NCBI RefSeq assembly: GCF_900109955.1
Contig: NZ_FOJB01000001.1
Span: 372,001-436,000 of the forward strand
Length of the DNA: 64,000 nt
Reading direction: 5' to 3'
From: Aliiroseovarius sediminilitoris
GTDB taxonomy: Bacteria; Pseudomonadota; Alphaproteobacteria; Rhodobacterales; Rhodobacteraceae
Shown: positions 1 to 64,000 of the stretch, one piece after another
Layout: each line of letters starts with the position of its first letter
How positions within the stretch are numbered: position 1 is the stretch's first letter
Position numbers and translations under genes: made by a program
The notes under the pieces: model-generated
The model's input: only the letters and a program-made list of their open reading frames with translations
Databases searched by the model: none
Told to the model about the DNA's origin: nothing

Positions 1-540
1 TACGGCTTTGCGACGCGCGCTGACCTGTTTTTTGCGCTGCGGGCCGAGCACCCGAACCTGATTGGCTTCAAGGAGTTTGGTGGCGCGGACGACCTGCGCT
101 ATGCCGCCGAGAACATCACTTCGAAAGACGATGATGTCACTCTGATGATCGGTGTCGATACCACGGTATTTCATGGCTATGTGAACTGCGGTGCGACCGG
201 AGCGATCACCGGAATCGGCAACGTTCTGCCACGCGAGGTGCTGCACCTTGTTGCCCTAAGCAAGAAGGCCGCCGCTGGCGACGTCACAGCCCGCGTAAAA
301 GCACAAGAACTTGAAGAGGCACTTGGCGTTCTGTCCAGCTTCGACGAAGGGCCCGATCTTGTTCTGTATTACAAGCACCTGATGGTGATGACGGGCGACG
401 ATGCCTATCGCACGCATTTCAACGAAACCGATGCGCTGACCGATGCCCAGCGCAACTATGCGGAAAGCCAGTTTCACCTGTTTCGCAACTGGTATGCGGC
501 ATGGTCCAAGCAGGAAGGCATCGTTTCGGAATGCGCGTGA
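1..540 (+). CDS. DapA/NAL-family aldolase-lyase, probable 1-pyrroline-4-hydroxy-2-carboxylate deaminase (5' truncated)
   Basis: The reading frame is open from the first base, so the N-terminal part (about 120 residues for a family length near 300) lies outside the window. Visible family features are the Schiff-base lysine in the segment LIGFKEFGG, and a later stretch reading NCGATGAITGIGNVLP that matches the glycine-rich strand of dihydrodipicolinate synthase-like enzymes. The next two genes encode a hydroxyproline epimerase and a D-amino-acid oxidoreductase. The likely job is therefore the deaminase step that turns pyrroline-4-hydroxy-2-carboxylate into 2-oxoglutarate semialdehyde. Fold assignment is firm; substrate is inferred from neighbours. 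The stop overlaps the next start by 10 bases, suggesting translational coupling. Confidence 0.8.
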   Translation, partial: YGFATRADLFFALRAEHPNLIGFKEFGGADDLRYAAENITSKDDDVTLMIGVDTTVFHGYVNCGATGAITGIGNVLPREVLHLVALSKKAAAGDVTARVKAQELEEALGVLSSFDEGPDLVLYYKHLMVMTGDDAYRTHFNETDALTDAQRNYAESQFHLFRNWYAAWSKQEGIVSECA

Positions 541-1478
541 TCGACAGCCATACCGAAGGCGAGCCCACTCGTGTCATTCTGTCGGGCGGCCCTGATCTTG
601 GCACCGGCAGCCTGACCGAGCGCGCCCGACGCTTGCGTGATGATCACGGATGGGTTTATGCCGCAACTCTGGCAGAGCCACGCGGCCATGATGCCATGGT
701 CGGCGCCCTTCTGGTGCCGCCGTCAGACCCGACCTGCGTGGCGGCCGTCATCTATTTCAACACGGTTGGCAATCTGGGCATGTGCGGGCACGCCACCATC
801 GGGCTGACCGCAACTTTGGCGCATTTGGGGCAACTTGACCCCGGCACCCACCGTATTGAAACCCCAGTTGGTGTTGTCTCTGCCCAACTGTTCGACCGGA
901 ACACCGTGCGTGTCACCAATGTCGAAAGCTACCGCTTGCAGGCCGGTGTCACGGTCGATGTCGATGGCATCGGTCCTGTCACCGGAGACATCGCGTGGGG
1001 CGGCAACTGGTTCTTTCTGACCGAGTTCGACCAGATCGACCTCAGCCCGGACAACATCCCTGACCTCACTCAAGCCGCCAGACGTATTCGCGCAGCGTTG
1101 CAGCACGCGAGAATGACCGGAAAAGATGGGGCCGAAATTGACCACATCGAATTGCTCGGTCCACCAAAATCTGCTACCGCGCAAGGCCGGAACTTCGTGC
1201 TCTGCCCCGGTGGGGCCTATGACCGCTCGCCCTGCGGCACGGGGTGTTCAGCCAAGCTTGCTTGTCTGGCCGCAGATGGAAAGCTCGCAGAGGGCGCGGT
1301 CTGGAAACAGGAAAGCGTGATTGGCAGCACCTATGACTGCACCTATGTGACCCGCCCGTCTGGCGGCATCGTGGCCACCATTCAGGGTCGGGCGTTCATC
1401 ACGTCCGAGGCGACCTTGTTATTCAACGCCGACGATCCGTTTCGGGGTGGTATTCGCATCAATCATCGCGGATGCTGA
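531..1478 (+). CDS. 4-hydroxyproline 2-epimerase (proline racemase family)
   Basis: This 315-residue cytosolic enzyme should interconvert trans-4-hydroxy-L-proline and cis-4-hydroxy-D-proline without a cofactor. The N-terminus MRVIDSHTEGEPTRV is the family hallmark. The two catalytic cysteines sit in NLGMCGHATIG (about residue 88) and RSPCGTGCSAKL (about residue 237). The ATG at 531 was chosen because it gives the conserved N-terminus; the frame is open to 501. An AGGAAG lies 12 bases or so upstream. The gene follows the DapA-like gene directly and is followed by an FAD oxidoreductase, which supports hydroxyproline rather than proline as substrate. 3-hydroxyproline dehydratases share the fold but have Thr in place of the second Cys, which is present here. 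Confidence 0.87.
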   Translation: MRVIDSHTEGEPTRVILSGGPDLGTGSLTERARRLRDDHGWVYAATLAEPRGHDAMVGALLVPPSDPTCVAAVIYFNTVGNLGMCGHATIGLTATLAHLGQLDPGTHRIETPVGVVSAQLFDRNTVRVTNVESYRLQAGVTVDVDGIGPVTGDIAWGGNWFFLTEFDQIDLSPDNIPDLTQAARRIRAALQHARMTGKDGAEIDHIELLGPPKSATAQGRNFVLCPGGAYDRSPCGTGCSAKLACLAADGKLAEGAVWKQESVIGSTYDCTYVTRPSGGIVATIQGRAFITSEATLLFNADDPFRGGIRINHRGC

Positions 1479-1520
1479 TGCCCTGCAAAAGTATCACGCC
1501 ATGTTCTGTGGAGACCCCGA

Positions 1521-2768
1521 ATGACAAAGGAACCCATCGATATTGTCGTCATCGGCGCAGGGATCATCGGGGTCAGCACGGCACTTGAGCTTCAGGCAAG
1601 GGGCCGCATCCCCTTGCTTGTCGATCGCAAAGGGATCGCCGCAGAAACCTCGCGCGGAAACGCGGGCGCCTTCGCTTTTTCGGAAGTCGAACCCCTGGCC
1701 ACGCCGGGCATCATGCGCCGGGCACCCAGGTGGCTGTTGGATCCGCTGGGTCCGCTTTCGATTCCACCGGCCTACGCGTTGAAAATCGCACCCTGGATGT
1801 TGAAATTCTGGCGGGCCAGTTGGTCGGATCGGTATGATCGCGCGGTCACAGCACAGACCCGCCTGATGCAATATTGTGAGGCCGCGTTTGAACGACAGCT
1901 TTCCCGGTTCGGGGATCCGAACATGATCCGCCGCGAGGGACAGTTGGAGCTTTATGAAGGCGCAAGCGCGTTCAGAGAGGCGCAACCCAAATGGCAGCGT
2001 CGAGCCGATCTTGGGATCAAGGTGCATCTGTTGGATCACCCCGATGCCATCGCCGAAATCCAGCCAGGCCTGAGCCGGAGATTTACCCATGCCGGGTTCA
2101 CTCCCGGCTGGTTCAACACCACCGACCCTCAGAATTGGACCGAGATGCTGGCCCAGAGATACGCCGATCAAGGCGGTCGGGTTGGGACGCTTGAGGTCCA
2201 CGACATGACCCCCCGCTCGGATCACATCGAACTCGTGACCGACCAGGGCCGCTTGTTGGCCAATCAAGTCGTCCTCTGTGCAGGGGCATGGTCGCACAAG
2301 CTGGCCGCAAAGATCGGGGATGCCCTCCCGCTTGAAACCGAACGAGGATACAACACCACGTTTGACCACACATCTGTTAACCTGAAAACACATCTGACCT
2401 TTGCCGCGCACGGATTCGTCATGTCAAAGATTGGGGATGGATTGCGCATCGGAGGTGCGGTCGAGTTGGGTGGATTGGACTTGCCCCCCAACTATCGCCG
2501 GGCGGAAATTCTGGTGCGGAAAGCCGCATCATTCATGCCCGGTCTGGATGCGTCGGGTGGCAGGCAGTGGATGGGCTATCGGCCGTCTCTGCCTGACAGT
2601 CTGCCGGTCATCGGGCCGTCCAGCGCGGGTGATCGAATCCTCTATGCCTTCGGTCACGGGCATCTGGGTCTGACCCAATCGGCTGGCACGGCCGAGCTGG
2701 TGGCCGATCTCGCGGCACAATCAAAACCCGCGATCGATCTTGCACCATTCGCCGCCGCACGGTTCTGA
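1521..2768 (+). CDS. FAD-dependent D-amino-acid (probable cis-4-hydroxy-D-proline) dehydrogenase
   Basis: This 415-residue protein has a DadA-like layout. The N-terminal dinucleotide-binding loop reads VIGAGIIGVSTALELQARG, and a C-terminal FAD-contact region reads YAFGHGHLGLTQSAGTAELV. These are typical of glycine oxidase/D-amino-acid dehydrogenase enzymes of the DAO superfamily. Placed 42 bases after the epimerase, it most likely oxidises cis-4-hydroxy-D-proline to the pyrroline that the first gene then deaminates. General D-amino-acid dehydrogenase activity is the alternative. It is the last gene of this + strand group and ends 17 bases from the convergent fliL gene. Confidence 0.8.
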   Translation: MTKEPIDIVVIGAGIIGVSTALELQARGRIPLLVDRKGIAAETSRGNAGAFAFSEVEPLATPGIMRRAPRWLLDPLGPLSIPPAYALKIAPWMLKFWRASWSDRYDRAVTAQTRLMQYCEAAFERQLSRFGDPNMIRREGQLELYEGASAFREAQPKWQRRADLGIKVHLLDHPDAIAEIQPGLSRRFTHAGFTPGWFNTTDPQNWTEMLAQRYADQGGRVGTLEVHDMTPRSDHIELVTDQGRLLANQVVLCAGAWSHKLAAKIGDALPLETERGYNTTFDHTSVNLKTHLTFAAHGFVMSKIGDGLRIGGAVELGGLDLPPNYRRAEILVRKAASFMPGLDASGGRQWMGYRPSLPDSLPVIGPSSAGDRILYAFGHGHLGLTQSAGTAELVADLAAQSKPAIDLAPFAAARF

Positions 2769-2785
2769 CGCTCTCGGCCGGGTAG

Positions 2786-3280
2786 TTACTGATCCTGACG
2801 CACGATGTTTGTGACAAGCACATCATGAACAACTTCGCCCAACAAGCTGGTCGCAACCTCGCGCAAGGCGCGGCGCAGGTTGGTCAGACGGCTTGTTTGC
2901 GTAAACACACCATCAAAGCCTCCAGTGTTTGCGTGGTTGAACATGACCTGCAAGAACTCGTCGCGCAGTTTCGGTTCGCGCTGATAGACGGCCTCGCGGT
3001 TGCCCGTCGTGACCTCCAGACTAAGCGAGAGCACGACAAGCGCCGTCACTTTTTCTTCCTTCACGATTGGGATCACGAACTGGTTGTTTATCTTAACAAA
3101 TTCAGCGTCCACATCCGCCTTGACCGGGTTGGTGGAAGCAGTTTGAATGTCATCCTCACCATCGGCATCGGCGCACGTTTCTGGGATCTCAGCTGCGGGC
3201 GGTGGCTTCAGAAAATACCCTGCGCCACCCCCTGCGGCCAACCCCATCAGTGCCAGCAAAATTGGAAAGATCTTTCCCAT
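2786..3280 (-). CDS. fliL: flagellar basal body-associated protein FliL
   Basis: A 164-residue protein with one N-terminal membrane segment (about residues 5-25, rich in Leu, Ala and Gly) and a periplasmic domain, as in FliL, which sits around the stator and supports torque. The C-terminal part with FNHANTGGFDG and TRLTNLRRALREVATSLLG fits the alphaproteobacterial family. It is the last gene of the flgB-to-fliL block on this strand, 11 bases after flgH. Confidence 0.82.
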   Translation of the reverse strand: MGKIFPILLALMGLAAGGGAGYFLKPPPAAEIPETCADADGEDDIQTASTNPVKADVDAEFVKINNQFVIPIVKEEKVTALVVLSLSLEVTTGNREAVYQREPKLRDEFLQVMFNHANTGGFDGVFTQTSRLTNLRRALREVATSLLGEVVHDVLVTNIVRQDQ

Positions 3281-3291
3281 GACTGCCCCTT

Positions 3292-4020
3292 TTAGAACGG
3301 CAAGATGATGTCGGTGACCTGCTGGCCGTAACGTGGTTGCTGAACGTCAGTGATCTGGCCACGCCCGCCATAGGCAATGCGCGCCGATGCAATCTTGTCA
3401 TAAGAGATTTCGTTCTGACGCGAGATATCCTCGGGCCGCACGAATCCCGTCACCAGAAGTTCGCGCAGTTCAAAATTCACGCGCACCTCTTGTGTGCCCT
3501 GAATCTTCAAAACGCCGTTGGGCAACGTGCCGATCACCGTTGCGGCGACGCGCAGCTCAAGTTTTTCGTTGCGCTTCACCGACCCGTTTCCATTCGACGC
3601 ACTGCTGGACGAGAGCGACACCGCGTTTGCCATCGACGCGCCTTCGGTCAAGTCTTTGTCGATGGATTGCGGCAGGCCGAAGAAGTTGGGAACCCCCATC
3701 TCCTCGGACCCGGATCGCGCGCGTTTCGAACTGTTCGAGAACTCGGCCCGATCATCTATTTCGATAACCACGGTCAGAATATCCCCGGCCTGCTGCGCCC
3801 GCCGGTCCCCCAGCAGGGATTGACGCCCGCCGCTCCACAGGGACGCCCGCACGGGCGACCCTTTGGCTGGTGCGGTGCGCGGCAGGGCCGAGGCGCTCAT
3901 CGCGACGTGCTCTGCGCTCATCTCTACCGGGTTAAGCTCTGGCGCCTTGCCGATGTCATTTATACGGCCGCATGCCGAAACAACCATCAGGGTAAGAAGT
4001 GAAAGAATAAAATGGCGCAT
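3292..4020 (-). CDS. flgH: flagellar L-ring protein FlgH
   Basis: A 242-residue outer-membrane lipoprotein that forms the L ring of the basal body. The N-terminus has a hydrophobic stretch ending in the lipobox VSAC, so Cys17 should be lipidated. The middle and C-terminal parts carry FlgH signatures: DRRAQQAGDILTVVIEI, NGSVKRNEKLELRVAATV, VRPEDISRQNEISYDKIA and a C-terminal YGGRGQITD. Gene order flgA-flgH-fliL behind the rod genes is usual in Rhodobacteraceae. Confidence 0.95.
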   Translation of the reverse strand: MRHFILSLLTLMVVSACGRINDIGKAPELNPVEMSAEHVAMSASALPRTAPAKGSPVRASLWSGGRQSLLGDRRAQQAGDILTVVIEIDDRAEFSNSSKRARSGSEEMGVPNFFGLPQSIDKDLTEGASMANAVSLSSSSASNGNGSVKRNEKLELRVAATVIGTLPNGVLKIQGTQEVRVNFELRELLVTGFVRPEDISRQNEISYDKIASARIAYGGRGQITDVQQPRYGQQVTDIILPF

Positions 4021-4039
4021 GGAAAATCCTTCGGGCTTG

Positions 4040-4468
4040 TTAACGCGTGTGTGAGACAGAGACCGTTCCGTCCGCCAGAACGGACCCGGTGACGGTGCTG
4101 CGGGACGACAGGTTCAGGATGCGGACACGATCGCCAATGCCCGCCCGGCCAAGACTGCGACCTTCGGCAAGAATGGTCAGTGGGCCCGAGACATAGGCCA
4201 GCGTCACGATTTGATTGCGTTCGACAAGTGCGGGTGGGCCAATATCGTTCACCATGACTGGGCGACCTGCATACAGCACCACGCGTGCCTCTTGCCCGAC
4301 CACATCCTCGATAAACTGGAATCCGCCAGGAAGATCAGATGGGATCAGTTCAACGTCTTGCGCCGTGATCACCGCATTTGCGCGAAGATTGCGCGCTGCG
4401 ACCACTGTGTCGGCGCTGGCCAGACCGGCCGAGGCAACACACATGACAAGACCAATAAGCGCGCGCAT
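4040..4468 (-). CDS. flgA: flagellar P-ring assembly chaperone FlgA
   Basis: A short FlgA of 142 residues with a signal peptide (about residues 1-19, ending ASADT) and a SAF-like segment (AARNLRANAVITAQDVELI) followed by the C-terminal FlgA domain (IVTLAYVSGPLTILAEGRSLG, VRILNLSSRSTVTGSV). It should act in the periplasm in P-ring assembly. The ATG at 4468 overlaps the flgG stop by one base (TGATG); a GTG one codon earlier is possible. Confidence 0.9.
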   Translation of the reverse strand: MRALIGLVMCVASAGLASADTVVAARNLRANAVITAQDVELIPSDLPGGFQFIEDVVGQEARVVLYAGRPVMVNDIGPPALVERNQIVTLAYVSGPLTILAEGRSLGRAGIGDRVRILNLSSRSTVTGSVLADGTVSVSHTR

Positions 4469-5253
4469 CACCGCACCTGTGTTGTTGCAGCCAGCATCTG
4501 GTCGGCGGCGGTTATGACTTTCGAATTCAGCTCGTATCCACGCTGCGCTTCGATCAATTCGGTGATTTCACGCACAGCATCAACCGAGCTGTTTTCAAGA
4601 TAGCCCTGTCGCAACGTGCCGCGCCCATCTTCACCGGGTGCACCAACAAACGCGGGGCCGGAAGCTGGCGTTTCGCGAAACAGATTCGATCCGATTGCTT
4701 CAAGACCCTTTTCATTGGTGAACCCCGCCAGGCTAAAGGCCCCCAACAATTCCGGTTCAACGGCATCTTCGAAATAGGCATAAACTTCGCCATCGGCATT
4801 GATCGAGATGGATCTTGCATCGCTGGGAACCGTAATCTCGGGCGCAACCGCATACCCGTCCGAGGTTACGATCAACCCGTCGCCGGACAATTTCAAACCG
4901 CCATCGCGCGTGTATCCTGATCCGCCCGACGGTAGCGTCACCTCGAAATAGCCTTTGCCTTCGATGGCGATATCCAGATTGCCATTGGTTTGTGACAGCG
5001 TGCCTTGCTGCACCAGCATCGAGACTGATGTGGGGCGCACACCCAGACCCAGTTGAATTCCTGTGGGCAACGCTGCGCCATCCGCTGCGCTGATGGTGCC
5101 GGCACGGGCCATCTGCTGATAATGCAGATCGGCAAACTCTGCGCGTCGCGCGTTGTATCCGGTCGTGGACATATTGGCGAGGTTGTTCGATATCGTCTCG
5201 ACCCGCATTTGTTGCGCCAACATACCTGTGGCAGCGATGTTCAATGCACGCAT
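4468..5253 (-). CDS. flgG: flagellar distal rod protein FlgG
   Basis: A 261-residue axial protein of the distal rod. The N-terminal rod motif includes MRALNIAATGMLAQQMRVE then TISNNLANMSTTGYNARRAEF, and the C-terminal motif ends in VDAVREITELIEAQRGYELN and ADQMLAATTQVR. Length matches FlgG (about 260). It lies between flgF and flgA and overlaps flgA by one base. Confidence 0.97.
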   Translation of the reverse strand: MRALNIAATGMLAQQMRVETISNNLANMSTTGYNARRAEFADLHYQQMARAGTISAADGAALPTGIQLGLGVRPTSVSMLVQQGTLSQTNGNLDIAIEGKGYFEVTLPSGGSGYTRDGGLKLSGDGLIVTSDGYAVAPEITVPSDARSISINADGEVYAYFEDAVEPELLGAFSLAGFTNEKGLEAIGSNLFRETPASGPAFVGAPGEDGRGTLRQGYLENSSVDAVREITELIEAQRGYELNSKVITAADQMLAATTQVR

Positions 5254-5265
5254 TGTAAACCCCCT

Positions 5266-5985
5266 TTATCCGGCGATGGTTTTCAGGACGGAGCGGATGC
5301 GTTCGTCCTCTTTCTCAAGAAATTTCTGGCCCAGTTCGTAGCTGCGTTGGACTTCGATCATGCGGGCCACCTCGGAAATCGGATCGACATTCGATCCTTC
5401 CACAAAACCCTGTAGAATGGCGACGCTCTCCAAAACGGGTTCCATCCCACCGGGCGCTTCAAAGCGAACGCCATCACGGTGCAGAAGGTCAGTCTGATCG
5501 GTGGGGGCATACAGTCCGATCTGCGCCACGGCCCGGCCGTCAATTGACAATGTGCCGTCGGCCGCAACCGAAACAGCCTGCGCGTCTGGTGGCACAAAGA
5601 CAGGGGCGCCGCCGCCATCCAGCAGGCGATAGCCATCGGGCGTGGACAGTTCGCCCTCGGCCGACGGAGCAAACGACCCGGCGCGCGTTAAAAACTGACC
5701 ATCGGGACCGTCGAGCAGAAAAAACCCCGCACCTTCAATCGCAAAGTCAAACGCGCCGCCGGTTTGGACCAATGCACCTTGCTGAAGATCAAGAGCGCGC
5801 GCATTCGCCGTGGCCATCGACAGCGAAGGATCTCCCGGGGCCAGCGCTTGAATATATTCCGAGAATACAACACCTTCCCGCCGGAACCCGGTCGTCGAAG
5901 CATTTGCGATGTTGTTCGCGACGGTCTGCATTTCGCGCATCAGACCAGATTGACGGGTCAGCGAGGTGTAGCCGATGTTGTCCAT
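5266..5985 (-). CDS. flgF: flagellar basal-body rod protein FlgF
   Basis: A 239-residue proximal rod protein. The start at 5985 gives the expected N-terminus MDNIGYTSLTRQSGLMREMQ followed by VANNIANASTTGFRREG. The frame stays open upstream, but that part overlaps fliQ and shows no family similarity. The C-terminal segment EVARMIEVQRSYELGQKFLEK matches the rod/hook family end motif. It sits 2 bases after the fliQ start-distal end and 12 bases before flgG, so it belongs to the same transcript. Confidence 0.95.
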   Translation of the reverse strand: MDNIGYTSLTRQSGLMREMQTVANNIANASTTGFRREGVVFSEYIQALAPGDPSLSMATANARALDLQQGALVQTGGAFDFAIEGAGFFLLDGPDGQFLTRAGSFAPSAEGELSTPDGYRLLDGGGAPVFVPPDAQAVSVAADGTLSIDGRAVAQIGLYAPTDQTDLLHRDGVRFEAPGGMEPVLESVAILQGFVEGSNVDPISEVARMIEVQRSYELGQKFLEKEDERIRSVLKTIAG

Positions 5986-5987
5986 GC

Positions 5988-6257
5988 CTATCCCCCTGCG
6001 ATCAGCGGGATCACCCGCAACTGAAAGAATCCAACCAGAGTCTCGGTCATGAAACCCATGCTGGCCCAGAACACGACAAGGATCGCGAGCAATTTTGGGA
6101 CAAAAGTTAGCGTCAGTTCCTGAATCGAGGTCAGCGCCTGAAGCAGGCCAACGATCAACCCGGACAACAGCGCCACGGTGAGGATCGGCACCGAGATCAC
6201 CACCGCAATCCATAGACCCGCACGCAACGTGTCGTAGAAGATGATTTCGTCCATCAT
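5988..6257 (-). CDS. fliQ: flagellar type III export protein FliQ
   Basis: An 89-residue inner-membrane protein of the export gate (FliPQR). It has two hydrophobic helices, about residues 13-38 (AGLWIAVVISVPILTVALLSG) and 53-78 (FVPKLLAILVVFWASMGFM), typical of FliQ. The start overlaps the fliE stop by one base (TGATG). Location between fliE and flgF, away from fliP and fliR, is seen in related alphaproteobacteria. Confidence 0.94.
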   Translation of the reverse strand: MMDEIIFYDTLRAGLWIAVVISVPILTVALLSGLIVGLLQALTSIQELTLTFVPKLLAILVVFWASMGFMTETLVGFFQLRVIPLIAGG

Positions 6258-6547
6258 CAGATCGGCATCCTTAAAATTTCCTGATAGGCCTCGACGACCT
6301 TGTCGCGGACGGTCACGGCGGTTTCGACGGCCAGCTCGGTCTGTGCCAGTGCCTGCACAAGGGCGTGCGGGTCAGCATTGCCCGACAGGGCGGCCATCGC
6401 GGTTTTCTCGCCCTGCTGGACAGTTTCGGCAAAGCTGGTGGCGACCGTCGCGAACGGGTTCGTGCTTTGTTCGTCCAGCGGGGCGGGTGTCGCGGCCTGT
6501 CTGGATGCAGCGTATTGCTGAGCGGCGAGGGTTGATCTGATATCCAT
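6257..6547 (-). CDS. fliE: flagellar hook-basal body complex protein FliE
   Basis: A 96-residue protein that joins the MS ring to the rod. The C-terminal half carries FliE features: NADPHALVQALAQTELAVET, then VTVRDKVVEAYQEILRMPI. Order flgB-flgC-fliE is the classical rod-base order. It starts 11 bases after the flgC end and overlaps fliQ by one base. Confidence 0.95.
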   Translation of the reverse strand: MDIRSTLAAQQYAASRQAATPAPLDEQSTNPFATVATSFAETVQQGEKTAMAALSGNADPHALVQALAQTELAVETAVTVRDKVVEAYQEILRMPI

Positions 6548-6558
6548 CTAACAGCTTC

Positions 6559-6951
6559 CTATCGGCGCAGAAGGTCAAGCAGGCTACTCGACATTTGCCG
6601 GGCCTGATCGAACATCTTGAGGTTGGCTTCGTAACTGCGTTGTGCTTCGCGGGCGTCCGCAATCTCGATCACAAGGTCAACGTTTGACCCTTGATAGTAT
6701 CCGGTCTCGTCCGCCAATGGATGAGCGGGGTCGTAGATCGCCGGCAATTCCGTCTGATCCAGTATCACCCGTCCCGAACGCACGGCTCCGGTGGCTTGCC
6801 CACCGTCCATCACCGCTTCGAAACTGGCCAGCTTGCGGCGGTACCCGGGCGTGTCGGCATTGGCGATATTCTCGGAGATATAGCGCAGGCGGTTTGCCTG
6901 GCTCTGCATTCCGGAAGCGGCGGCTGCGACAGAGGATCTTAAGTCATTCAT
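6559..6951 (-). CDS. flgC: flagellar basal-body rod protein FlgC
   Basis: A 130-residue proximal rod protein. The N-terminal motif SENIANADTPGYRRKLASFE and the C-terminal NVDLVIEIADAREAQRSYEA and LDLLRR are diagnostic. It lies 11 bases downstream of flgB and 11 bases upstream of fliE. Confidence 0.96.
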   Translation of the reverse strand: MNDLRSSVAAAASGMQSQANRLRYISENIANADTPGYRRKLASFEAVMDGGQATGAVRSGRVILDQTELPAIYDPAHPLADETGYYQGSNVDLVIEIADAREAQRSYEANLKMFDQARQMSSSLLDLLRR

Positions 6952-6962
6952 TTTGCGTCACC

Positions 6963-7352
6963 TCACCTGCGGCCGAGCGCTGTGCGCATGATGCCAAGCG
7001 ACGTTTTGTAGACGGTCAAGGCAAGATCTTGGTCGCGTTTTGCTTCTGCGGCGGCCATCATCTCGGTCTCTAACGCGACAGAGTTCCCGTTGGGCGACAT
7101 GGCCCCGGCGCGGTAGACCATGTTCGGCTCAGCATTTGCCTGATCAACAGACCCGGTCAGGTGGCGCGCGCGGGTGGCTTGCATCGCCCCGCCATTGTTT
7201 TCACGAAACGTTTCGGCAAATGATGCAATATCTTTCGCGCGGTATCCGGGTGTATCGGCATTCGCGATATTCTGCGTAATGACCGACTGTCGGGCGGCGG
7301 CATGTTTTGCCAGCCCCACGGCTTTGGTCAGGATTTCCATTTTTTCAAACAT
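6963..7352 (-). CDS. flgB: flagellar basal-body rod protein FlgB
   Basis: A 129-residue proximal rod protein starting MFEKMEILTKAVGLAKHAAA, followed by ITQNIANADTPGYRAKDIASF. The start at 7352 is set by this conserved N-terminus; the open frame upstream runs into the divergent fliI and is not FlgB-like. The C-terminal VALETEMMAAAEAKRDQDLAL fits the family. It is the first gene of the minus-strand block flgB-flgC-fliE-fliQ-flgF-flgG-flgA-flgH-fliL. Confidence 0.95.
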   Translation of the reverse strand: MFEKMEILTKAVGLAKHAAARQSVITQNIANADTPGYRAKDIASFAETFRENNGGAMQATRARHLTGSVDQANAEPNMVYRAGAMSPNGNSVALETEMMAAAEAKRDQDLALTVYKTSLGIMRTALGRR

Positions 7353-7437
7353 CGGGGCTTCTCCCTCGATTGGCTTCAACCAAGGCTTAACCCTGATTCC
7401 TTTAAAAACAGTTTCAGCAAATGATGGGAGATGCCGA
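7353..7437. promoter_or_regulatory. divergent promoter region between flgB and fliI
   Basis: Only 85 bases separate the flgB start (minus) from the fliI GTG start (plus), so promoters for both blocks must lie here or overlap the coding starts. It holds an imperfect TTGG-N6-CCAA inverted repeat at its middle and the fliI ribosome-binding GGGAG at about 7426. I could not assign a sigma-28 or sigma-54 motif. Confidence 0.45.
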
Positions 7438-8754
7438 GTGACCCAAATCGGATTTGAACAATTGGCCGCCGAAGTGTCGTCGGTGCGAACCGTCTGCCAT
7501 GTCGGACGCATCGTGGAAATCGGGCGCGGCACAGTGCGGGTGCGCGGGTTGTCATCGGTCGCCGCGCAAGCCGACCTTGTCGACATTCAACCCAGAACCG
7601 GGCGCGCACGTATGGGAGAGATCCTGAATCTGAACGCTGAAACCGTGACAATATTGCCTGACGGAGATGTGGAAGGTCTGCAAATCGGGGATAAGGCTGT
7701 CTTGCAAGGGCGCGCCGAGATTGCGCCTGACGACAGTTGGATCGGTCGGGTGATTGACCCGATGGGACAGCCGCTGGATGGGCGCCCGATATTACGAGGC
7801 ACGCATGCTACCCCACTGCGAGGGCAGCCTGCAAACCCGACAGAGCGGCGCGCCCTTGGTGCCCGGTTGGAAACGGGGCTGGCCGCTTTCAATACGTTTC
7901 TGCCCATCGTGCGTGGGCAGCGAATCGGATTGTTTGCCGGATCCGGTGTCGGTAAATCGACATTGCTGGCGAAACTCGCGCGTGGTGTGCAGGCCGATGT
8001 CGTTGTGATTGCCCTGATTGGCGAACGCGGGCGCGAGGTGAAGGAATTCGTCGAACGGGTTCTGGGGCCCGAGGGGATGAAGCGCGCCGTTGTGGTCGCG
8101 GCCACATCGGATCAATCGCCCATGGTCCGGCGACGTTGTGGTTGGGCTGCTATGACGGTGGCCGAACATTTTCGGGATCAGGGCCAGCATGTTCTGCTTC
8201 TGGCAGACAGCGTTACCCGATATGCCGAGGCGCATCGCGAAATCGCGCTGGCGTCGGGCGAAAGCGGAAACTTGCGGGGCTTTCCTCCGTCGACCGCACA
8301 ACAAATCACAACGCTTTGCGAACGTGCTGGACCGGGTGCAGGCGCGGCGGGCGACATCACCGCCATATTCTCGGTGCTGGTGGCCGGGTCGGATATGGAG
8401 GAGCCAGTTGCCGATATTCTGCGTGGGGTGCTGGATGGGCATGTAGTCCTGGACCGAAATATTGCTGAACGCGGGCGTTTCCCGGCGATTGATTTGCTGC
8501 GCTCTGTGTCACGCGCTCTGCCAGAGGCCGCGACGGATGAAGAGAATGCCTTGATTTCAAAAGGGCGCAAGCTGCTTGGACAATACAGCAGATCGGAAAT
8601 GATGATCCAATCCGGCCTTTATACGGCCGGTTCCGACCCTGCGTTGGACGAAGCCATAGCGGCCTGGCCCGATCTGGATGCCTTCCTGACCCACGCCGAA
8701 GCAAAAGACAGCACGGCGAGCTTTCAGCGTCTTGCGGCATGTATGGCAACCTAG
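7438..8754 (+). CDS. fliI: flagellum-specific ATPase FliI
   Basis: A 438-residue ATPase of the flagellar type III export apparatus, related to F1-beta. The Walker A region reads GLFAGSGVGKSTLLAKLA (about residues 163-180); further family blocks are ALIGERGREVKEFVE, LLLADSVTRYAEAHREI, and GGFPPS-like RGFPPSTAQ. The GTG at 7438 was chosen because it is preceded by GGGAG at 7-base spacing and starts VTQIGFEQLAAEV; the frame is open further up into flgB. It stands alone on the plus strand, divergent from flgB, and its end is followed by the decayed IS. Confidence 0.94.
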   Translation: MTQIGFEQLAAEVSSVRTVCHVGRIVEIGRGTVRVRGLSSVAAQADLVDIQPRTGRARMGEILNLNAETVTILPDGDVEGLQIGDKAVLQGRAEIAPDDSWIGRVIDPMGQPLDGRPILRGTHATPLRGQPANPTERRALGARLETGLAAFNTFLPIVRGQRIGLFAGSGVGKSTLLAKLARGVQADVVVIALIGERGREVKEFVERVLGPEGMKRAVVVAATSDQSPMVRRRCGWAAMTVAEHFRDQGQHVLLLADSVTRYAEAHREIALASGESGNLRGFPPSTAQQITTLCERAGPGAGAAGDITAIFSVLVAGSDMEEPVADILRGVLDGHVVLDRNIAERGRFPAIDLLRSVSRALPEAATDEENALISKGRKLLGQYSRSEMMIQSGLYTAGSDPALDEAIAAWPDLDAFLTHAEAKDSTASFQRLAACMAT

Positions 8755-8770
8755 CGCGGCTTCATCTGAC

Positions 8771-9552
8771 CTAGGCGGCGGACTCATGGAATTCGAGCCA
8801 CAGGCGTACCGATGCAAGTTTGATCGTTGCCAGAAAGTTGCGTTACGTTTTCTCATACCGCGTTGCGATGCGGCGGGAAGAGGCTTTGATGCGCTCGAAG
8901 AAGCGTTCGATTTTGTTGCGTTCCTTATAGATTCCCTGTCGAAATCCTTGGGCAACTTACGATTTGACCTGGGTGGGATCACGTCGATTGCACCTTGTTC
9001 CCAGATCATCTCGCGGATCCAATCGGCGTGATATGCCTTGTCCGCCAGTACGTATTGACCGGGTTGCAGAGCGTTCAGAAGTCGCTTGCAGGGCGGGGCA
9101 TCATGGGCCTGTCCGGGCGTCAGCTCGAACCGGATCGGCAGGCCGTCCTGGTTGGTAAACGCTTGAATTTTCGTACTTAAGCCGCCGCGCAAGCGCCCGA
9201 GGCAACGACGCAGGTTGTTTTCTGAGCGTGGTAGCCGAATGGTGTGCCCGCACGGTCGTGCCATCCACCATGACCATATCGACGTTGTGGGCGTCGGCCA
9301 CCGCCTCCATGATCCGATCCCAGTGGCGCGCATAGCCCCAACAATTGAAGCAGTTGTAGATCGTGGTCGGCGGACCGTATTGCTCGGGCAGATCGGCCCA
9401 GGGGATGCCCGTGCGAGGGACGTAAAAGATGCCATTGATCACGCGGCGATCATCAGCACGCTTCACGCCGCGTGACTTGTTGGGAAGTGCTTGTTGGGAA
9501 GTGCTTGCTTGATAAACTCCCACTCTAAATCGCTCATATCCGACCGCGCCAT
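8771..9552 (-). pseudogene. IS5-family DDE transposase, multiply broken
   Basis: Reading from an ATG at 9552 the N-terminus is MARSDMSDLEWEFIKQALPN, then a 14-base tandem duplication (9476-9489 repeated at 9490-9503) throws the frame. The next frame carries GIFYVPRTGIPWADLPEQYG and VDMVMVDGTTVRAHHSA (first catalytic Asp). A shift near 9230 leads to LSTKIQAFTNQDGLPIRFEL and YVLADKAYHADWIREMIWEQ (second Asp). A further shift near 8930 leads to YKERNKIERFFERIKASSRR (Glu region), followed by an in-frame TAA near 8842 and the last stretch LASVRLWLEFHESAA. One of the shifts might once have been a programmed one, but the duplication and the TAA mean the gene is dead. Confidence 0.85.
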
Positions 9553-9635
9553 CTGTCTGCTCCCGCATGTTGTCTTGCGAGAAATGAATCACAAGCCTAT
9601 ACGAAAGAGCAGAAATTATCGGGTGTACCGCCTAG
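8771..9635 (-). mobile_element. degenerate IS5-family (IS427-like) insertion sequence
   Basis: An element of about 857 bases (8775-9631) lies between the convergent ends of fliI and the DUF1217 gene. It is flanked on both sides by CTAG (8771-8774 and 9632-9635), consistent with a 4-base target duplication. The outermost bases inside the flanks share GCGG and a few further positions, so the terminal repeats are imperfect or eroded. The right-hand CTAG still supplies the stop codon of the DUF1217 gene, so the insertion left both flagellar genes intact. Family membership comes from the transposase remnant. The exact ends need comparison with other copies. Confidence 0.75.
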
Positions 9636-10426
9636 ATCGTCTGAAGCAAACTCAGCGCAATCGCACCGCTTGACATTGACGCGTCGCCAGATGCGATTTG
9701 TGAGCGAACAAGGAAAAGCCGGTTCAACTCGTCCATTTTGTCCTGATCCGCAAACTGATCGACAGTGCTGCTACCCAAGTATTGGTCGGCCTTGTCCCGA
9801 AAGGTTGCCAGTTGCTGGTCGATGTCGACGGACCCGAACGCGCTTGGCAAACCAAAGGCTGTTTGGAACACCTCGCGCAAAGGTGGGTTGCCCATGATCT
9901 TGTACCATTTCGTATCGTCCGATCCGGACCCGCGAACAATTTCAGACAACTGGTAATCCAGTGTCATAGCCAACCGCATGTCGGCATCCTGCTCACCCAC
10001 CGCAATTTCGAACTGCTTCTGCCGATAGGCATCGGCGACCCTGGACCCGAAATCCGAGATCTGGGTGCGCGGAATGTTGTAATCGCCAAACCCGAAATCC
10101 TTAGCGAACTCCAAATACCGTTTATCCGACAACTTGTTGGCCAAATCACCGGTGTCCAGCGTGCCATCGTCCAACACCTTCTTCACAAAATAGGTGCTGT
10201 TGATGTCGTCGCCCAACCCGTACGCACCCAAAGCCACACGCAACAGGCGGCGATCACCGACCAGATCTTCACTCGTCTTGATCGACCCGATTTTTTCTTC
10301 GAAATACTGTGTGTCCCGCTGGATTTCAGGCGAAGCATTGAACGCGGTCTGTTGCGCAGCCTGTGTGCGCTTCAGGAACGCCCAACCCGCCGCGCCGCCC
10401 ATGGGTATGACGGGCTGAAAGCTCAT
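9632..10426 (-). CDS. DUF1217 family protein, flagellar-cluster associated
   Basis: A 264-residue protein beginning MSFQPVIPMGGAAGWAFLKR, without a signal peptide or membrane segment. Repeated short blocks such as LLRVALGAYGLGDD, ISDFGSRVADAYRQKQFEIA and WYKIMGNPPLREVFQTAFGL match my recollection of the DUF1217 family, which occurs in alphaproteobacterial flagellar clusters. Its start overlaps the flbT stop by 4 bases, so it is co-translated with flaF-flbT. The biochemical role is unknown to me; a secreted or export-related flagellar part is a guess. The stop codon lies in the CTAG at the IS border. Confidence 0.75.
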   Translation of the reverse strand: MSFQPVIPMGGAAGWAFLKRTQAAQQTAFNASPEIQRDTQYFEEKIGSIKTSEDLVGDRRLLRVALGAYGLGDDINSTYFVKKVLDDGTLDTGDLANKLSDKRYLEFAKDFGFGDYNIPRTQISDFGSRVADAYRQKQFEIAVGEQDADMRLAMTLDYQLSEIVRGSGSDDTKWYKIMGNPPLREVFQTAFGLPSAFGSVDIDQQLATFRDKADQYLGSSTVDQFADQDKMDELNRLFLVRSQIASGDASMSSGAIALSLLQTI

Positions 10427-10827
10427 GACAATCGCGCACCCAGCAGACGTTCCTCGCGCGGCAACAGGGCCCGTAATTGCTTGAGGGCGAGGTAGTGCTG
10501 ATCCTCAAGCACGGCCGACGTCGCCAAGGACAGCAGGTCGCGACTGTCCACATCCGTCAGAACTTGGCTCAACTGCTCGATCCCACGCAAAAGTTGCAAG
10601 TGCGCATCGTCTTTGGTGACATCACCCGACAGAACAAGCTGTGCGATGTAACAGACCCTGCGTACCGGGGTATTTGCATCCTCGGGATGGATGGCATCCC
10701 GCAGTCGCAGGATGTTTGCATTCGGCGTCACGATGGACAGACGCGACCTGCGATCGCCGTTTTCGATCACGGCCCCATTGATCAAGACGCGTTCCTTTGG
10801 GCTGAGCTTCAGAACAAGGCCGCTCAT
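10423..10827 (-). CDS. flbT: flagellin biosynthesis regulator FlbT
   Basis: A 134-residue protein starting MSGLVLKLSPKERVLINGAV, followed by ENGDRRSRLSIVTPNANILR, which is the FlbT signature. In Caulobacter FlbT acts on the 5' leader of flagellin mRNA and couples flagellin synthesis to hook completion. Overlaps of 4 bases with both flaF (upstream) and the DUF1217 gene (downstream) show an operon. The flagellin gene sits just upstream of flaF, supporting the same job here. Confidence 0.94.
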   Translation of the reverse strand: MSGLVLKLSPKERVLINGAVIENGDRRSRLSIVTPNANILRLRDAIHPEDANTPVRRVCYIAQLVLSGDVTKDDAHLQLLRGIEQLSQVLTDVDSRDLLSLATSAVLEDQHYLALKQLRALLPREERLLGARLS

Positions 10828-11195
10828 GACGCACCCTCCGACTGCCGCAACCCGCGCATGATGGCTGTGTTGATATCCACGAGAACGGAAACATCTTCGC
10901 CTTCGGATAGAATCTTGCGACTGTGGTCAGCCGTAAACTCGGCCAGAAAAAATATGCGCGCCCGCAGTTCGTTGGGCAGACCGTTGCCATCATCGGCGAC
11001 ATCCGCCGCAAGCAAGGTCCACAGACGCCGGTTTTCATGAAGGGCTGCGGCCAGATCAGCGAAGCCGGTGGTTCGCGCCCGGCCCAATTGGTGCGTAACC
11101 TTTGCAAAAGCGTCGTATTCAGTTCCGCGAGATGTGCGCAACGGTGCGCGGGAGGATGTATTATAGGCCGTTTTGGCCAAGGTGACTGCGTTCAC
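10824..11195 (-). CDS. flaF: flagellar biosynthesis regulator FlaF
   Basis: A 123-residue protein starting at GTG (MNAVTLAKTAYNTSSRAPLR), with the FlaF blocks EYDAFAKVTHQL and ALHENRRLWTLLAADVADDG. FlaF is needed for flagellin production or secretion in alphaproteobacteria. It lies 74 bases after the flagellin stop, with a hairpin between them, and overlaps flbT by 4 bases. Confidence 0.94.
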   Translation of the reverse strand: MNAVTLAKTAYNTSSRAPLRTSRGTEYDAFAKVTHQLGRARTTGFADLAAALHENRRLWTLLAADVADDGNGLPNELRARIFFLAEFTADHSRKILSEGEDVSVLVDINTAIMRGLRQSEGAS

Positions 11196-11238
11196 GGGGA
11201 TTTCCTTCCTGTGACGGGAAACTTACAGAGGGTGAGGT

Positions 11239-11261
11239 GAGGGCGCCATTTTGGCGCCCTC
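11239..11261 (-). terminator. 10-bp perfect hairpin between flagellin and flaF
   Basis: GAGGGCGCCA and TGGCGCCCTC pair perfectly around a 3-base loop, starting 9 bases after the flagellin stop. No clear U tract follows on the minus strand, so it may be a partial terminator or an mRNA-stabilising 3' structure that keeps flagellin mRNA above flaF-flbT mRNA. Confidence 0.6.
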
Positions 11262-11269
11262 GTGCCAAG

Positions 11270-12562
11270 TTAGCGGAACAGTGACAGGATGTTCTGCGGC
11301 GCCTGGTTCGCAATCGACAGCGCCTGCGTGCCAAGTTGCTGCTGAACCTGAAGCGCCTGCAACCTTGCCGAGGCTGCTTCCATATCAGCGTCAACCATCG
11401 CGCCGATGCCGGCTTTCAGTGAATCCGACAGTTTGCCCACGAAGTTGGATTGAATTTCAATCCGACCTTCAACCGAACCAAAGGTGGCCGAAGCATCAAT
11501 CGACGTTTGAATCATGTTCTCAATCGCACCAAGGGCTGCATCCGCGCCACCGCTGGTCGAAACATCCATGGTGGCCAGACCTGCCAACCCACCAGACCCG
11601 CGCGACGCGCTGAACGAGAAGGCCGCATCAGCATTGGTTTCATTGGTGATCACCAGCTGCGCTGCATTGGTGTCGATATCCATACTGAAGCTGTTTCCAT
11701 CAAGCCCCTGCGCGACCATCGCGTTCTTCATGCCCGCAACCACGGATTCCGCTGTGTCACCTTCCTTGACGACATAGCTTCCTTGCACCGTCCCTATCGT
11801 CAGAGACAGTTGATCGCCAACAACCAGTCCGGTGGTCACGGCAGTATCCACCCCGGCCGCATCCGGCATCACTGCCGCAGTCGCAGTAGCGCCACCAGAG
11901 GCGTCAAGGAACGCAAACGTGTCCAGTGTGATCGAGTCGTTGGTGCCACCATCATTGGCATCGATCACACCGGCTGTGCCGGTATCCGTTCCGACCGAGG
12001 CAGCCGCCGCGGCCAACGCCGTGCCCGCCGTCAGCGACAGGTTCTGTGCGTCGACACCGATCGAGCTGGTGACGATGGACCCATCTGCTTTCCGGTCAAG
12101 CGACGACAGGACGTCGACGCCCGTGTTGCCATTGGCGTTGGTTCCGGTCTGCGAGCCATCCACAAGGTTCAGACCGTTGAATTGCGCCGCGCCGACGACG
12201 GATGTGATCTGGTTGCGCAGCGCGACGATGTCGGTTTGGATCTTGCCACGGTCAACATTGTCTTCCTGCGCCGCCACAATCTTGGATTTGATTTCCGTCA
12301 GCAGGTCGGTCACGGTTTCCGACGCCTGGCGCGCAACCGCAACGGTGCTTTCGCCCAGTGACAAGCTGTCAGAAATGCCCTTGAAGCCTTTCACATCCGC
12401 TTCCATCACTTTGGAAATCGCCCAGACCGCTGCATTGTCTTTCGCTGAGCCGATGGCCTTGCCGGTCGAAATTTCAGCCTGCGTGCTGGCAAGGTTGGAA
12501 TTGATGGATTTCAGTGTCTGAAGTGCGACCATCGCACTGTTATTGGTCAGAATACTGGACAT
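11270..12562 (-). CDS. fliC: flagellin
   Basis: A 430-residue filament protein. The N-terminal D0/D1 helices begin MSSILTNNSAMVALQTLKSI and include SVVGAAQFNGLNLVDG. The C-terminal D0/D1 part ends ALQVQQQLGTQALSIANQAP then QNILSLFR. The middle (about residues 150-330) is rich in Ala, Thr, Asp and Gly, as in the variable surface domain. The start at 12562 has AAGGA upstream at good spacing; a longer open frame (to 12667) has no family similarity. Flagellin, flaF and flbT together form the conserved alphaproteobacterial flagellin module. Confidence 0.96.
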   Translation of the reverse strand: MSSILTNNSAMVALQTLKSINSNLASTQAEISTGKAIGSAKDNAAVWAISKVMEADVKGFKGISDSLSLGESTVAVARQASETVTDLLTEIKSKIVAAQEDNVDRGKIQTDIVALRNQITSVVGAAQFNGLNLVDGSQTGTNANGNTGVDVLSSLDRKADGSIVTSSIGVDAQNLSLTAGTALAAAAASVGTDTGTAGVIDANDGGTNDSITLDTFAFLDASGGATATAAVMPDAAGVDTAVTTGLVVGDQLSLTIGTVQGSYVVKEGDTAESVVAGMKNAMVAQGLDGNSFSMDIDTNAAQLVITNETNADAAFSFSASRGSGGLAGLATMDVSTSGGADAALGAIENMIQTSIDASATFGSVEGRIEIQSNFVGKLSDSLKAGIGAMVDADMEAASARLQALQVQQQLGTQALSIANQAPQNILSLFR

Positions 12563-12770
12563 TCGATTTTTCCTTCGTTCATTGGCGCTTTGCACCTGAT
12601 TTCGTAGCCGCCGGTTGCGGCGGGTCTGCAAGTCTTTCTGACCGTTGCGTCGCCATAAATCCGGCACGCGCCATCCCTCAGGATGCAGAACTAAAATGAG
12701 ACGAATGATCTAAAGGAAGTCTGAATCCATACAGTTTGCTTGCCTTCAATTTGAGACAATTCTTTCCTGA
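12563..12770 (-). promoter_or_regulatory. flagellin upstream and 5' leader region
   Basis: These 208 bases separate the FlgN-like gene from flagellin. They must hold the flagellin promoter, though I could not place a sigma-28 or sigma-54 motif. Near the gene there is a small GC-rich inverted repeat (CCGCC/GGCGG, 12608-12623) followed by the ribosome site AAGGAAAAATCG. By analogy with Caulobacter this leader is where FlbT would act. Confidence 0.4.
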
Positions 12771-13124
12771 TCAGGCTTTCCGTTCAAAGCTGGAACCCCG
12801 CTTCGACAAATCTTGCGCCCGCCCTTCGCGTGTATAGGTGCGCAGTTCCGACTGACCCTTCATCAGCGCATCCAGTCGCTGTTTCACAGCTCGAATCCCG
12901 CGCACCGTTGCCGCCAGCAACTGCTGGTTTCGATCTGCCCGATGGCGAAGCCGTTCAAGAGCCGGTTGGTCTGCCTCCAGCGACTTCACAGAGTTCAACA
13001 ACCGCTCTTTTTCAGGCGCAAGCCGGGTCAGCTTTTCGATTTCGCCTGAAAGGATAAAAACCCTTTCCCGCTCAAGCAGGTCTTCAAGTGCGTTCATAGC
13101 TGTAGGGGCGCTAGAGTCCTCCAT
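12771..13124 (-). CDS. FlgN-like flagellar chaperone or coiled-coil protein
   Basis: A 117-residue, largely helical protein (heptad-like runs ALEDLLERERVFILSGEIEK, LAPEKERLLNSVKSLEADQP). Size, helical character and position directly after a FlgJ-like gene and before flagellin resemble FlgN, the export chaperone for the hook-filament junction proteins. Similarity of sequence is weak, so the name is an inference. The start at 13124 has AAGGAA at 7 bases upstream and overlaps the previous gene by 14 bases; ATG 13097 is a poorer alternative. Confidence 0.55.
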   Translation of the reverse strand: MEDSSAPTAMNALEDLLERERVFILSGEIEKLTRLAPEKERLLNSVKSLEADQPALERLRHRADRNQQLLAATVRGIRAVKQRLDALMKGQSELRTYTREGRAQDLSKRGSSFERKA

Positions 13125-13410
13125 TATCTTGTTCCTTCAACGCGTCGAACAGAGATTGAGCCAACCCGATGCCGCCTGATTTCACCATTTCCTCGGCCTG
13201 CGCCTGACGTAGAAACGATGCGAACTGATCCTCACCCGCACCACCTCCGAAACCGTCGGGTGTTTTGCCGATCCCTGCTGATTTCAGCATTTCGGACAGG
13301 AAACTGGCCTCCAGCTTGCGGGCAACATCCATCAACTCCGCGTCATTCTGCCCTTTGGCGTCAGCATTTGGTTGTGCACCCATACGGTGCGTGGGTCCAA
13401 CTGCGTCCAT
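13111..13410 (-). CDS. FlgJ N-terminal domain-like rod-binding protein
   Basis: A 99-residue protein with the rod-binding domain of FlgJ only: VARKLEASFLSEMLKSAGIG then GEDQFASFLRQAQAEEMVKS and GIGLAQSLFDAL. The muramidase half is absent, as usual in alphaproteobacteria, where a separate lysozyme-type enzyme takes that job. The ATG at 13410 has an AGGA at 7 bases; the frame is open to 13479 but that stretch lacks similarity. It is divergent from fliK. Confidence 0.8.
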   Translation of the reverse strand: MDAVGPTHRMGAQPNADAKGQNDAELMDVARKLEASFLSEMLKSAGIGKTPDGFGGGAGEDQFASFLRQAQAEEMVKSGGIGLAQSLFDALKEQDNGGL

Positions 13411-13484
13411 TTTCCGATCCTTTTTGACGACAATTTTCTTGGTTATCGCAGCAAGCGGTAAAGAACTGGTAACTTGCAACTGGC

Positions 13485-15050
13485 ATGGTCGCCTTATCGG
13501 AGTCAGAACACCCGGAACATGACATGCAATTTAACCCCGCCATTCAGCCAATTGGACCCAGCGATGCCGAACACCGGCCGAGCCTCCGGTCGGCAAAATT
13601 GTCAACTGCGCCGGGTGTGGACACGCAGACGAGCATCTCGTTTTCTCTGGGTAAAGACAGGTCCAATATTGGATCGACAATGGAGCCTCCTGCAGTCGCC
13701 CGCTTTCTGCCTCCTACCACGCAGGCGGAAACGGCTCCCATTCAGGTCGATCCACAGACCGACCTCAACAGCCAAAACGCGGAAATGACCAAACCAAGGG
13801 ATACGAATGACCGTATGATGGCTGGGCCAAAAATGCCTGACGCGCCCCGCGCTGCTCCAACAAACGTCACGGCAAAGCCAAACCTTGAGCGCGATCCTGA
13901 TTTACCGGAAACACCCGCACAAAACGAAGACGAACAGTCCGAGGCCGTGACAGTCCCTGTATTCGCACCTGAAACAGCACCAGCATTTGTCGGGCTTGTG
14001 GGCTGGAATGCAGGTGGACCGCCCGGTCACAGCCCGGCATCCGCCATCGGTTCATCACCAACAAACGCATATCCAAGCGAGAATCCCAAACCAGGTACCG
14101 CCGCGCCGGTCACGCACAGCCCGCTTGCTTCACAGGACGCCTCCACGCTATCCGTCACCATTCCCTCTGACCCGATTGTGACCATTGTGGCTGCGGCGGA
14201 CACGGCCGTTCAAACGCCGCCTTTAGTTCCTGACGCCAAATCCGCAGGCCCTGCACTTGCGTCACCCATACATCAACCGATCGCAGGATTGCCCGAATCA
14301 AATCCTGTCGCGGCGACCCCTGCCGCAGCACCACATGATTCTGTGAAAGAGGGGTCACGCTCGCGGATTGCAAATGACCCCGTGCAACCAATACAACAAC
14401 AATCCCCGCTCCTTGATGGGTCAATGCGCAGCGAAACCAAAGCCGTTACACCACAATTGCCGCCATCTCTCTCACCTTTGGCAGCGTCCACTTCGATTGG
14501 CGTGTCAACTCCGACGAAATGGTCTTTGGACGACCCAATCACCGCCGCCGAGGTGTTTGTTGCATCGGACGACCCGCTCCCTGATCTGAGCGCGCCGCAT
14601 CTTCGCGAGGCGGGTCAGCCTGCGCAGCTGCCCCGTTCGGCATCCGAATTGCCACGGCTTATCGCCACACAATTGGCCGATGCGGTTCGATCAAACCCTG
14701 ACAAACCGATCGAACTGACCTTGAACCCCGAAGAGCTGGGACGCGTTCGGATGAGCTTTCAGACCGAGGCAGCATCCCTGAATGTCATCCTTCAGGTCGA
14801 ACGCCCCGAGACGCTGGACCTGATGCGCCGCCATATCGAACAACTGGCGCAGGAGATGCACGAACTGGGCTATGACAAGGTCAGCTTTTCATTCCAACAG
14901 CAACGGCAAGACACAGCTTCGAACGGGCAGTCCCTGCCGACCGCGCAACAACTGTCGACAACCCGAACCGATCCCGTTGACCCGCTTGAAACGCAAGACG
15001 TGGTTCAGGTCCATGTCGGTGGTGCCACCGGCATGGACATTCGGATCTAG
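13485..15050 (+). CDS. fliK: flagellar hook-length control protein FliK
   Basis: A protein of up to 521 residues. Residues 1 to about 390 are low-complexity, rich in Pro, Ala, Ser, Thr and Gln, as expected for the flexible ruler part. The C-terminal Flg_hook domain is clear: ATQLADAVRSNPDKPIELTL, NPEELGRVRMSFQTEAASLN and VILQVERPETLDLMRRHIEQ. FliK is exported, measures hook length and switches export specificity. The start could be 13485 or the ATG at 13524; neither has a strong ribosome site. flgD follows after 12 bases. Confidence 0.88.
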   Translation: MVALSESEHPEHDMQFNPAIQPIGPSDAEHRPSLRSAKLSTAPGVDTQTSISFSLGKDRSNIGSTMEPPAVARFLPPTTQAETAPIQVDPQTDLNSQNAEMTKPRDTNDRMMAGPKMPDAPRAAPTNVTAKPNLERDPDLPETPAQNEDEQSEAVTVPVFAPETAPAFVGLVGWNAGGPPGHSPASAIGSSPTNAYPSENPKPGTAAPVTHSPLASQDASTLSVTIPSDPIVTIVAAADTAVQTPPLVPDAKSAGPALASPIHQPIAGLPESNPVAATPAAAPHDSVKEGSRSRIANDPVQPIQQQSPLLDGSMRSETKAVTPQLPPSLSPLAASTSIGVSTPTKWSLDDPITAAEVFVASDDPLPDLSAPHLREAGQPAQLPRSASELPRLIATQLADAVRSNPDKPIELTLNPEELGRVRMSFQTEAASLNVILQVERPETLDLMRRHIEQLAQEMHELGYDKVSFSFQQQRQDTASNGQSLPTAQQLSTTRTDPVDPLETQDVVQVHVGGATGMDIRI

Positions 15051-15062
15051 AAAGGAAACCCA

Positions 15063-15734
15063 ATGGATGTATCTCAAACCCTGCCCGCTGCGTTGACGGC
15101 GGGACCTGCACAATATTCCGAAGGGACGAAAAATGGCGATGCCGTGATCTCTTCTGATTTTGAAACTTTTCTGAAAATGCTGACCGCTCAGATGGAAAAT
15201 CAGGATCCGTTGAACCCGATTGAATCTTCCGATTACGCCGTGCAGCTGGCCACCTTCTCAGGCGTCGAACAACAGGTGCGGACGAATGATCTGCTTGACG
15301 GGCTTGGGACAAAACTTGGCCTGATGGGGCTGTCCGATATTGCCGGATGGGTCGGGATGGAGGCGCGCGTCGCCGCCCCCGTTCAGTTTGATCAGACGCC
15401 GATCACACTTGTACCGCAACCAGCCATCGGTGCTGATGAAACAAGGTTGGTCGTCAAGAACGCGGCTGGCGACATTGTCGAGAACAAGATTATCCCGACC
15501 TCGACCGACCCGGTTCAATGGGCCGGTGTGGATCAGTCCGGCACGCCGTTCCCGCGTGGTGTCTATTCGTTTGAACTGGTCAGTTCCGGCAACGGTGTTC
15601 ACCTTTCAACCGACCCGGTAGAGGCTTATAGCAAGATCACCGAAAGCCAGAATGCAGATGGCAATCTGTGGTTGATCCTTGAAAGCGGTCAAAAGATTCA
15701 GGCGGACACGGTGTCAGCGATCCGCGAGCCGTGA
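15063..15734 (+). CDS. flgD: flagellar hook capping/assembly protein FlgD
   Basis: A 223-residue hook-cap protein. The N-terminal signature reads FETFLKMLTAQMENQDPLNP then IESSDYAVQLATFSGVEQQV, which is the classical FlgD motif. The C-terminal part (PVQWAGVDQSGTPFPRGVYS) fits the FlgD Ig-like region. It follows fliK at 12 bases with AAAGGA before the start, forming a fliK-flgD pair. Confidence 0.95.
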   Translation: MDVSQTLPAALTAGPAQYSEGTKNGDAVISSDFETFLKMLTAQMENQDPLNPIESSDYAVQLATFSGVEQQVRTNDLLDGLGTKLGLMGLSDIAGWVGMEARVAAPVQFDQTPITLVPQPAIGADETRLVVKNAAGDIVENKIIPTSTDPVQWAGVDQSGTPFPRGVYSFELVSSGNGVHLSTDPVEAYSKITESQNADGNLWLILESGQKIQADTVSAIREP

Positions 15735-15800
15735 TTGATACGGTTGCCCCTGACCCTTTCGCATCCTAGCTTGGCGCCGGTTTGAACAGGGGCCACGGGA

Positions 15801-16667
15801 ATGGACGAAAAGCTAAGGCAGACAAAGCGCGAGCAACTGCGGCGCATCTGGTCAGATGCGTCGGTGATCCCGGATGCGGCTCATTGGTCCCTGCTGACAG
15901 GTGGACGCACCAACCTGATTTGGCGCGTCGATATGCAAGATGCTCCGCCCTTGGTCTGCAAACTGTTCATTCCCAACACCGCCACGCCGCTTTTCGCCAA
16001 TGACGGAACCCGCGAGGCGCTGGCGTTGCGTGCATTGAGCGGGTCACGCATGGCGCCAGAGCTTGTGGCTTTTCAGGACAGCACCCTTGGTGAAACGATG
16101 GTCTATCAGCACATCGACGGCCACCCCTGGAACGGCGATGTGACAGCGGCGGCACAAGCAATGGCACGGCTGCATGCACGCACGCTGCCGGTTGGACTGC
16201 CGGAATTGACCGTCACACCCGCCTCACTGATTGCCGATGGTCATGGCATGTCCCCATCCGGCCTGACCCCACCGCCGCCCGTTCCGCAAGCCCTGCCTGA
16301 CGCCCACCGCGTATTTCTGCATGGCGACTTCGTTCCCGGCAATATCATCGTGACCTCCGATGGGCTGCGACTGATCGACTGGCAGTGCCCCGCCGCTGGC
16401 GACTCCAGCGCCGATATCGCAATGTTTCTGTCCCCGGCGATGCAGATGCTCTATGGGCACCGCCCTTTAAGCAAGAATGAAATCGCGCGGTTCCTGTCGG
16501 ATTATCTGCATGCGAGTCAGGACGCCCGGGCCATCGCGCGTTATCATGCGCTGGCCCCGCTGTATCACTGGCGTATGGTCGCCTATTGTCACTGGAAAAG
16601 CGCCCGCGGCGATCAGGACTATGCCCGCGCAGCCTCGCTTGAACTGGACGCGTTAGAGCAGGCTTGA
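15801..16667 (+). CDS. aminoglycoside/choline kinase-like phosphotransferase
   Basis: A 288-residue APH-fold kinase. The catalytic loop reads FLHGDFVPGNIIV (HGD-x4-N, about residues 170-182), and the metal-binding segment LRLIDWQCPAAGDSSADIAM carries the Asp of the DxD/D-W motif. The N-terminal NLIWRVD and VCKLF form the nucleotide lobe. Substrate cannot be told from sequence; choline, thiamine or a sugar are possible. The 3' end overlaps the convergent ubiB by 15 bases, and it is separate from the flagellar genes. Confidence 0.72.
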   Translation: MDEKLRQTKREQLRRIWSDASVIPDAAHWSLLTGGRTNLIWRVDMQDAPPLVCKLFIPNTATPLFANDGTREALALRALSGSRMAPELVAFQDSTLGETMVYQHIDGHPWNGDVTAAAQAMARLHARTLPVGLPELTVTPASLIADGHGMSPSGLTPPPPVPQALPDAHRVFLHGDFVPGNIIVTSDGLRLIDWQCPAAGDSSADIAMFLSPAMQMLYGHRPLSKNEIARFLSDYLHASQDARAIARYHALAPLYHWRMVAYCHWKSARGDQDYARAASLELDALEQA

Positions 16668-18182
16668 CACCCACACGGCGACAAGGGCCAAACCACCACC
16701 CAGCGTCACATATCCCATCGCCCGAGCGGGGCGCGCCCGGTCGGTTTCCGGCGGTGGTGTGGATTGTCGGATCAGTGCCGCTTCAGCCAGTTCTGGCAAA
16801 CGCGGGCCGAACCGGGCCAGCACCCGCACCGTCCGCGCCAAATCGCTTAACAGCGCCTTTGGCCCGATCGAGTTGGCGATATAGCTTTCGACCACCGGCT
16901 TTGCGACCTGCCAGATATTGATATTCGGGTTCAGCGACCGGGCCACACCTTCGACAACCACCATGGTGCGTTGCAACAAGATCAGCTCGGTGCGGGTTTC
17001 CATCCCAAATTTCTCGGTCACTTCGAACAGATAGGACAGCAGCCGACCCATCGAAATCTGCGTGGCATCCATGCCGAAAATCGGTTCGCCCACAGCGCGC
17101 AGGGCGCGGGCAAATTCCTCGACATTGCGGTCGGCGGGCACGTAACCCGCTTCGAAATGAACCTCGGCCACGCGACGATAATCGCGGGTGATAAAGCCAT
17201 ACAGGATCTCGGCATAAACGCGGCGGGTGTATTCGTCAATTCGCCCCATGATGCCGAAATCAATGGCGATAATATCCCCGTTTGCTGCAAATTTCAGATT
17301 GCCTTGGTGCATATCGCCATGAAACAGACCGTCGCGCAGCGCGTGTGACAGGAACAGTTGCAGCACCCGTTCGCCCAGCCCATCCATATCCAGCCCCGAG
17401 GCGCGAATGGCGGGCAAATCGTTTGCCGGAATGCCCTCGCCCCAACCCAATGTCATGACGGTCCGAGCCGACAATCCCCAATTGACCTTGGGCACAACGA
17501 ACCCGGCATCATCTGCGGTGTTCTCGGCAAACTCACTGGCCGAGGCGCTTTCCAGCCGCAAATCCAGCTCGCCCATCACCACGCCCTCGAAATGTTCGAC
17601 CACATCAGTGGGACGCAGGCGGCGGGTGGAGGGCAGCAAGAACTCGATGACACCGGCCGAGAAATGGAATGCGTCGATATCGGTGCGAAACGCGCGTTCA
17701 ATATACGGGCGCAAAACCTTTACTGCGACTTCCTCGCCTGTGGCTGCGATGCGCGCGCGATGGACCTGCGCAATCGACGCAGCGGCGACGGGTTCTGAAA
17801 ACTCCGAGAACACCTCGTCGATCTTGATGCCCAGTTCCTTTTCGACCATCCGCCGGGCAACGGCAGACGGAAACGGGGGAAGCTTGTCCTGCAGATATTG
17901 CAATTGATCCGACAGCTCCGCACCAACCACGTCGGGGCGTGTCGATAGAATCTGGCCAAACTTGATATAGGCTGGGCCAAGCGCCGTGATCGCGCGCGTC
18001 AGGGGCGGCAGAGACGTGTCGCCCTTCTTGCCCAACCACGCAAAAGGAAAGCCCACAATTCGCGCGGCCATACGAATGATCGGCGGCGCGTTCATCGCAT
18101 CCAGCACGACACCCATCGCGCCCGTCCGTTGAAAGGTCGCACCGGTGCGGATCAGCCGCCAGATGTTGTGGGGTCCGCGCAT
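16653..18182 (-). CDS. ubiB: ubiquinone biosynthesis protein UbiB (atypical protein kinase-like ATPase)
   Basis: A 509-residue UbiB/ABC1/ADCK protein. Family features are LGPAYIKFGQILSTRPDVVG, the KxGQ-like motif, AAASIAQVHRARIAATGEEV (Ala-rich nucleotide loop plus AVKVLRP lysine), GLFHGDMHQGNLKF and IIAIDFGIMGRI. A C-terminal hydrophobic segment (about residues 488-508) anchors it in the membrane. It supports ubiquinone synthesis. It lies 1 base after ubiE in one operon. Confidence 0.95.
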   Translation of the reverse strand: MRGPHNIWRLIRTGATFQRTGAMGVVLDAMNAPPIIRMAARIVGFPFAWLGKKGDTSLPPLTRAITALGPAYIKFGQILSTRPDVVGAELSDQLQYLQDKLPPFPSAVARRMVEKELGIKIDEVFSEFSEPVAAASIAQVHRARIAATGEEVAVKVLRPYIERAFRTDIDAFHFSAGVIEFLLPSTRRLRPTDVVEHFEGVVMGELDLRLESASASEFAENTADDAGFVVPKVNWGLSARTVMTLGWGEGIPANDLPAIRASGLDMDGLGERVLQLFLSHALRDGLFHGDMHQGNLKFAANGDIIAIDFGIMGRIDEYTRRVYAEILYGFITRDYRRVAEVHFEAGYVPADRNVEEFARALRAVGEPIFGMDATQISMGRLLSYLFEVTEKFGMETRTELILLQRTMVVVEGVARSLNPNINIWQVAKPVVESYIANSIGPKALLSDLARTVRVLARFGPRLPELAEAALIRQSTPPPETDRARPARAMGYVTLGGGLALVAVWVSSLL

Positions 18183-18183
18183 C

Positions 18184-18936
18184 CTAGATCTTCCATCCCG
18201 AATGCAGTGCCGCGATGCCCATGGACAGGTTGCGATATTTCACATTCTCAAATCCGGCGTTGCGGATCATTTGCGCGAACGTCTCTTGATCCGGAAATTT
18301 GCGAATGGATTCGACCAGGTATTGGTAGCTGTCGGCGTCATCAGCGATCAGTTTGCCCATGCGGGGGATCACGTTGAAGGAATAGAGATCATAGAGCTTC
18401 TGCATACCGTCATTGGGAAGCTGGCTGAACTCCAGCACAATCAGGCGACCGCCGGGTTTCAGTACGCGGTAAGCCTCGGACAGGGCATCTGCGATCCGCG
18501 TCACGTTGCGGATGCCGAAGCTGATCGTATAGCGGTCAAAGCTGCCATCCTCGAACGGCAGCGCCATCGCATCGCCGACGACCCAATCCAGCCGATCGGC
18601 TTTGTTGGCGACGTCTGCGCGTTTGCGTCCTTCGACCAGCATCGACTCGGTCATGTCCAGCACAACCGCAGATGCCTTGGGTGCGCGATCCAGGAAACGG
18701 AACGAGATATCGCCAGTGCCCCCTGCGACATCCAAAAGCCGTTGACCGTTCCGGGGGGCCAGCCAATCCATCATCGCGTCTTTCCAAACGCGGTGGATGC
18801 CAACGGACATGACGTCATTCATGATGTCATATTTCGACGCGACATTGGTGAATACGCCATGGACCATGCGGGCCTTGTCATCCTCGGCCACGGTCTTGAA
18901 CCCAAAATGGGTTGTTTTTGTTTCGGATGTGCTCAT
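18184..18936 (-). CDS. ubiE: ubiquinone/menaquinone C-methyltransferase UbiE
   Basis: A 250-residue SAM-dependent methyltransferase. It has [39 protein letters not shown] (SAM motif I), IDRLDW-like [20 protein letters not shown] and [20 protein letters not shown], all typical of UbiE. It methylates the benzoquinone ring in ubiquinone biosynthesis. It is divergent from mutM and forms an operon with ubiB. Confidence 0.96.
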
Positions 18937-19010
18937 CGGGCTTGCCCATTCCTTGCGATTGATCCCTCATATCCCGACGAATACCCACGCACAATGGAGA
19001 CACGCCCGAT

Positions 19011-19862
19011 ATGCCCGAATTACCAGAGGTCGAGACGGTTCGTCGCGGATTGTCCCCCGTGATGGAAGGCGCGCGGATTGTCCGGGCTGAAACCCGGCGC
19101 GAGGGGCTGCGCTGGCCGTTTCCCGACCGGATGGCGGATCGGCTGACCGGGGCAAGGGTCATGCGGTTGGGGCGGCGGTCGAAGTATCTGTTGGCGGATC
19201 TTGATACCGGCGAGACCCTGATCACTCATCTTGGCATGTCAGGACGAATGCTGATCTCGGGCCACCCTTTGGGCAAGTTTCATCACGACCACCCCGCGCC
19301 GGAAAAGCATGACCACGTGGTGCTGCACATGGACAACGGCGCACGGGTGACATTCAATGACCCGCGGCGCTTTGGCGCGATGGACCTGTGCGACTCGTCA
19401 GGGCTAGAGGACCATAAACTGATCCGCGTGTTGGGACCGGAGCCGTTGGGGAACGCCTTCGACGAACCCTATCTCATCGGCGCGTTAAAGCACCGTAACT
19501 CCCCCATCAAATCCGCCCTTCTGGATCAGGGAATCATCGCGGGGCTTGGCAATATATATGTCTGCGAGGTGCTGTTTCGGGCCGGCATTCACCCCACCCG
19601 CAAAGCCATGCGTCTTTCATCCGCGCGCATCGCAGGGCTGGTCCCGATCATTCGTAACGTGCTGGTAGAAGCGATTGAAAGCGGCGGATCTTCCCTTAAC
19701 GATTACCGGCAGGCAGACGGCGAACTGGGCTATTTCCAACACAATTTTCAAGCCTACGGCCGCGAGGGTCAACCCTGCGTGACGCAAGGTTGCACTGGAA
19801 AAATAAGGCGAATCACGCAATCGGGGCGTTCAACATTCTATTGTGCGCAATGCCAAAGATAG
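19011..19862 (+). CDS. mutM: formamidopyrimidine-DNA glycosylase MutM (Fpg)
   Basis: A 283-residue base-excision repair enzyme that removes 8-oxoguanine. The catalytic N-terminus [14 protein letters not shown] has Pro2 and Glu3. Other blocks are [29 protein letters not shown] (helix-two-turn-helix) and the C-terminal zinc finger with cysteines in PCVTQGC and FYCAQCQR. Spacing of the first Cys pair is C-x4-C. It is divergent from ubiE with 74 bases between starts. Confidence 0.96.
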
Positions 19863-19929
19863 CTTGATCACTGAGGCGGGCAGGCTTACGACTCCGCTTC
19901 GACCACCACGGACAATGGCAAGGGGAACC

Positions 19930-20706
19930 ATGGCCTATAAGAATATCATCGTTGAGATCGAAGATCACATCTGTCTGATCAAGCTCAACCGACCCGACGC
20001 GCTGAACGCATTGAACCTTGATCTGCTGGGCGAACTGGGTGACGCCTTGGCGGACGCTCAGAAGAACGACAAGGCGCGTTGCATCGTGATCACCGGATCC
20101 GAAAAAGCCTTCGCCGCCGGGGCAGACATCAAGATGATGGCCGAGAAGAGCTTTGTCGATGTGTTCGCTGGCGACCTTTTCACTCCGGAAGAAGATGCGA
20201 TCATGCGCATCCGCAAACCGATCATCGCCGCCGTGTCCGGCTATGCGCTGGGCGGCGGGTGCGAGCTGGCGATGATGTGTGATTTCATCATTGCCGCGGA
20301 CACCGCCAAGTTCGGCCAACCCGAGGTGAACCTGGGTGTGATGGCTGGCATGGGCGGCAGCCAGCGTCTGACCAAACTTGTTGGTCGCGCCAAGTCGATG
20401 GACATGAACCTGACCGGTCGGTTCATGGACGCGGAAGAAGCAGAACGTGCTGGCCTTGTCAGCCGTGTCGTGCCCGCCAAGAAGCTGATGGATGAAGCGA
20501 TGTCCGCCGCGGCCAAGATCGCCGAAAAGTCCATGATAACGGTGATGGCCATCAAAGAAGCAGTGAACCGCGCCGAGCAGCTGCCGCTGACCGAAGGCAT
20601 CCTGTTTGAACGTCGCCTGTTTCATTCGTTATTTGCGACCGAGGACCAGAAGGAAGGCATGGCCGCCTTCACCGAGAAGCGCGAACCACAGTTCCGCGAC
20701 AAGTAA
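19930..20706 (+). CDS. enoyl-CoA hydratase
   Basis: A 258-residue crotonase-family enzyme. Start at 19930 follows AGGGGAA and gives MAYKNIIVEIEDHICLIKLN then RPDALNALN. The oxyanion-hole segments are FAAGADIKMM and GYALGGGCELAMMCDF, with catalytic Glu residues in GGGCELAM and FGQPEVNLGVM. These fit a fatty acid beta-oxidation type enoyl-CoA hydratase. Substrate chain length is not evident. It stands between mutM and rpsT. Confidence 0.92.
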   Translation: MAYKNIIVEIEDHICLIKLNRPDALNALNLDLLGELGDALADAQKNDKARCIVITGSEKAFAAGADIKMMAEKSFVDVFAGDLFTPEEDAIMRIRKPIIAAVSGYALGGGCELAMMCDFIIAADTAKFGQPEVNLGVMAGMGGSQRLTKLVGRAKSMDMNLTGRFMDAEEAERAGLVSRVVPAKKLMDEAMSAAAKIAEKSMITVMAIKEAVNRAEQLPLTEGILFERRLFHSLFATEDQKEGMAAFTEKREPQFRDK

Positions 20707-20866
20707 CGCTTTTTATGGGTTCCCTTTGCAGACATTTTTCCGTAAAGGGTGCCGTCATACATGCGCGTGAGGCCCGCTTTGGCCAGAATCACCGGTTCTG
20801 AACCCGGTCGGGTGCGAACGCGCGGCTATTGAAACGTAAACCACACCCGATGAAGGGATCAGACAC

Positions 20867-21130
20867 ATGGCAAATTCGCCCCAGTCCAAAAAACGCGCCC
20901 GCCAGAACGAGGCTCGTTTTGCTGTAAACAAAGCCCGCCGTTCGCGCATTCGCACCTTCCTGCGCAAGGTCGAAGAAGCCATCGAATCCGGTGACAAGGA
21001 AGCCGCGTCGGCAGCCCTGAAAACTGCTCAGCCCGAACTGATGCGCGGCGTGACCAAAGGCGTTTACCACAAGAACACCGCCGCTCGGAAAGTGTCGCGC
21101 CTGTCCGCACGGATCAAAACCCTGGGCTAA
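20867..21130 (+). CDS. rpsT: 30S ribosomal protein S20
   Basis: An 87-residue basic protein starting [20 protein letters not shown], with [20 protein letters not shown] near the C-terminus, as in bacterial S20. S20 binds 16S rRNA. A strong terminator follows at 21169. Position next to dnaA is common in alphaproteobacteria. Confidence 0.98.
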
Positions 21131-21168
21131 TCGCGATTCTGGTCAAAGACCGGTTTTGAAAAACAGAC

Positions 21169-21206
21169 GGAGCGTGTCCTCAAAGGCACGCTCCGCTCTC
21201 GTTTTT
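21169..21206 (+). terminator. intrinsic terminator of rpsT
   Basis: GGAGCGTG and CACGCTCC form an 8-bp stem around a 10-base loop, and GCTCTCGTTTTT follows with five Ts. It lies 38 bases after the rpsT stop. Confidence 0.85.
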
Positions 21207-21724
21207 GGCGGCAAAAATTGCATTAGTGCAAGCCGCTTGGGATTCGTTTCTGCAAAGAATGAGTCAAGCACGAGTTTCTATTGCGCGCGCCGCTGACAGG
21301 TTGCTAGTTTGCCCTCAGCGATTCACATCGCCGACTTGGGACTATCATACATTCAAGGGATAACCCCTTGAAAAATTAGGTTAAAATTTGACCTGAAGAT
21401 TGAATCGGAGCCTGTCCGGTGCAATCGACGTAAGTTTTTATTCCGACTTGGGGGTCGGGTTAAAGGCAAGCGTCGTTTCAGTGATTGTCAGACCGTTTCG
21501 GCCTGGCAGGTTAACTTATTGTTATGTCTCCATGCCCGATCGGGCGATCCCTGTGCCAAGACTGTGGTCTTGTGCAGCGAACGCCTGTCGGCTTGGCACG
21601 CTTTTGGTGAGGCAGGCGTGCTTGGTTTTGTGGATCGTCGGGCGCTTGGGCGCGTCTGGTATCTATATGTTTGGTAAAATGGCTGTCGTTGAACAGCCTA
21701 TCAAAGAAACCGGGTCGAGGTGAC
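21207..21724 (+). promoter_or_regulatory. long structured dnaA upstream region
   Basis: About 520 bases without a convincing gene precede dnaA. It holds three inverted repeats: TTCAAGGG/CCCTTGAA with a 5-base loop (21352-21372) beside an A-rich stretch, a perfect 12-bp palindrome GCCCGATCGGGC (21534-21545), and GTGCCAAG/CTTGGCAC (21553-21560 with 21592-21599) that encloses a small AAGAC/GTCTT hairpin. It probably contains the dnaA promoter and leader. I saw only one weak DnaA-box-like sequence (TGTGGAT at 21629), so it is not obviously an origin. The open frame at 21400-21723 looks spurious. Confidence 0.5.
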
Positions 21725-23086
21725 ATGACGAACGATGAATGGGGACTTGTTCGAAACAAGCTGCAAAAGGCGGTAGGGCAGAACAACTATACCAATTGGA
21801 TTGAACCGCTGGAATTTGCCGATCTGAAGAACGGCGTGGCAACATTTCTGGTTCCGACCAATTTTATGGGCAACTGGGTGGATCGAAACTTCGGCGACAA
21901 GATTCTGCATCAGATGGTTGGCGAGGGCCTGAAGGTCTCGAGACTTGATTTTGCGGTCCCGTCGAAGACAGCCACGGCAAAATTGGCTCAGGCGTCAGAT
22001 GAAACTGCACCGGCTGTCGCAATTGCCAGAACAAATCACGACGATCTGCCCGGCGCACCGCTTTACGACCGTTTCACCTTCGACAATTTCGTTGTGGGCA
22101 AGCCCAACGAACTGGCGCACGCAGCAGCCCGTCGCGTGGCCGAAGGTGGCCCGGTGACGTTCAACCCGCTGTTCCTGTATGGCGGCGTCGGACTGGGCAA
22201 AACGCACCTGATGCACGCCATTGCGCACGAAATGACCACCCGCAATCCCGATCTTCGCGTGGTCTATCTGTCAGCCGAGCAGTTCATGTATCGCTTTGTG
22301 CAGGCCCTTCGCGAAAAGCAGATGATGGATTTCAAGCAGCTGTTCCGCTCGGTTGATGTGCTGATGGTGGATGATGTGCAATTCATTGCGGGCAAGGACA
22401 GCACGCAGGAAGAATTTTTCCACACCTTCAATGCGTTGGTGGATCAAAACAAGCAGATCATCATTTCCGGCGACCGCGCACCAGGCGAGATCAAGGACTT
22501 GGAAGACCGTATCAAAAGTCGTCTGCAATGTGGCCTTGTAGTGGACCTGCACCCGACCGACTACGAACTGCGCCTTGGTGTGCTTCAGAACAAGGTTAGC
22601 ACCTATCGCGAACAATATAACGGGCTGGTGATCGCGGATGGCGTTCTGGAGTTTGTCGCCCACCGCATCTCGACCAATGTGCGCGTTCTGGAAGGTGCTT
22701 TGATGCGCTTGTTTGCCTTCGCGTCTCTGGTGGGTCGCGAAATCACGTTAGAGCTGGCACAGGATTGCCTTGGTGACATCCTGCGCGCCTCGGACCGTAA
22801 GGTGACGGTGGAAGAGATACAGCGCAAGGTTAGCGAACATTACAACATTCGCCTGTCCGACCTGATCGGTCCGAAGCGTGTGCGCACCATTGCCAGACCG
22901 CGTCAGGTGGCGATGTATCTGGCCAAACACATGACCTCGCGGTCATTGCCAGAGATCGGGCGCCGATTTGGCGGTCGTGATCACACCACTGTCATGCACG
23001 GGGTGAAGCGGATTGACGAGTTGAAGGGCGCCGACGATCAGATCGCTGAAGATCTTGAACTTCTGCGCCGTGCGCTTGAAGCCTGA
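21725..23086 (+). CDS. dnaA: chromosomal replication initiator DnaA
   Basis: A 453-residue AAA+ initiator. Start at 21725 follows GAGGTGAC and gives MTNDEWGLVRNKLQKAVGQN (domain I). Domain III has Walker A NPLFLYGGVGLGKTHLMHAI and Walker B VDVLMVDDVQFIAGK; domain IV ends with the DNA-binding signature GGRDHTTVMHGVKRIDEL. It opens the origin and recruits DnaB. It heads the group dnaA-dnaN-recF-gyrB. Confidence 0.98.
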   Translation: MTNDEWGLVRNKLQKAVGQNNYTNWIEPLEFADLKNGVATFLVPTNFMGNWVDRNFGDKILHQMVGEGLKVSRLDFAVPSKTATAKLAQASDETAPAVAIARTNHDDLPGAPLYDRFTFDNFVVGKPNELAHAAARRVAEGGPVTFNPLFLYGGVGLGKTHLMHAIAHEMTTRNPDLRVVYLSAEQFMYRFVQALREKQMMDFKQLFRSVDVLMVDDVQFIAGKDSTQEEFFHTFNALVDQNKQIIISGDRAPGEIKDLEDRIKSRLQCGLVVDLHPTDYELRLGVLQNKVSTYREQYNGLVIADGVLEFVAHRISTNVRVLEGALMRLFAFASLVGREITLELAQDCLGDILRASDRKVTVEEIQRKVSEHYNIRLSDLIGPKRVRTIARPRQVAMYLAKHMTSRSLPEIGRRFGGRDHTTVMHGVKRIDELKGADDQIAEDLELLRRALEA

Positions 23087-23100
23087 ATTGACACGACTCT

Positions 23101-23134
23101 GGCGGGTTTTTAGGCCCTAAAGCCTTGACCCGCC
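23101..23134 (+). other. hairpin between dnaA and dnaN
   Basis: GGCGGGT and ACCCGCC pair over an inner AGGC/GCCT, 15 bases after the dnaA stop. No T tract follows. It may be a weak terminator or attenuator, since dnaN has its own 137-base upstream region. Confidence 0.5.
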
Positions 23135-23223
23135 CGCGAAAGAATCAGACATTCCGAATAACAAATTGAGCCGGGCGGAGAACGTGATATGTTCACCGTC
23201 CCGGTATCTGTCAGGAGTGGGAC

Positions 23224-24342
23224 ATGAAGATCAGTATCGAACGCGGCGCGCTGCTTAAAGCCGTGTCACAGGCGCAATCCGTTGTAGAACGCCGAAACAC
23301 CATCCCAATCCTCGCCAATGTGCTGATCGAAGCCGAAGGCAACAGCGTATCGTTCCGCGCCACCGATCTGGATATCGAAGTTGTCGACAAGACCGATGCC
23401 ATGGTCGAACGCGCCGGTGCCACAACGGTGTCCGCCGTGACCCTGCACGAAATTGTGCGCAAGCTGCCTGATGGGGCGTTGGTGCAACTGACCGACGATG
23501 GTGCAACCGGCCGGTTGGCGGTCGAGGCGGGACGCTCGAACTTTTCGCTCGCGACGCTGCCGAAGGAAGATTTCCCGGTGATGGCATCATCCGAGTATTC
23601 AGCTAATTTCTCGGCCCCCGCGCCTGTTCTGCGCCGCCTGTTCGACAAGTCGAAATTCGCAATCTCGACGGAAGAGACACGGTATTACCTGAACGGCGTC
23701 TATATGCATGTGGCTGATGCTGATGGCGGCAAGGTTCTGCGTTGCGTGGCCACTGATGGTCACCGTCTTGCACGGATCGACGCCGACCTGCCCGCCGGCG
23801 CCGAGGATATGCCCGGCGTGATCGTGCCCCGAAAAACCGTGGGCGAGATGCGCAAACTGCTGGACGATGACGATGCGACCATCGCCGTGTCCGTGTCGGA
23901 AACCAAGATCCGCTTTGCGACACCTGCGATCACACTGACGTCGAAGGTGATCGACGGCACGTTCCCCGACTACACCCGCGTTATTCCCACGGGCAACACC
24001 CGCAAACTGGAGGTGGACGCCACCGAATTTGCTCAGGCCGTCGATCGCGTCGCCACTGTGTCCAGCGAACGGTCGCGTGCCGTGAAGCTGCAACTGGACG
24101 AAGATCGCCTGATCCTGTCCGTGAATGCCCCGGACGCCGGTGCCGCCGAAGAAGAACTGGCTGTCGCCTATGGGGACGAGCGATTGGAAATCGGGTTCAA
24201 CGCCAAATACCTGCTTGAGATTGCCAGCCAGGTGGACCGCGAAAACGCTGTGTTCATGTTCAATTCCTCCGGCGACCCGACCTTGATGCGTGAAGGCAAT
24301 GACACCAGTGCTGTCTATGTCGTCATGCCGATGCGTGTGTGA
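23224..24342 (+). CDS. dnaN: DNA polymerase III beta sliding clamp
   Basis: A 372-residue clamp subunit. It begins MKISIERGALLKAVSQAQSV then VERRNTIPILANVLIEA, and ends YVVMPMRV, the usual clamp C-terminus. Three repeated clamp domains of about 120 residues fit the length. It forms a ring on DNA that tethers Pol III. A GGAGTGGGAC ribosome site precedes the ATG. Confidence 0.98.
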   Translation: MKISIERGALLKAVSQAQSVVERRNTIPILANVLIEAEGNSVSFRATDLDIEVVDKTDAMVERAGATTVSAVTLHEIVRKLPDGALVQLTDDGATGRLAVEAGRSNFSLATLPKEDFPVMASSEYSANFSAPAPVLRRLFDKSKFAISTEETRYYLNGVYMHVADADGGKVLRCVATDGHRLARIDADLPAGAEDMPGVIVPRKTVGEMRKLLDDDDATIAVSVSETKIRFATPAITLTSKVIDGTFPDYTRVIPTGNTRKLEVDATEFAQAVDRVATVSSERSRAVKLQLDEDRLILSVNAPDAGAAEEELAVAYGDERLEIGFNAKYLLEIASQVDRENAVFMFNSSGDPTLMREGNDTSAVYVVMPMRV

Positions 24343-24412
24343 CCGCTACCAAGCCACGATCCGACGCCCCCGGCGGGGATGTTTTCTGTAAGAAGATAAG
24401 GCAGGGCAAGTG

Positions 24413-25519
24413 ATGCTGGCCTTGCGAGAGCTGACACTCAGCCATTTTCGAAGCCACCGCATTGCGCGGCTGTCGCTTGACGGACGGCCCGTCGCCATCC
24501 ATGGCCGCAACGGGGCTGGCAAGACCAACATCCTTGAGGCGATATCCATGCTGTCTCCGGGGCGCGGGTTGCGACGTGCAACCGCGGACGAGATGATCCG
24601 GCGGCCGGAAGGCGTCGGCTGGAAGGTCACGGCAATCCTGCAAAGCCTGCATCAAATACACGAGGTTGAGACCTGGATCGAACAAGGCGGCGTGCGGCAG
24701 GTGCGGATCGATGGTAAATCCGCGCCGCAGGTCGCCCTGGGCCGGATCGCGCGGATGGTCTGGCTGGTGCCGGTGATGGACCGTCTTTGGGTCGAAGGCG
24801 CAGACGGGCGCAGGCGGTTTCTGGACCGGATGACAATGAGTTTCAAGCCGCACCACGCCGATACGGTTCTGACCTATGAAAAGGCCATGCGCGAACGCAA
24901 TCGGCTGTTGAAAGATGGTCAGCGTGACGGCCACTGGTATGATGCCTTGGAAGCGCAGATGGCGCGCGCTGCCGCCGAGATGACCAAGAACCGAAACGCC
25001 GCCCTGTCACAGCTGATCGCGGCACAAGCCGAAGCCGAAACGGCTTTTCCGGCGGCGGAACTGTCTCTAATCCAGCCTGACGAGGCCGAATTGCCGACAA
25101 CTGAAGAGGGTTTGGCACAGGCGTTTGCCGAAAGCCGTCCACGTGATTTGCTGGCCGGGCGGACCCTTGTTGGGCCGCATCGGACAGATCTGGCCGCCAC
25201 TTATTCCACCAAGGGGATTGCCGCGCGGGATTGCTCGACAGGCGAGCAGAAAGCGCTCTTGGTGTCGTTGATTCTTGCCAACAGCCGCGCGTTGACGCGT
25301 GATTTTGGCGCACCGCCCATCCTGCTGCTGGACGAAGTGGCCGCCCATCTGGATGCTGGCCGTCGTGCCGCGCTTTATGACGAGGTTTGCGCACTTGGCG
25401 CGCAAGCCTTCATGACCGGCACTGGTCCCGAATTGTTTGCCGAACTTGGCAATCGTGCCAGCCATATTGAAGTCAGCGAAGCGGATGGGCGCTCGCACAT
25501 TGAAGAGGTGACGATATGA
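24413..25519 (+). CDS. recF: DNA replication/repair protein RecF
   Basis: A 368-residue SMC-like ATPase. Walker A reads HGRNGAGKTNILEAISML (about residues 31-48), the signature-like region is CSTGEQKALLVSLILANS, and Walker B is ILLLDEVAAHLDAGRRAALY. It loads RecA at gaps. ATG 24413 is likely; a GTG just before it is possible. The stop overlaps the next gene by 4 bases. Confidence 0.95.
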   Translation: MLALRELTLSHFRSHRIARLSLDGRPVAIHGRNGAGKTNILEAISMLSPGRGLRRATADEMIRRPEGVGWKVTAILQSLHQIHEVETWIEQGGVRQVRIDGKSAPQVALGRIARMVWLVPVMDRLWVEGADGRRRFLDRMTMSFKPHHADTVLTYEKAMRERNRLLKDGQRDGHWYDALEAQMARAAAEMTKNRNAALSQLIAAQAEAETAFPAAELSLIQPDEAELPTTEEGLAQAFAESRPRDLLAGRTLVGPHRTDLAATYSTKGIAARDCSTGEQKALLVSLILANSRALTRDFGAPPILLLDEVAAHLDAGRRAALYDEVCALGAQAFMTGTGPELFAELGNRASHIEVSEADGRSHIEEVTI

Positions 25520-25928
25520 AGTCCAACCGTGTGACCCTGATCACCCTTGGCGTCAGGGATATTGCCCGGGCCCGCGACTTTTATGAAGCCATCGGGTGGG
25601 AGCCATCCGAAGTGCAGGACAAGGTGGTCTTCTATGACATGAACGGCATGAAATTCGGATTTTACCTGTTGGATGGCTTGGCCGAAGACACAGGGATGCC
25701 AATTGAGGCCCTGAAGACAGGGGCGATGACACTGGGACAGAACTTCCCGACCGAGGCCGAGGTCGATGCGGCCTATGACAAGGCTCTTGCAGCGGGGGCA
25801 ACCGAAGTTACACGCCCTGAAAAGATCTTTTGGGGCGGGTATTCGGGTTACTTCGCCGACCCAGACGGGCACCTGTGGGAATACGCCATGAACCCGTTCT
25901 GGGAACTGGATGGTGATGGGCATCTGAA

Positions 25929-25932
<4 letters not shown>
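25516..25932 (+). CDS. VOC-family (glyoxalase/bleomycin resistance-like) protein
   Basis: A 138-residue vicinal-oxygen-chelate protein. It starts MKSNRVTLITLGVRDIARAR then DFYEAIGW, and ends with FADPDGHLWEYAMNPFW, in which DPDGHLWE carries the usual C-terminal metal-side motif. It has a paired beta-alpha-beta-beta-beta layout. Substrate is not evident. It is coupled to recF and the LysE gene by 4-base overlaps, so it is transcribed with replication genes without an obvious functional link. Confidence 0.78.
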
Positions 25933-29067
<3,135 letters not shown>

Positions 29068-29169
29068 TAGCTACTAGGTTTGGTCGAAAGAACAGGCAGC
29101 GGTTTTTCGCTACGGGCGGTAACAATAACCGCCATCGTTTACAACGCAAGCATCCGGCGAGTGGTCTGC

Positions 29170-29901
29170 TTACAGCGAGAAATCCGGCAGCATGTCCAAG
29201 GCCTCGCGCAGCGCGTCGCCCCATCCTTGGGAAACTGATTGGAAATAAGGGTCATCACTTGCCATGCGCCCGGTTTGGCCAGTTTTCAGGCTGTCTTTAT
29301 CGTAGCAATGGAAATCGAATGGCGCGCCCACCGTCAGGTTTGCTTTGGTCGTGGAATCGAAGCTCACCAACAGAAGCTTCATCGCGGCTTCAAAGCTCAT
29401 GTCCGACTCATAGGCCCTCACGAGTATTGGCCGGCCATATTTAGTCTCGCCAATCTGGAAAAATGGGGTGTCCTTGGCCGCTTCGATGAAATTGCCCTCT
29501 GGGTAGATCAAGAAAAGCCTATGCGGGCCTCCCTTAATCTGACCTCCAAGGATCAGGGTTGCGTTGAAGCTGCTATCGGCGCGCTGGCCTGTGTTGGCAT
29601 GGCTTGCGATCACTTCGCGCAACGTGTCGGCCACTATGCGTGCCGCTTGGAACATGGAAGGAACCGCGAGAAGTGACGGCGCGCGTTCGTCGTGGGATTT
29701 GCTACGCTCGTCCAACAAGCTGACGACTGCTTGCGTCGTTGCCAGATTGCCCGCCGACATCAGCGTGATCGACCGATCCCCCGGCGTTTCCCAGATCGAC
29801 ATCTTCCGAAAGGTCGAGATATTGTCAAGCCCGGCATTCGTGCGCGTATCTGACATGAAAACCAGCCCCCGCTCGAGCATCATCCCCACACAGTAAGTCA
29901 T
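29170..29901 (-). CDS. Anbu-type proteasome-like peptidase
   Basis: A 243-residue Ntn-hydrolase of the ancestral bacterial beta-proteasome (Anbu) family. It starts MTYCVGMMLERGLVFMSDTR, so Thr2 would become the N-terminal nucleophile after Met removal; Asp18 in FMSDTRTNAG and a Lys in STFRKMSIW fit the catalytic set. It lies 10 bases after a transglutaminase gene in a four-gene set with alpha-E and ATP-grasp genes. Known family members assemble into self-compartmentalising or helical oligomers; the natural substrate is unknown. Confidence 0.85.
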   Translation of the reverse strand: MTYCVGMMLERGLVFMSDTRTNAGLDNISTFRKMSIWETPGDRSITLMSAGNLATTQAVVSLLDERSKSHDERAPSLLAVPSMFQAARIVADTLREVIASHANTGQRADSSFNATLILGGQIKGGPHRLFLIYPEGNFIEAAKDTPFFQIGETKYGRPILVRAYESDMSFEAAMKLLLVSFDSTTKANLTVGAPFDFHCYDKDSLKTGQTGRMASDDPYFQSVSQGWGDALREALDMLPDFSL

Positions 29902-29911
29902 TCAGGTCTTC

Positions 29912-30709
29912 CTATTGCTGCACCACATCAATGGCAACAGACAGAGTTTCTTCTGCGCCACCGACGCGCGTGCCCGATACCGGGGCTGCTTCGGCATAGT
30001 CCCGACCGGTCGCCACGCGCACATAACGTGTATCAGGTGAAATCGCGTTCGACACGTCGAAACCGACCCAGCCCAGCCCTTCGACATGGGCTTCGGCCCA
30101 TGCGTGCATCGCCTCCTGAGCTGTTCGGTCGTTTAGCATCAGGTATCCAGATACGTAACGCGCCGGGTAGCCCAGTTCGCGGGCACAACTCAGAAAGATA
30201 TGAGTGTGGTCTTGGCACACGCCTTTGCCAGCCGCGATGGCCTCTTCTGCACCCCAATCTGCGTCTGAAGCACCCACCTCAAAACGCACACTGTCACGGA
30301 TGATGTCCGACAGAGCATGCAATTGGTCCAGCGGCTCTGACTTCGGAGTGTCGTGCAGAATTGCCCTGACCCCTTGCCTCGCTTCTGTCCTTGTCGTCGA
30401 TTTCTGAAAGAACCAAAGCGGTGCCGCCCCGCGATGCTGACCGAAGATGCCGTGATTGTCGCTCAGTTCGACCTCGCCTTCACTGACAACGGTCAACTCC
30501 TGTGCTTCCGGCGCGAAGCTGATCAACTCGACAGTGTTGTCGTTTTGATCTTCATAGCTCAGCTCACGTTGGCCGCCGACGACTTCTGTCCGCCATGACA
30601 ATACCGATTGCTGGTGCGAGGACTTCGGTGTCTTGCGAAGCTGTTGCAACCCGTATTTCACCGGTGTAGCGAAATTATAGCGGGTTTCGTGGCGGATGGT
30701 CAGGCGCAT
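29912..30709 (-). CDS. transglutaminase-like cysteine protease of the Anbu cluster
   Basis: A 265-residue protein with a bacterial transglutaminase-like N-terminal domain (RLTIRHETRYNFATPVKYGL) and a core with the catalytic triad: Cys in GKGVCQDHTHIFLSCARELG, His in EAMHAWAEAHVEGLGWVGFD, and the following Asp in VGFDVSNAI. It probably cleaves or ligates peptide bonds in the cytosol, as no signal peptide is seen. The start at 30709 gives the usual family N-terminus; ATG 30721 would overlap the previous gene by 8 bases. Confidence 0.82.
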   Translation of the reverse strand: MRLTIRHETRYNFATPVKYGLQQLRKTPKSSHQQSVLSWRTEVVGGQRELSYEDQNDNTVELISFAPEAQELTVVSEGEVELSDNHGIFGQHRGAAPLWFFQKSTTRTEARQGVRAILHDTPKSEPLDQLHALSDIIRDSVRFEVGASDADWGAEEAIAAGKGVCQDHTHIFLSCARELGYPARYVSGYLMLNDRTAQEAMHAWAEAHVEGLGWVGFDVSNAISPDTRYVRVATGRDYAEAAPVSGTRVGGAEETLSVAIDVVQQ

Positions 30710-30713
30710 GATC

Positions 30714-31655
30714 TTACTCATAGAACCGAAAGTCAGTTTCAATCTGCGCGGACAGGTCTGCTAGAAGCCTCAGAGCTTTCTGGACGTATTCGTGAAGGCC
30801 AAAGTCGAAAACTGCGTCGATTTCGTGGCTGAGATAGGTCCGTTCAAAATGCAAGGTCTTTGATTGGGCCGGACTGGGCCGCCTCAGATCTCTGCTCAAA
30901 TATCCGAGATTATCGTGAAGCTTACGCACGCAGAACGCCAATGATCGCGGCATTCGCCTGTCGAGGATCAGGAAATGCGCGATCTCGCGCGTTCCGGCAC
31001 CTGCGCCATATTCCATGCGAAACCCGCCACGTGCCGATACCGATCGCAGGATCGATTCCCATTGCACATTGTCCAGTGATGTTCCCACCGCCCTGGCCGA
31101 CGGCAGTAGCACATAGTATTTCACGTCAAGAATACGTGCAGTGTTATCTGCGCGCTCGATAAATGTTCCAAGCCGCGCGAAGTTATAGATATCGTTGCGC
31201 AGCATTGTGCCGTGTGTCATCCCGCGAACAAGAGCCGTTCGTTGGCGTAAGGTGCTTAGAACGCTCGGCAAGTCACGCTCTACCACTTTGCGCGCCAGTA
31301 CGTCGCGTGCGCTCATATAGGCGGCATTTGTGGCTTCCCAGACCTCGTGGGTCAGGGCCGTGCGCACAAGTCGGGCATTTTGGCGAGATGTTTCGATGGA
31401 GGACAGTACGGATGATGGGTTTGAACGGTCGCGCAACAGCCAGTCAATCGCGGCATCTTTGGTCAACTCGTCCCGGTTTGCTTCGAACTGTTCCAAGCTG
31501 CCAGCCGACTGCAGGACGGACCGCCATTCGCTTTCGCCCAACTCAAGCCGTGTCAGGGCGATGCGCTGACCGGTTTCAATCAGGCGCGCGGTGTTCTCGG
31601 CCCTCTCAAGAGAGCGATACATCCAGTAAAGACCATTGGCGGTTTTACCTAGCAT
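30714..31655 (-). CDS. alpha-E domain protein (DUF403)
   Basis: A 313-residue, mostly helical protein. The start at 31655 gives MLGKTANGLYWMYRSLERAE then NTARLIE, the conserved N-terminus of alpha-E domain proteins. The later block NDIYNFARLGTFIERADNTA repeats the same RAxNTAR theme. Alpha-E genes are almost always next to a circularly permuted ATP-grasp gene, as here (4-base gap). Function is unknown; a scaffold or carrier role in peptide modification has been proposed. Confidence 0.85.
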   Translation of the reverse strand: MLGKTANGLYWMYRSLERAENTARLIETGQRIALTRLELGESEWRSVLQSAGSLEQFEANRDELTKDAAIDWLLRDRSNPSSVLSSIETSRQNARLVRTALTHEVWEATNAAYMSARDVLARKVVERDLPSVLSTLRQRTALVRGMTHGTMLRNDIYNFARLGTFIERADNTARILDVKYYVLLPSARAVGTSLDNVQWESILRSVSARGGFRMEYGAGAGTREIAHFLILDRRMPRSLAFCVRKLHDNLGYLSRDLRRPSPAQSKTLHFERTYLSHEIDAVFDFGLHEYVQKALRLLADLSAQIETDFRFYE

Positions 31656-31659
31656 TGCA

Positions 31660-33084
31660 TCAGTCCTCCACCACCCAAGTATCCTTGGTCCCGCCACCTT
31701 GGCTGGAGTTGACCACAAGCGAACCTTTTTCAAGCGCCACGCGCGTGAGCCCGCCGGACGTGACCTTGATCGCGTCTGGACCGACAAGAACGAAAGGGCG
31801 CAAATCAACGTGCCGCGGGGTCAAACCCTGACGGGCAAAGATCGGCACGGTCGACAGGCTGAGTGTTGGCTGCGCGATATAATTGCTTGGCCGCGCTTTA
31901 AGCTTTCGCCTGAAAGCTGCAATGTCCTTTTTGGTGGCCGTTGGTCCGATCAGCATCCCATACCCACCTGAGCCATGGACTTCTTTGACAACCAGTTCTT
32001 CGAGATTGTCGAGCACATGGGCCAGTTGGTCCGGCTCAGAACAACGCCATGTCGGCACGTTCTTCAGCAAAGGACGCTCGCCTGTGTAAAACTCTACGAT
32101 TTCAGGCATGTAGCTATAGATTGCCTTGTCATCGGCAATCCCGGTTCCGGGAGCATTGGCAATGGTTATCCCCCCAGCCCGATAAACGTCCATGATACCC
32201 GGCACGCCAAGCTGGCTTTCGGGATCGAAATTCAAAGGGTCGAGAAAGTCGTCATCAACCCGCCGGTAAAGCACATCAATCGGGGTATAGCCGCGCGTTG
32301 TGCGCATGGCCACGCGCCCGTCCACGACACGCAGATCATGGCCCTCGACAAGCTCTGCGCTCATTTGATCTGCAAGGAACGCATGTTCGTAATAGGCCGA
32401 ATTGTATATGCCGGGGGTAAGCACCGCAACGACTGGTAGTCCCTTGGTCGCAGCGGGGGCGCAAGCCGACAAAGAACGGCGAAGATCCATCGGGTAGCTT
32501 TGCACGCTTTTAACCCGGTTGCGCGAAAACAACTCGGGGAACATCTGCAACATGGTCTCGCGGTTTTCGAGCATGTAGCTGACGCCGCTTGGAGTGCGCG
32601 CATTGTCTTCAAGAACAAAGAACTCGTCCGGACCGGCGCGCACAAGATCGACACCAACGATATGTGTATAGATCCCGCCGGGTGGTGAGACGCCGATCAT
32701 GGTCGGCTCGAAAGCGGCATTCCGACTGATCATTTCGCGTGGAATTCGGCCCGCCTTGATGATCTCTTGCCGGTGATAAATGTCGTGCAGAAACGCGTTT
32801 ATCGCGCGCACCCGCTGCTCGATCCCCTTGGTCACCCGTGACCATTCCCGATCCGAGATGATGCGCGGGATGATATCAAAAGGGATCAACCTTTCTTCAG
32901 CTTCAGCGCGCCCATATACGTTGAACGTAATGCCCGTCAGCCGGAACAGGTCTTCCGCTTCGCGTTGTTTAGAGCGCAAGCGTTTGGGATCTTCACCTTC
33001 GAACCAGGGGTGAAACTGCTGATACGGCTGCCTCAGCCGCTTATTGCTGCCCCACATCTCGTCGAAGATCGGCGTATTCTCCAT
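31660..33084 (-). CDS. circularly permuted ATP-grasp protein (type 2)
   Basis: A 474-residue ATP-grasp ligase-like protein. Family blocks are GVSPPGGIYTHIVGVDLVRA, EFFVLEDNARTPSGVSYMLE, VKEVHGSGGYGMLIGPTATK and RQGLTPRHVDLRPFVLVGPD. ATP-grasp enzymes couple ATP to forming a peptide-like bond through an acyl phosphate. The substrate is unknown. It is the first gene of the four-gene block, after a 318-base region that should hold the promoter. Confidence 0.87.
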   Translation of the reverse strand: MENTPIFDEMWGSNKRLRQPYQQFHPWFEGEDPKRLRSKQREAEDLFRLTGITFNVYGRAEAEERLIPFDIIPRIISDREWSRVTKGIEQRVRAINAFLHDIYHRQEIIKAGRIPREMISRNAAFEPTMIGVSPPGGIYTHIVGVDLVRAGPDEFFVLEDNARTPSGVSYMLENRETMLQMFPELFSRNRVKSVQSYPMDLRRSLSACAPAATKGLPVVAVLTPGIYNSAYYEHAFLADQMSAELVEGHDLRVVDGRVAMRTTRGYTPIDVLYRRVDDDFLDPLNFDPESQLGVPGIMDVYRAGGITIANAPGTGIADDKAIYSYMPEIVEFYTGERPLLKNVPTWRCSEPDQLAHVLDNLEELVVKEVHGSGGYGMLIGPTATKKDIAAFRRKLKARPSNYIAQPTLSLSTVPIFARQGLTPRHVDLRPFVLVGPDAIKVTSGGLTRVALEKGSLVVNSSQGGGTKDTWVVED

Positions 33085-33402
33085 TCCTAACCTCTCCGAA
33101 TGTCCCGGTGATTGGGCATTCCTTAGCGCGGAATTGCCAGAGTCAACGCGGCCGGTTTGCTAAGCTGATATCGATTTGCCCAATATTTGGGCGCCTTCGC
33201 GGCTCAGCCTGGCCTCAAGATCAATTTCCGCGCTTTTCAGTAACAGCTAAAGATGTGACTGCGGGCTGGATGCTTACAGGAACCCACCAATATGGGGCTG
33301 GTTTATGTGTCGATGGATGAAAGGTCCGTTTTCGACATTCGGGACTTCCTGCATGTACGCAAGCGGGAAAAAGAGGCCTGGAAGAGCTGGGCCAACTGTT
33401 GG
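33085..33402. other. non-coding stretch between urtE and the ATP-grasp gene
   Basis: These 318 bases separate two minus-strand operons. They should hold the end of the urt transcript and the promoter of the ATP-grasp/alpha-E/transglutaminase/Anbu operon. I see no convincing gene, hairpin or repeat. Confidence 0.5.
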
Positions 33403-34098
33403 TCAGACCGAGACAGCTTTGAGCAGCGCGTCTCGGTTTGCATCCTGTTTGCTTCCGGACATCGTGACTTCGCCGCGACGCAAAACCACAAAGTTGTCGG
33501 CAAGCTCATAAGCGAAATCGAAGTATTGTTCGACCAGCACGATTGCCATGTCGCCTCGATCACGAAGCAACTTTATCACTTCTCCGATCTGCTGGATGAT
33601 GTTTGGTTGAATGCCTTCCGTCGGCTCGTCCAGCAAAAGCAGTTTGGGTTTGGTGATCAACGCTCGCGCAATCGCCAACTGCTGCTGCTGCCCGCCCGAC
33701 AAATCGCCACCGCGGCGGCCCAGAAACTTTCGCAGTATCGGGAAAAGTTCGAACATCTCTTCCGGGATATGATGTTCCGATGCGGGTAGACAGGAAAATC
33801 CTGTTTCCAGGTTTTCGCGCACAGTGAGCAGCGGAAAGATTTCGCGACCCTGCGGCACAATTGCGATGCCTTTCTGAGACAAAGCATGCGCCGGCAGCAT
33901 GCCCAAATCTTCGCCATCCAAAGTGACTTTACCGCCTGATCTTGGATGCGCCCCAGAAATCGCGCGCATCAGGCTAGTTTTGCCGACGCCGTTCGTGCCC
34001 ATTACACAGGTGACTTTGCCTGCCTGTGCTTCGAATGATATCCCGTTCAAGATTTGTGAATGCCCATAGTGGAGCGTCAGATCGTTCACGTTCAGCAT
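33403..34098 (-). CDS. urtE: urea ABC transporter ATP-binding protein UrtE
   Basis: A 231-residue ATPase of the LivF type. Walker A is CVMGTNGVGKTSLMRAISGA, the signature is GGDLSGGQQQQLAIARAL, and Walker B is KLLLLDEPTEGIQPNIIQQI; the EGIQP form after the Walker B is typical of UrtE. It drives urea import together with UrtD. It is the last gene of urtABCDE, 3 bases after urtD. Confidence 0.95.
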   Translation of the reverse strand: MLNVNDLTLHYGHSQILNGISFEAQAGKVTCVMGTNGVGKTSLMRAISGAHPRSGGKVTLDGEDLGMLPAHALSQKGIAIVPQGREIFPLLTVRENLETGFSCLPASEHHIPEEMFELFPILRKFLGRRGGDLSGGQQQQLAIARALITKPKLLLLDEPTEGIQPNIIQQIGEVIKLLRDRGDMAIVLVEQYFDFAYELADNFVVLRRGEVTMSGSKQDANRDALLKAVSV

Positions 34099-34101
34099 GT
34101 T

Positions 34102-34842
34102 TTATCGCCCCAAATACACGTCGATGACTTCTTGGTTCGACGTGACGTGATCCAGACTGCCTTCAGCCAGCACAGCACCTTCATGCAAAACCGTGACCCG
34201 GCAGTTCAAACGTCGCACAAATTCCATGTCATGCTCGACGACAACCACGGCACAGGTTTTTGCGGCCTCGACCAGCAGGGCGGTTGTGTGTTCACGTTCT
34301 GCGGGTGTCATCCCAGCCGCGGGTTCATCAACCAACAACAGCTGTGGGTCTTGCGCCAAAAGCATGCCGATCTCCAGCCACTGTTTTTGCCCATGGCTAA
34401 GTTCGCCCGCTTTGCGGTGTAACTGATCGGCAAGGTTAATTTCATCCGCCAACTCGTCAACACGCGACATGTCGTCCGAACTGCGTTTGTAAAAAAGTGC
34501 CGCGAACGGGCCACGTTTGCTTTTCAACGCCATGACAAGGTTTTCTTCGACCGATTGGTCTTCGAATACCGTCGGCTTTTGAAACTTCCGACCAATGCCG
34601 GCTTGTGCGATTTTTGCCTCCGACATGCCCAGTAATGATCGGCTCAAGTCCCCCCAAACAACGCGTCCTTCATCCGGTTTGGTTTTGCCGGTAATGATGT
34701 CCATGAATGTGGTCTTGCCTGCGCCGTTCGGACCGATGATGGCACGTAACTCTGCCGACCCGATTGTGAAGCTTAGATTGTTGATCGCCTTGAACCCGTC
34801 AAAGCTGACAGAGACACCAGAGACTTCTAAAAGAGTGCTCAT
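34102..34842 (-). CDS. urtD: urea ABC transporter ATP-binding protein UrtD
   Basis: A 246-residue ATPase of the LivG type. Walker A is AIIGPNGAGKTTFMDIITGK, followed by TKPDEGRVVWG. The signature region is AGELSHGQKQWLEIGMLLAQ, with SHGQ in place of SGGQ as in UrtD, and Walker B is LLLVDEPAAGMTPAERE. It starts within the last 4 bases of urtC. Confidence 0.95.
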   Translation of the reverse strand: MSTLLEVSGVSVSFDGFKAINNLSFTIGSAELRAIIGPNGAGKTTFMDIITGKTKPDEGRVVWGDLSRSLLGMSEAKIAQAGIGRKFQKPTVFEDQSVEENLVMALKSKRGPFAALFYKRSSDDMSRVDELADEINLADQLHRKAGELSHGQKQWLEIGMLLAQDPQLLLVDEPAAGMTPAEREHTTALLVEAAKTCAVVVVEHDMEFVRRLNCRVTVLHEGAVLAEGSLDHVTSNQEVIDVYLGR

Positions 34843-36071
34843 TCAACAGCCTCCTTTTCTTGCAGCGAGCCTTCGCTTGGTCCCAGATCGGCACCGTGGC
34901 GATTGGGGCTTTTGCGGTCAGTCCACAGATCAACCAATCCTCCGATGCCTTTTGGAGCAAAGAGCGTGACGGCCACAAAGCTCAGGCCCAACACGATCAG
35001 CCACCAGTCGACCCATTTTATGGTGTAAAACCCAAGGTTCACATCCGGCACTTGTCCTCCGGTGAACCATGACGACACGAGGCTTACGAAGATCGCGCCG
35101 ATGACGGCGCCGTAAAGCCGCCCGCGGCCCCCAATGGCGACCCAAACAGCCAGGTAGATTGATGCGATGGGCGCGACTTCTGCCGGGTTGATGATCCCCG
35201 CCTGCGGATAATAAAGCGCGCCAGCGATGCCCGCGATCATCGCGGTGACTGTGAACAAAAACAGCTTGTAGGTTTCCACCGGATACCCAAGGAACCTGAC
35301 GCGCGCCTCGTCATCGCGAATACCGCGGATAACCGACCCGAATTTGCCGGACACGATCCAGGACGCAAAGAGATAACCTAAACCCAAAGCAAATGCAGAT
35401 GCCCAAAAGAACCAGATTGAGATCGTCGCCTGTGGTACGTGATCCATGCCGGGAAGGTTCTGAAGGCCAGAAAGTCCATTGTTACCGCGCAATCCGCTGT
35501 CGTTTTGGAACAGGTACAGAGCAAGGGCCAGCGTCATGGCCTGCGTCAAGATCGAAAGATATACGCCCGTCACGCGTGACCGGAAGGCCAGCCAGCCGAA
35601 GACGGCGGCCAGAGCCCCCGGAACCAGCACGACCAGCGCCAATTGTATGGCGAGACTGTCCGCAAAGCTCCAGATAACTGGGAACTCGCTTGAGCCAACC
35701 ACGCCAAAGATTTGATTGCCGATCGCATCCACCACTTCCTGAGCAGTCGGGGGGATCCGCGCCTCTGCCAACGAGGCTTCGACGATCCCGCGCGTGCGTT
35801 CATACATTAGCCACATACCAATCATGTAGCCGCCAAGGCCGAAGAACGCGAAGTGGCCAAGGCTAAGAATGCCCGTGTATCCCCAGACCAAATCCATCGC
35901 GACGGCAATAAGTGCAAGGCAGAGCGTTTTACCCAGCGTTTTCACGAAACTGGTCGAGATCAACCCGGCACCCGAGCCTTCGGCCAGCACCGTCACGAGG
36001 ATCGTGAACACAGCCAGTACCGCCAGAAAAACCAGTGTGGATGGATTGCGCAAGACAAAGGATTTCTGCAT
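34839..36071 (-). CDS. urtC: urea ABC transporter permease UrtC
   Basis: A 410-residue LivM-type permease with about nine hydrophobic segments. DLVWGYTGILSLGHFAFFGL, MIGMWLMYERTRG and the EAA-like region GNNGLSGLQNLPG followed by RGIRDDEARVRFLGYPVETY identify it. It pairs with UrtB to form the channel. It lies 3 bases after urtB and overlaps urtD by 4 bases. Confidence 0.94.
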   Translation of the reverse strand: MQKSFVLRNPSTLVFLAVLAVFTILVTVLAEGSGAGLISTSFVKTLGKTLCLALIAVAMDLVWGYTGILSLGHFAFFGLGGYMIGMWLMYERTRGIVEASLAEARIPPTAQEVVDAIGNQIFGVVGSSEFPVIWSFADSLAIQLALVVLVPGALAAVFGWLAFRSRVTGVYLSILTQAMTLALALYLFQNDSGLRGNNGLSGLQNLPGMDHVPQATISIWFFWASAFALGLGYLFASWIVSGKFGSVIRGIRDDEARVRFLGYPVETYKLFLFTVTAMIAGIAGALYYPQAGIINPAEVAPIASIYLAVWVAIGGRGRLYGAVIGAIFVSLVSSWFTGGQVPDVNLGFYTIKWVDWWLIVLGLSFVAVTLFAPKGIGGLVDLWTDRKSPNRHGADLGPSEGSLQEKEAVE

Positions 36072-36074
36072 GGA

Positions 36075-38042
36075 TCAATCCCCCGCCGCGCGACCCTTGA
36101 GGGCGATGATCCCTCGCGGTCGGAACTGGATGAAAATGATGATGAAGATGATCATATAAGTCTGGGCCGCAAGCGTGTTGGACGGGTTCATCCACTCGAT
36201 CCCTTTTTGAAGGAATCCAATCATCGCGGCCCCTGCCAACGTGCCCCAGATGTTGCCGACGCCACCGACGACAACGGTCATGAAGCTTTGCACGATATAG
36301 TCAGATCCAAGTTCCGAGGTCACCTTGGCAAAAAGCCCGATGGCGACGCCTGCGATACCGGCGATGCCTGATCCAAGACCGAAGGTCAGCATATTCACGC
36401 GTCCCGGATTGATCCCCATCGCACCCGCCATCCGCGAGTTTTGCGTCACAGCACGGGTCTCAAGCCCCAGCCGCGTGCGCTTCATGATGTAGAGGAACAC
36501 ACCCAGAAAGATCAGCGCCAATACGAAGATTGCAATGCGAATGTAGCTGATTGAAATCACGGGATTCAGAACAAGCGCGCCGTCAAGCCAGCCGGGCGCG
36601 GTAAGCGGACGTGCTTGCGTACCAAAGATGTTCTTCGCCAGCTGTTGTAACGCAATCGAGATACCAAAAGTTGCCAGAAGCGTCTCAAGCGGGCGGTTGT
36701 AGAGCCAGCGGATTACCAGCCGTTCCAAGACAACGCCTGCAGCAAATGTCACCGCAAATGCCAGAGGGACCGCGACGATAATCGATACCGTGTGGTTTGG
36801 AACAAGTTGCTGAACGACATACCCGGTGTAGGCCCCCATCATGATAAATTCGCCATGGGCCATGTTGATCACGCCCATCACGCCAAAGGTGATGGCCAAA
36901 CCGATTGCCGCCAGAAAATAGATTGACGCCAGTGACAGCGCATCCAGCGTCAGATCTGCGGTTTGGCTGAGTGATACTCGGGTCGAGATTTTGGTAAGCG
37001 CCGCTTCGGCGGCTTGAGTGACGGCGGGGGACGTCTCTGCATAGACGTCCGCGAAACTGAACGCTTGCAACGAGCTATCAATGTCGGCCTCCGAAACAAG
37101 CGGGGGAACTTTCCCCGTTGCGGCCAGAGCGGCATAAGCACGAACGCGGGCATCGGCATCGCTAAGCTGGGCAATTGGCACACCACCAACTTGGCCACCG
37201 TCGATGTGCGCGCTCAGCGACGATCGAAGCTGATCGTCCGAAATCAAGGCTGGTGCTTTTTCGGCATCGACGAGCAATTGATACGCGGCCGCCTTGGTAA
37301 ATTCATCGCGTCCGGGAACGCGTGTTTGCGCGACGTTCAAATCGGCGGGGATATCTCCTTCGAAGGCTCTGGTCACTTTCGTGACCAAGGGGTTAAGTGC
37401 ACCACGCACATCGACACCCAGATCACCGGAAAGCTCCTCAATCGCAGCAACGCGTGCAAGGTCGTCGTCGCCAAAGGATATTGTAAGCAGTTTCGCAAGC
37501 CGGGCTTTGCGTGCCTTAAGATCAGGATCCGTCTCGCTTTCGACTGACGCAACTAGGGGTTCAAGCAGCGACGCGTTTGGCGCGCGCTCGATTCCGGTCA
37601 GGCCCTTTGCACGCATCAACGGATCGGGGTCTTCCAGTTGGAAGCGAACAAGCGCTGTCGCAATCATCGCGCGAATGCCGCTGTTTGGTTTGATCTGCTT
37701 CAGATCACCTTTGTCGACTTCGCCAACAACTTCGCCGGTGTCGAAGTCTATAAGACGATAGGTTTTGCCCTCGACCTTCTGAGCTTGATAGAACAGCCCG
37801 CTTGGCTTGTGGTGCCACATGTCTTTGCTTTGCCATGTGTTCAGCATTGCGCGCGCTTGCGGCAATTTGCTGGCAACGACCGCATCAATCGCAGGACCAA
37901 TCGTCTTGCGCGAGCTTTTAAGGACCGCTTCTTTGTGGTCTTGCAAAACGATTTGCATCGGGCCCACTGGACTGTCCGTCTGTGCAAGTGTCATTAACGC
38001 CGAGACAAGGACCATCAGCGCGGCCAAAACATGGGTTCTCAT
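36075..38042 (-). CDS. urtB: urea ABC transporter permease UrtB with long periplasmic N-terminal region
   Basis: A 655-residue protein. Residues 1-20 form a signal-like hydrophobic segment. Residues about 25-360 are soluble, helical and rich in Ala, Asp and Leu (for example LMRAKGLTGIERAPNASLLE and DADARVRAYAALAATGK, resembling HEAT-type repeats). The LivH-type permease follows, from about 370: FGVMGVINMAHGEFIMMGAY and GSDYIVQSFMTVVVGGVGNI. UrtB proteins are known to carry an N-terminal extension, but this one makes the protein about 100 residues longer than the usual 530-550. It lies 59 bases after urtA with a hairpin between. Confidence 0.92.
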   Translation of the reverse strand: MRTHVLAALMVLVSALMTLAQTDSPVGPMQIVLQDHKEAVLKSSRKTIGPAIDAVVASKLPQARAMLNTWQSKDMWHHKPSGLFYQAQKVEGKTYRLIDFDTGEVVGEVDKGDLKQIKPNSGIRAMIATALVRFQLEDPDPLMRAKGLTGIERAPNASLLEPLVASVESETDPDLKARKARLAKLLTISFGDDDLARVAAIEELSGDLGVDVRGALNPLVTKVTRAFEGDIPADLNVAQTRVPGRDEFTKAAAYQLLVDAEKAPALISDDQLRSSLSAHIDGGQVGGVPIAQLSDADARVRAYAALAATGKVPPLVSEADIDSSLQAFSFADVYAETSPAVTQAAEAALTKISTRVSLSQTADLTLDALSLASIYFLAAIGLAITFGVMGVINMAHGEFIMMGAYTGYVVQQLVPNHTVSIIVAVPLAFAVTFAAGVVLERLVIRWLYNRPLETLLATFGISIALQQLAKNIFGTQARPLTAPGWLDGALVLNPVISISYIRIAIFVLALIFLGVFLYIMKRTRLGLETRAVTQNSRMAGAMGINPGRVNMLTFGLGSGIAGIAGVAIGLFAKVTSELGSDYIVQSFMTVVVGGVGNIWGTLAGAAMIGFLQKGIEWMNPSNTLAAQTYMIIFIIIFIQFRPRGIIALKGRAAGD

Positions 38043-38069
38043 GGGAAGAAGCCTTCAGGCAAAGGGGTC

Positions 38070-38089
38070 AGAGGGGCCAAAGCCCCTCT
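38070..38089 (-). terminator. hairpin between urtA and urtB
   Basis: AGAGGGGC and GCCCCTCT pair perfectly around a CAAA loop, 13 bases after the urtA stop on the minus strand. It has no long U tract, so partial termination or 3'-end protection of urtA mRNA is likely. That would give more binding protein than permease. Confidence 0.65.
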
Positions 38090-38101
38090 AAAAGTTTCAG
38101 A

Positions 38102-39382
38102 TTAGTAGTTGGACTTCAGTTGAACACAGCTGCTGGTTTCGGTGTTGTACATACCGCAACCCAGATCCTTCCAATCCGACTTAAGCACAGCGGATTCTGC
38201 CAAGTAGTCGGTCCATGCGTCGCCGGGAACTTCTTCGGTCTGGCTGATGATGTCGAACTGACCATCATCCTGGATTTCCCCGATCAACACCGGCTTGGCC
38301 AAGTGGTGGTTGGGCAGCATTACGGCGGTGCCGCCAGTCAGGTTCGGGAACTCTTGGCCATACATCGCGGTGCGCACGGCATCGACGTCAGTGGTTCCAG
38401 CAGCCTCTGCCGCGTTGACCCACATGTTGAAGCCAATGAAATGTGCTTCCATCGGATCATTGGTCACACGTTCCTCACCCATCCTGGCCTTCCAGGCTTT
38501 GATGAATGCTGTGTTTGCATCAGATTCGGCTGACTGGAAATAGTTCCACGCCGCCAGATGGCCAACAAGGTTCGAGGTATCCAGACCCGACAGCTCTTCT
38601 TCACCGACCGAGAATGCAACCACGGGAATGTCATCCGCCGAGATACCGGCCGCGGCCAGCTCTTTATAAAAACCGATGTTTGCGTCACCGTTGATGGTCG
38701 AGATCACGCCGACCTTCTTACCGTCAGCACTCATGGCGACAACATCAGCAACGATTTTGGACCAGTCTGAATGACCAAACGGGGTGTAGTTCACAAAGAT
38801 GTCTTCAGCGGCAATGCCTTTGCCTTTTAGATAACTTTCCAGAATGTTGTTCGTGGTGCGCGGGTACACATAATCGGTGCCGAGCAGAGCGAATTTTTCA
38901 ACGCCCAGTTCATCCAAGAAATAGTCAGTTGCCGGGATGGCCTGTTGGTTCGGGGCAGCACCGGTGTAGAACACGTTTTTCGAGCTTTCTTCACCCTCAT
39001 ACTGAACCGGATAGAACAGCAGACCGTTCAATTCTTCGATTACGGGCAGAACTGATTTACGTGATACTGATGTCCAGTTGCCGAAAATCACATCAACCTC
39101 GTGAACGGTCAGCAGCTCACGCGCTTTTTCAGCGAACAGTGGCCAGTCAGAGGCTGGGTCTACGACGACAGCTTCCAGTTCGCATCCAAGCACGCCACCC
39201 TTGGCGTTCTGTTCGTCCACCAGCATCAGCATCGTGTCTTTCAACGTGGTTTCCGAGATCGCCATGGTCCCGGAAAGGGAATGCAGAACACCAACCTTAA
39301 TCGGACATTCAGCAGCATTGGCAGCCGTCGCAACGGCAGCCGTCGCAACCGTGGCCAGCATCGTAGTTTTCAAAAAATTCAT
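38102..39382 (-). CDS. urtA: urea ABC transporter substrate-binding protein UrtA
   Basis: A 426-residue periplasmic protein. The start at 39382 follows GAGGAGAAAC and gives MNFLKTTMLATVATAAVATA then ANAAEC, a clear signal peptide. The mature part has KVGVLHSLSGTMAISETTLK, GCELEAVVVDPASDWPLFAE and FYTGAAPNQQAIPATDYFLD, characteristic of the urea/short-amide binding family. It delivers urea to UrtBC. It is the first gene of the transporter operon and divergent from the urease genes. Confidence 0.96.
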   Translation of the reverse strand: MNFLKTTMLATVATAAVATAANAAECPIKVGVLHSLSGTMAISETTLKDTMLMLVDEQNAKGGVLGCELEAVVVDPASDWPLFAEKARELLTVHEVDVIFGNWTSVSRKSVLPVIEELNGLLFYPVQYEGEESSKNVFYTGAAPNQQAIPATDYFLDELGVEKFALLGTDYVYPRTTNNILESYLKGKGIAAEDIFVNYTPFGHSDWSKIVADVVAMSADGKKVGVISTINGDANIGFYKELAAAGISADDIPVVAFSVGEEELSGLDTSNLVGHLAAWNYFQSAESDANTAFIKAWKARMGEERVTNDPMEAHFIGFNMWVNAAEAAGTTDVDAVRTAMYGQEFPNLTGGTAVMLPNHHLAKPVLIGEIQDDGQFDIISQTEEVPGDAWTDYLAESAVLKSDWKDLGCGMYNTETSSCVQLKSNY

Positions 39383-39753
39383 GTGTTTCTCCTCGCAGAG
39401 AAGGCCATGGACACTTGCGCAAATACGCATGTTTCACTAGGCGTTGTCTCTGCAACTTCCTTTGTTGCACCCGTGTGGCGGCTTGATGCGAGCACTACTT
39501 CGTCTTGCCGTCACACACCTGTCTCCCAAGCATCGGCTCAGCAGGCAGAAAGAGCCTCGCTGCACTGCGGCGGACTTTGCAACACTGCAAGGGTCGTAGC
39601 GCTGCAATTATTAACGTGTGCTGCAACTTTCAGCACAATGACTCGCGAAAGCTCATTTTTCACGCAGTAGAGGTTTGGTGGGTGCCAGATGTCAGATTTC
39701 GATGGTCTTAAACGCGTATGTGGCAAGAAATATGGGTACCTCTGATAAACGAG
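39383..39753. promoter_or_regulatory. divergent control region between urtA and ureD
   Basis: This stretch separates the transporter operon (minus) from the urease operon (plus). It holds a cluster of TGCA-centred elements: CTGCACTGCGG (39560-39570), the perfect repeat TTGCA-ACAC-TGCAA (39577-39590), a CTGCAA half-site (39602) and the perfect repeat GTGCTG-N7-CAGCAC (39618-39636). These look like operator sites. No clear sigma-54 promoter (TGGCAC-N5-TTGC) was seen, although nitrogen control would be expected. Confidence 0.5.
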
Positions 39754-39826
39754 ATGTCCCATCAACCGGCCCACGCACATAAAGCATCCTGAAGCGACAC
39801 AGATCCAGCCGCGCGCCATCGGCGGC

Positions 39827-40600
39827 GTGAATCTCACTGTTGTAGCTGCGGGGACGCAAACCCGTTTGCGCAATCTTAGGCAATCGGGCTCTTTGAAATG
39901 CTTGTTCCCGCGCAAAGCTGAGGGTGGGTGCGAAGCCGTTTTGGTAAACACCGCAGGCGGCGTGACCGGAGGAGACCGGTTTACAGTTGCTGCAACGGCG
40001 CAAACAGATGCTCACTTAACCATCACGACCCAAGCATCCGAACGCGCTTATGCAAGTGTGGGTGAAGATAGCGGGCACATCACAAGCGCCCTGACCGTCA
40101 AAAGCGGCGGTCATCTGAACTGGCTTCCGCAAGAAACGATCCTGTTTAACAATTGCCATCTAAAGCGATCCCTCCATGTCGCGCTGGAACAAGGCGCGTC
40201 TGCGTTAATTTGTGAGCCGGTGATCTTCGGGCGGGCGCTGATGGGAGAGCAACTTTCCAACGCGCAGTTTGAAGATCGGGTGGAAATCACACGAAACGGC
40301 AAACCTGTTTTTCTGGACCAAGTTAGGTTGCGCGCCAACATCGAGAATACATTGTCGCGTCCTCACATCGCGGGCAGCAACCGCGCCATGGTGTCTTTGG
40401 TCTACATCGCGCCGGACGCAGAAGCCCGCTTGACGACGATACGGAGTTTGCTGCCAGAAACTGGCGCCGCAAGTCTGATCCAAGAAGACCAACTGGTGTG
40501 CCGGATACTCGCACCCGATGGATACCTGCTGCGCAAGCATCTGCTACCAGCCCTTAACCTCCTGACACGCAATCAACTGCCTAAATGCTGGATAATCTGA
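39827..40600 (+). CDS. ureD: urease accessory protein UreD (start uncertain, possible frameshift)
   Basis: UreD (UreH) helps load nickel into apo-urease with UreF and UreG. The core is clear: [60 protein letters not shown], and [20 protein letters not shown] at the end. A GTG at 39827 gives 257 residues, shorter than usual. Upstream in the same frame lies QIQPRAIGG, which resembles the conserved UreD N-terminus, but there is no standard start codon before the in-frame stop at 39746. An ATG at 39754 in another frame reads MSHQPAHAHKAS and stops at 39790; one base removed there would join both parts. Confidence 0.88.
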
Positions 40601-40601
40601 C

Positions 40602-40904
40602 ATGAACCTAACTCCCCGAGAAAAGGACAAGCTGCTCGTTGCCATGGCCGCCGAGGTCGCGCGCAAACGGCTGTCCCGTGGCGTGAAGCTCAACCATCCT
40701 GAAGCCATCGCCTTGATCACGGATGCAGTGGTCGAAGGCGCGCGCGACGGACGGTCGGTCGCTGACATGATGGAGGCCGGTGCTGAAATCGTTTCACGCA
40801 ATCAATGCATGGATGGGATCGCCGAGATGATCCACGAAATCCAGGTCGAGGCTACGTTTCCAGACGGAACAAAGCTCGTCACCGTTCACAACCCCATTCG
40901 CTAA
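40602..40904 (+). CDS. ureA: urease gamma subunit
   Basis: A 100-residue structural subunit with [40 protein letters not shown] and [18 protein letters not shown], which is the diagnostic UreA set. It joins UreB and UreC in the urease trimer. The gene starts 1 base after the ureD stop. Confidence 0.98.
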
Positions 40905-40914
40905 GGAGAATCCA

Positions 40915-41085
40915 ATGCGCAACCTTGCTGCTCTTCTGCTCACCTCAACGCCCGCATTCGCACATGCTGATCGACTGCCTCATGCCCATGGGTCTGAAGC
41001 CTATTGGGTTGCTGCTGGCGTCATTGTGATCGCGCTCGCAGGACTGGGCATATTTCGACTGCAAAAACTGCGTGCCAGCAAATGA
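40915..41085 (+). CDS. small His-rich membrane protein encoded inside the urease operon
   Basis: A 56-residue open frame begins at ATG 40915, after the ribosome site TAAGGAGAA, and ends in a TGA that overlaps the ureB start (ATGA). It encodes a signal-like N-terminus ([16 protein letters not shown]), a short His-rich stretch ([10 protein letters not shown]) and one membrane helix ([18 protein letters not shown]) with a basic end. If the first segment is cleaved, the His-rich part would face the periplasm. A nickel or metal-related role is a guess from context. I do not recognise a named family. Tight spacing and a good ribosome site make it a likely real gene. Confidence 0.7.
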
Positions 41086-41387
41086 TCCCCGGAGAGCTGT
41101 TTCCTGCCGCGGGTGAAATTACCCTGAATGCGGATCGCGAAGCGATCACGCTGATGGTCGCCAATACCGGGGACCGCCCGGTGCAAGTCGGCAGTCATTA
41201 TCACTTTGCAGAAAGCAACACGGCGTTGGATTTCGACCGCGATGCGGCGCATGGCATGCGGCTTGATATTGCGGCCGGTACTGCCGTTCGGTTCGAACCG
41301 GGTCAGCGGCGCGAAGTAAACCTTATCCCCTTTTCCGGTGGTCGAAAGATATTTGGGTTTAACCAAAAAGTTATGGGAGCACTCTGA
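41082..41387 (+). CDS. ureB: urease beta subunit
   Basis: A 101-residue structural subunit with [40 protein letters not shown] and [20 protein letters not shown], typical of UreB. The ATG at 41082 overlaps the stop of the small upstream ORF by 4 bases; the open frame further up is not UreB-like. It overlaps ureC by one base. Confidence 0.97.
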
Positions 41388-43129
41388 TGCCCGCCACGAT
41401 TTCCCGCGCTGACTATGCCGCCATGTTTGGCCCGACCACGGGGGACAAACTGCGACTGGCTGACACCGATTTGGTCATCGAGGTTGAACGCGATCTGACC
41501 GCCGATTTGGCGGCCGGTCAGGGCAATCAACCGCTTTACGGGGAAGAGGTGAAATTCGGCGGCGGCAAAGTGATCCGCGACGGGATGGGGCAGGCTCAGA
41601 CCACACGTGCCCAAGGCGCGGTGGATACGGTGATCACCAATGCGCTGATCGTTGACCACACGGGGATCTACAAGGCAGATGTGGGTCTGAAAGACGGACG
41701 TATTGCCGGAATTGGCAAGGCGGGCAACCCGGATACGCAGCCGGGTGTGAACATCATCGTCGGACCGGGCACCGAGGCCATCGCAGGCGAGGGTCGCATC
41801 CTTACGGCTGGTGGTTTCGACAGCCATATCCATTTCATTTGCCCACAACAGATCGAAGACGCGTTGCACTCGGGCCTCACCACCATGTTGGGTGGTGGAA
41901 CGGGTCCGGCCCATGGAACGCTTGCCACCACCTGCACACCAGGACCGTGGCACATCGGGCGGATGCTTCAAGCTGCGGACGCCTTCCCGATGAACCTAGC
42001 GTTTGCCGGAAAGGGGAATGCGTCGTTGCCGGCCGCTTTGGAAGAACAAGTGCTGGGCGGGGCCTGCGCGCTGAAGCTGCACGAAGACTGGGGCACAACG
42101 CCGGGCGCGATTGATTGCTGCCTGTCCGTGGCCGATGCCATGGATGTGCAGGTGATGATTCACACGGATACGCTGAATGAAAGCGGGTTTGTTGAAAACA
42201 CCGTTGCCGCCATGAAAGGGCGCACGATTCATGCCTTCCACACCGAAGGCGCAGGCGGCGGGCACGCGCCGGACATCATCAAAATATGTGGCGAAGACCA
42301 CGTGCTGCCATCCTCGACCAACCCAACGCGTCCCTTTACCGTGAACACGCTTGAAGAGCATCTGGACATGCTGATGGTCTGCCACCATCTGGACAAATCG
42401 ATCCCTGAAGACGTCGCCTTCGCCGAAAGCCGGATCCGTCGCGAGACCATCGCAGCAGAAGATATTCTGCATGACATGGGCGCGTTCTCGATCATCGCGT
42501 CCGACAGCCAGGCGATGGGCCGCGTGGGTGAGGTGCTGATCCGCACGTGGCAAACTGCTGACAAGATGAAGAAACAGCGCGGGCGGCTCTCGGAAGAGAC
42601 CGGAGACAACGACAATTTCCGGGTTCGCCGGTATGTGGCGAAATACACGATCAATCCGGCAATCGCACACGGGATCGGGCGCGAAATCGGGTCGATTGAA
42701 GTCGGCAAACGCGCAGATCTGGTCCTTTGGAGCCCTGCGTTCTTTGGTGTGAAGCCCGAAATGGTGCTGATCGGCGGCACGATTGCCATGGCACAAATGG
42801 GCGACCCGAATGCTTCGATCCCAACACCACAGCCCGTATATTCCCGGCCCATGTTTGGCGCCTATGGACGATCCGTTGAGAACTCGGCCGTTTGCTTTGT
42901 AAGCGAAGCTGCACAGACTTCGGGCATCCGCTCTGCTCTGGGATTGGCCAAGCAAACCGTCGCCGTGCAAAACACCCGGAACATCGGGAAAAAGGACCTG
43001 ATGCTCAACCACGCGACGCCTGAAATTGAAGTGAACCCCGAAACATATGAAGTGCGTGCAGACGGCGAACTTCTGACTTGCCAACCCGCCGAGACCCTGC
43101 CGATGGCGCAACGGTACTTTCTGTTCTGA
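41387..43129 (+). CDS. ureC: urease alpha (catalytic) subunit
   Basis: A 580-residue nickel hydrolase that splits urea to ammonia and carbamate. Metal-site and active-site features: [20 protein letters not shown], the carbamylated Lys in [54 protein letters not shown] and the catalytic His in [20 protein letters not shown]. The length is slightly above the usual 567-570. Overlap with ureB and ureE is one base each. Confidence 0.98.
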
Positions 43130-43566
43130 TGTCGCTTCCTGTTTGTCATAAGATTGAACACAGCCACCACGCGGATGACCGCGTGACGCTTGACTATGAA
43201 GGCCGTTTCCTGCGCAGAAAGGTGCTGACGACTGACGGTGGTATCCGGTTTCTTGTCGATCTCAGCCAGACCACCTCTGTCAATCAAAGCGACGCCTTTG
43301 TTCTAGAAGATGGCCGGTTGATTCAGGTGGTGCCAGCCGCCGAAGATCTGTTGGAAGTCACGGGCGATCTGATCCGGCTTGCCTGGCATATCGGCAACCG
43401 TCACATGCCCTGCCAGATCGAAGCCGACCGGCTTTTGATCCAGCGCGACCATGTGATCCGGGACATGCTTGGGAAGCTCGGGGCCGATGTCTGCGAGGTG
43501 CATGAACCCTTCACACCAGAAGGGGGCGCCTATGGACATGGACGCACTCATGCCCATGCGCATTGA
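43129..43566 (+). CDS. ureE: urease accessory protein UreE (nickel chaperone)
   Basis: A 145-residue nickel carrier. The N-terminal domain has DRVTLDYEGRFLRRKVLTTD and FLVDLSQTTSV; the C-terminal part has HIGNRHMPCQIEADRLLIQR with metal-binding His, and a short His tail in HGRTHAHAH. Start ATG 43129 overlaps the ureC stop by one base. The 3' end overlaps ureF by 35 bases. Confidence 0.93.
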   Translation: MSLPVCHKIEHSHHADDRVTLDYEGRFLRRKVLTTDGGIRFLVDLSQTTSVNQSDAFVLEDGRLIQVVPAAEDLLEVTGDLIRLAWHIGNRHMPCQIEADRLLIQRDHVIRDMLGKLGADVCEVHEPFTPEGGAYGHGRTHAHAH

Positions 43567-44200
43567 CCAGCTTCTAACCCTCACTCAATGGCTTTCGCCC
43601 GCCTTTCCCGTCGGGACATTTGCTTATTCCCACGGGTTGGAGGCCGCTGTGGACCAAGGCTGGATCCGGGATGCAGCGGGGCTTGAGGGTTGGCTGAAGG
43701 ATGTGGCCGAATACGGCGGCGGGTCATCCGATGCGCTGTTTCTAAATGCGGCCTATAATGCCGAAAACCACGAGGCGCTTTATCACATCGATGCCACCGC
43801 CCGCGCCTTTGCCCCGTCGAAAGAAAGACTGCTTGAGACCGAAGCACAGGGGCGGGCATTTTGCGATGTGACCGCCGCCCTTTGGGGCGACATGCCGATG
43901 CTGTTGACCTATCCCGTGGCGCTTGGTTTCGCCGCTGCGCGCGAGGAGCTTCCCGCAGCGCAAACCACGCAACTGTATATGCAAGCGCTGCTATCGAACT
44001 TGATCGCAGCAGGGCAGCGGCTTTTGCCCGTCGGTCAGACCGAGGGGCAGGCCATCCTCAAGCGATTGACGCCGCTTTGTGTCCGGGTCGCAAAGGCCCA
44101 TGCACATGGTGATCTGAACCACCTTAGCAGCACCGCTTTCCTTACAGATGTCGCCTCGATGAAGCACGAAACCCAATACTCAAGGATATTCCGCACATGA
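43532..44200 (+). CDS. ureF: urease accessory protein UreF
   Basis: A 222-residue protein with [20 protein letters not shown] and [20 protein letters not shown], the UreF signature. It acts with UreD and UreG in nickel insertion and is thought to gate GTP hydrolysis. The ATG at 43532 follows AAGGGGG with about 6-base spacing, and lies inside the His tail of ureE. It overlaps ureG by 4 bases. Confidence 0.94.
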
Positions 44201-44817
44201 CCAGCCCGAACGGCCCCCTGCGTATCGGAATAGGCGGCCCCGTAGGCGCGGGGAAGACAACATTAACGGCGGCGCTGTGCGAGCAGTTGCGCGACCAGCA
44301 TTCGATCGCGGTCGTCACAAATGACATTTACACGCAGGAGGATGCAGAAGCGCTGATGCGCCTGCAGGTCCTACCGTCGGATCGCGTAGTAGGGGTCGAA
44401 ACAGGGGGCTGCCCTCACACCGCGATCCGAGAGGACGCGTCGATCAACCTTGCGGCCATTGCGGACCTCGTCGACAAGCATCCCGATCTTGAGATTGTCC
44501 TGATCGAAAGCGGAGGCGACAATCTCTCGGCCACCTTCAGCCCAGAGCTTGCCGATTTGACAATCTACGTGATCGACGTGGCTGCAGGAGAGGAAATCCC
44601 CCGAAAAGGCGGCCCCGCAATCACACGATCAGACATTCTGATCATCAACAAAACAGACCTCGCACCTTATGTAGGTGCTGATCTGGCGGTGATGGAGCGA
44701 GACGCCAAAAAGATGCGTGGCGCGCGCCCCTTTGTCTTTTGTAAGCTGCGTCATGATAACGGTATTGATACGGTTCTTAACTACATTTTCGAAATGGGTG
44801 GCCTTCGGCGCAACTGA
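44197..44817 (+). CDS. ureG: urease accessory GTPase UreG
   Basis: A 206-residue SIMIBI GTPase. The P-loop reads [20 protein letters not shown], followed by [15 protein letters not shown], the nickel-binding CPH motif in [20 protein letters not shown] and the base-recognition NKTD in [15 protein letters not shown]. It supplies energy for nickel insertion. It is the last gene of the urease operon. Confidence 0.98.
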
Positions 44818-44883
44818 TTTGGCTTGAAATTTGCGACTTCAGAAAAAACTCTAGCCCGAGAATTACGGCGGTCAAAAGCAATG

Positions 44884-45100
44884 ATGGATCTCAAAAACAA
44901 CCGGGATACGATCTGGAGTCGGATGCGCAGCCCGGAGATGTTCCGGTGCTCCTTCCTGTTCTCAAGTAGGTTCCACGACAGGCCGCATATATTGCCACGG
45001 CAGTATGCGCGGCTTGTTCGGGATTGGGTGTCGGCGATTGACCTCGATCCGACGGGATCGGGCACGTATTCTATGTGACGCACAAAAGAGGCGCTGAGCA
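44884..45100 (+). pseudogene. tyrosine recombinase/integrase remnant
   Basis: Between ureG and the LysR gene the translated plus strand reads SSRFHDRPHILPRQYARLVR then DWVSAIDLDPTGSGTYSM, followed by a TGA and RTK. This resembles the C-terminal half of short tyrosine recombinases (GRFHERPHISTRQYARxVRDW, GTHSMRRTK). The box II arginine region is broken by the TGA at 45076-45078, and the catalytic N-terminal and final parts are missing or eroded. I rely on recollection of the family, so the identity is likely rather than certain. Confidence 0.6.
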
Positions 45101-45255
45101 AAGAGCCTATGACCAACTGCACGACATTACAGCCATGCCAGCAAGCAGATGCCCATAGCGCGCGTTCTGGGCATCCTCCATCCCAGATTTACACGCTCCG
45201 AAGGGCCCTTCCGGTTTCCGTTGTATTTTCCGTCGCTGTTCACCCTTCTGAAACT
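45101..45255. other. non-coding region beyond the integrase remnant
   Basis: The rest of the 438-base gap between the convergent ureG and LysR genes shows no gene that I can support. It may hold further eroded integrase sequence and the transcript ends of both operons. Confidence 0.4.
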
Positions 45256-46188
45256 TTAGTCGGAACCCTTCGCCCGTGACCCTATAGCTTGATTGTCAGC
45301 GACATCCCGAAACCGGCGTACCAGAAAATCAACAAACGCGCGTGTTTTGGGGGCAAGGTTGCGTCTCTCAGCAAACATCACGACGATGTCTGTACTAGGT
45401 GGTGAGTATTCAGGCATGACATGGACCAGCTCGCCTGACTGGAACTTCTGATCGGTCAAATATCGAGGCAATCTTGCGATCCCGATTCCAGCGAGCGTTG
45501 CATGCAAAATAACGTCAGTGCTGTTCCCGTCAAAGTTACCTTGTGCTTCAAAATCCTGCCCATAATCAGGTTCAACTGTGGTCCATGAATTTCGGCCGCT
45601 GTTCCCAGAGATCCTTAGACAATTGTGCTTAGCCAGTGCAGCAAAATCGGTCGGGATGCCCCGACGTTCGAGGTATGAGGGGGCTGCGCACAGTACGCGG
45701 CGACTGCACATAATACGACGGACTACCATATCGGGATTTTTGCGCTGTTCAGCAAAGCAAACTGCGGCATCAAATCCTTCACTTTGCAAATCGACTTCTT
45801 GATCAGTCAGGACCAACGAAATCTGGACTTCCGGGTATTCTTCCATGAATTCCGGTAACACCCGGATAAGTTGGGATTTACCAAATGCGACGGTGCACGC
45901 AATCCTGAGTATTCCGCGCGGGATGCCGTCGAGATTTGATATGAGCGCCTCGGCTTCCTTGAATTTGTCGGCCATCGCCTTGCATTTTTCGTAGAATTCT
46001 TTGCCTTCCTGTGTCGGTGAAACGCCCGTCCTAGTTCTGTTCAGCAATCGGTAGTGAACTTGATCCTCAAGAAACCCTATCTGCTTGCTAACTGCAGACG
46101 GCGTCTGTCCCATAGACCGTGCAGCGGCAGAGATACTCCCTTGCTCAACGACATTCGCAAAGATCAACATTTGTGCCGATATGTCCAT
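45256..46188 (-). CDS. LysR-family transcriptional regulator
   Basis: A 310-residue regulator. The N-terminal winged helix reads MDISAQMLIFANVVEQGSIS then AAARSMGQTPSAVSKQIGFL, and the effector domain begins near residue 90 (GILRIACTVAFGKSQLIRVL). It shares features of the DsdC/AaeR-like branch (RRIMCSRRVLCAAPSYLERRG). It is divergent from the two DUF1127 genes, and two CTGCANTGCAG palindromes lie between. Target genes are unknown; self-control and control of the DUF1127 pair are likely from position. Confidence 0.9.
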   Translation of the reverse strand: MDISAQMLIFANVVEQGSISAAARSMGQTPSAVSKQIGFLEDQVHYRLLNRTRTGVSPTQEGKEFYEKCKAMADKFKEAEALISNLDGIPRGILRIACTVAFGKSQLIRVLPEFMEEYPEVQISLVLTDQEVDLQSEGFDAAVCFAEQRKNPDMVVRRIMCSRRVLCAAPSYLERRGIPTDFAALAKHNCLRISGNSGRNSWTTVEPDYGQDFEAQGNFDGNSTDVILHATLAGIGIARLPRYLTDQKFQSGELVHVMPEYSPPSTDIVVMFAERRNLAPKTRAFVDFLVRRFRDVADNQAIGSRAKGSD

Positions 46189-46270
46189 TACACCTCTCCG
46201 ACCTGTTCCGACGTGGCACGGGTCCTATGCCAAATCGACTAATTGCGAGTGCTACCAAACGAGCGTATTC

Positions 46271-46302
46271 CTGCAGTGCAGCATAATTTCTGCAATGCAG
46301 CA
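46271..46302. promoter_or_regulatory. tandem CTGCA(G/A)TGCAGCA operator-like repeats
   Basis: Two copies of a 13-base motif (46271-46283 and 46290-46302) are spaced 19 bases apart, close to two helical turns. Each contains the 11-base palindrome CTGCANTGCAG. They lie 17-48 bases before the first DUF1127 start and 83-114 bases from the divergent LysR start. That placement suits repression or activation by the adjacent LysR protein. Confidence 0.6.
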
Positions 46303-46319
46303 ATAGACGAGGTGCTATC

Positions 46320-46544
46320 ATGGCAATTACAAGCTCAACGAGTTGGACGGATGCCATCTTTGACGCCGGCCGCGCGTTTTTTCATCACAAACGCAATCAA
46401 TTGCGAAAAGTCTTCGCCAGGCGCAGAGGCTATCGCACAACCTATCATGAGCTTTCAGTTCTCAGTGACCGCGACCTCAGAGACCTGGGAATTCCGCGCA
46501 ACAGAATTAAGGAACTGGCAAGGGAAGCGATTCATGACTGCTAG
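46320..46544 (+). CDS. DUF1127 small protein (first of two)
   Basis: A 74-residue basic protein starting MAITSSTSWTDAIFDAGRAF. The C-terminal part TTYHELSVLSDRDLRDLGIP then RNRIKELARE is the DUF1127 motif. DUF1127 proteins in alphaproteobacteria are small, Arg-rich, RNA-binding or regulatory factors in several systems, including phosphate and carbon metabolism control. An AGGTGC site precedes the start. It overlaps the second DUF1127 gene by 11 bases. Confidence 0.85.
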   Translation: MAITSSTSWTDAIFDAGRAFFHHKRNQLRKVFARRRGYRTTYHELSVLSDRDLRDLGIPRNRIKELAREAIHDC

Positions 46545-46803
46545 ATCTCAAGGGGCTAGGTCTGATCGCGGTTTCGCCACCATCACGGCATATCTCATGT
46601 CGAAATCGCTGTATGAGCTTCACTTGGTGACTGTGAGGATTGGCAGCAAAGCGCTGGCCAAAGCACACATTGCTTTGAAAGCCCTACAAATGACCCGGAT
46701 GCTGTCAACACTCTCAAAACTGAGTGATCATCAGCTCGCTCAGATTGGAATCACTCGATCCGACATACCCAGTTATGCGGAGAAACTGATGAAAGACGAT
46801 TAA
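46534..46803 (+). CDS. DUF1127-like small protein (second of two)
   Basis: An 89-residue protein. The ATG at 46534 follows AGGGAAG with 8-base spacing. The C-terminal half LSTLSKLSDHQLAQIGITRS then DIPSYAEKLM fits the DUF1127 motif (LSxLSDxxLxxIGITRxxI). The first 40 residues are a distinct N-terminal region. The 11-base overlap with the first gene points to translational coupling. A 13-bp hairpin ends the pair. Confidence 0.75.
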   Translation: MTARSQGARSDRGFATITAYLMSKSLYELHLVTVRIGSKALAKAHIALKALQMTRMLSTLSKLSDHQLAQIGITRSDIPSYAEKLMKDD

Positions 46804-46916
46804 AAAACAGGACGATAGGCCCGGAGAATACACGAAATGTGTTGGTTCTCACTCCTCCCAGAGTAAGCCAGCATTAGCGGCGGCGAAAAAAAACGACAGG
46901 GAGCGCCGAAGCAATG

Positions 46917-46952
46917 GGTCAGCATCTTCACTTCCACCCGAAGATGCTGACC
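46917..46952 (+). terminator. 13-bp hairpin after the DUF1127 pair
   Basis: GGTCAGCATCTTC and GAAGATGCTGACC pair perfectly around a 10-base loop, 113 bases after the second DUF1127 gene and 34 bases before the GNAT gene. The following TGATCCTTCTTGT is only modestly T-rich, so it may be a terminator or a processed mRNA end. Confidence 0.65.
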
Positions 46953-46985
46953 TGATCCTTCTTGTACAACTAAGAGGCTTTAGCG

Positions 46986-47570
46986 ATGCAACATAAGACA
47001 TACCCAGTAGATATGGGAGTTCGTCGTCTCCTTGCGATTGATCAAAAGGAAATCTGCGACCACTTCCAACGGCTCAGTATCCACGATCGGCAGGCGCGGT
47101 TTTGTGGGACAGTGAGTAACGATGCTGTCTCAAAATACGCGCGAAACATCTTTCGATACGATAGTATCGTGTGTGGTGCCTTTATAAATGGGCGGCTGCG
47201 AGGTGTCGCTGAACTTCACGGTTTTTTACTGTCTTGGCCTCCGGAAGCGGAGATAGCAATTTCTGTTGAATCTGAATGGCAAAACATCGGGATAGGAAAC
47301 GCAATTTTTGAACGCGTTCTTGCAATGGCTCAGAATCGAGGTGTCAGAACGATTCACATGACGTGTCTCAAAGAGAATAGCCGCATGAGGCATCTCGCCA
47401 CCAAGCACAACGCATTGCTCTCAATTGATCAAGACGCCACTGAAGCTGTTCTACATCCCTATTGGCCAACAATGACATCCATGACCAATGAGATCATCGG
47501 TGAAACTTGCGGCTTTGCACAGACAGTTTTTGAGCCGAACCGACAAAAAGTGTATCGGGCATATCTTTAA
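46986..47570 (+). CDS. GNAT-family N-acetyltransferase
   Basis: A 194-residue acetyltransferase. The acetyl-CoA loop reads ESEWQNIGIGNAIFERVLAM (Q-x2-G-x-G-like), after a central beta strand EAEIAISVE. N-terminal part IDQKEICDHFQRLSIHDRQA then RFCGTVSND resembles GNAT proteins that follow a stand-alone or fused acyl-CoA synthetase-like domain. Substrate is unknown. Base composition looks lower in GC than the urease and pha regions. Confidence 0.78.
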   Translation: MQHKTYPVDMGVRRLLAIDQKEICDHFQRLSIHDRQARFCGTVSNDAVSKYARNIFRYDSIVCGAFINGRLRGVAELHGFLLSWPPEAEIAISVESEWQNIGIGNAIFERVLAMAQNRGVRTIHMTCLKENSRMRHLATKHNALLSIDQDATEAVLHPYWPTMTSMTNEIIGETCGFAQTVFEPNRQKVYRAYL

Positions 47571-48190
47571 TCTCAGTTCCGTTTTCCGACAGTGGTGACG
47601 AGCGCAGCAAATGCGCGGATTCGATATCCACCGAGAGCGATCCGCTTTGTTGGTCGGCATGGAAAATAGGACTGCGTCGCTAGAACCCGATGCTTCTGCC
47701 ACGAACAGGTCTGAGAACCTTTTTGCTTTTGCATTAGCTCGTATGACCGGCCCCACCTGAGGGTCCAGTTTGAATGTTAGTGCATGATCGGTCTTGGTTC
47801 CTGCAAAATCTCACGTAATAGCCCTGTGGTTTCTCAAATGATCAGCGCATGGAGTTCCCTTAAGATGGAAGTGATGTGCGTGACTTCTGATCCGGTCCAG
47901 CATCCACGTCGACGATGGTTACAGAAATCGGATATTTTTTGGTTGGGGAGGAATAGTTATCGGACATTTGTATAAACCAAAATGAACAAACCTGGGATAA
48001 AGAACGACGGCAGCCCAAACAGCTGATATCTCGGGTGTGATCTTCAGAAGCTTGAACCGTGAAAATCTTTGAAAATGATGATCTTTATCAAGCTAGTTCT
48101 GGTTGAGTGGTTCTTAAAACCTACCCACAGATAAGCAAGATAGAATATAATGAGAACAATGAGGTACCCATGCAGTAAAACTGCACACGA
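47571..48190. other. about 620-base region without a supported gene
   Basis: No gene is convincing here; short frames at 47784-47975 and 47451-47756 (minus) lack recognisable features. The DNA looks AT-richer than its surroundings. A TGCAGT-AAA-ACTGCA inverted repeat lies at about 48172-48186, just before the phaZ-side hairpin. Confidence 0.5.
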
Positions 48191-48194
48191 ACCA

Positions 48195-48222
48195 CCTCTC
48201 CGCTTCGATAGAAGCGGAGAGG
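48195..48222 (-). terminator. 12-bp hairpin at the end of phaZ
   Basis: CCTCTCCGCTTC and GAAGCGGAGAGG pair perfectly around a GATA loop, 9 bases beyond the phaZ stop. T-rich sequence on either side is modest. It is placed to end the phaC-phaZ transcript. Confidence 0.75.
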
Positions 48223-48230
48223 TTTCTGCA

Positions 48231-49061
48231 TCAAGCGTCCAGAAACGCCCCGATGGTCACGCCCACATCCTTGCGTCGGGAATACATCAGCAGATGGCCG
48301 GCCTGGTATACCTCTAAACGGGCGTTCTGCATCATGTTGGCCAGCAGGATCTGATTGGTGATCGGGATCAGCCCGTCATATTGACCCGCGATGATCAGGG
48401 TCTTTTGCGACAGTTGGCGCAGCCACGGCAGGCTGGTCCAACTGCACATGGCGCGCACCTGTGTGAAATACCCATCCGGGCTGGGCGCAATGGCGTGTTT
48501 GGAATACTCGCGGAAATCTGTCGGGGTGAAAATTGCTTCTCCCCCATACATCAAAGGGCCGATGAAGTTGCCGTAGGTTTTGCTGATATAGCGCATCGGG
48601 AACATGATCTCGGACAGGGCAATCGGGGTGCCCCACCAACTGCCAATCCCGCCCGCCGAGGTGATGGCCAGCACCAGTTTACCCACGCGACCGGGCGTGT
48701 CGCGGGCCAATTGCTGCGCTACTGCCCCGCCCCAGGAAATGCCCAGAATGTCGAACCGTTCGATCTTCAACCGGTCCAAAACACGCAAGGCAAAACCCGC
48801 ATAGTCGGGGATTGTGGCCATGCCTTCGATCATTGGTGTGCGCCCGATCCCGGGCATATCGAAGGCAACTATGGTGCGGTTTTTCAACTCGTCTACCAGC
48901 GGTAAAAGCACTTCAAGTGACTGTCCCAGTCCGTTAAAGATTAACAGCGGCGGGGCGTTATCCGGGCCATCGCGCCGCAGATAGCGGACAGACGTATCAT
49001 CGACTGTAACGATGTTGAAGGTGATGTCCGGGTGCGGGTTGGTGGCGTTCAGATCTTTCAT
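48231..49061 (-). CDS. phaZ: intracellular poly(3-hydroxyalkanoate) depolymerase-type alpha/beta hydrolase
   Basis: A 276-residue alpha/beta hydrolase with no signal peptide. The nucleophile box is DILGISWGGAVAQQLA (Ser at GISWGG), with Asp in IAGQYDGLIPI and His in YQAGHLLMY. It resembles intracellular PHA depolymerases of the Pseudomonas PhaZ type. It follows phaC at 3 bases, so the pair likely makes and degrades storage polyester. Confidence 0.85.
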   Translation of the reverse strand: MKDLNATNPHPDITFNIVTVDDTSVRYLRRDGPDNAPPLLIFNGLGQSLEVLLPLVDELKNRTIVAFDMPGIGRTPMIEGMATIPDYAGFALRVLDRLKIERFDILGISWGGAVAQQLARDTPGRVGKLVLAITSAGGIGSWWGTPIALSEIMFPMRYISKTYGNFIGPLMYGGEAIFTPTDFREYSKHAIAPSPDGYFTQVRAMCSWTSLPWLRQLSQKTLIIAGQYDGLIPITNQILLANMMQNARLEVYQAGHLLMYSRRKDVGVTIGAFLDA

Positions 49062-49064
49062 GCC

Positions 49065-50687
49065 TCACACACCCTCTAGCACATAGGTGCCGGGGGCGGG
49101 ATCCATCGGGGCATAAGTCTTGTTGCCCAGCGTCTTGGGTTTTGCGCCACGCTCGGCCGGGTTCCGGGCGTCCAGCCAGTTCAGCCAATGCGGCCACCAG
49201 CTGCCATCGGTCAGTTTGGCGCTCTCCTGCCAGGTCTCGGCATCGCCCGTCGTTTTGCCGCCAGTCCAGAACTGGCGTCGGCTATTGGCGGGGTGGTTGA
49301 TCACGGTGCCCGACACATGCCCGCCGGTGGTCAACACGAACTCGCTCGGGCCAGACACCAGCCCGGTCGCGGTATAGGAGGTTTTCCACGGCACGATATG
49401 GTCGCCGTCTGCGGCCAGGAAATAGCAGGGCAGGTCTATGTTGCGCGTATCGACCGGGGTGCCACACAGGGTCAGTGCGCCGGGGTCTTTCAGCTTGTTC
49501 GCCATATACATCTCTTCAATGAAATAGCTGTACCATTTGGCGGGCAGGTTCGAGGTGTCGGCGTTCCAATACAGCACGTCAAACGGCGCAGGTGATTTGC
49601 CCATCAGATAGTTGGACACCACGAAGTTCCAGATGGATTCGTTGACATGCAGCATTGCCATCGCATTGGCGATGTCGCGCCCCGGAGCGAGTTTCTCGGC
49701 CTTCAGTCGCTGGTTGTAGATCTCGACCTGTGGTTCGTCGATGAACACCTTGATCTGTCCGGGATCAGAGAAGTCGATCAGCGACGACAGGAAAGTCGCG
49801 GTGCCCAACTTGGATTTCAACGCCTTGGGCATGACCGCAAGCGCCGCGGTCAGCATCGTGCCGCCATTGCACCAGCCCAGAATATCGATCGCGTTGGATT
49901 TGCTGACCGCGGATGTGACCTTCACCGCCTCGAATATCCCGTCCGAGATATAGTCGTCCCAGCTATGGTCGCCCATCTCTGGACCCGGATTGCGCCACGC
50001 GATGGTGTAAACGCTCTGCCCTTGTTCCAGCAGGTAACGGATCATCGACTTCTTTTCATTCAGGTCGAAGATATAGAATTTATTGACGCATGGCGGAACG
50101 ATCAGGATCGGTGCCTTGCGGGTCTTGGCGGTCATTGGTTCGTATTGGATGAGCTCGATCAACTCGTTGCGGAAAATCACCGCGCCGGGCGTCGTGGCAA
50201 GGTTCTTGCCCACCTTGAACGCCGCTTCATCCGTGGTCGAGATATAGCCTTTCTCAAGATCGGCCAGCAGGTTCTGATACCCGTCAAACAGGCTTTGCCC
50301 CCCGGTTTCTTTTGCCAATTGCTGGGCTTCGGGGTTGGTCAGAAGGAAGTTGGAAGGTGCCATGTTGTCGGCGGCAATGCGGGCATAGAAGCTAAGCTTT
50401 TCCTGCTCCTGATCGGGCAACCCGGCCTTGTCTGCCATGTCCACCATAGCTTTGGAGGTTAGCTCGTAGGAATGGCGCAGGATCGGGAATATCCCTTCGT
50501 TCCATGCCTCTGCTCCAAAACGGCGGTCGCGCGTTTCGGCGGCAGCGGCCTCGCCATGGAGGGCGGTGCCCATCCAAAGTTTTGCCATGTCGCTTTGATA
50601 TCTGAGCATCGTATTGGCCCAGTCTGCAAAGACGGTATTGTCCGATTTGTTCATAGCTTCGAACAGTTTGAAGAGATCCTTGGACAT
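49065..50687 (-). CDS. phaC: poly(3-hydroxyalkanoate) synthase PhaC
   Basis: A 540-residue PHA synthase. The lipase-like box is DILGWCNGGTMLTAALAV with the catalytic Cys, then Asp in FLAADGDHIVPWKTS and His in LTTGGHVSGTVINHP. N-terminal blocks LLTNPEAQQLAKETGGQSLF then DGYQNLLADLEKG fit class I/II synthases. It polymerises hydroxyacyl-CoA into granules. The start at 50687 gives MSKDLFKLFEAMNKSDNTVF. No phasin (phaP) or phaR gene lies next to it in this window. Confidence 0.93.
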   Translation of the reverse strand: MSKDLFKLFEAMNKSDNTVFADWANTMLRYQSDMAKLWMGTALHGEAAAAETRDRRFGAEAWNEGIFPILRHSYELTSKAMVDMADKAGLPDQEQEKLSFYARIAADNMAPSNFLLTNPEAQQLAKETGGQSLFDGYQNLLADLEKGYISTTDEAAFKVGKNLATTPGAVIFRNELIELIQYEPMTAKTRKAPILIVPPCVNKFYIFDLNEKKSMIRYLLEQGQSVYTIAWRNPGPEMGDHSWDDYISDGIFEAVKVTSAVSKSNAIDILGWCNGGTMLTAALAVMPKALKSKLGTATFLSSLIDFSDPGQIKVFIDEPQVEIYNQRLKAEKLAPGRDIANAMAMLHVNESIWNFVVSNYLMGKSPAPFDVLYWNADTSNLPAKWYSYFIEEMYMANKLKDPGALTLCGTPVDTRNIDLPCYFLAADGDHIVPWKTSYTATGLVSGPSEFVLTTGGHVSGTVINHPANSRRQFWTGGKTTGDAETWQESAKLTDGSWWPHWLNWLDARNPAERGAKPKTLGNKTYAPMDPAPGTYVLEGV

Positions 50688-50878
50688 GTCCTCTGCCTTT
50701 CCGCTTGCACCGCATTTTCACGCGCGACCCTGTCAGGGAAATGCTTCACGAATTTTGCAAGCCCTGCGAGTGCGCGTGGTTTTTTGTATCAGCGACGGCG
50801 CGAAGAAAGAAGGCGTCCGACGCTCAACCGAAAAACTGGCATTGTTGCCGAGCGTAGGGGATTGCCATGTCGGAAAAA

Positions 50879-50965
50879 TGGTGCCCAGAAGAGGACTCGA
50901 ACCTCCACGTCCATACGGACACTAGCACCTGAAGCTAGCGCGTCTACCAATTCCGCCATCTGGGC
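50879..50965 (-). tRNA. tRNA-Leu(CAG)
   Basis: An 87-base cloverleaf including an encoded CCA. The acceptor stem pairs GCCCAGA with TCTGGGC, and the D arm has GGTAGACGCG. The anticodon stem CTAGC/GCTAG carries loop TTCAGGT with anticodon CAG. There is a long variable arm, and the T loop is GGTTCGAGTCC. A TTTTT follows the CCA. Type and anticodon are read directly. Confidence 0.96.
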
Positions 50966-51105
50966 ACGGTTGGTGAGGCCGCGATGTAAAGGGCGTTGCC
51001 GATACTGTCAACCGGATTCGCGGGGATTCCAAGAAATCCGTTTGCGACTTGCCCAAAGCCGCGTGGAAAGCTATTCAAAGCCCAAGGTTTTCAAGGAGAG
51101 CTACC

Positions 51106-52092
51106 ATGTCCAAGCTTGTCACCATCTATGGCGGTTCGGGCTTTGTCGGGCGCTATATAGCGCGCCGCTTAGCCAAGCAGGGGTGGCGCGTGCGCGTTGC
51201 TGTGCGCAGGCCAAACGAAGCCCTGTTCGTCAAACCCTATGGCGCGGTCGGACAGGTCGAGCCTGTTCTGTGCAACATTCGCGATGACGCTTCGGTGCGC
51301 GCTGCGATGATGGGTGCGGATGCGGTGGTCAACTGCGTTGGTGTGCTGAACTCGATTGGCAAGAACAATTTTGATGCTGTGCATCATGACGGTGCCGAGC
51401 GGGTGGCGCGGATCGCGGCAGAGCAAGGCGTGGCGCAGATGGTGCAATTGTCCGCCATCGGCGCGGACGCGAACAGCGACAGCGAATATGCGCGAACAAA
51501 AGCGCAGGGCGAAGCAGGTGTGCGAGCTGCGTTTCCGAGCGCGGTGATCCTTCGCCCCTCGGTCATTTTTGGGTCCGAGGATGAGTTCTTCAACCGGTTC
51601 GCCGGCATGACACGCTTTGGTCCGATCCTGCCAATCACCGGTGGCGATACACGCTTTCAGCCCGTTTACGTGGATGATGTTGCCGCTGCCGCAGAAAAGG
51701 CCGTGCTGGGCCAGGTCGAGCCGGGTATCTATGAGTTGGGTGGACCTGATGTGGCGACCTTGCGAGAGCTGATTGACGAAATGCTGGAGGTGGTGCAACG
51801 CCGCCGTGCAGTTATCAATCTGCCGTTCGGGATTGCAAAGCTGCAAGCGGCTGTTTTTGACTTCATCCAGTGGATGTCGGGAGGCTTGATCAAAGCGCCG
51901 CTGACCCGCGATCAGGTGCGATCGCTGGCGCATGACAACGTGGTGGCTGACGATGCCAAGGGGTTTGCTGAACTGGGGATCACGCCGACAGCGACGGAAG
52001 CGATCCTGCCGGATTACCTCTGGCGGTTCCGCCACAATGGTCAATATGCGGCCATTCAGGCTTCGGCAAAGAACCTGCGCACCAATGGCTGA
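51106..52092 (+). CDS. NDUFA9-like NAD(P)-binding protein (atypical SDR)
   Basis: A 328-residue Rossmann protein. The start at 51106 follows AAGGAGAG and gives MSKLVTIYGGSGFVGRYIAR then RLAKQGWRVR, with the GGSGFVG nucleotide loop. Further family blocks are LVQLSAIGAD-like MVQLSAIGADANSDSEYART and VILRPSVIFGSEDEFFNRFA. This is the complex I NDUFA9 homologue group of alphaproteobacteria. Role as respiratory-chain assembly or structural factor is inferred. A terminator follows directly. Confidence 0.87.
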   Translation: MSKLVTIYGGSGFVGRYIARRLAKQGWRVRVAVRRPNEALFVKPYGAVGQVEPVLCNIRDDASVRAAMMGADAVVNCVGVLNSIGKNNFDAVHHDGAERVARIAAEQGVAQMVQLSAIGADANSDSEYARTKAQGEAGVRAAFPSAVILRPSVIFGSEDEFFNRFAGMTRFGPILPITGGDTRFQPVYVDDVAAAAEKAVLGQVEPGIYELGGPDVATLRELIDEMLEVVQRRRAVINLPFGIAKLQAAVFDFIQWMSGGLIKAPLTRDQVRSLAHDNVVADDAKGFAELGITPTATEAILPDYLWRFRHNGQYAAIQASAKNLRTNG

Positions 52093-52114
52093 CGCTTGGG
52101 TTTACGAGATTTCG

Positions 52115-52141
52115 AAGGCGCGGCAGGGTCCGCGCCTTTTT
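52115..52141 (+). terminator. intrinsic terminator after the NDUFA9-like gene
   Basis: AAGGCGCGG and CCGCGCCTT form a 9-bp stem around CAGGGT and are followed by a T run. It lies 23 bases after the stop, next to the convergent uppP end. Confidence 0.9.
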
Positions 52142-52944
52142 CATTGGTAGGCGATGAACAGCAACACGGCCCCCAGCGCAATCCGATAGATCACATAAGG
52201 CGTGAAGCTGACAGATCTGAGCAACCGCATCATCAGGCTGAGCGCCAGAAGGGCTGATACAAAGGCCAGCACCGCCGCGATGGCGCCGTCCTTGGCGACT
52301 TGCATGTTGGCGGTGGCGACGACTTCGGACCCCAGCAGAACGCCGGATGCAAAGATTGTCGGGATCGACATCAGCATCGACAGTTTTGCGGCGTCATGTC
52401 GCGCATATCCCAGGGCGCGCGCGCCCGAGATGGTTGCGCCGGATCGTGATGTTCCGGGGATCAGCGCCAGCGCCTGCCAAAGCCCCATGATGATTGCGTC
52501 CCGCAGCGTCCAGTCATCGGCCTTCTTTTCAGACGCGCCTTTATGATCGACCCAATACAGCACCAGCCCGAACAGGATCATCGTCCATGCGATGACTTTG
52601 ACCGATCGCATCGCATCGTTCAGCCCGGTCAGTTTCAGAACCAAGCCAATCGCGATGGCGGGGATCGTTGCGATGGCCAGCAGGAACGCCAGCCGTGCGC
52701 CGGGCGTATCAATGCGTCCCGTCAACATCCGTGGCACACCGGCAAGCCCCATGCGTACATCGCGCCAGAAGAACAGGACCACCGCACCCAACGTGCCCAC
52801 ATGCACGGCGACATCAATGGTTTGCCCCTGATCTGGAAGGGTGGTCAGGTACGGAATCAGGGCAAGGTGCCCAGACGAGGAAACCGGCAGAAATTCGGTG
52901 ATTCCCTGTAGCACGGCGACAAGAAACAAATGGGCAAGGGTCAT
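52141..52944 (-). CDS. uppP: undecaprenyl-diphosphatase UppP (BacA)
   Basis: A 267-residue membrane enzyme that dephosphorylates undecaprenyl diphosphate for cell-wall carrier recycling. The two active-site motifs are LQGITEFLPVSSSGHLALIP and LALIPGTSRSGATISGARAL. About eight hydrophobic segments are present. It converges on the NDUFA9-like gene. Confidence 0.97.
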   Translation of the reverse strand: MTLAHLFLVAVLQGITEFLPVSSSGHLALIPYLTTLPDQGQTIDVAVHVGTLGAVVLFFWRDVRMGLAGVPRMLTGRIDTPGARLAFLLAIATIPAIAIGLVLKLTGLNDAMRSVKVIAWTMILFGLVLYWVDHKGASEKKADDWTLRDAIIMGLWQALALIPGTSRSGATISGARALGYARHDAAKLSMLMSIPTIFASGVLLGSEVVATANMQVAKDGAIAAVLAFVSALLALSLMMRLLRSVSFTPYVIYRIALGAVLLFIAYQ

Positions 52945-53165
52945 GCGGGAGCCTTCTGAAATATGTTGTCGCGCAAGCTAAACAAGCCATATGGAAAGGG
53001 AAGGGGAATAAAAGGTAATTAAAGCTGACCTAATAATGATCTATATTTCCAGCAACTGGGAAAAAATATGCTTGAGAATGCCATATAGGTCAGTAAGACT
53101 GTCTTTTAATATATGTATGCCTTCATTAAAAGCGCAGGACCGAGCCAAATTGACGGAGAGCCAGG
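52945..53165 (+). promoter_or_regulatory. AT-rich region upstream of gltDB
   Basis: A 221-base AT-rich stretch lies between uppP and gltD starts. It holds an 8-base inverted repeat, CTGACCTA (53025-53032) with TAGGTCAG (53086-53093), and related ATAT tracts between. It should contain the gltDB promoter and the uppP promoter. GGAGAGCC precedes gltD. The regulator is not identifiable. Confidence 0.45.
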
Positions 53166-54599
53166 ATGGCCAAGCAGCCTATGTTGAAATTTGTGGATGT
53201 CGAGCGGGATATGCCTGAAAAGCGGGCGGCTGATGCGCGCAAGGATGACTTTCACGAAATCTATGCCGAGTTTGCGGCCCAGAAAGCTGCCGAGCAAGCC
53301 AGCCGGTGCAGCCAATGTGGTGTGCCCTATTGCCAGACGCACTGCCCGCTGCACAATAACATCCCCGACTGGTTGCGCATGACTGCAACGGGCCGATTGA
53401 AGGAAGCCTATGAACTGAGCCAGTCCACCAACACTTTCCCGGAAATCTGTGGCCGTATCTGCCCACAGGACCGTCTGTGCGAAGGCAATTGCGTGATCGA
53501 ACAATCGGGCCACGGCACCGTCACCATCGGCGCGGTCGAGAAGTATATTACCGACACGGCGTGGGACAACGGTTGGGTTGAAGCGATCACGCCGTCGGCC
53601 AATCGCGACGAAAGCGTTGCGATCATCGGTGCCGGTCCGGGCGGTTTGGCGGCGGCGGATGTTCTGGTGCGTGCGGGTGTGAACGTGACCATCTATGATC
53701 GTCATGACCGTGCCGGCGGGCTGATGACCTATGGCATTCCGGGTTTCAAACTTGAAAAAGACGTGGTGATGCGCCGCGTTAAGCTGCTGGAAGATGCCGG
53801 GGTTGAGTTCGTTCTTAACTGCAATGTCGGAAAAGACATCAGCTTTCAGGATATCCGCGCCATTCATGACGCGGTTCTGCTGGCAACCGGTGTTTACAAA
53901 GGCCGTGATTTGTCCGGGCCGGGGGCTGGTGCCGAGGGGATTGTTCCCGCGTTGGATTACCTGACCTGCTCAAACAAACTCAGCTTCGGGGATACGGTTC
54001 CTGCGTTCGACAGCGGAGAGTTGAACGCGGATGGCAAAAATGTTGTGGTGATCGGCGGTGGCGATACCGCGATGGATTGTGTGCGCACCGCCATTCGGCA
54101 GGGCGCGAAATCAGTGAAATGTCTGTATCGTCGCGACCGAGCAAATATGCCGGGATCACAGCGCGAGACCCAAAACGCCGAGGAAGAGGGCGTCGAATTT
54201 GTCTGGCTGTCCGCACCCAAAGGGTTCACCGGCGATCCGGTCACGGGCGTAATGGTGCAGAAGATGCGCCTTGGCGCGCCTGACGCGACAGGTCGCCGAA
54301 GTCCCGAGGTGATCGAAGGCTCGGAATACACTGAAGAGGCCGATCTGGTCATCAAGGCGCTGGGCTTCGAACCTGAAGACCTGCCAACCCTGTGGGACGA
54401 AAAGGAACTGACTGTCACCCGCTGGGGCACCGTGAAGGCCGCGTTTGAGACACACCAGACTGATCTGGATGGCGTTTGGGCAGTGGGCGACATCGTGCGT
54501 GGTGCCTCGCTGGTGGTTTGGGCCATCCGCGATGGGCGCGAAGCAGGGGCCAACATTCTGGCCCGCCTCGATGCCGCCCGCGCGCTTGCCGCCGAATAA
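53166..54599 (+). CDS. gltD: glutamate synthase small subunit GltD
   Basis: A 477-residue FAD and iron-sulphur protein. The N-terminal cysteine blocks are ASRCSQCGVPYCQTHCPLHN and ICGRICPQDRLCEGNCVIEQ. FAD loop VAIIGAGPGGLAAADVLVRA and NADPH loop VVVIGGGDTAMDCVRTAIRQ follow. It passes NADPH electrons to GltB. Here gltD precedes gltB by 58 bases; gltB-first order is commoner, so the order is worth noting. Confidence 0.97.
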   Translation: MAKQPMLKFVDVERDMPEKRAADARKDDFHEIYAEFAAQKAAEQASRCSQCGVPYCQTHCPLHNNIPDWLRMTATGRLKEAYELSQSTNTFPEICGRICPQDRLCEGNCVIEQSGHGTVTIGAVEKYITDTAWDNGWVEAITPSANRDESVAIIGAGPGGLAAADVLVRAGVNVTIYDRHDRAGGLMTYGIPGFKLEKDVVMRRVKLLEDAGVEFVLNCNVGKDISFQDIRAIHDAVLLATGVYKGRDLSGPGAGAEGIVPALDYLTCSNKLSFGDTVPAFDSGELNADGKNVVVIGGGDTAMDCVRTAIRQGAKSVKCLYRRDRANMPGSQRETQNAEEEGVEFVWLSAPKGFTGDPVTGVMVQKMRLGAPDATGRRSPEVIEGSEYTEEADLVIKALGFEPEDLPTLWDEKELTVTRWGTVKAAFETHQTDLDGVWAVGDIVRGASLVVWAIRDGREAGANILARLDAARALAAE

Positions 54600-54657
54600 C
54601 GAATTTTCCGGGCCATCCGGGTCAATGCACCCCCGCCCGTCCGAGAGGAGAACCGAG

Positions 54658-57600
54658 ATGACGAAATATGATGCCGACTGGGTCCGCCGCGAGGAAGCCA
54701 AGCGCAAATTCATGACCGAGCACAGCCTGTATCGCGAACAGGACGAACACAGCTCTTGTGGTGTGGGTCTGGTCGTGTCGATCGAAGGCAAAGCGTCGCG
54801 TGATGTGGTCGAAGCGGGAATCGCCGCGCTGAAGGCCATCTGGCACCGCGGTGCTGTTGATGCTGACGGCAAGACCGGTGACGGGGCGGGTATTCATATC
54901 CAGATCCCCGTTCCGTTCTTCTATGACCAGATTCGCCGCACCGGACACGAACCGCACGAAGATCAGTTGATCGCGGTTGGTCAGGTGTTCCTGCCGCGCA
55001 CGGATTTTGGTGCACAGGAAGCGTGCCGGACCATCGTGGAATCCGAAATTCTGCGCATGGGCTATCACATCTATGGTTGGCGGCACGTGCCTGTGGACAT
55101 CACCTGTCTGGGTGAAAAAGCCAACGCGACACGCCCTGAGATCGAACAGATCATGATTTCGAATTCGAAAGGTGTCGACGAGGACACGTTTGAACGCGAG
55201 CTTTACGTGATCCGCCGCCGAATTGAAAAAGCGGCCGCGTCTTCACAGATCAACGGGCTGTATATCGCATCTCTGTCGTGCCGGTCGATCATCTATAAAG
55301 GCATGATGCTGGCCGAACAGGTTGCCGTTTTCTATCCCGACCTGATGGACGAGCGGTTCATTTCGACGTTTGCGATATACCACCAGCGGTATTCGACGAA
55401 CACGTTCCCGCAATGGTGGTTGGCACAACCGTTCCGCATGTTGGCTCATAACGGAGAGATCAATACGCTGAAGGGCAACCTGAACTGGATGAAAAGCCAC
55501 GAGATCCGCATGGCCTCGTCGGCTTTTGGCGATCTGGCCGAAGACATCAAGCCGATTGTGCCGGGCGGGTCATCCGACTCGGCGGCGCTGGACGCTGTGT
55601 TCGAGGTTCTGGTGCGTGCAGGTCGCTCAGCCCCCATGGCGAAAACCATGCTGGTGCCGGAAAGCTGGTCGAAGCAGGCGATCGAACTGCCCGAAGCGTG
55701 GAAGGACATGTACTCTTATTGTAACTCGGTGATGGAGCCATGGGATGGTCCTGCCGCCCTTGCCATGACCGATGGTCGCTGGGTGTGTGCCGGGCTTGAC
55801 CGTAATGGTTTGCGCCCGATGCGCTATGTCGTAACGGGTGAAGGGCTGGTGATTGCCGGGTCCGAAGCCGGGATGGTGCCGATCAACGAGGCTGGCATTG
55901 TGGAAAAAGGTGCGCTTGGTCCGGGGCAGCTTCTGGCTGTCGATACGGTCGAAGGCAAGCTGTATCACGACACCGAGATCAAAGATCGTTTGTCGGCTTC
56001 GCTGCCCTTTGGTGAATGGGTCGGCAAGATCAACGATCTGGGAGAAGAGTTTACTTCGGTTGAGGAAAAGCCGATCTATTCCGGTGAAGACCTGCGCCGC
56101 CGTCAACTTGCCGCAGGATACACTCTGGAAGAGCTGGAACAAATCCTTGCACCGATGGCCGAGGATGGGAAAGAGTCTCTTGCGTCTATGGGCGATGACA
56201 CGCCGTCGGCGGTGCTGTCGACCAAATACCGCCCGCTCAGCCATTTCTTCCGTCAGAATTTCAGCCAGGTGACGAACCCACCCATCGATAGTTTGCGCGA
56301 ATTCCGCGTGATGTCACTGAAAACGCGGTTTGGCAACCTGAAGAACGTGCTGGATGAAAGCGGTGCCCAGACCGCAATTATCGTTCTGGAAAGCCCGTTT
56401 GTTGCAAACCAGCAATTCGAGAAACTGACAGAAGCCTTTAACGCCCAGATGGTCGAAATTGACTGCACCTTCCCTGCGGATGGGGGCGAAGGCGCGTTAC
56501 GCATTGCACTGGATGATATTCGCGCCAAGGCCGAAGATGCCGTGCGCTCGGGTGCTGGGCATCTTGTTCTGACCGATCAGGGGCAGGGCGAAGATCGCAT
56601 AGCGATGCCGATGATCCTTGCGACATCGGCCATTCACAGCTGGTTGGTGAAGAAGGGGCTGCGCACGTTCTGTTCGATCAATGTGCGGTCCGCAGAGTGT
56701 CTGGACCCGCATTACTTCGCGGTCTTGGTGGGCTGTGGTGCGACAACGGTCAACGCATATCTGGCAGAAGATTCGCTGGCGGATCGGATTGATCGTGGTC
56801 TGTTGGATTGCTCGTTGACCGAAGCCGTACGCCGGTATCGCGAAGCGATTGATCAGGGTCTGTTGAAGATCATGGCGAAGATGGGTATCTCGGTCATCTC
56901 GTCCTATCGTGGCGGCCTGAATTTTGAGGCCGTGGGGCTGAGCCGCGCTATGGTTGCAGAGTATTTCCCTGGCATGACCTCGCGGATCTCCGGCATCGGT
57001 GTGAACGGGATTCAAAAAAAACTGGAAGATGTGCACGCGGCAGGCTTTGGCAGTGGCAATCGGGTTCTGCCGGTGGGCGGTTTTTATAAGGCGCGTCGGT
57101 CGGGTGAAACGCACGCGTGGGAAGCGCAAACCATGCACCTGCTGCAATCGGCGTGCGATCGCGCGTCATTCGAGATGTGGAGGCAGTATTCTGCGAGGAT
57201 GCGGGCCAACCCACCGATCCATCTGCGTGATCTGCTGGACATCAAGCCCTTGGGCAAGTCAGTGCCCATAGAGGAAGTTGAAAGCATCAATGCGATCCGC
57301 AAACGGTTTGTGACGCCGGGCATGTCGCTTGGCGCGCTCAGCCCCGAGGCACACAAGACGCTGAATGTCGCCATGAACCGCATTGGCGCCAAGTCGGATT
57401 CGGGCGAGGGCGGTGAAGACCCCGCGCATTTCCACCCGGAACCGAATGGTGACAACCCGTCTGCGAAGATCAAGCAGGTCGCGTCGGGCCGATTTGGTGT
57501 GACCGCCGAATACCTGAACCAGTGTGAAGAGCTTGAAATCAAGGTCGCGCAAGGTGCGAAACCCGGCGAGGGGGGGCAGCTGCCCGGCATGAAGGTCACA

Positions 57601-59196
57601 GACCTGATTGCGCGTTTGCGCCACTCGACAAAAGGCGTGACACTGATTTCGCCGCCACCACATCATGACATTTACTCGATCGAGGATTTGGCGCAGCTGA
57701 TCTATGACCTCAAGCAGATCAACCCGCGCTGCAAGGTGACGGTGAAGCTGGTGGCAGCCTCGGGCGTTGGCACGATTGCCGCCGGTGTTGCGAAGGCCAA
57801 GGCCGATGTGATCCTGATTTCGGGCCACAATGGCGGCACGGGCGCATCGCCTGCGACCTCGATCAAATTCGCGGGTCTGCCGTGGGAAATGGGTTTGACC
57901 GAAGCGCATCAGGTGCTGGCGATGAACAACCTGCGCGACCGTGTGACTTTGCGCACCGATGGTGGCCTGCGCACGGGTCGTGATATCGTCATGGCCGCGA
58001 TGATGGGGGCCGAAGAATACGGCATCGGCACCGCGGCCCTGATCGCCATGGGTTGTATCATGGTGCGTCAGTGCCAGTCGAACACCTGCCCGGTTGGTGT
58101 CTGCACGCAGGATGAAGACCTGCGCAAGAAATTTACCGGCAGCGCCGACAAGGTCGTCAACCTGATCACCTTCTACGCGCAGGAAGTGCGCGAAATCCTT
58201 GCTTCGATCGGGGCGCGGTCGCTGGACGAGGTGATCGGGCGTGCAGACCTGCTGAGCCAAGTCAGCCGTGGCTCGGCCCATCTGGATGACCTTGACCTGA
58301 ACCCGTTACTGCTGGTTGTCGATGGGGCGGACAAGATCGTTTACAACCGCAACCGCGACCGCAACGCGGTGCCCGATACGCTGGACGCCGAGATCGTTCG
58401 CGATGCCCATCGCTTCCTTGAGGATGGCGAGAAGATGCAGCTTTCCTACACGGTGCAGAACACACACCGGACGGTTGGCACGCGCATTTCCAGCCATATT
58501 GTCAAACGGTTTGGTATGCGCAACAGCCTGCAACCTGACCACCTGACCGTGAAGCTGCAAGGCTCTGCTGGTCAATCGTTGGGCGCGTTCGCGGCACCGG
58601 GCCTGAAAATCGAAGTGTCGGGGGACGCCAACGATTATGTTGGCAAAGGTCTGTCCGGTGGCACCATCGTGGTGCGCCCGCCGCTGTCCAGCCCCTTGGT
58701 CGCCAAGGACAACACGATCATCGGCAACACGGTGCTTTATGGTGCAACCGACGGCCATCTGTTCGCCGCCGGGCGGGCAGGTGAGCGGTTCGCAGTACGC
58801 AACTCGGGCGCCCATGTGGTGATCGAAGGCTGCGGCTCGAACGGGTGTGAATACATGACCGGCGGGGTTGCCGTCATCCTTGGCTCTATCGGGTCCAACT
58901 TTGGCGCGGGCATGACGGGTGGCATGGCCTATCTTTATGACCCGGATGGCGTTGCGCAGAAATACATGAACATGGAAAGCCTTGTGACCAACCCGGTCAC
59001 GGTCGACCATTGGGAAGCGCAACTGAAATCGCTGGTCGAACGCCATGCGGAAGAAACCCGCAGCCAGTTGGCAACGGAAATCTTGCGCCACTGGGATCTT
59101 GAGATCGGGAACTTCGTTCAGGTCTGCCCAATTGAGATGCTGGAACGGCTTCCGGCGCCGCTGAGCATCGAAGCGAATGCTATTCCCGCCCAATAG
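54658..59196 (+). CDS. gltB: glutamate synthase large subunit GltB
   Basis: A 1512-residue amidotransferase/synthase. The start at 54658 follows GAGAGGAG and gives MTKYDADWVRREEAKRKFMT. Cys34 in EHSSCGVGLVVSIEG should become the N-terminal nucleophile after propeptide removal. The synthase domain has ISGHNGGTGASPATSIKFAG; the 3Fe-4S cysteines are in CIMVRQCQSNTCPVGVCTQD. The C-terminal beta-helix has GGTIVVRPPLSSPLVAKDN-like repeats. It turns glutamine and 2-oxoglutarate into two glutamates. Confidence 0.98.
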   Translation: MTKYDADWVRREEAKRKFMTEHSLYREQDEHSSCGVGLVVSIEGKASRDVVEAGIAALKAIWHRGAVDADGKTGDGAGIHIQIPVPFFYDQIRRTGHEPHEDQLIAVGQVFLPRTDFGAQEACRTIVESEILRMGYHIYGWRHVPVDITCLGEKANATRPEIEQIMISNSKGVDEDTFERELYVIRRRIEKAAASSQINGLYIASLSCRSIIYKGMMLAEQVAVFYPDLMDERFISTFAIYHQRYSTNTFPQWWLAQPFRMLAHNGEINTLKGNLNWMKSHEIRMASSAFGDLAEDIKPIVPGGSSDSAALDAVFEVLVRAGRSAPMAKTMLVPESWSKQAIELPEAWKDMYSYCNSVMEPWDGPAALAMTDGRWVCAGLDRNGLRPMRYVVTGEGLVIAGSEAGMVPINEAGIVEKGALGPGQLLAVDTVEGKLYHDTEIKDRLSASLPFGEWVGKINDLGEEFTSVEEKPIYSGEDLRRRQLAAGYTLEELEQILAPMAEDGKESLASMGDDTPSAVLSTKYRPLSHFFRQNFSQVTNPPIDSLREFRVMSLKTRFGNLKNVLDESGAQTAIIVLESPFVANQQFEKLTEAFNAQMVEIDCTFPADGGEGALRIALDDIRAKAEDAVRSGAGHLVLTDQGQGEDRIAMPMILATSAIHSWLVKKGLRTFCSINVRSAECLDPHYFAVLVGCGATTVNAYLAEDSLADRIDRGLLDCSLTEAVRRYREAIDQGLLKIMAKMGISVISSYRGGLNFEAVGLSRAMVAEYFPGMTSRISGIGVNGIQKKLEDVHAAGFGSGNRVLPVGGFYKARRSGETHAWEAQTMHLLQSACDRASFEMWRQYSARMRANPPIHLRDLLDIKPLGKSVPIEEVESINAIRKRFVTPGMSLGALSPEAHKTLNVAMNRIGAKSDSGEGGEDPAHFHPEPNGDNPSAKIKQVASGRFGVTAEYLNQCEELEIKVAQGAKPGEGGQLPGMKVTDLIARLRHSTKGVTLISPPPHHDIYSIEDLAQLIYDLKQINPRCKVTVKLVAASGVGTIAAGVAKAKADVILISGHNGGTGASPATSIKFAGLPWEMGLTEAHQVLAMNNLRDRVTLRTDGGLRTGRDIVMAAMMGAEEYGIGTAALIAMGCIMVRQCQSNTCPVGVCTQDEDLRKKFTGSADKVVNLITFYAQEVREILASIGARSLDEVIGRADLLSQVSRGSAHLDDLDLNPLLLVVDGADKIVYNRNRDRNAVPDTLDAEIVRDAHRFLEDGEKMQLSYTVQNTHRTVGTRISSHIVKRFGMRNSLQPDHLTVKLQGSAGQSLGAFAAPGLKIEVSGDANDYVGKGLSGGTIVVRPPLSSPLVAKDNTIIGNTVLYGATDGHLFAAGRAGERFAVRNSGAHVVIEGCGSNGCEYMTGGVAVILGSIGSNFGAGMTGGMAYLYDPDGVAQKYMNMESLVTNPVTVDHWEAQLKSLVERHAEETRSQLATEILRHWDLEIGNFVQVCPIEMLERLPAPLSIEANAIPAQ

Positions 59197-59222
59197 CGCC
59201 GAAGTGACGACAGTGGAAACGT

Positions 59223-59250
59223 AAACGTCCGCCTCTCTGGCGGACGTTTT
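59223..59250 (+). terminator. intrinsic terminator of gltDB
   Basis: AAACGTCCGCC and GGCGGACGTTT pair as an 11-bp stem around TCTCT, 27 bases after the gltB stop, followed by one more T. Confidence 0.85.
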
Positions 59251-59313
59251 CATGTGTCACCACCACCCATCGCGTATCTTGACCGGGTCGTCGCATCATG
59301 GTCTGAAAGATAC

Positions 59314-60054
59314 GTGGCACGAGCAGCAAGAAAAAAGCCGACAGGCAAAAAAAAGGCGCCAAAGAAAAAGCGCATAAAGCTTCATCCAATTGAATGGATC
59401 AGGCTTTGGATCAAACGTGTTTTTCTAGCCTTCATTTGTTTCTTCGCCGCTGGCATCGTGGGCTATGCCTTTATCAACCCGCCGACCACGCCACACATTG
59501 TAAGCGAAAAAATGCGCTTGGGTTGGGCGGATCGCCAATGGGTCGATCTGGACGAGGTCGCGCCCGTCATGGCGCGGTCCGTCGTGGCCGCCGAAGATGC
59601 GAATTTTTGCGGACATTGGGGGTTCGACATGCGCGCCATTCGGGCCGCGATTGACGATGGTGGATCACGCGGGGCATCGACCCTGACACAGCAGGTCGTG
59701 AAGAATGTCTATCTGTGGCACGGTCGCTCGTGGCCGCGCAAAGCGCTTGAGGCGGCCATTACACCCTTCGTCGAACTGGTCTGGACCAAGCGGCGGATTA
59801 TCGAGGTCTATTTGAACGTCGCCGAGTTTGACGAGGGCGTCTTTGGCGTGGAAGCTGCCGCGCGTCATTACTTTGGCGTCGGGCCGGAAAAACTGACCGC
59901 CGTGCAGGCGGCGCGACTGGCTGCCCTTCTGCCCAATCCCAAGGAGCGGTCAGCCTCGCGTCCATCGGCATTTGTACGCAAACGGGCGCAATCCATTGTC
60001 GATGGGGCGGCTACGATCCGCGCGGATGGGCGGTCCTCGTGTTTCGAGGATTGA
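59314..60054 (+). CDS. mtgA: monofunctional peptidoglycan glycosyltransferase MtgA
   Basis: A 246-residue GT51 enzyme from GTG 59314; an earlier GTG at 59254 would lie just after the gltB terminator and is less likely. A basic Lys-rich start precedes one membrane segment (VFLAFICFFAAGIVGYAFIN). GT51 motifs: VAAEDANFCGHWGFDMRAIR (catalytic Glu), GASTLTQQVVKNVYLWHGRS and WTKRRIIEVYLNVAEFDEGV. It polymerises lipid II glycan chains. Confidence 0.92.
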   Translation: MARAARKKPTGKKKAPKKKRIKLHPIEWIRLWIKRVFLAFICFFAAGIVGYAFINPPTTPHIVSEKMRLGWADRQWVDLDEVAPVMARSVVAAEDANFCGHWGFDMRAIRAAIDDGGSRGASTLTQQVVKNVYLWHGRSWPRKALEAAITPFVELVWTKRRIIEVYLNVAEFDEGVFGVEAAARHYFGVGPEKLTAVQAARLAALLPNPKERSASRPSAFVRKRAQSIVDGAATIRADGRSSCFED

Positions 60055-60108
60055 TCCCGTGACGCAAACGCGGCAATACGGACAAAAGAAAGATCGCTGG
60101 CACACACC

Positions 60109-60774
60109 ATGAACCGACTATTCCACGTCCCCCTGTCCCCGTTCTGCCGCAAGGTGCGCCTGTCGCTTGCCGAGAAAAAGATCGAGGTTGAGCTGGTTGA
60201 GGAAAAGTATTGGGAGCGGGGCAAAGACTTTCTGCTTCGCAACCCGGCAGGCAAGGTGCCGATCCTGAAGATGGACGGCAAGCTGCTCAGTGAAAGCGGC
60301 CCGATCTGCGAGTATATCGAAGAACGCCACCCCGACCCGGCACTTCTGCCGTCCGATCCCGAAGGTCGCTATGAAGTGCGCCGGTTGGTCAGTTGGTTTG
60401 ATGACAAGTTCCACAACGAAGTGACGTCGAACCTTCTGTATGAACGGGTCAACAAGAAGGTGATGGGCGCGGGCTATCCCGAAAGCCGCAACATCAAGGC
60501 GGGTGCCAAGGCGATAAAGTTTCACCTCGATTACATGGGTTGGCTGTTGGAACAACGCCGTTGGCTGGCGGGCAATACGATGACGCTGGCCGATTTTGCA
60601 GCGGCAGCGCATCTTTCATCGCTGGATTACATCAGCGATGTGGACTGGAACCGTAACGAGAATGTGCGTGAATGGTATGCCAAGATCAAATCGCGCCCCG
60701 CTTTCCGGTCGATCCTGGCCGACCAGATACCGGGCTTTCCGCAGCCGCCACACTATTCGGACCTTGATTTTTGA
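60109..60774 (+). CDS. glutathione S-transferase family protein
   Basis: A 221-residue GST. The N-terminal thioredoxin-like domain reads [20 protein letters not shown] and [20 protein letters not shown], with the cis-Pro in KVPIL and the ES glutathione motif. The C-terminal helical domain has [20 protein letters not shown]. Substrate is unknown. It overlaps queG by 4 bases (TTGA). Confidence 0.88.
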
Positions 60775-61808
60775 CCGCCGAGATACGGCAGGCCATTATC
60801 GACAAAGCCCTTGAAGAAGGTTTCGCACAAGCAGGGTTCTGCCGCCCTGACAGCGTGCCCCAGATTGCCGATCGGTTGGATACCTTCGTCGCCGAGGGGC
60901 GGCACGGCGATATGCTATGGATGGGCGAACGGATGCATTGGCGCGGCAATCCCGCCGCCCTTTGGCCCGAGGCACGCACCGTCATTATGTTGGCCGAACC
61001 CTACACGCCGTCTCACGATCCGATGGATGTGATCGGACAGACTGACCGCGCGGCGATCAGCGTCTATGCGCAAAACAAGGACTACCACGACATCGTCAAG
61101 AAGCGGCTGAAGCGGGTAGGTCGCTGGATGATCGACAGCTTTGGAGGTGAGATCAAAGTGTTCGTGGATACCGCCCCGGTGATGGAGAAACCGCTGGCCG
61201 CTGCGGCGGGGCTGGGGTGGCAGGGTAAACACACCAATCTTTTGTCGCGCGAACTGGGCAACTGGTTCTTTCTGGGCGCGATCTTCACCACGCTGGACCT
61301 GCCAACGGACGAACCGGCGCGAGAGAAATGCGGGTCTTGCACCGCCTGTCTTGATGTTTGCCCGACTGATGCCTTTCCCGCACCGTTTCAACTGGATGCC
61401 CGCCGCTGCATTTCCTATCTGACGATCGAGCACAAAGGGCCGGTGGACGAGCCGCTGCGGTCGCAGCTGGGTAATCGTATCTATGGCTGCGACGATTGCC
61501 TTGCCGCCTGCCCGTGGAACAAGTTCGCGGTCGAGGCGACCGAGATGCGCTATGCCGCGCGCGAGGATCTGGTGGCGCCAAAACTGGCGGATCTGGTTGG
61601 GTTCGACGACGCGGGCTTCCGGGCGCATTTTTCCGGCAGTCCGATCAAGCGGATCGGCTTGTCTCGGTTCTTGCGGAATGTGCTGTATGCGATTGGCAAC
61701 TCGGGGAAGTCGTCCTTGCTGCCCCACGCACAGGCCCATGCGGACAGCGACGATCCGGTTGTCGCGGATGCTGCACGCTGGGCGGTTGGCAAACTGTCAG
61801 GGGCCTAA
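60771..61808 (+). CDS. queG: epoxyqueuosine reductase QueG
   Basis: A 345-residue cobalamin and iron-sulphur enzyme that reduces epoxyqueuosine in tRNA to queuosine. Features are [20 protein letters not shown] then KHTNLLS, and two 4Fe-4S motifs: [20 protein letters not shown] and [20 protein letters not shown]. The start is TTG 60771, overlapping the GST stop. It converges on the next gene with a 4-base overlap. Confidence 0.95.
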
Positions 61809-62245
61809 TCCTCGGGCGTGGCCGGTGCTGCGTTATTTGTCAGCATGTGATATGCGGCGATCGCGGCATTCACCCCTTTGACGGCCTTGTCTTTTGGATA
61901 GGGGCCGATGCGTGATGCACCGACTTCGTATATGATTGTCGTCGCATCTTCCGTGCTGTCGGTCACGATCACGCGCAAGTCGACCTGCTTTACGTCAAAG
62001 GCGCGCACCAGAGATTGCGCGAATGCCTTGCCGGAGTCGCGGTTGTCGGTCATGCCCCATTTGACTCGGGCGATCACCTCGGACGGTTGTCCGGGGTCGT
62101 TGTCGATCAACGCCGCCTTGGTGATGCCAAGCGGGCGCAATGTCGGATCTTTGGTGTAAGAATACCACCCCAATGCCACCACGCTGGGCAAGGCGATCAC
62201 GCCGATGATCCCCGCCAGCAATCTGACCCCGCGTCGCGCAAACAT
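61805..62245 (-). CDS. uncharacterised small membrane-anchored protein
   Basis: A 146-residue protein with an N-terminal hydrophobic helix ([20 protein letters not shown], about residues 9-28) after a basic start, then a soluble domain. I do not recognise a family. The domain has [20 protein letters not shown] and a modest C-terminal helix. Its 3' end overlaps the convergent queG by 4 bases. It looks like a real gene from coding composition and its own start. Confidence 0.6.
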
Positions 62246-62310
62246 GCCCGGCTCCTACCCCGCTTTGCGGGCAGGATAGGACGGGCAGGTTCATGAAGTG
62301 TTAAAGGGTC

Positions 62311-63177
62311 TTAGCTGCGCACCAATTTTTCATAGCTTTCCGCAATATCGCGGGTCAGGGCGCCAACTTCGAACTTATGGTCGCCGATCTGACCCACCGG
62401 AGTTACTTCGGCTGCTGAACCGGTCAGCCAACATTGTTCGAAGCCTTCCATCTCTTCCGGCATGATATGGCGTTCGTGAACGGTGATGCCACGGCTTTTC
62501 AGCATGCCGATCACAGTCTGACGTGTCAGCCCGTTCAGGATCGCATCGGGCAGCGGCGTGTGCACCTCGCCATCCTTCACGAAAAACACGTTGGCACCGG
62601 TCGCTTCAGCCACATAGCCGCGATAATCCATAAACAGCGCGTCCGAACAACCTTTGGCTTCGGCAGCGTGCTTGGACATGGTGCAGATCATGTAAAGACC
62701 GGCGGCCTTGGCAGCGGTCGGAATGGTTTCGGGCGATGGTCGTTTCCACTTCGCGATGTCCAGCTTCGCGCCCTGCATCTTGGCGTCGCCGTAATAATCG
62801 CCCCAGGCCCAGGCTGCCACCGCCATCCGCACCGGGTTGCGCGCGGATGAGACACCCATGTCTTCACCTGCGCCACGCCATGCCACCACACGCACATAGG
62901 CATTGGTCAGGTTGTTCGCCGCAACCACCGCCTGTTTCGCGGCTTCGATCTCGTCGACAGAATAGGGGATGGGCATGTCCATCATCTCGCCCGATTTCAG
63001 CAGCCGTTCCGAGTGTTTGCGCGACAGGAAAATCTTGCCGTCATACAGGCGCTCACCCTCGAACACAGAGGACGCATAGTGCAGCGCGTGGGTCAGAATA
63101 TGAACATTCGCGTCACGCCATTCGACCAACTGGCCGTCCATCCAGATCTTACCGTCACGGTCATCATATCCGCTCAT
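62311..63177 (-). CDS. ilvE: branched-chain amino acid aminotransferase
   Basis: A 288-residue class IV PLP aminotransferase. It starts MSGYDDRDGKIWMDGQLVEW, with the PLP lysine likely in TAAKAAGLYM, and DALFMDYRGYVAEATGANVF and CWLTGSAAEVTPVGQIGDHK typical of IlvE. It performs the last step of Ile, Leu and Val synthesis. It is divergent from the MarR-type gene. Confidence 0.94.
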   Translation of the reverse strand: MSGYDDRDGKIWMDGQLVEWRDANVHILTHALHYASSVFEGERLYDGKIFLSRKHSERLLKSGEMMDMPIPYSVDEIEAAKQAVVAANNLTNAYVRVVAWRGAGEDMGVSSARNPVRMAVAAWAWGDYYGDAKMQGAKLDIAKWKRPSPETIPTAAKAAGLYMICTMSKHAAEAKGCSDALFMDYRGYVAEATGANVFFVKDGEVHTPLPDAILNGLTRQTVIGMLKSRGITVHERHIMPEEMEGFEQCWLTGSAAEVTPVGQIGDHKFEVGALTRDIAESYEKLVRS

Positions 63178-63354
63178 GTTCCAGTCCTTTCCACTCTGTC
63201 GCCCTTGGGCATATTTGCAAAAGTTGCGCAGATTAGGTCCATATTGGATATTAAATTACGCAAAATCAGCATTTCGCTAACAATTGATTCTTGGAAAGTC
63301 AACAACACTGACATAAAACTAGGACCTGTAACATGAATTGTGATGAGGCCGACA

Positions 63355-63861
63355 ATGGCGGATATGCAGACACCGGGTGGGCAGACGCTTCTGTTCTTGA
63401 CGGATGAGCAATTGCGCAAAGGCATCGAGGCGATGTTCTTCGCCTATCGCGGGTTCACCGCAGACCCGGACCGCATTCTTGATGAATATCGACTGGGGCG
63501 AGCCCACCACCGGGCGCTTCACTTCATCAGCCGGGCGCCGGGCACCACCGTGAACAACCTGTTGTCCATTCTGGGTGTGACCAAGCAATCGCTTAATCGA
63601 GTGCTGCGCACCTTGATTGATGACGGGCTGGTCGAAAGCCGTGTGGGCACGCGCGACAAACGCGAACGCCATCTGTTCCTGACCGAAAGCGGCGCTGCGC
63701 TAGAGCAGGATTTGTCCACCGCCCAACGCGAACGAATGCGGCAGGCCTATCGCGAGGCCGGGCCAGAGGCGGTTCAGGGCTTTCGCACGGTGCTGGAGGC
63801 AATGATGGACCCAGAATTATGGCATCACTTTAACCGGGCCAGGGATAGCGTCGATGAGTGA
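63355..63861 (+). CDS. petP: MarR-family regulator, PetP-like
   Basis: A 168-residue winged-helix regulator. The start at 63355 follows GAGG with 7-base spacing; a GTG at 63340 is possible. DNA-binding part: TVNNLLSILGVTKQSLNRVL then RTLIDDGLVESRVGTRDKRE. It overlaps an OmpR-type response-regulator gene by 8 bases. This pair matches the Rhodobacter capsulatus petP-petR arrangement, linked to the cytochrome bc1 genes. The name is inferred from the pair. Confidence 0.82.
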   Translation: MADMQTPGGQTLLFLTDEQLRKGIEAMFFAYRGFTADPDRILDEYRLGRAHHRALHFISRAPGTTVNNLLSILGVTKQSLNRVLRTLIDDGLVESRVGTRDKRERHLFLTESGAALEQDLSTAQRERMRQAYREAGPEAVQGFRTVLEAMMDPELWHHFNRARDSVDE

Positions 63862-64000
63862 CATGACCGAAGCGCATCTGTTGATCGTTGACGACGACGA
63901 ACGCATTCGCAGGCTATTGCAGAAATATCTGATCCGACAGGGGTTCTGGGTAAGCGCGGCAAGGGATGCAACCCACGCACGCCGGTTGCTGGAAGGCCTG
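63854..64000 (+). CDS. petR: response regulator, PetR-like (3' truncated by window end)
   Basis: 49 codons are visible: after MSDMTEA comes HLLIVDDDERIRRLLQKYLI then RQGFWVSAARDATHARRLLE, the start of a receiver domain with its acidic DDD cluster. Overlap with the MarR-type gene and alphaproteobacterial context suggest PetR, an OmpR-family regulator. The output domain is outside the window. Confidence 0.75.
   Translation, partial: MSDMTEAHLLIVDDDERIRRLLQKYLIRQGFWVSAARDATHARRLLEGL

Follow-up and report, generated by a model that had tools for sequence, protein, structure and literature searches.

A conserved 56-codon gene between ureA and ureB of Aliiroseovarius sediminilitoris, with relatives beside other nickel and cobalt enzymes, may encode a membrane-tethered metal-capture peptide

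Introduction

The urease operon of Aliiroseovarius sediminilitoris carries a short, unnamed open reading frame (ORF) between ureA and ureB, the genes for the gamma and beta subunits. Is this ORF a gene and, if so, what could so small a protein do between two subunits of a nickel enzyme? The window analysed here is the whole stretch of 64,000 nucleotides from contig NZ_FOJB01000001.1 (positions 372,001 to 436,000), and the coordinates below count from its first letter. A preliminary description, made from the letters alone, had read the ORF as a His-rich membrane protein with a possible role at the membrane in nickel supply or urease placement.

In the literature searched, no paper describing the gene in this slot was found, and none naming DUF6732, a Pfam family related to it (see below). 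The accessible part of a report on Acidihalobacter places a cyanase gene between ureA and ureB (PMC9062700), and the passage on Rhizobiales in which the words "between ureA and ureB" occur concerns a gene fusion (PMC5840417). According to the accessible part of a 2009 survey, 62 nickel-using bacteria had neither a known nor an unassigned nickel transporter (PMC2667541).

The ORF is a conserved gene under purifying selection

All features described lie on the forward strand. The ureA gene (40602-40904), taken from the ORF list and matched here by PF00547, precedes the ORF. The letters TAAGGAG (40903-40909) combine the TAA stop codon of ureA with a Shine-Dalgarno-like site 5 nt before the ATG of the ORF (40915-41085, from the ORF list), which runs for 56 codons to a TGA at 41083-41085. 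The ATG of ureB stands at 41082, giving an ATGA overlap (41082-41085). The ureB gene (41082-41387), delimited by sequence reading, served as a tblastn query, and ureC for the alpha subunit (41387-43129, from the ORF list), for which named relatives were gathered, follows. Further downstream, UreE (43129-43566) has a short His tail at its end, as is usual for the metal tail of UreE. The separate ribosome site and the ATGA ending, both pointed out in the preliminary description, were seen at these positions. The overlap was set aside as a sign of ORF-ureB coupling, because UreB begins with Met-Ile and this start gives ATGA whatever precedes it. A scan of 39600-41400 gave no promoter-like site and two terminator-like matches, no more than shuffled sequences give; one short palindrome lies within the ORF. 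None of these entered the interpretation.

For 56 ureA-ureB gaps measuring 140-230 bp, sampled with no motif filter, the reading frame was examined. The motif A-x-A-H was present in the ORF frame, placed as far from its end as expected, in 52 of them, and one of the four motif-less gaps (L156) holds such an ORF in another frame. In the other two frames of the same gaps, a stop was met in 95 of 112 readings. Compared with the nearest relative (L218, 70% identity), in which the frame is intact, the window ORF showed 21.2 synonymous changes over 45.2 sites and 23.8 non-synonymous changes over 122.8 sites, a dN/dS of 0.30. Values of 0.09-0.17 were obtained among three genus-mates, and of 0.12-0.35 for Sulfitobacter pairs with at least six changes; ureB gave 0.05-0.13 in seven of the same pairs. 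These results indicate that the 56-codon ORF is a genuine gene, conserved and held by purifying selection.

The expectation that gene callers would easily miss so short an ORF did not hold. It was annotated in all 12 plasmid records opened, though without a name: 11 entries read "hypothetical protein" and one "peptidase M23". The latter label belongs to a small slot protein of Ruegeria sp. THAF33 (WP_152460018.1; L118, 6319-6480), which, with 53 residues and one helix, cannot be a peptidase M23.

Predicted architecture of the protein

The window protein is predicted to consist of a signal-like start, a His cluster and a membrane helix. Residues 1-16 (40915-40962) form the putative signal peptide, ending in A-F-A. 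The predicted mature N-terminus (40963-40992) holds all three histidines of the protein, His17, His23 and His25. A membrane helix is predicted at about residues 31-47 (41005-41055), with a hydropathy peak of 2.45 over 17 residues, and is followed by a basic end, the C-terminus being KLRASK. AlphaFold2, run on an alignment of 18 named relatives (A2), placed a helix at residues 28-55; pLDDT averaged 91, 95 and 88 over the three final blocks (residues 31-56), and the N-terminal part was less certain (60-71).

The same architecture recurred in the 54 aligned slot proteins (alignment A1). Met1 and His17 were invariant, the invariance of His17 being partly by construction since the ORF filter required A-x-A-H, and Ala14, Ala16, His23 and His25 were conserved at 90% or more. 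A2, also motif-chosen, showed the same conserved columns. The A-F-A-H sequence and this conservation predict that His would stand at position 1 once the signal is cut. The first 14 mature residues of the A1 proteins contained 3.7 His on average, with three or more in 51 of 54; after residue 16 the mean was 0.02. One hydrophobic stretch with a basic end was present in 54 of 54. Exceptions to the His pattern included L218, with Asp rather than His at position 23, and L113, with a single His within the first 14 mature residues. The signal-like N-terminus and the one helix with a basic end, as first described, thus agree with A1, hydropathy and AlphaFold2. The His stretch of that description was also seen, at the predicted mature N-terminus, but the label "His-rich" is generous for a protein with three histidines only.

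The ureA-ureB slot across the family

The family was sampled with 198 genomes, one per genus, of which 154 had urease gamma; within the genus it was present in 7 of 21 genomes. From these two sets 155 stretches round ureA were gathered, making 156 loci with the window. In 155 of the 156, ureA and ureB were close together, the remaining locus (L254) lacking ureB. The 150 family loci were classified by script and by reading of the gaps. A small ORF of the present kind was found in 51 (50 by script, plus L221, scripted as "other" but a small ORF on reading), HupE/UreJ in 14, and no gene in 55 slots, "empty" meaning a gap below 100 bp. The rest comprised nine with a 100-aa membrane protein that belongs to no Pfam family, six with an HD-domain protein (PF13328), three mini-HupE-like and 12 other; further gap contents (window 40905-41081; L098-L254) include DUF1272. 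A homologous ORF is thus common in related gaps and, its frame being intact in L218, neither outcome that the preliminary description had named as a refutation was observed.

Five of the seven genus genomes with ureA carry the ORF (the window, G009, G005, G015 and G018); G004 has a ureA-ureB gap of 9 bp, and G012 a distant ureA but no ureB. Species of Ruegeria, Tritonibacter, Roseovarius, Limimaricola, Nioella and Phaeobacter are among the named carriers; with a strict filter, the small ORF was counted in 17 of 80 named loci. Sulfitobacter plasmids also carry a small slot ORF, and Sulfitobacter indolifex DSM 14862 is one strain that has the gene.

As the genomes with an empty slot (55 of 150 loci) retain urease, the small ORF is dispensable at the scale of the family. 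A UreC tree (FastTree, 143 rows) required at least 33 changes between small and not-small, at least 11 between HupE and not, and at least 59 over all classes. HupE slots adjoin small-ORF slots in this tree (L244 by L223 and L135; L246 by L098). Gene exchange in the ureA-ureB gap is frequent in this family.

Relatives beside other nickel and cobalt enzymes

Profile A1 was searched in 289 genomes of the class at E ≤0.001. It gave 12 matches: nine in ureA-ureB gaps (three in the window's family and six in five other families), one before CbiX and two in neither place. In the family sample, matches were obtained in 86 of 198 genomes. Outside urease, 12 places reached E ≤1e-5: gdmH preceded seven of them, two were DUF6732 genes, one stood between hupL and hupC, one (L353) matched in the signal only, and one was left unassigned. 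The surroundings of 20 places from the family search were read: ten in all lay behind gdmH, with a His-rich protein of 150 aa in between, two between hupL and hupC, one before CbiX, two in ureA-ureB slots and five in none of these. Eight more places were DUF6732 places, and 20 weak places (E 4e-6 to 1e-3) stand outside the count.

The gdmH product matched best, among PDB entries, 7esr/7oi1, "Probable agmatinase 2" (E 4.9e-160; Pfam Arginase), which we take to be the Synechocystis guanidine hydrolase. The gene was present in 26 of 198 family genomes, with the small ORF behind ten of them as A1 matches; the other 16 may hold weaker copies. GdmH is Ni-dependent, was formerly annotated as agmatinase and lies in an operon with nickel-delivery proteins and ABC transporters, as the accessible text of a review describes it (PMC12186494). 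The 150-aa protein, encoded between gdmH and the small ORF at L347 (3610-4068) and at nine similar loci, has a very His-rich start and no match in Pfam or NCBIfam; it is possibly a nickel accessory of guanidine hydrolase. The hupL and hupC products matched NiFeSe_Hases and Ni_hydr_CYTB in Pfam, the large subunit and cytochrome b of [NiFe] hydrogenase. The A1 matches at the hup loci (E 3e-6 and 1.4e-5) were no better than those of some unrelated signal-plus-helix proteins (about 3e-5). No Ni/Co neighbour was found for L353, L358, L363, L364, L365, L372 and L373. L364 and L365 look, by eye, like ATP synthase b subunits. L358 (G149:C20, about 83944-84135) is a HupE-like one-helix ORF with the motif ADHLLG and with none of the tested Ni/Co genes nearby.

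The sole Pfam match of the window protein itself was DUF6732 (PF20506), at 17.5 bits (E 0.0037); NCBIfam gave no match. Since the gathering cut-off is 27 bits, membership was rejected and the protein was regarded as a relative only. A profile-profile comparison of the slot family with DUF6732 gave a probability of 97% (E 2.5e-11) with signals included, and of 68% (E 4.7e-5, score 22.3) with signals removed; shuffled columns of the mature parts scored 8.0 ± 2.2, with a highest value of 14.7 in 60. Above the cut-off, DUF6732 was present in 47 of 198 family genomes. All 31 copies checked (one of them from the window genome, the others from 30 loci) lie directly before CbiX, as assigned by Pfam, with start-to-start distances of 197-284 bp. 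The copy in the window genome (L217, G000:C1:509488-509697) scored 70.5 bits; CbiX with a long His tail follows it, and then the precorrin-8X methylmutase CbiC. The constant position before CbiX makes a cobalt role for DUF6732 likely.

What the neighbours have in common is the metal: nickel for urease, guanidine hydrolase and [NiFe] hydrogenase, and cobalt for the cobaltochelatase.

A candidate metal-capture peptide

The best explanation, to which we give a probability of roughly 55%, is that the gene encodes a membrane-tethered peptide that captures nickel or cobalt on the periplasmic side and helps to supply the neighbouring enzyme. We prefer capture at the periplasmic face of the inner membrane because the neighbours share the metal and because the predicted N-terminus is tethered and led by His. 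Cleavage of the signal after A-F-A would leave a mature protein of 40 residues starting with His. The free amine and the side chain of His17, with the following HxH, could then bind Ni(II) on the periplasmic side, and the relatives would bind Ni(II) or Co(II) likewise. The single helix and its putatively cytoplasmic basic end would anchor the peptide in the inner membrane. The metal might be handed to an uptake route, through a partner permease, that feeds urease maturation by the products of the neighbouring ureDEFG. Known Ni- or Cu-binding proteins with His at position 1 after the signal offer a precedent (see below). Points against this reading are the His exceptions in L218 and L113, the 55 empty slots, the lack of association with importer absence (see below), the limit of ten small ORFs to 26 gdmH genomes and the modest E values at the hup loci.

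The same protein could instead stabilise a membrane complex or form a small subunit of it, the complex being an uptake permease, the hydrogenase cytochrome b or a tether that holds urease at the membrane; the helix would then be the part that counts, and the histidines would be structural or sensing. Such a subunit would agree with the single helix and its basic end, with translational coupling to ureB, and with the hydrogenase loci, where the gene of the relative separates those of the large subunit and cytochrome b. However, it is the histidine columns that are conserved while the helix sequence drifts, and the neighbours share a metal, not one membrane partner; we regard this explanation as unlikely, although it survives better than the two discussed below.

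HupE/UreJ, importers and other metals

HupE/UreJ occupies some of the same slots, which raises the possibility that the small ORF is a relic of this permease, cut to its signal and first helix and kept mainly for the spacing and coupling of ureA and ureB. Such cuts have occurred. L202 (G068:C65, about 77619-77759) holds a slot ORF of 78 aa that is HupE by Pfam over positions 4-50 (36.3 bits; cut-off 23). It consists of the N-terminal quarter of HupE/UreJ and a new basic tail, with the frame open up to the ureB start. The slot ORF of L171 is HupE-like below the cut-off (18.1 bits), and that of L190, HupE-like in look, has no HupE match in Pfam. In the UreC tree, full HupE is held by the nearest rows of L171 and L202 and by the second nearest of L190. 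Based on these matches, membership in HupE/UreJ was kept for L202 and, more weakly, for L171; therefore HupE was truncated in place at least once.

The main small-ORF family is not explained in this way. The window protein and the main slot family were rejected as HupE/UreJ, having no Pfam match to it and a profile alignment limited to the signal: the mature parts of the slot family and HupE scored 10.8 in hhalign, against 9.4 ± 2.3 for shuffled columns. The family is closer to DUF6732, which itself scored 18.1 against HupE, above the shuffled mean but below the highest shuffle (10.4 ± 2.1, highest 19.5). Spacing of urease genes also cannot account for the copies found elsewhere, which follow gdmH, precede CbiX or stand between hupL and hupC. 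As an account of the main family, a permease relic is thus improbable, somewhat more so than a membrane subunit.

A role as a replacement for a missing importer was considered but found no support. The window genome gave no HupE_UreJ, CbiM or NicO match at E 0.001. Such a lack is not peculiar to carriers: across the family, genomes lacking all three made up 15 of 50 with the small ORF and 18 of 54 with an empty slot. HupE (E ≤1e-20) accompanied 9 of 50 small-ORF and 13 of 55 empty slots (P 0.63), and any of the three families 35 of 50 and 36 of 55 (P 0.68). The comparison covered HupE, CbiM and NicO, with NikABCDE, CorA and other routes outside it, and argues against a simple substitute for these three permease families. 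A published figure of 90% of Roseobacter genomes with hupE/ureJ homologues, given in the available part of the source, is a broader count than the present one (PMC4771312). The nickel link first proposed for the ORF is much better supported than before, because its relatives adjoin other Ni or Co enzymes. Against a simple importer role, the presence of the ORF shows no association with the absence of HupE, CbiM or NicO.

Least probable is that copper or zinc is captured to protect the neighbouring enzyme or uptake route, the Ni/Co neighbours merely reflecting nitrogen or cofactor operons: N-terminal His sites often prefer Cu(II), as RbAng-1a does in the part of the report available (74 nM for Cu, 220 nM for Ni; PMC12537917), but neither the hydrogenase nor the cobalamin operons belong to nitrogen metabolism, and each of the four neighbour types is a user of Ni or Co.

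Significance and relation to known systems

Annotators had already called the ORF, and the distant DUF6732 is in Pfam. New are the urease-slot family, its relation to DUF6732 and its recurrence beside four kinds of Ni/Co enzyme. Extending the metal-capture reading, we tentatively suggest a general alphaproteobacterial class of minimal Ni/Co capture proteins, each with a free His N-terminus and one helix, placed beside each Ni/Co consumer and forming the missing piece of nickel supply in urease genomes without a HupE/UreJ, CbiM or NicO match; the odds are against so broad a claim. For the nickel uptake route of many urease-bearing bacteria, a protein of 56 residues is a small and cheap test object, and the small-ORF family offers a possible role for DUF6732.

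Among known families, DUF6732 is the closest. Like it, the window protein has a signal, an A-x-A-H/D start, a His pair and one helix, and adjoins a metal enzyme, which for DUF6732 is CbiX. Unlike the DUF6732 copies collected, it has neither the acidic C-terminal tail nor the G-H-x-H-W block, and its gene lies in a urease operon between ureA and ureB rather than among cobalamin genes before CbiX. CbtB, a small subunit of cobalt transport with about 60 aa, one helix and His, carries its His at the other end, and was not returned for the window protein by a Pfam scan at E up to 10.

HupE/UreJ (PF04955) shares the ureA-ureB slot (14 of 150 loci) and a signal followed by His. It differs in its 180-190 or so residues and six helices, compared with 56 aa and one helix without a PF04955 match, and in the HPxxGxDH motif of its first helix, which the window protein lacks. 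Its operon range of hydrogenase, urease and cobalamin, as given in the available part of one source, is also that of the small-ORF relatives (PMC7689651).

Binding of Ni or Cu has been shown for proteins that have His1 behind the signal, some of which are fused to HupE/UreJ-2 permeases; those tied to permeases are named anglerases by the authors, in the portion of their paper available (PMC12537917). The proteins described there have folded domains of well over 100 residues, with Ang fused to HupE/UreJ-2, in contrast to the roughly 12 residues or short loop that precede the single helix of the window protein; the two are likened by description, not by sequence. What the window protein would share with Ang-1/Ang-2, DUF4198 and DUF6702, as far as that text describes them, is membrane-tethered metal capture near Ni/Co systems, and on this reading the window protein may prove the smallest natural metal-capture device of the N-terminal-His type.
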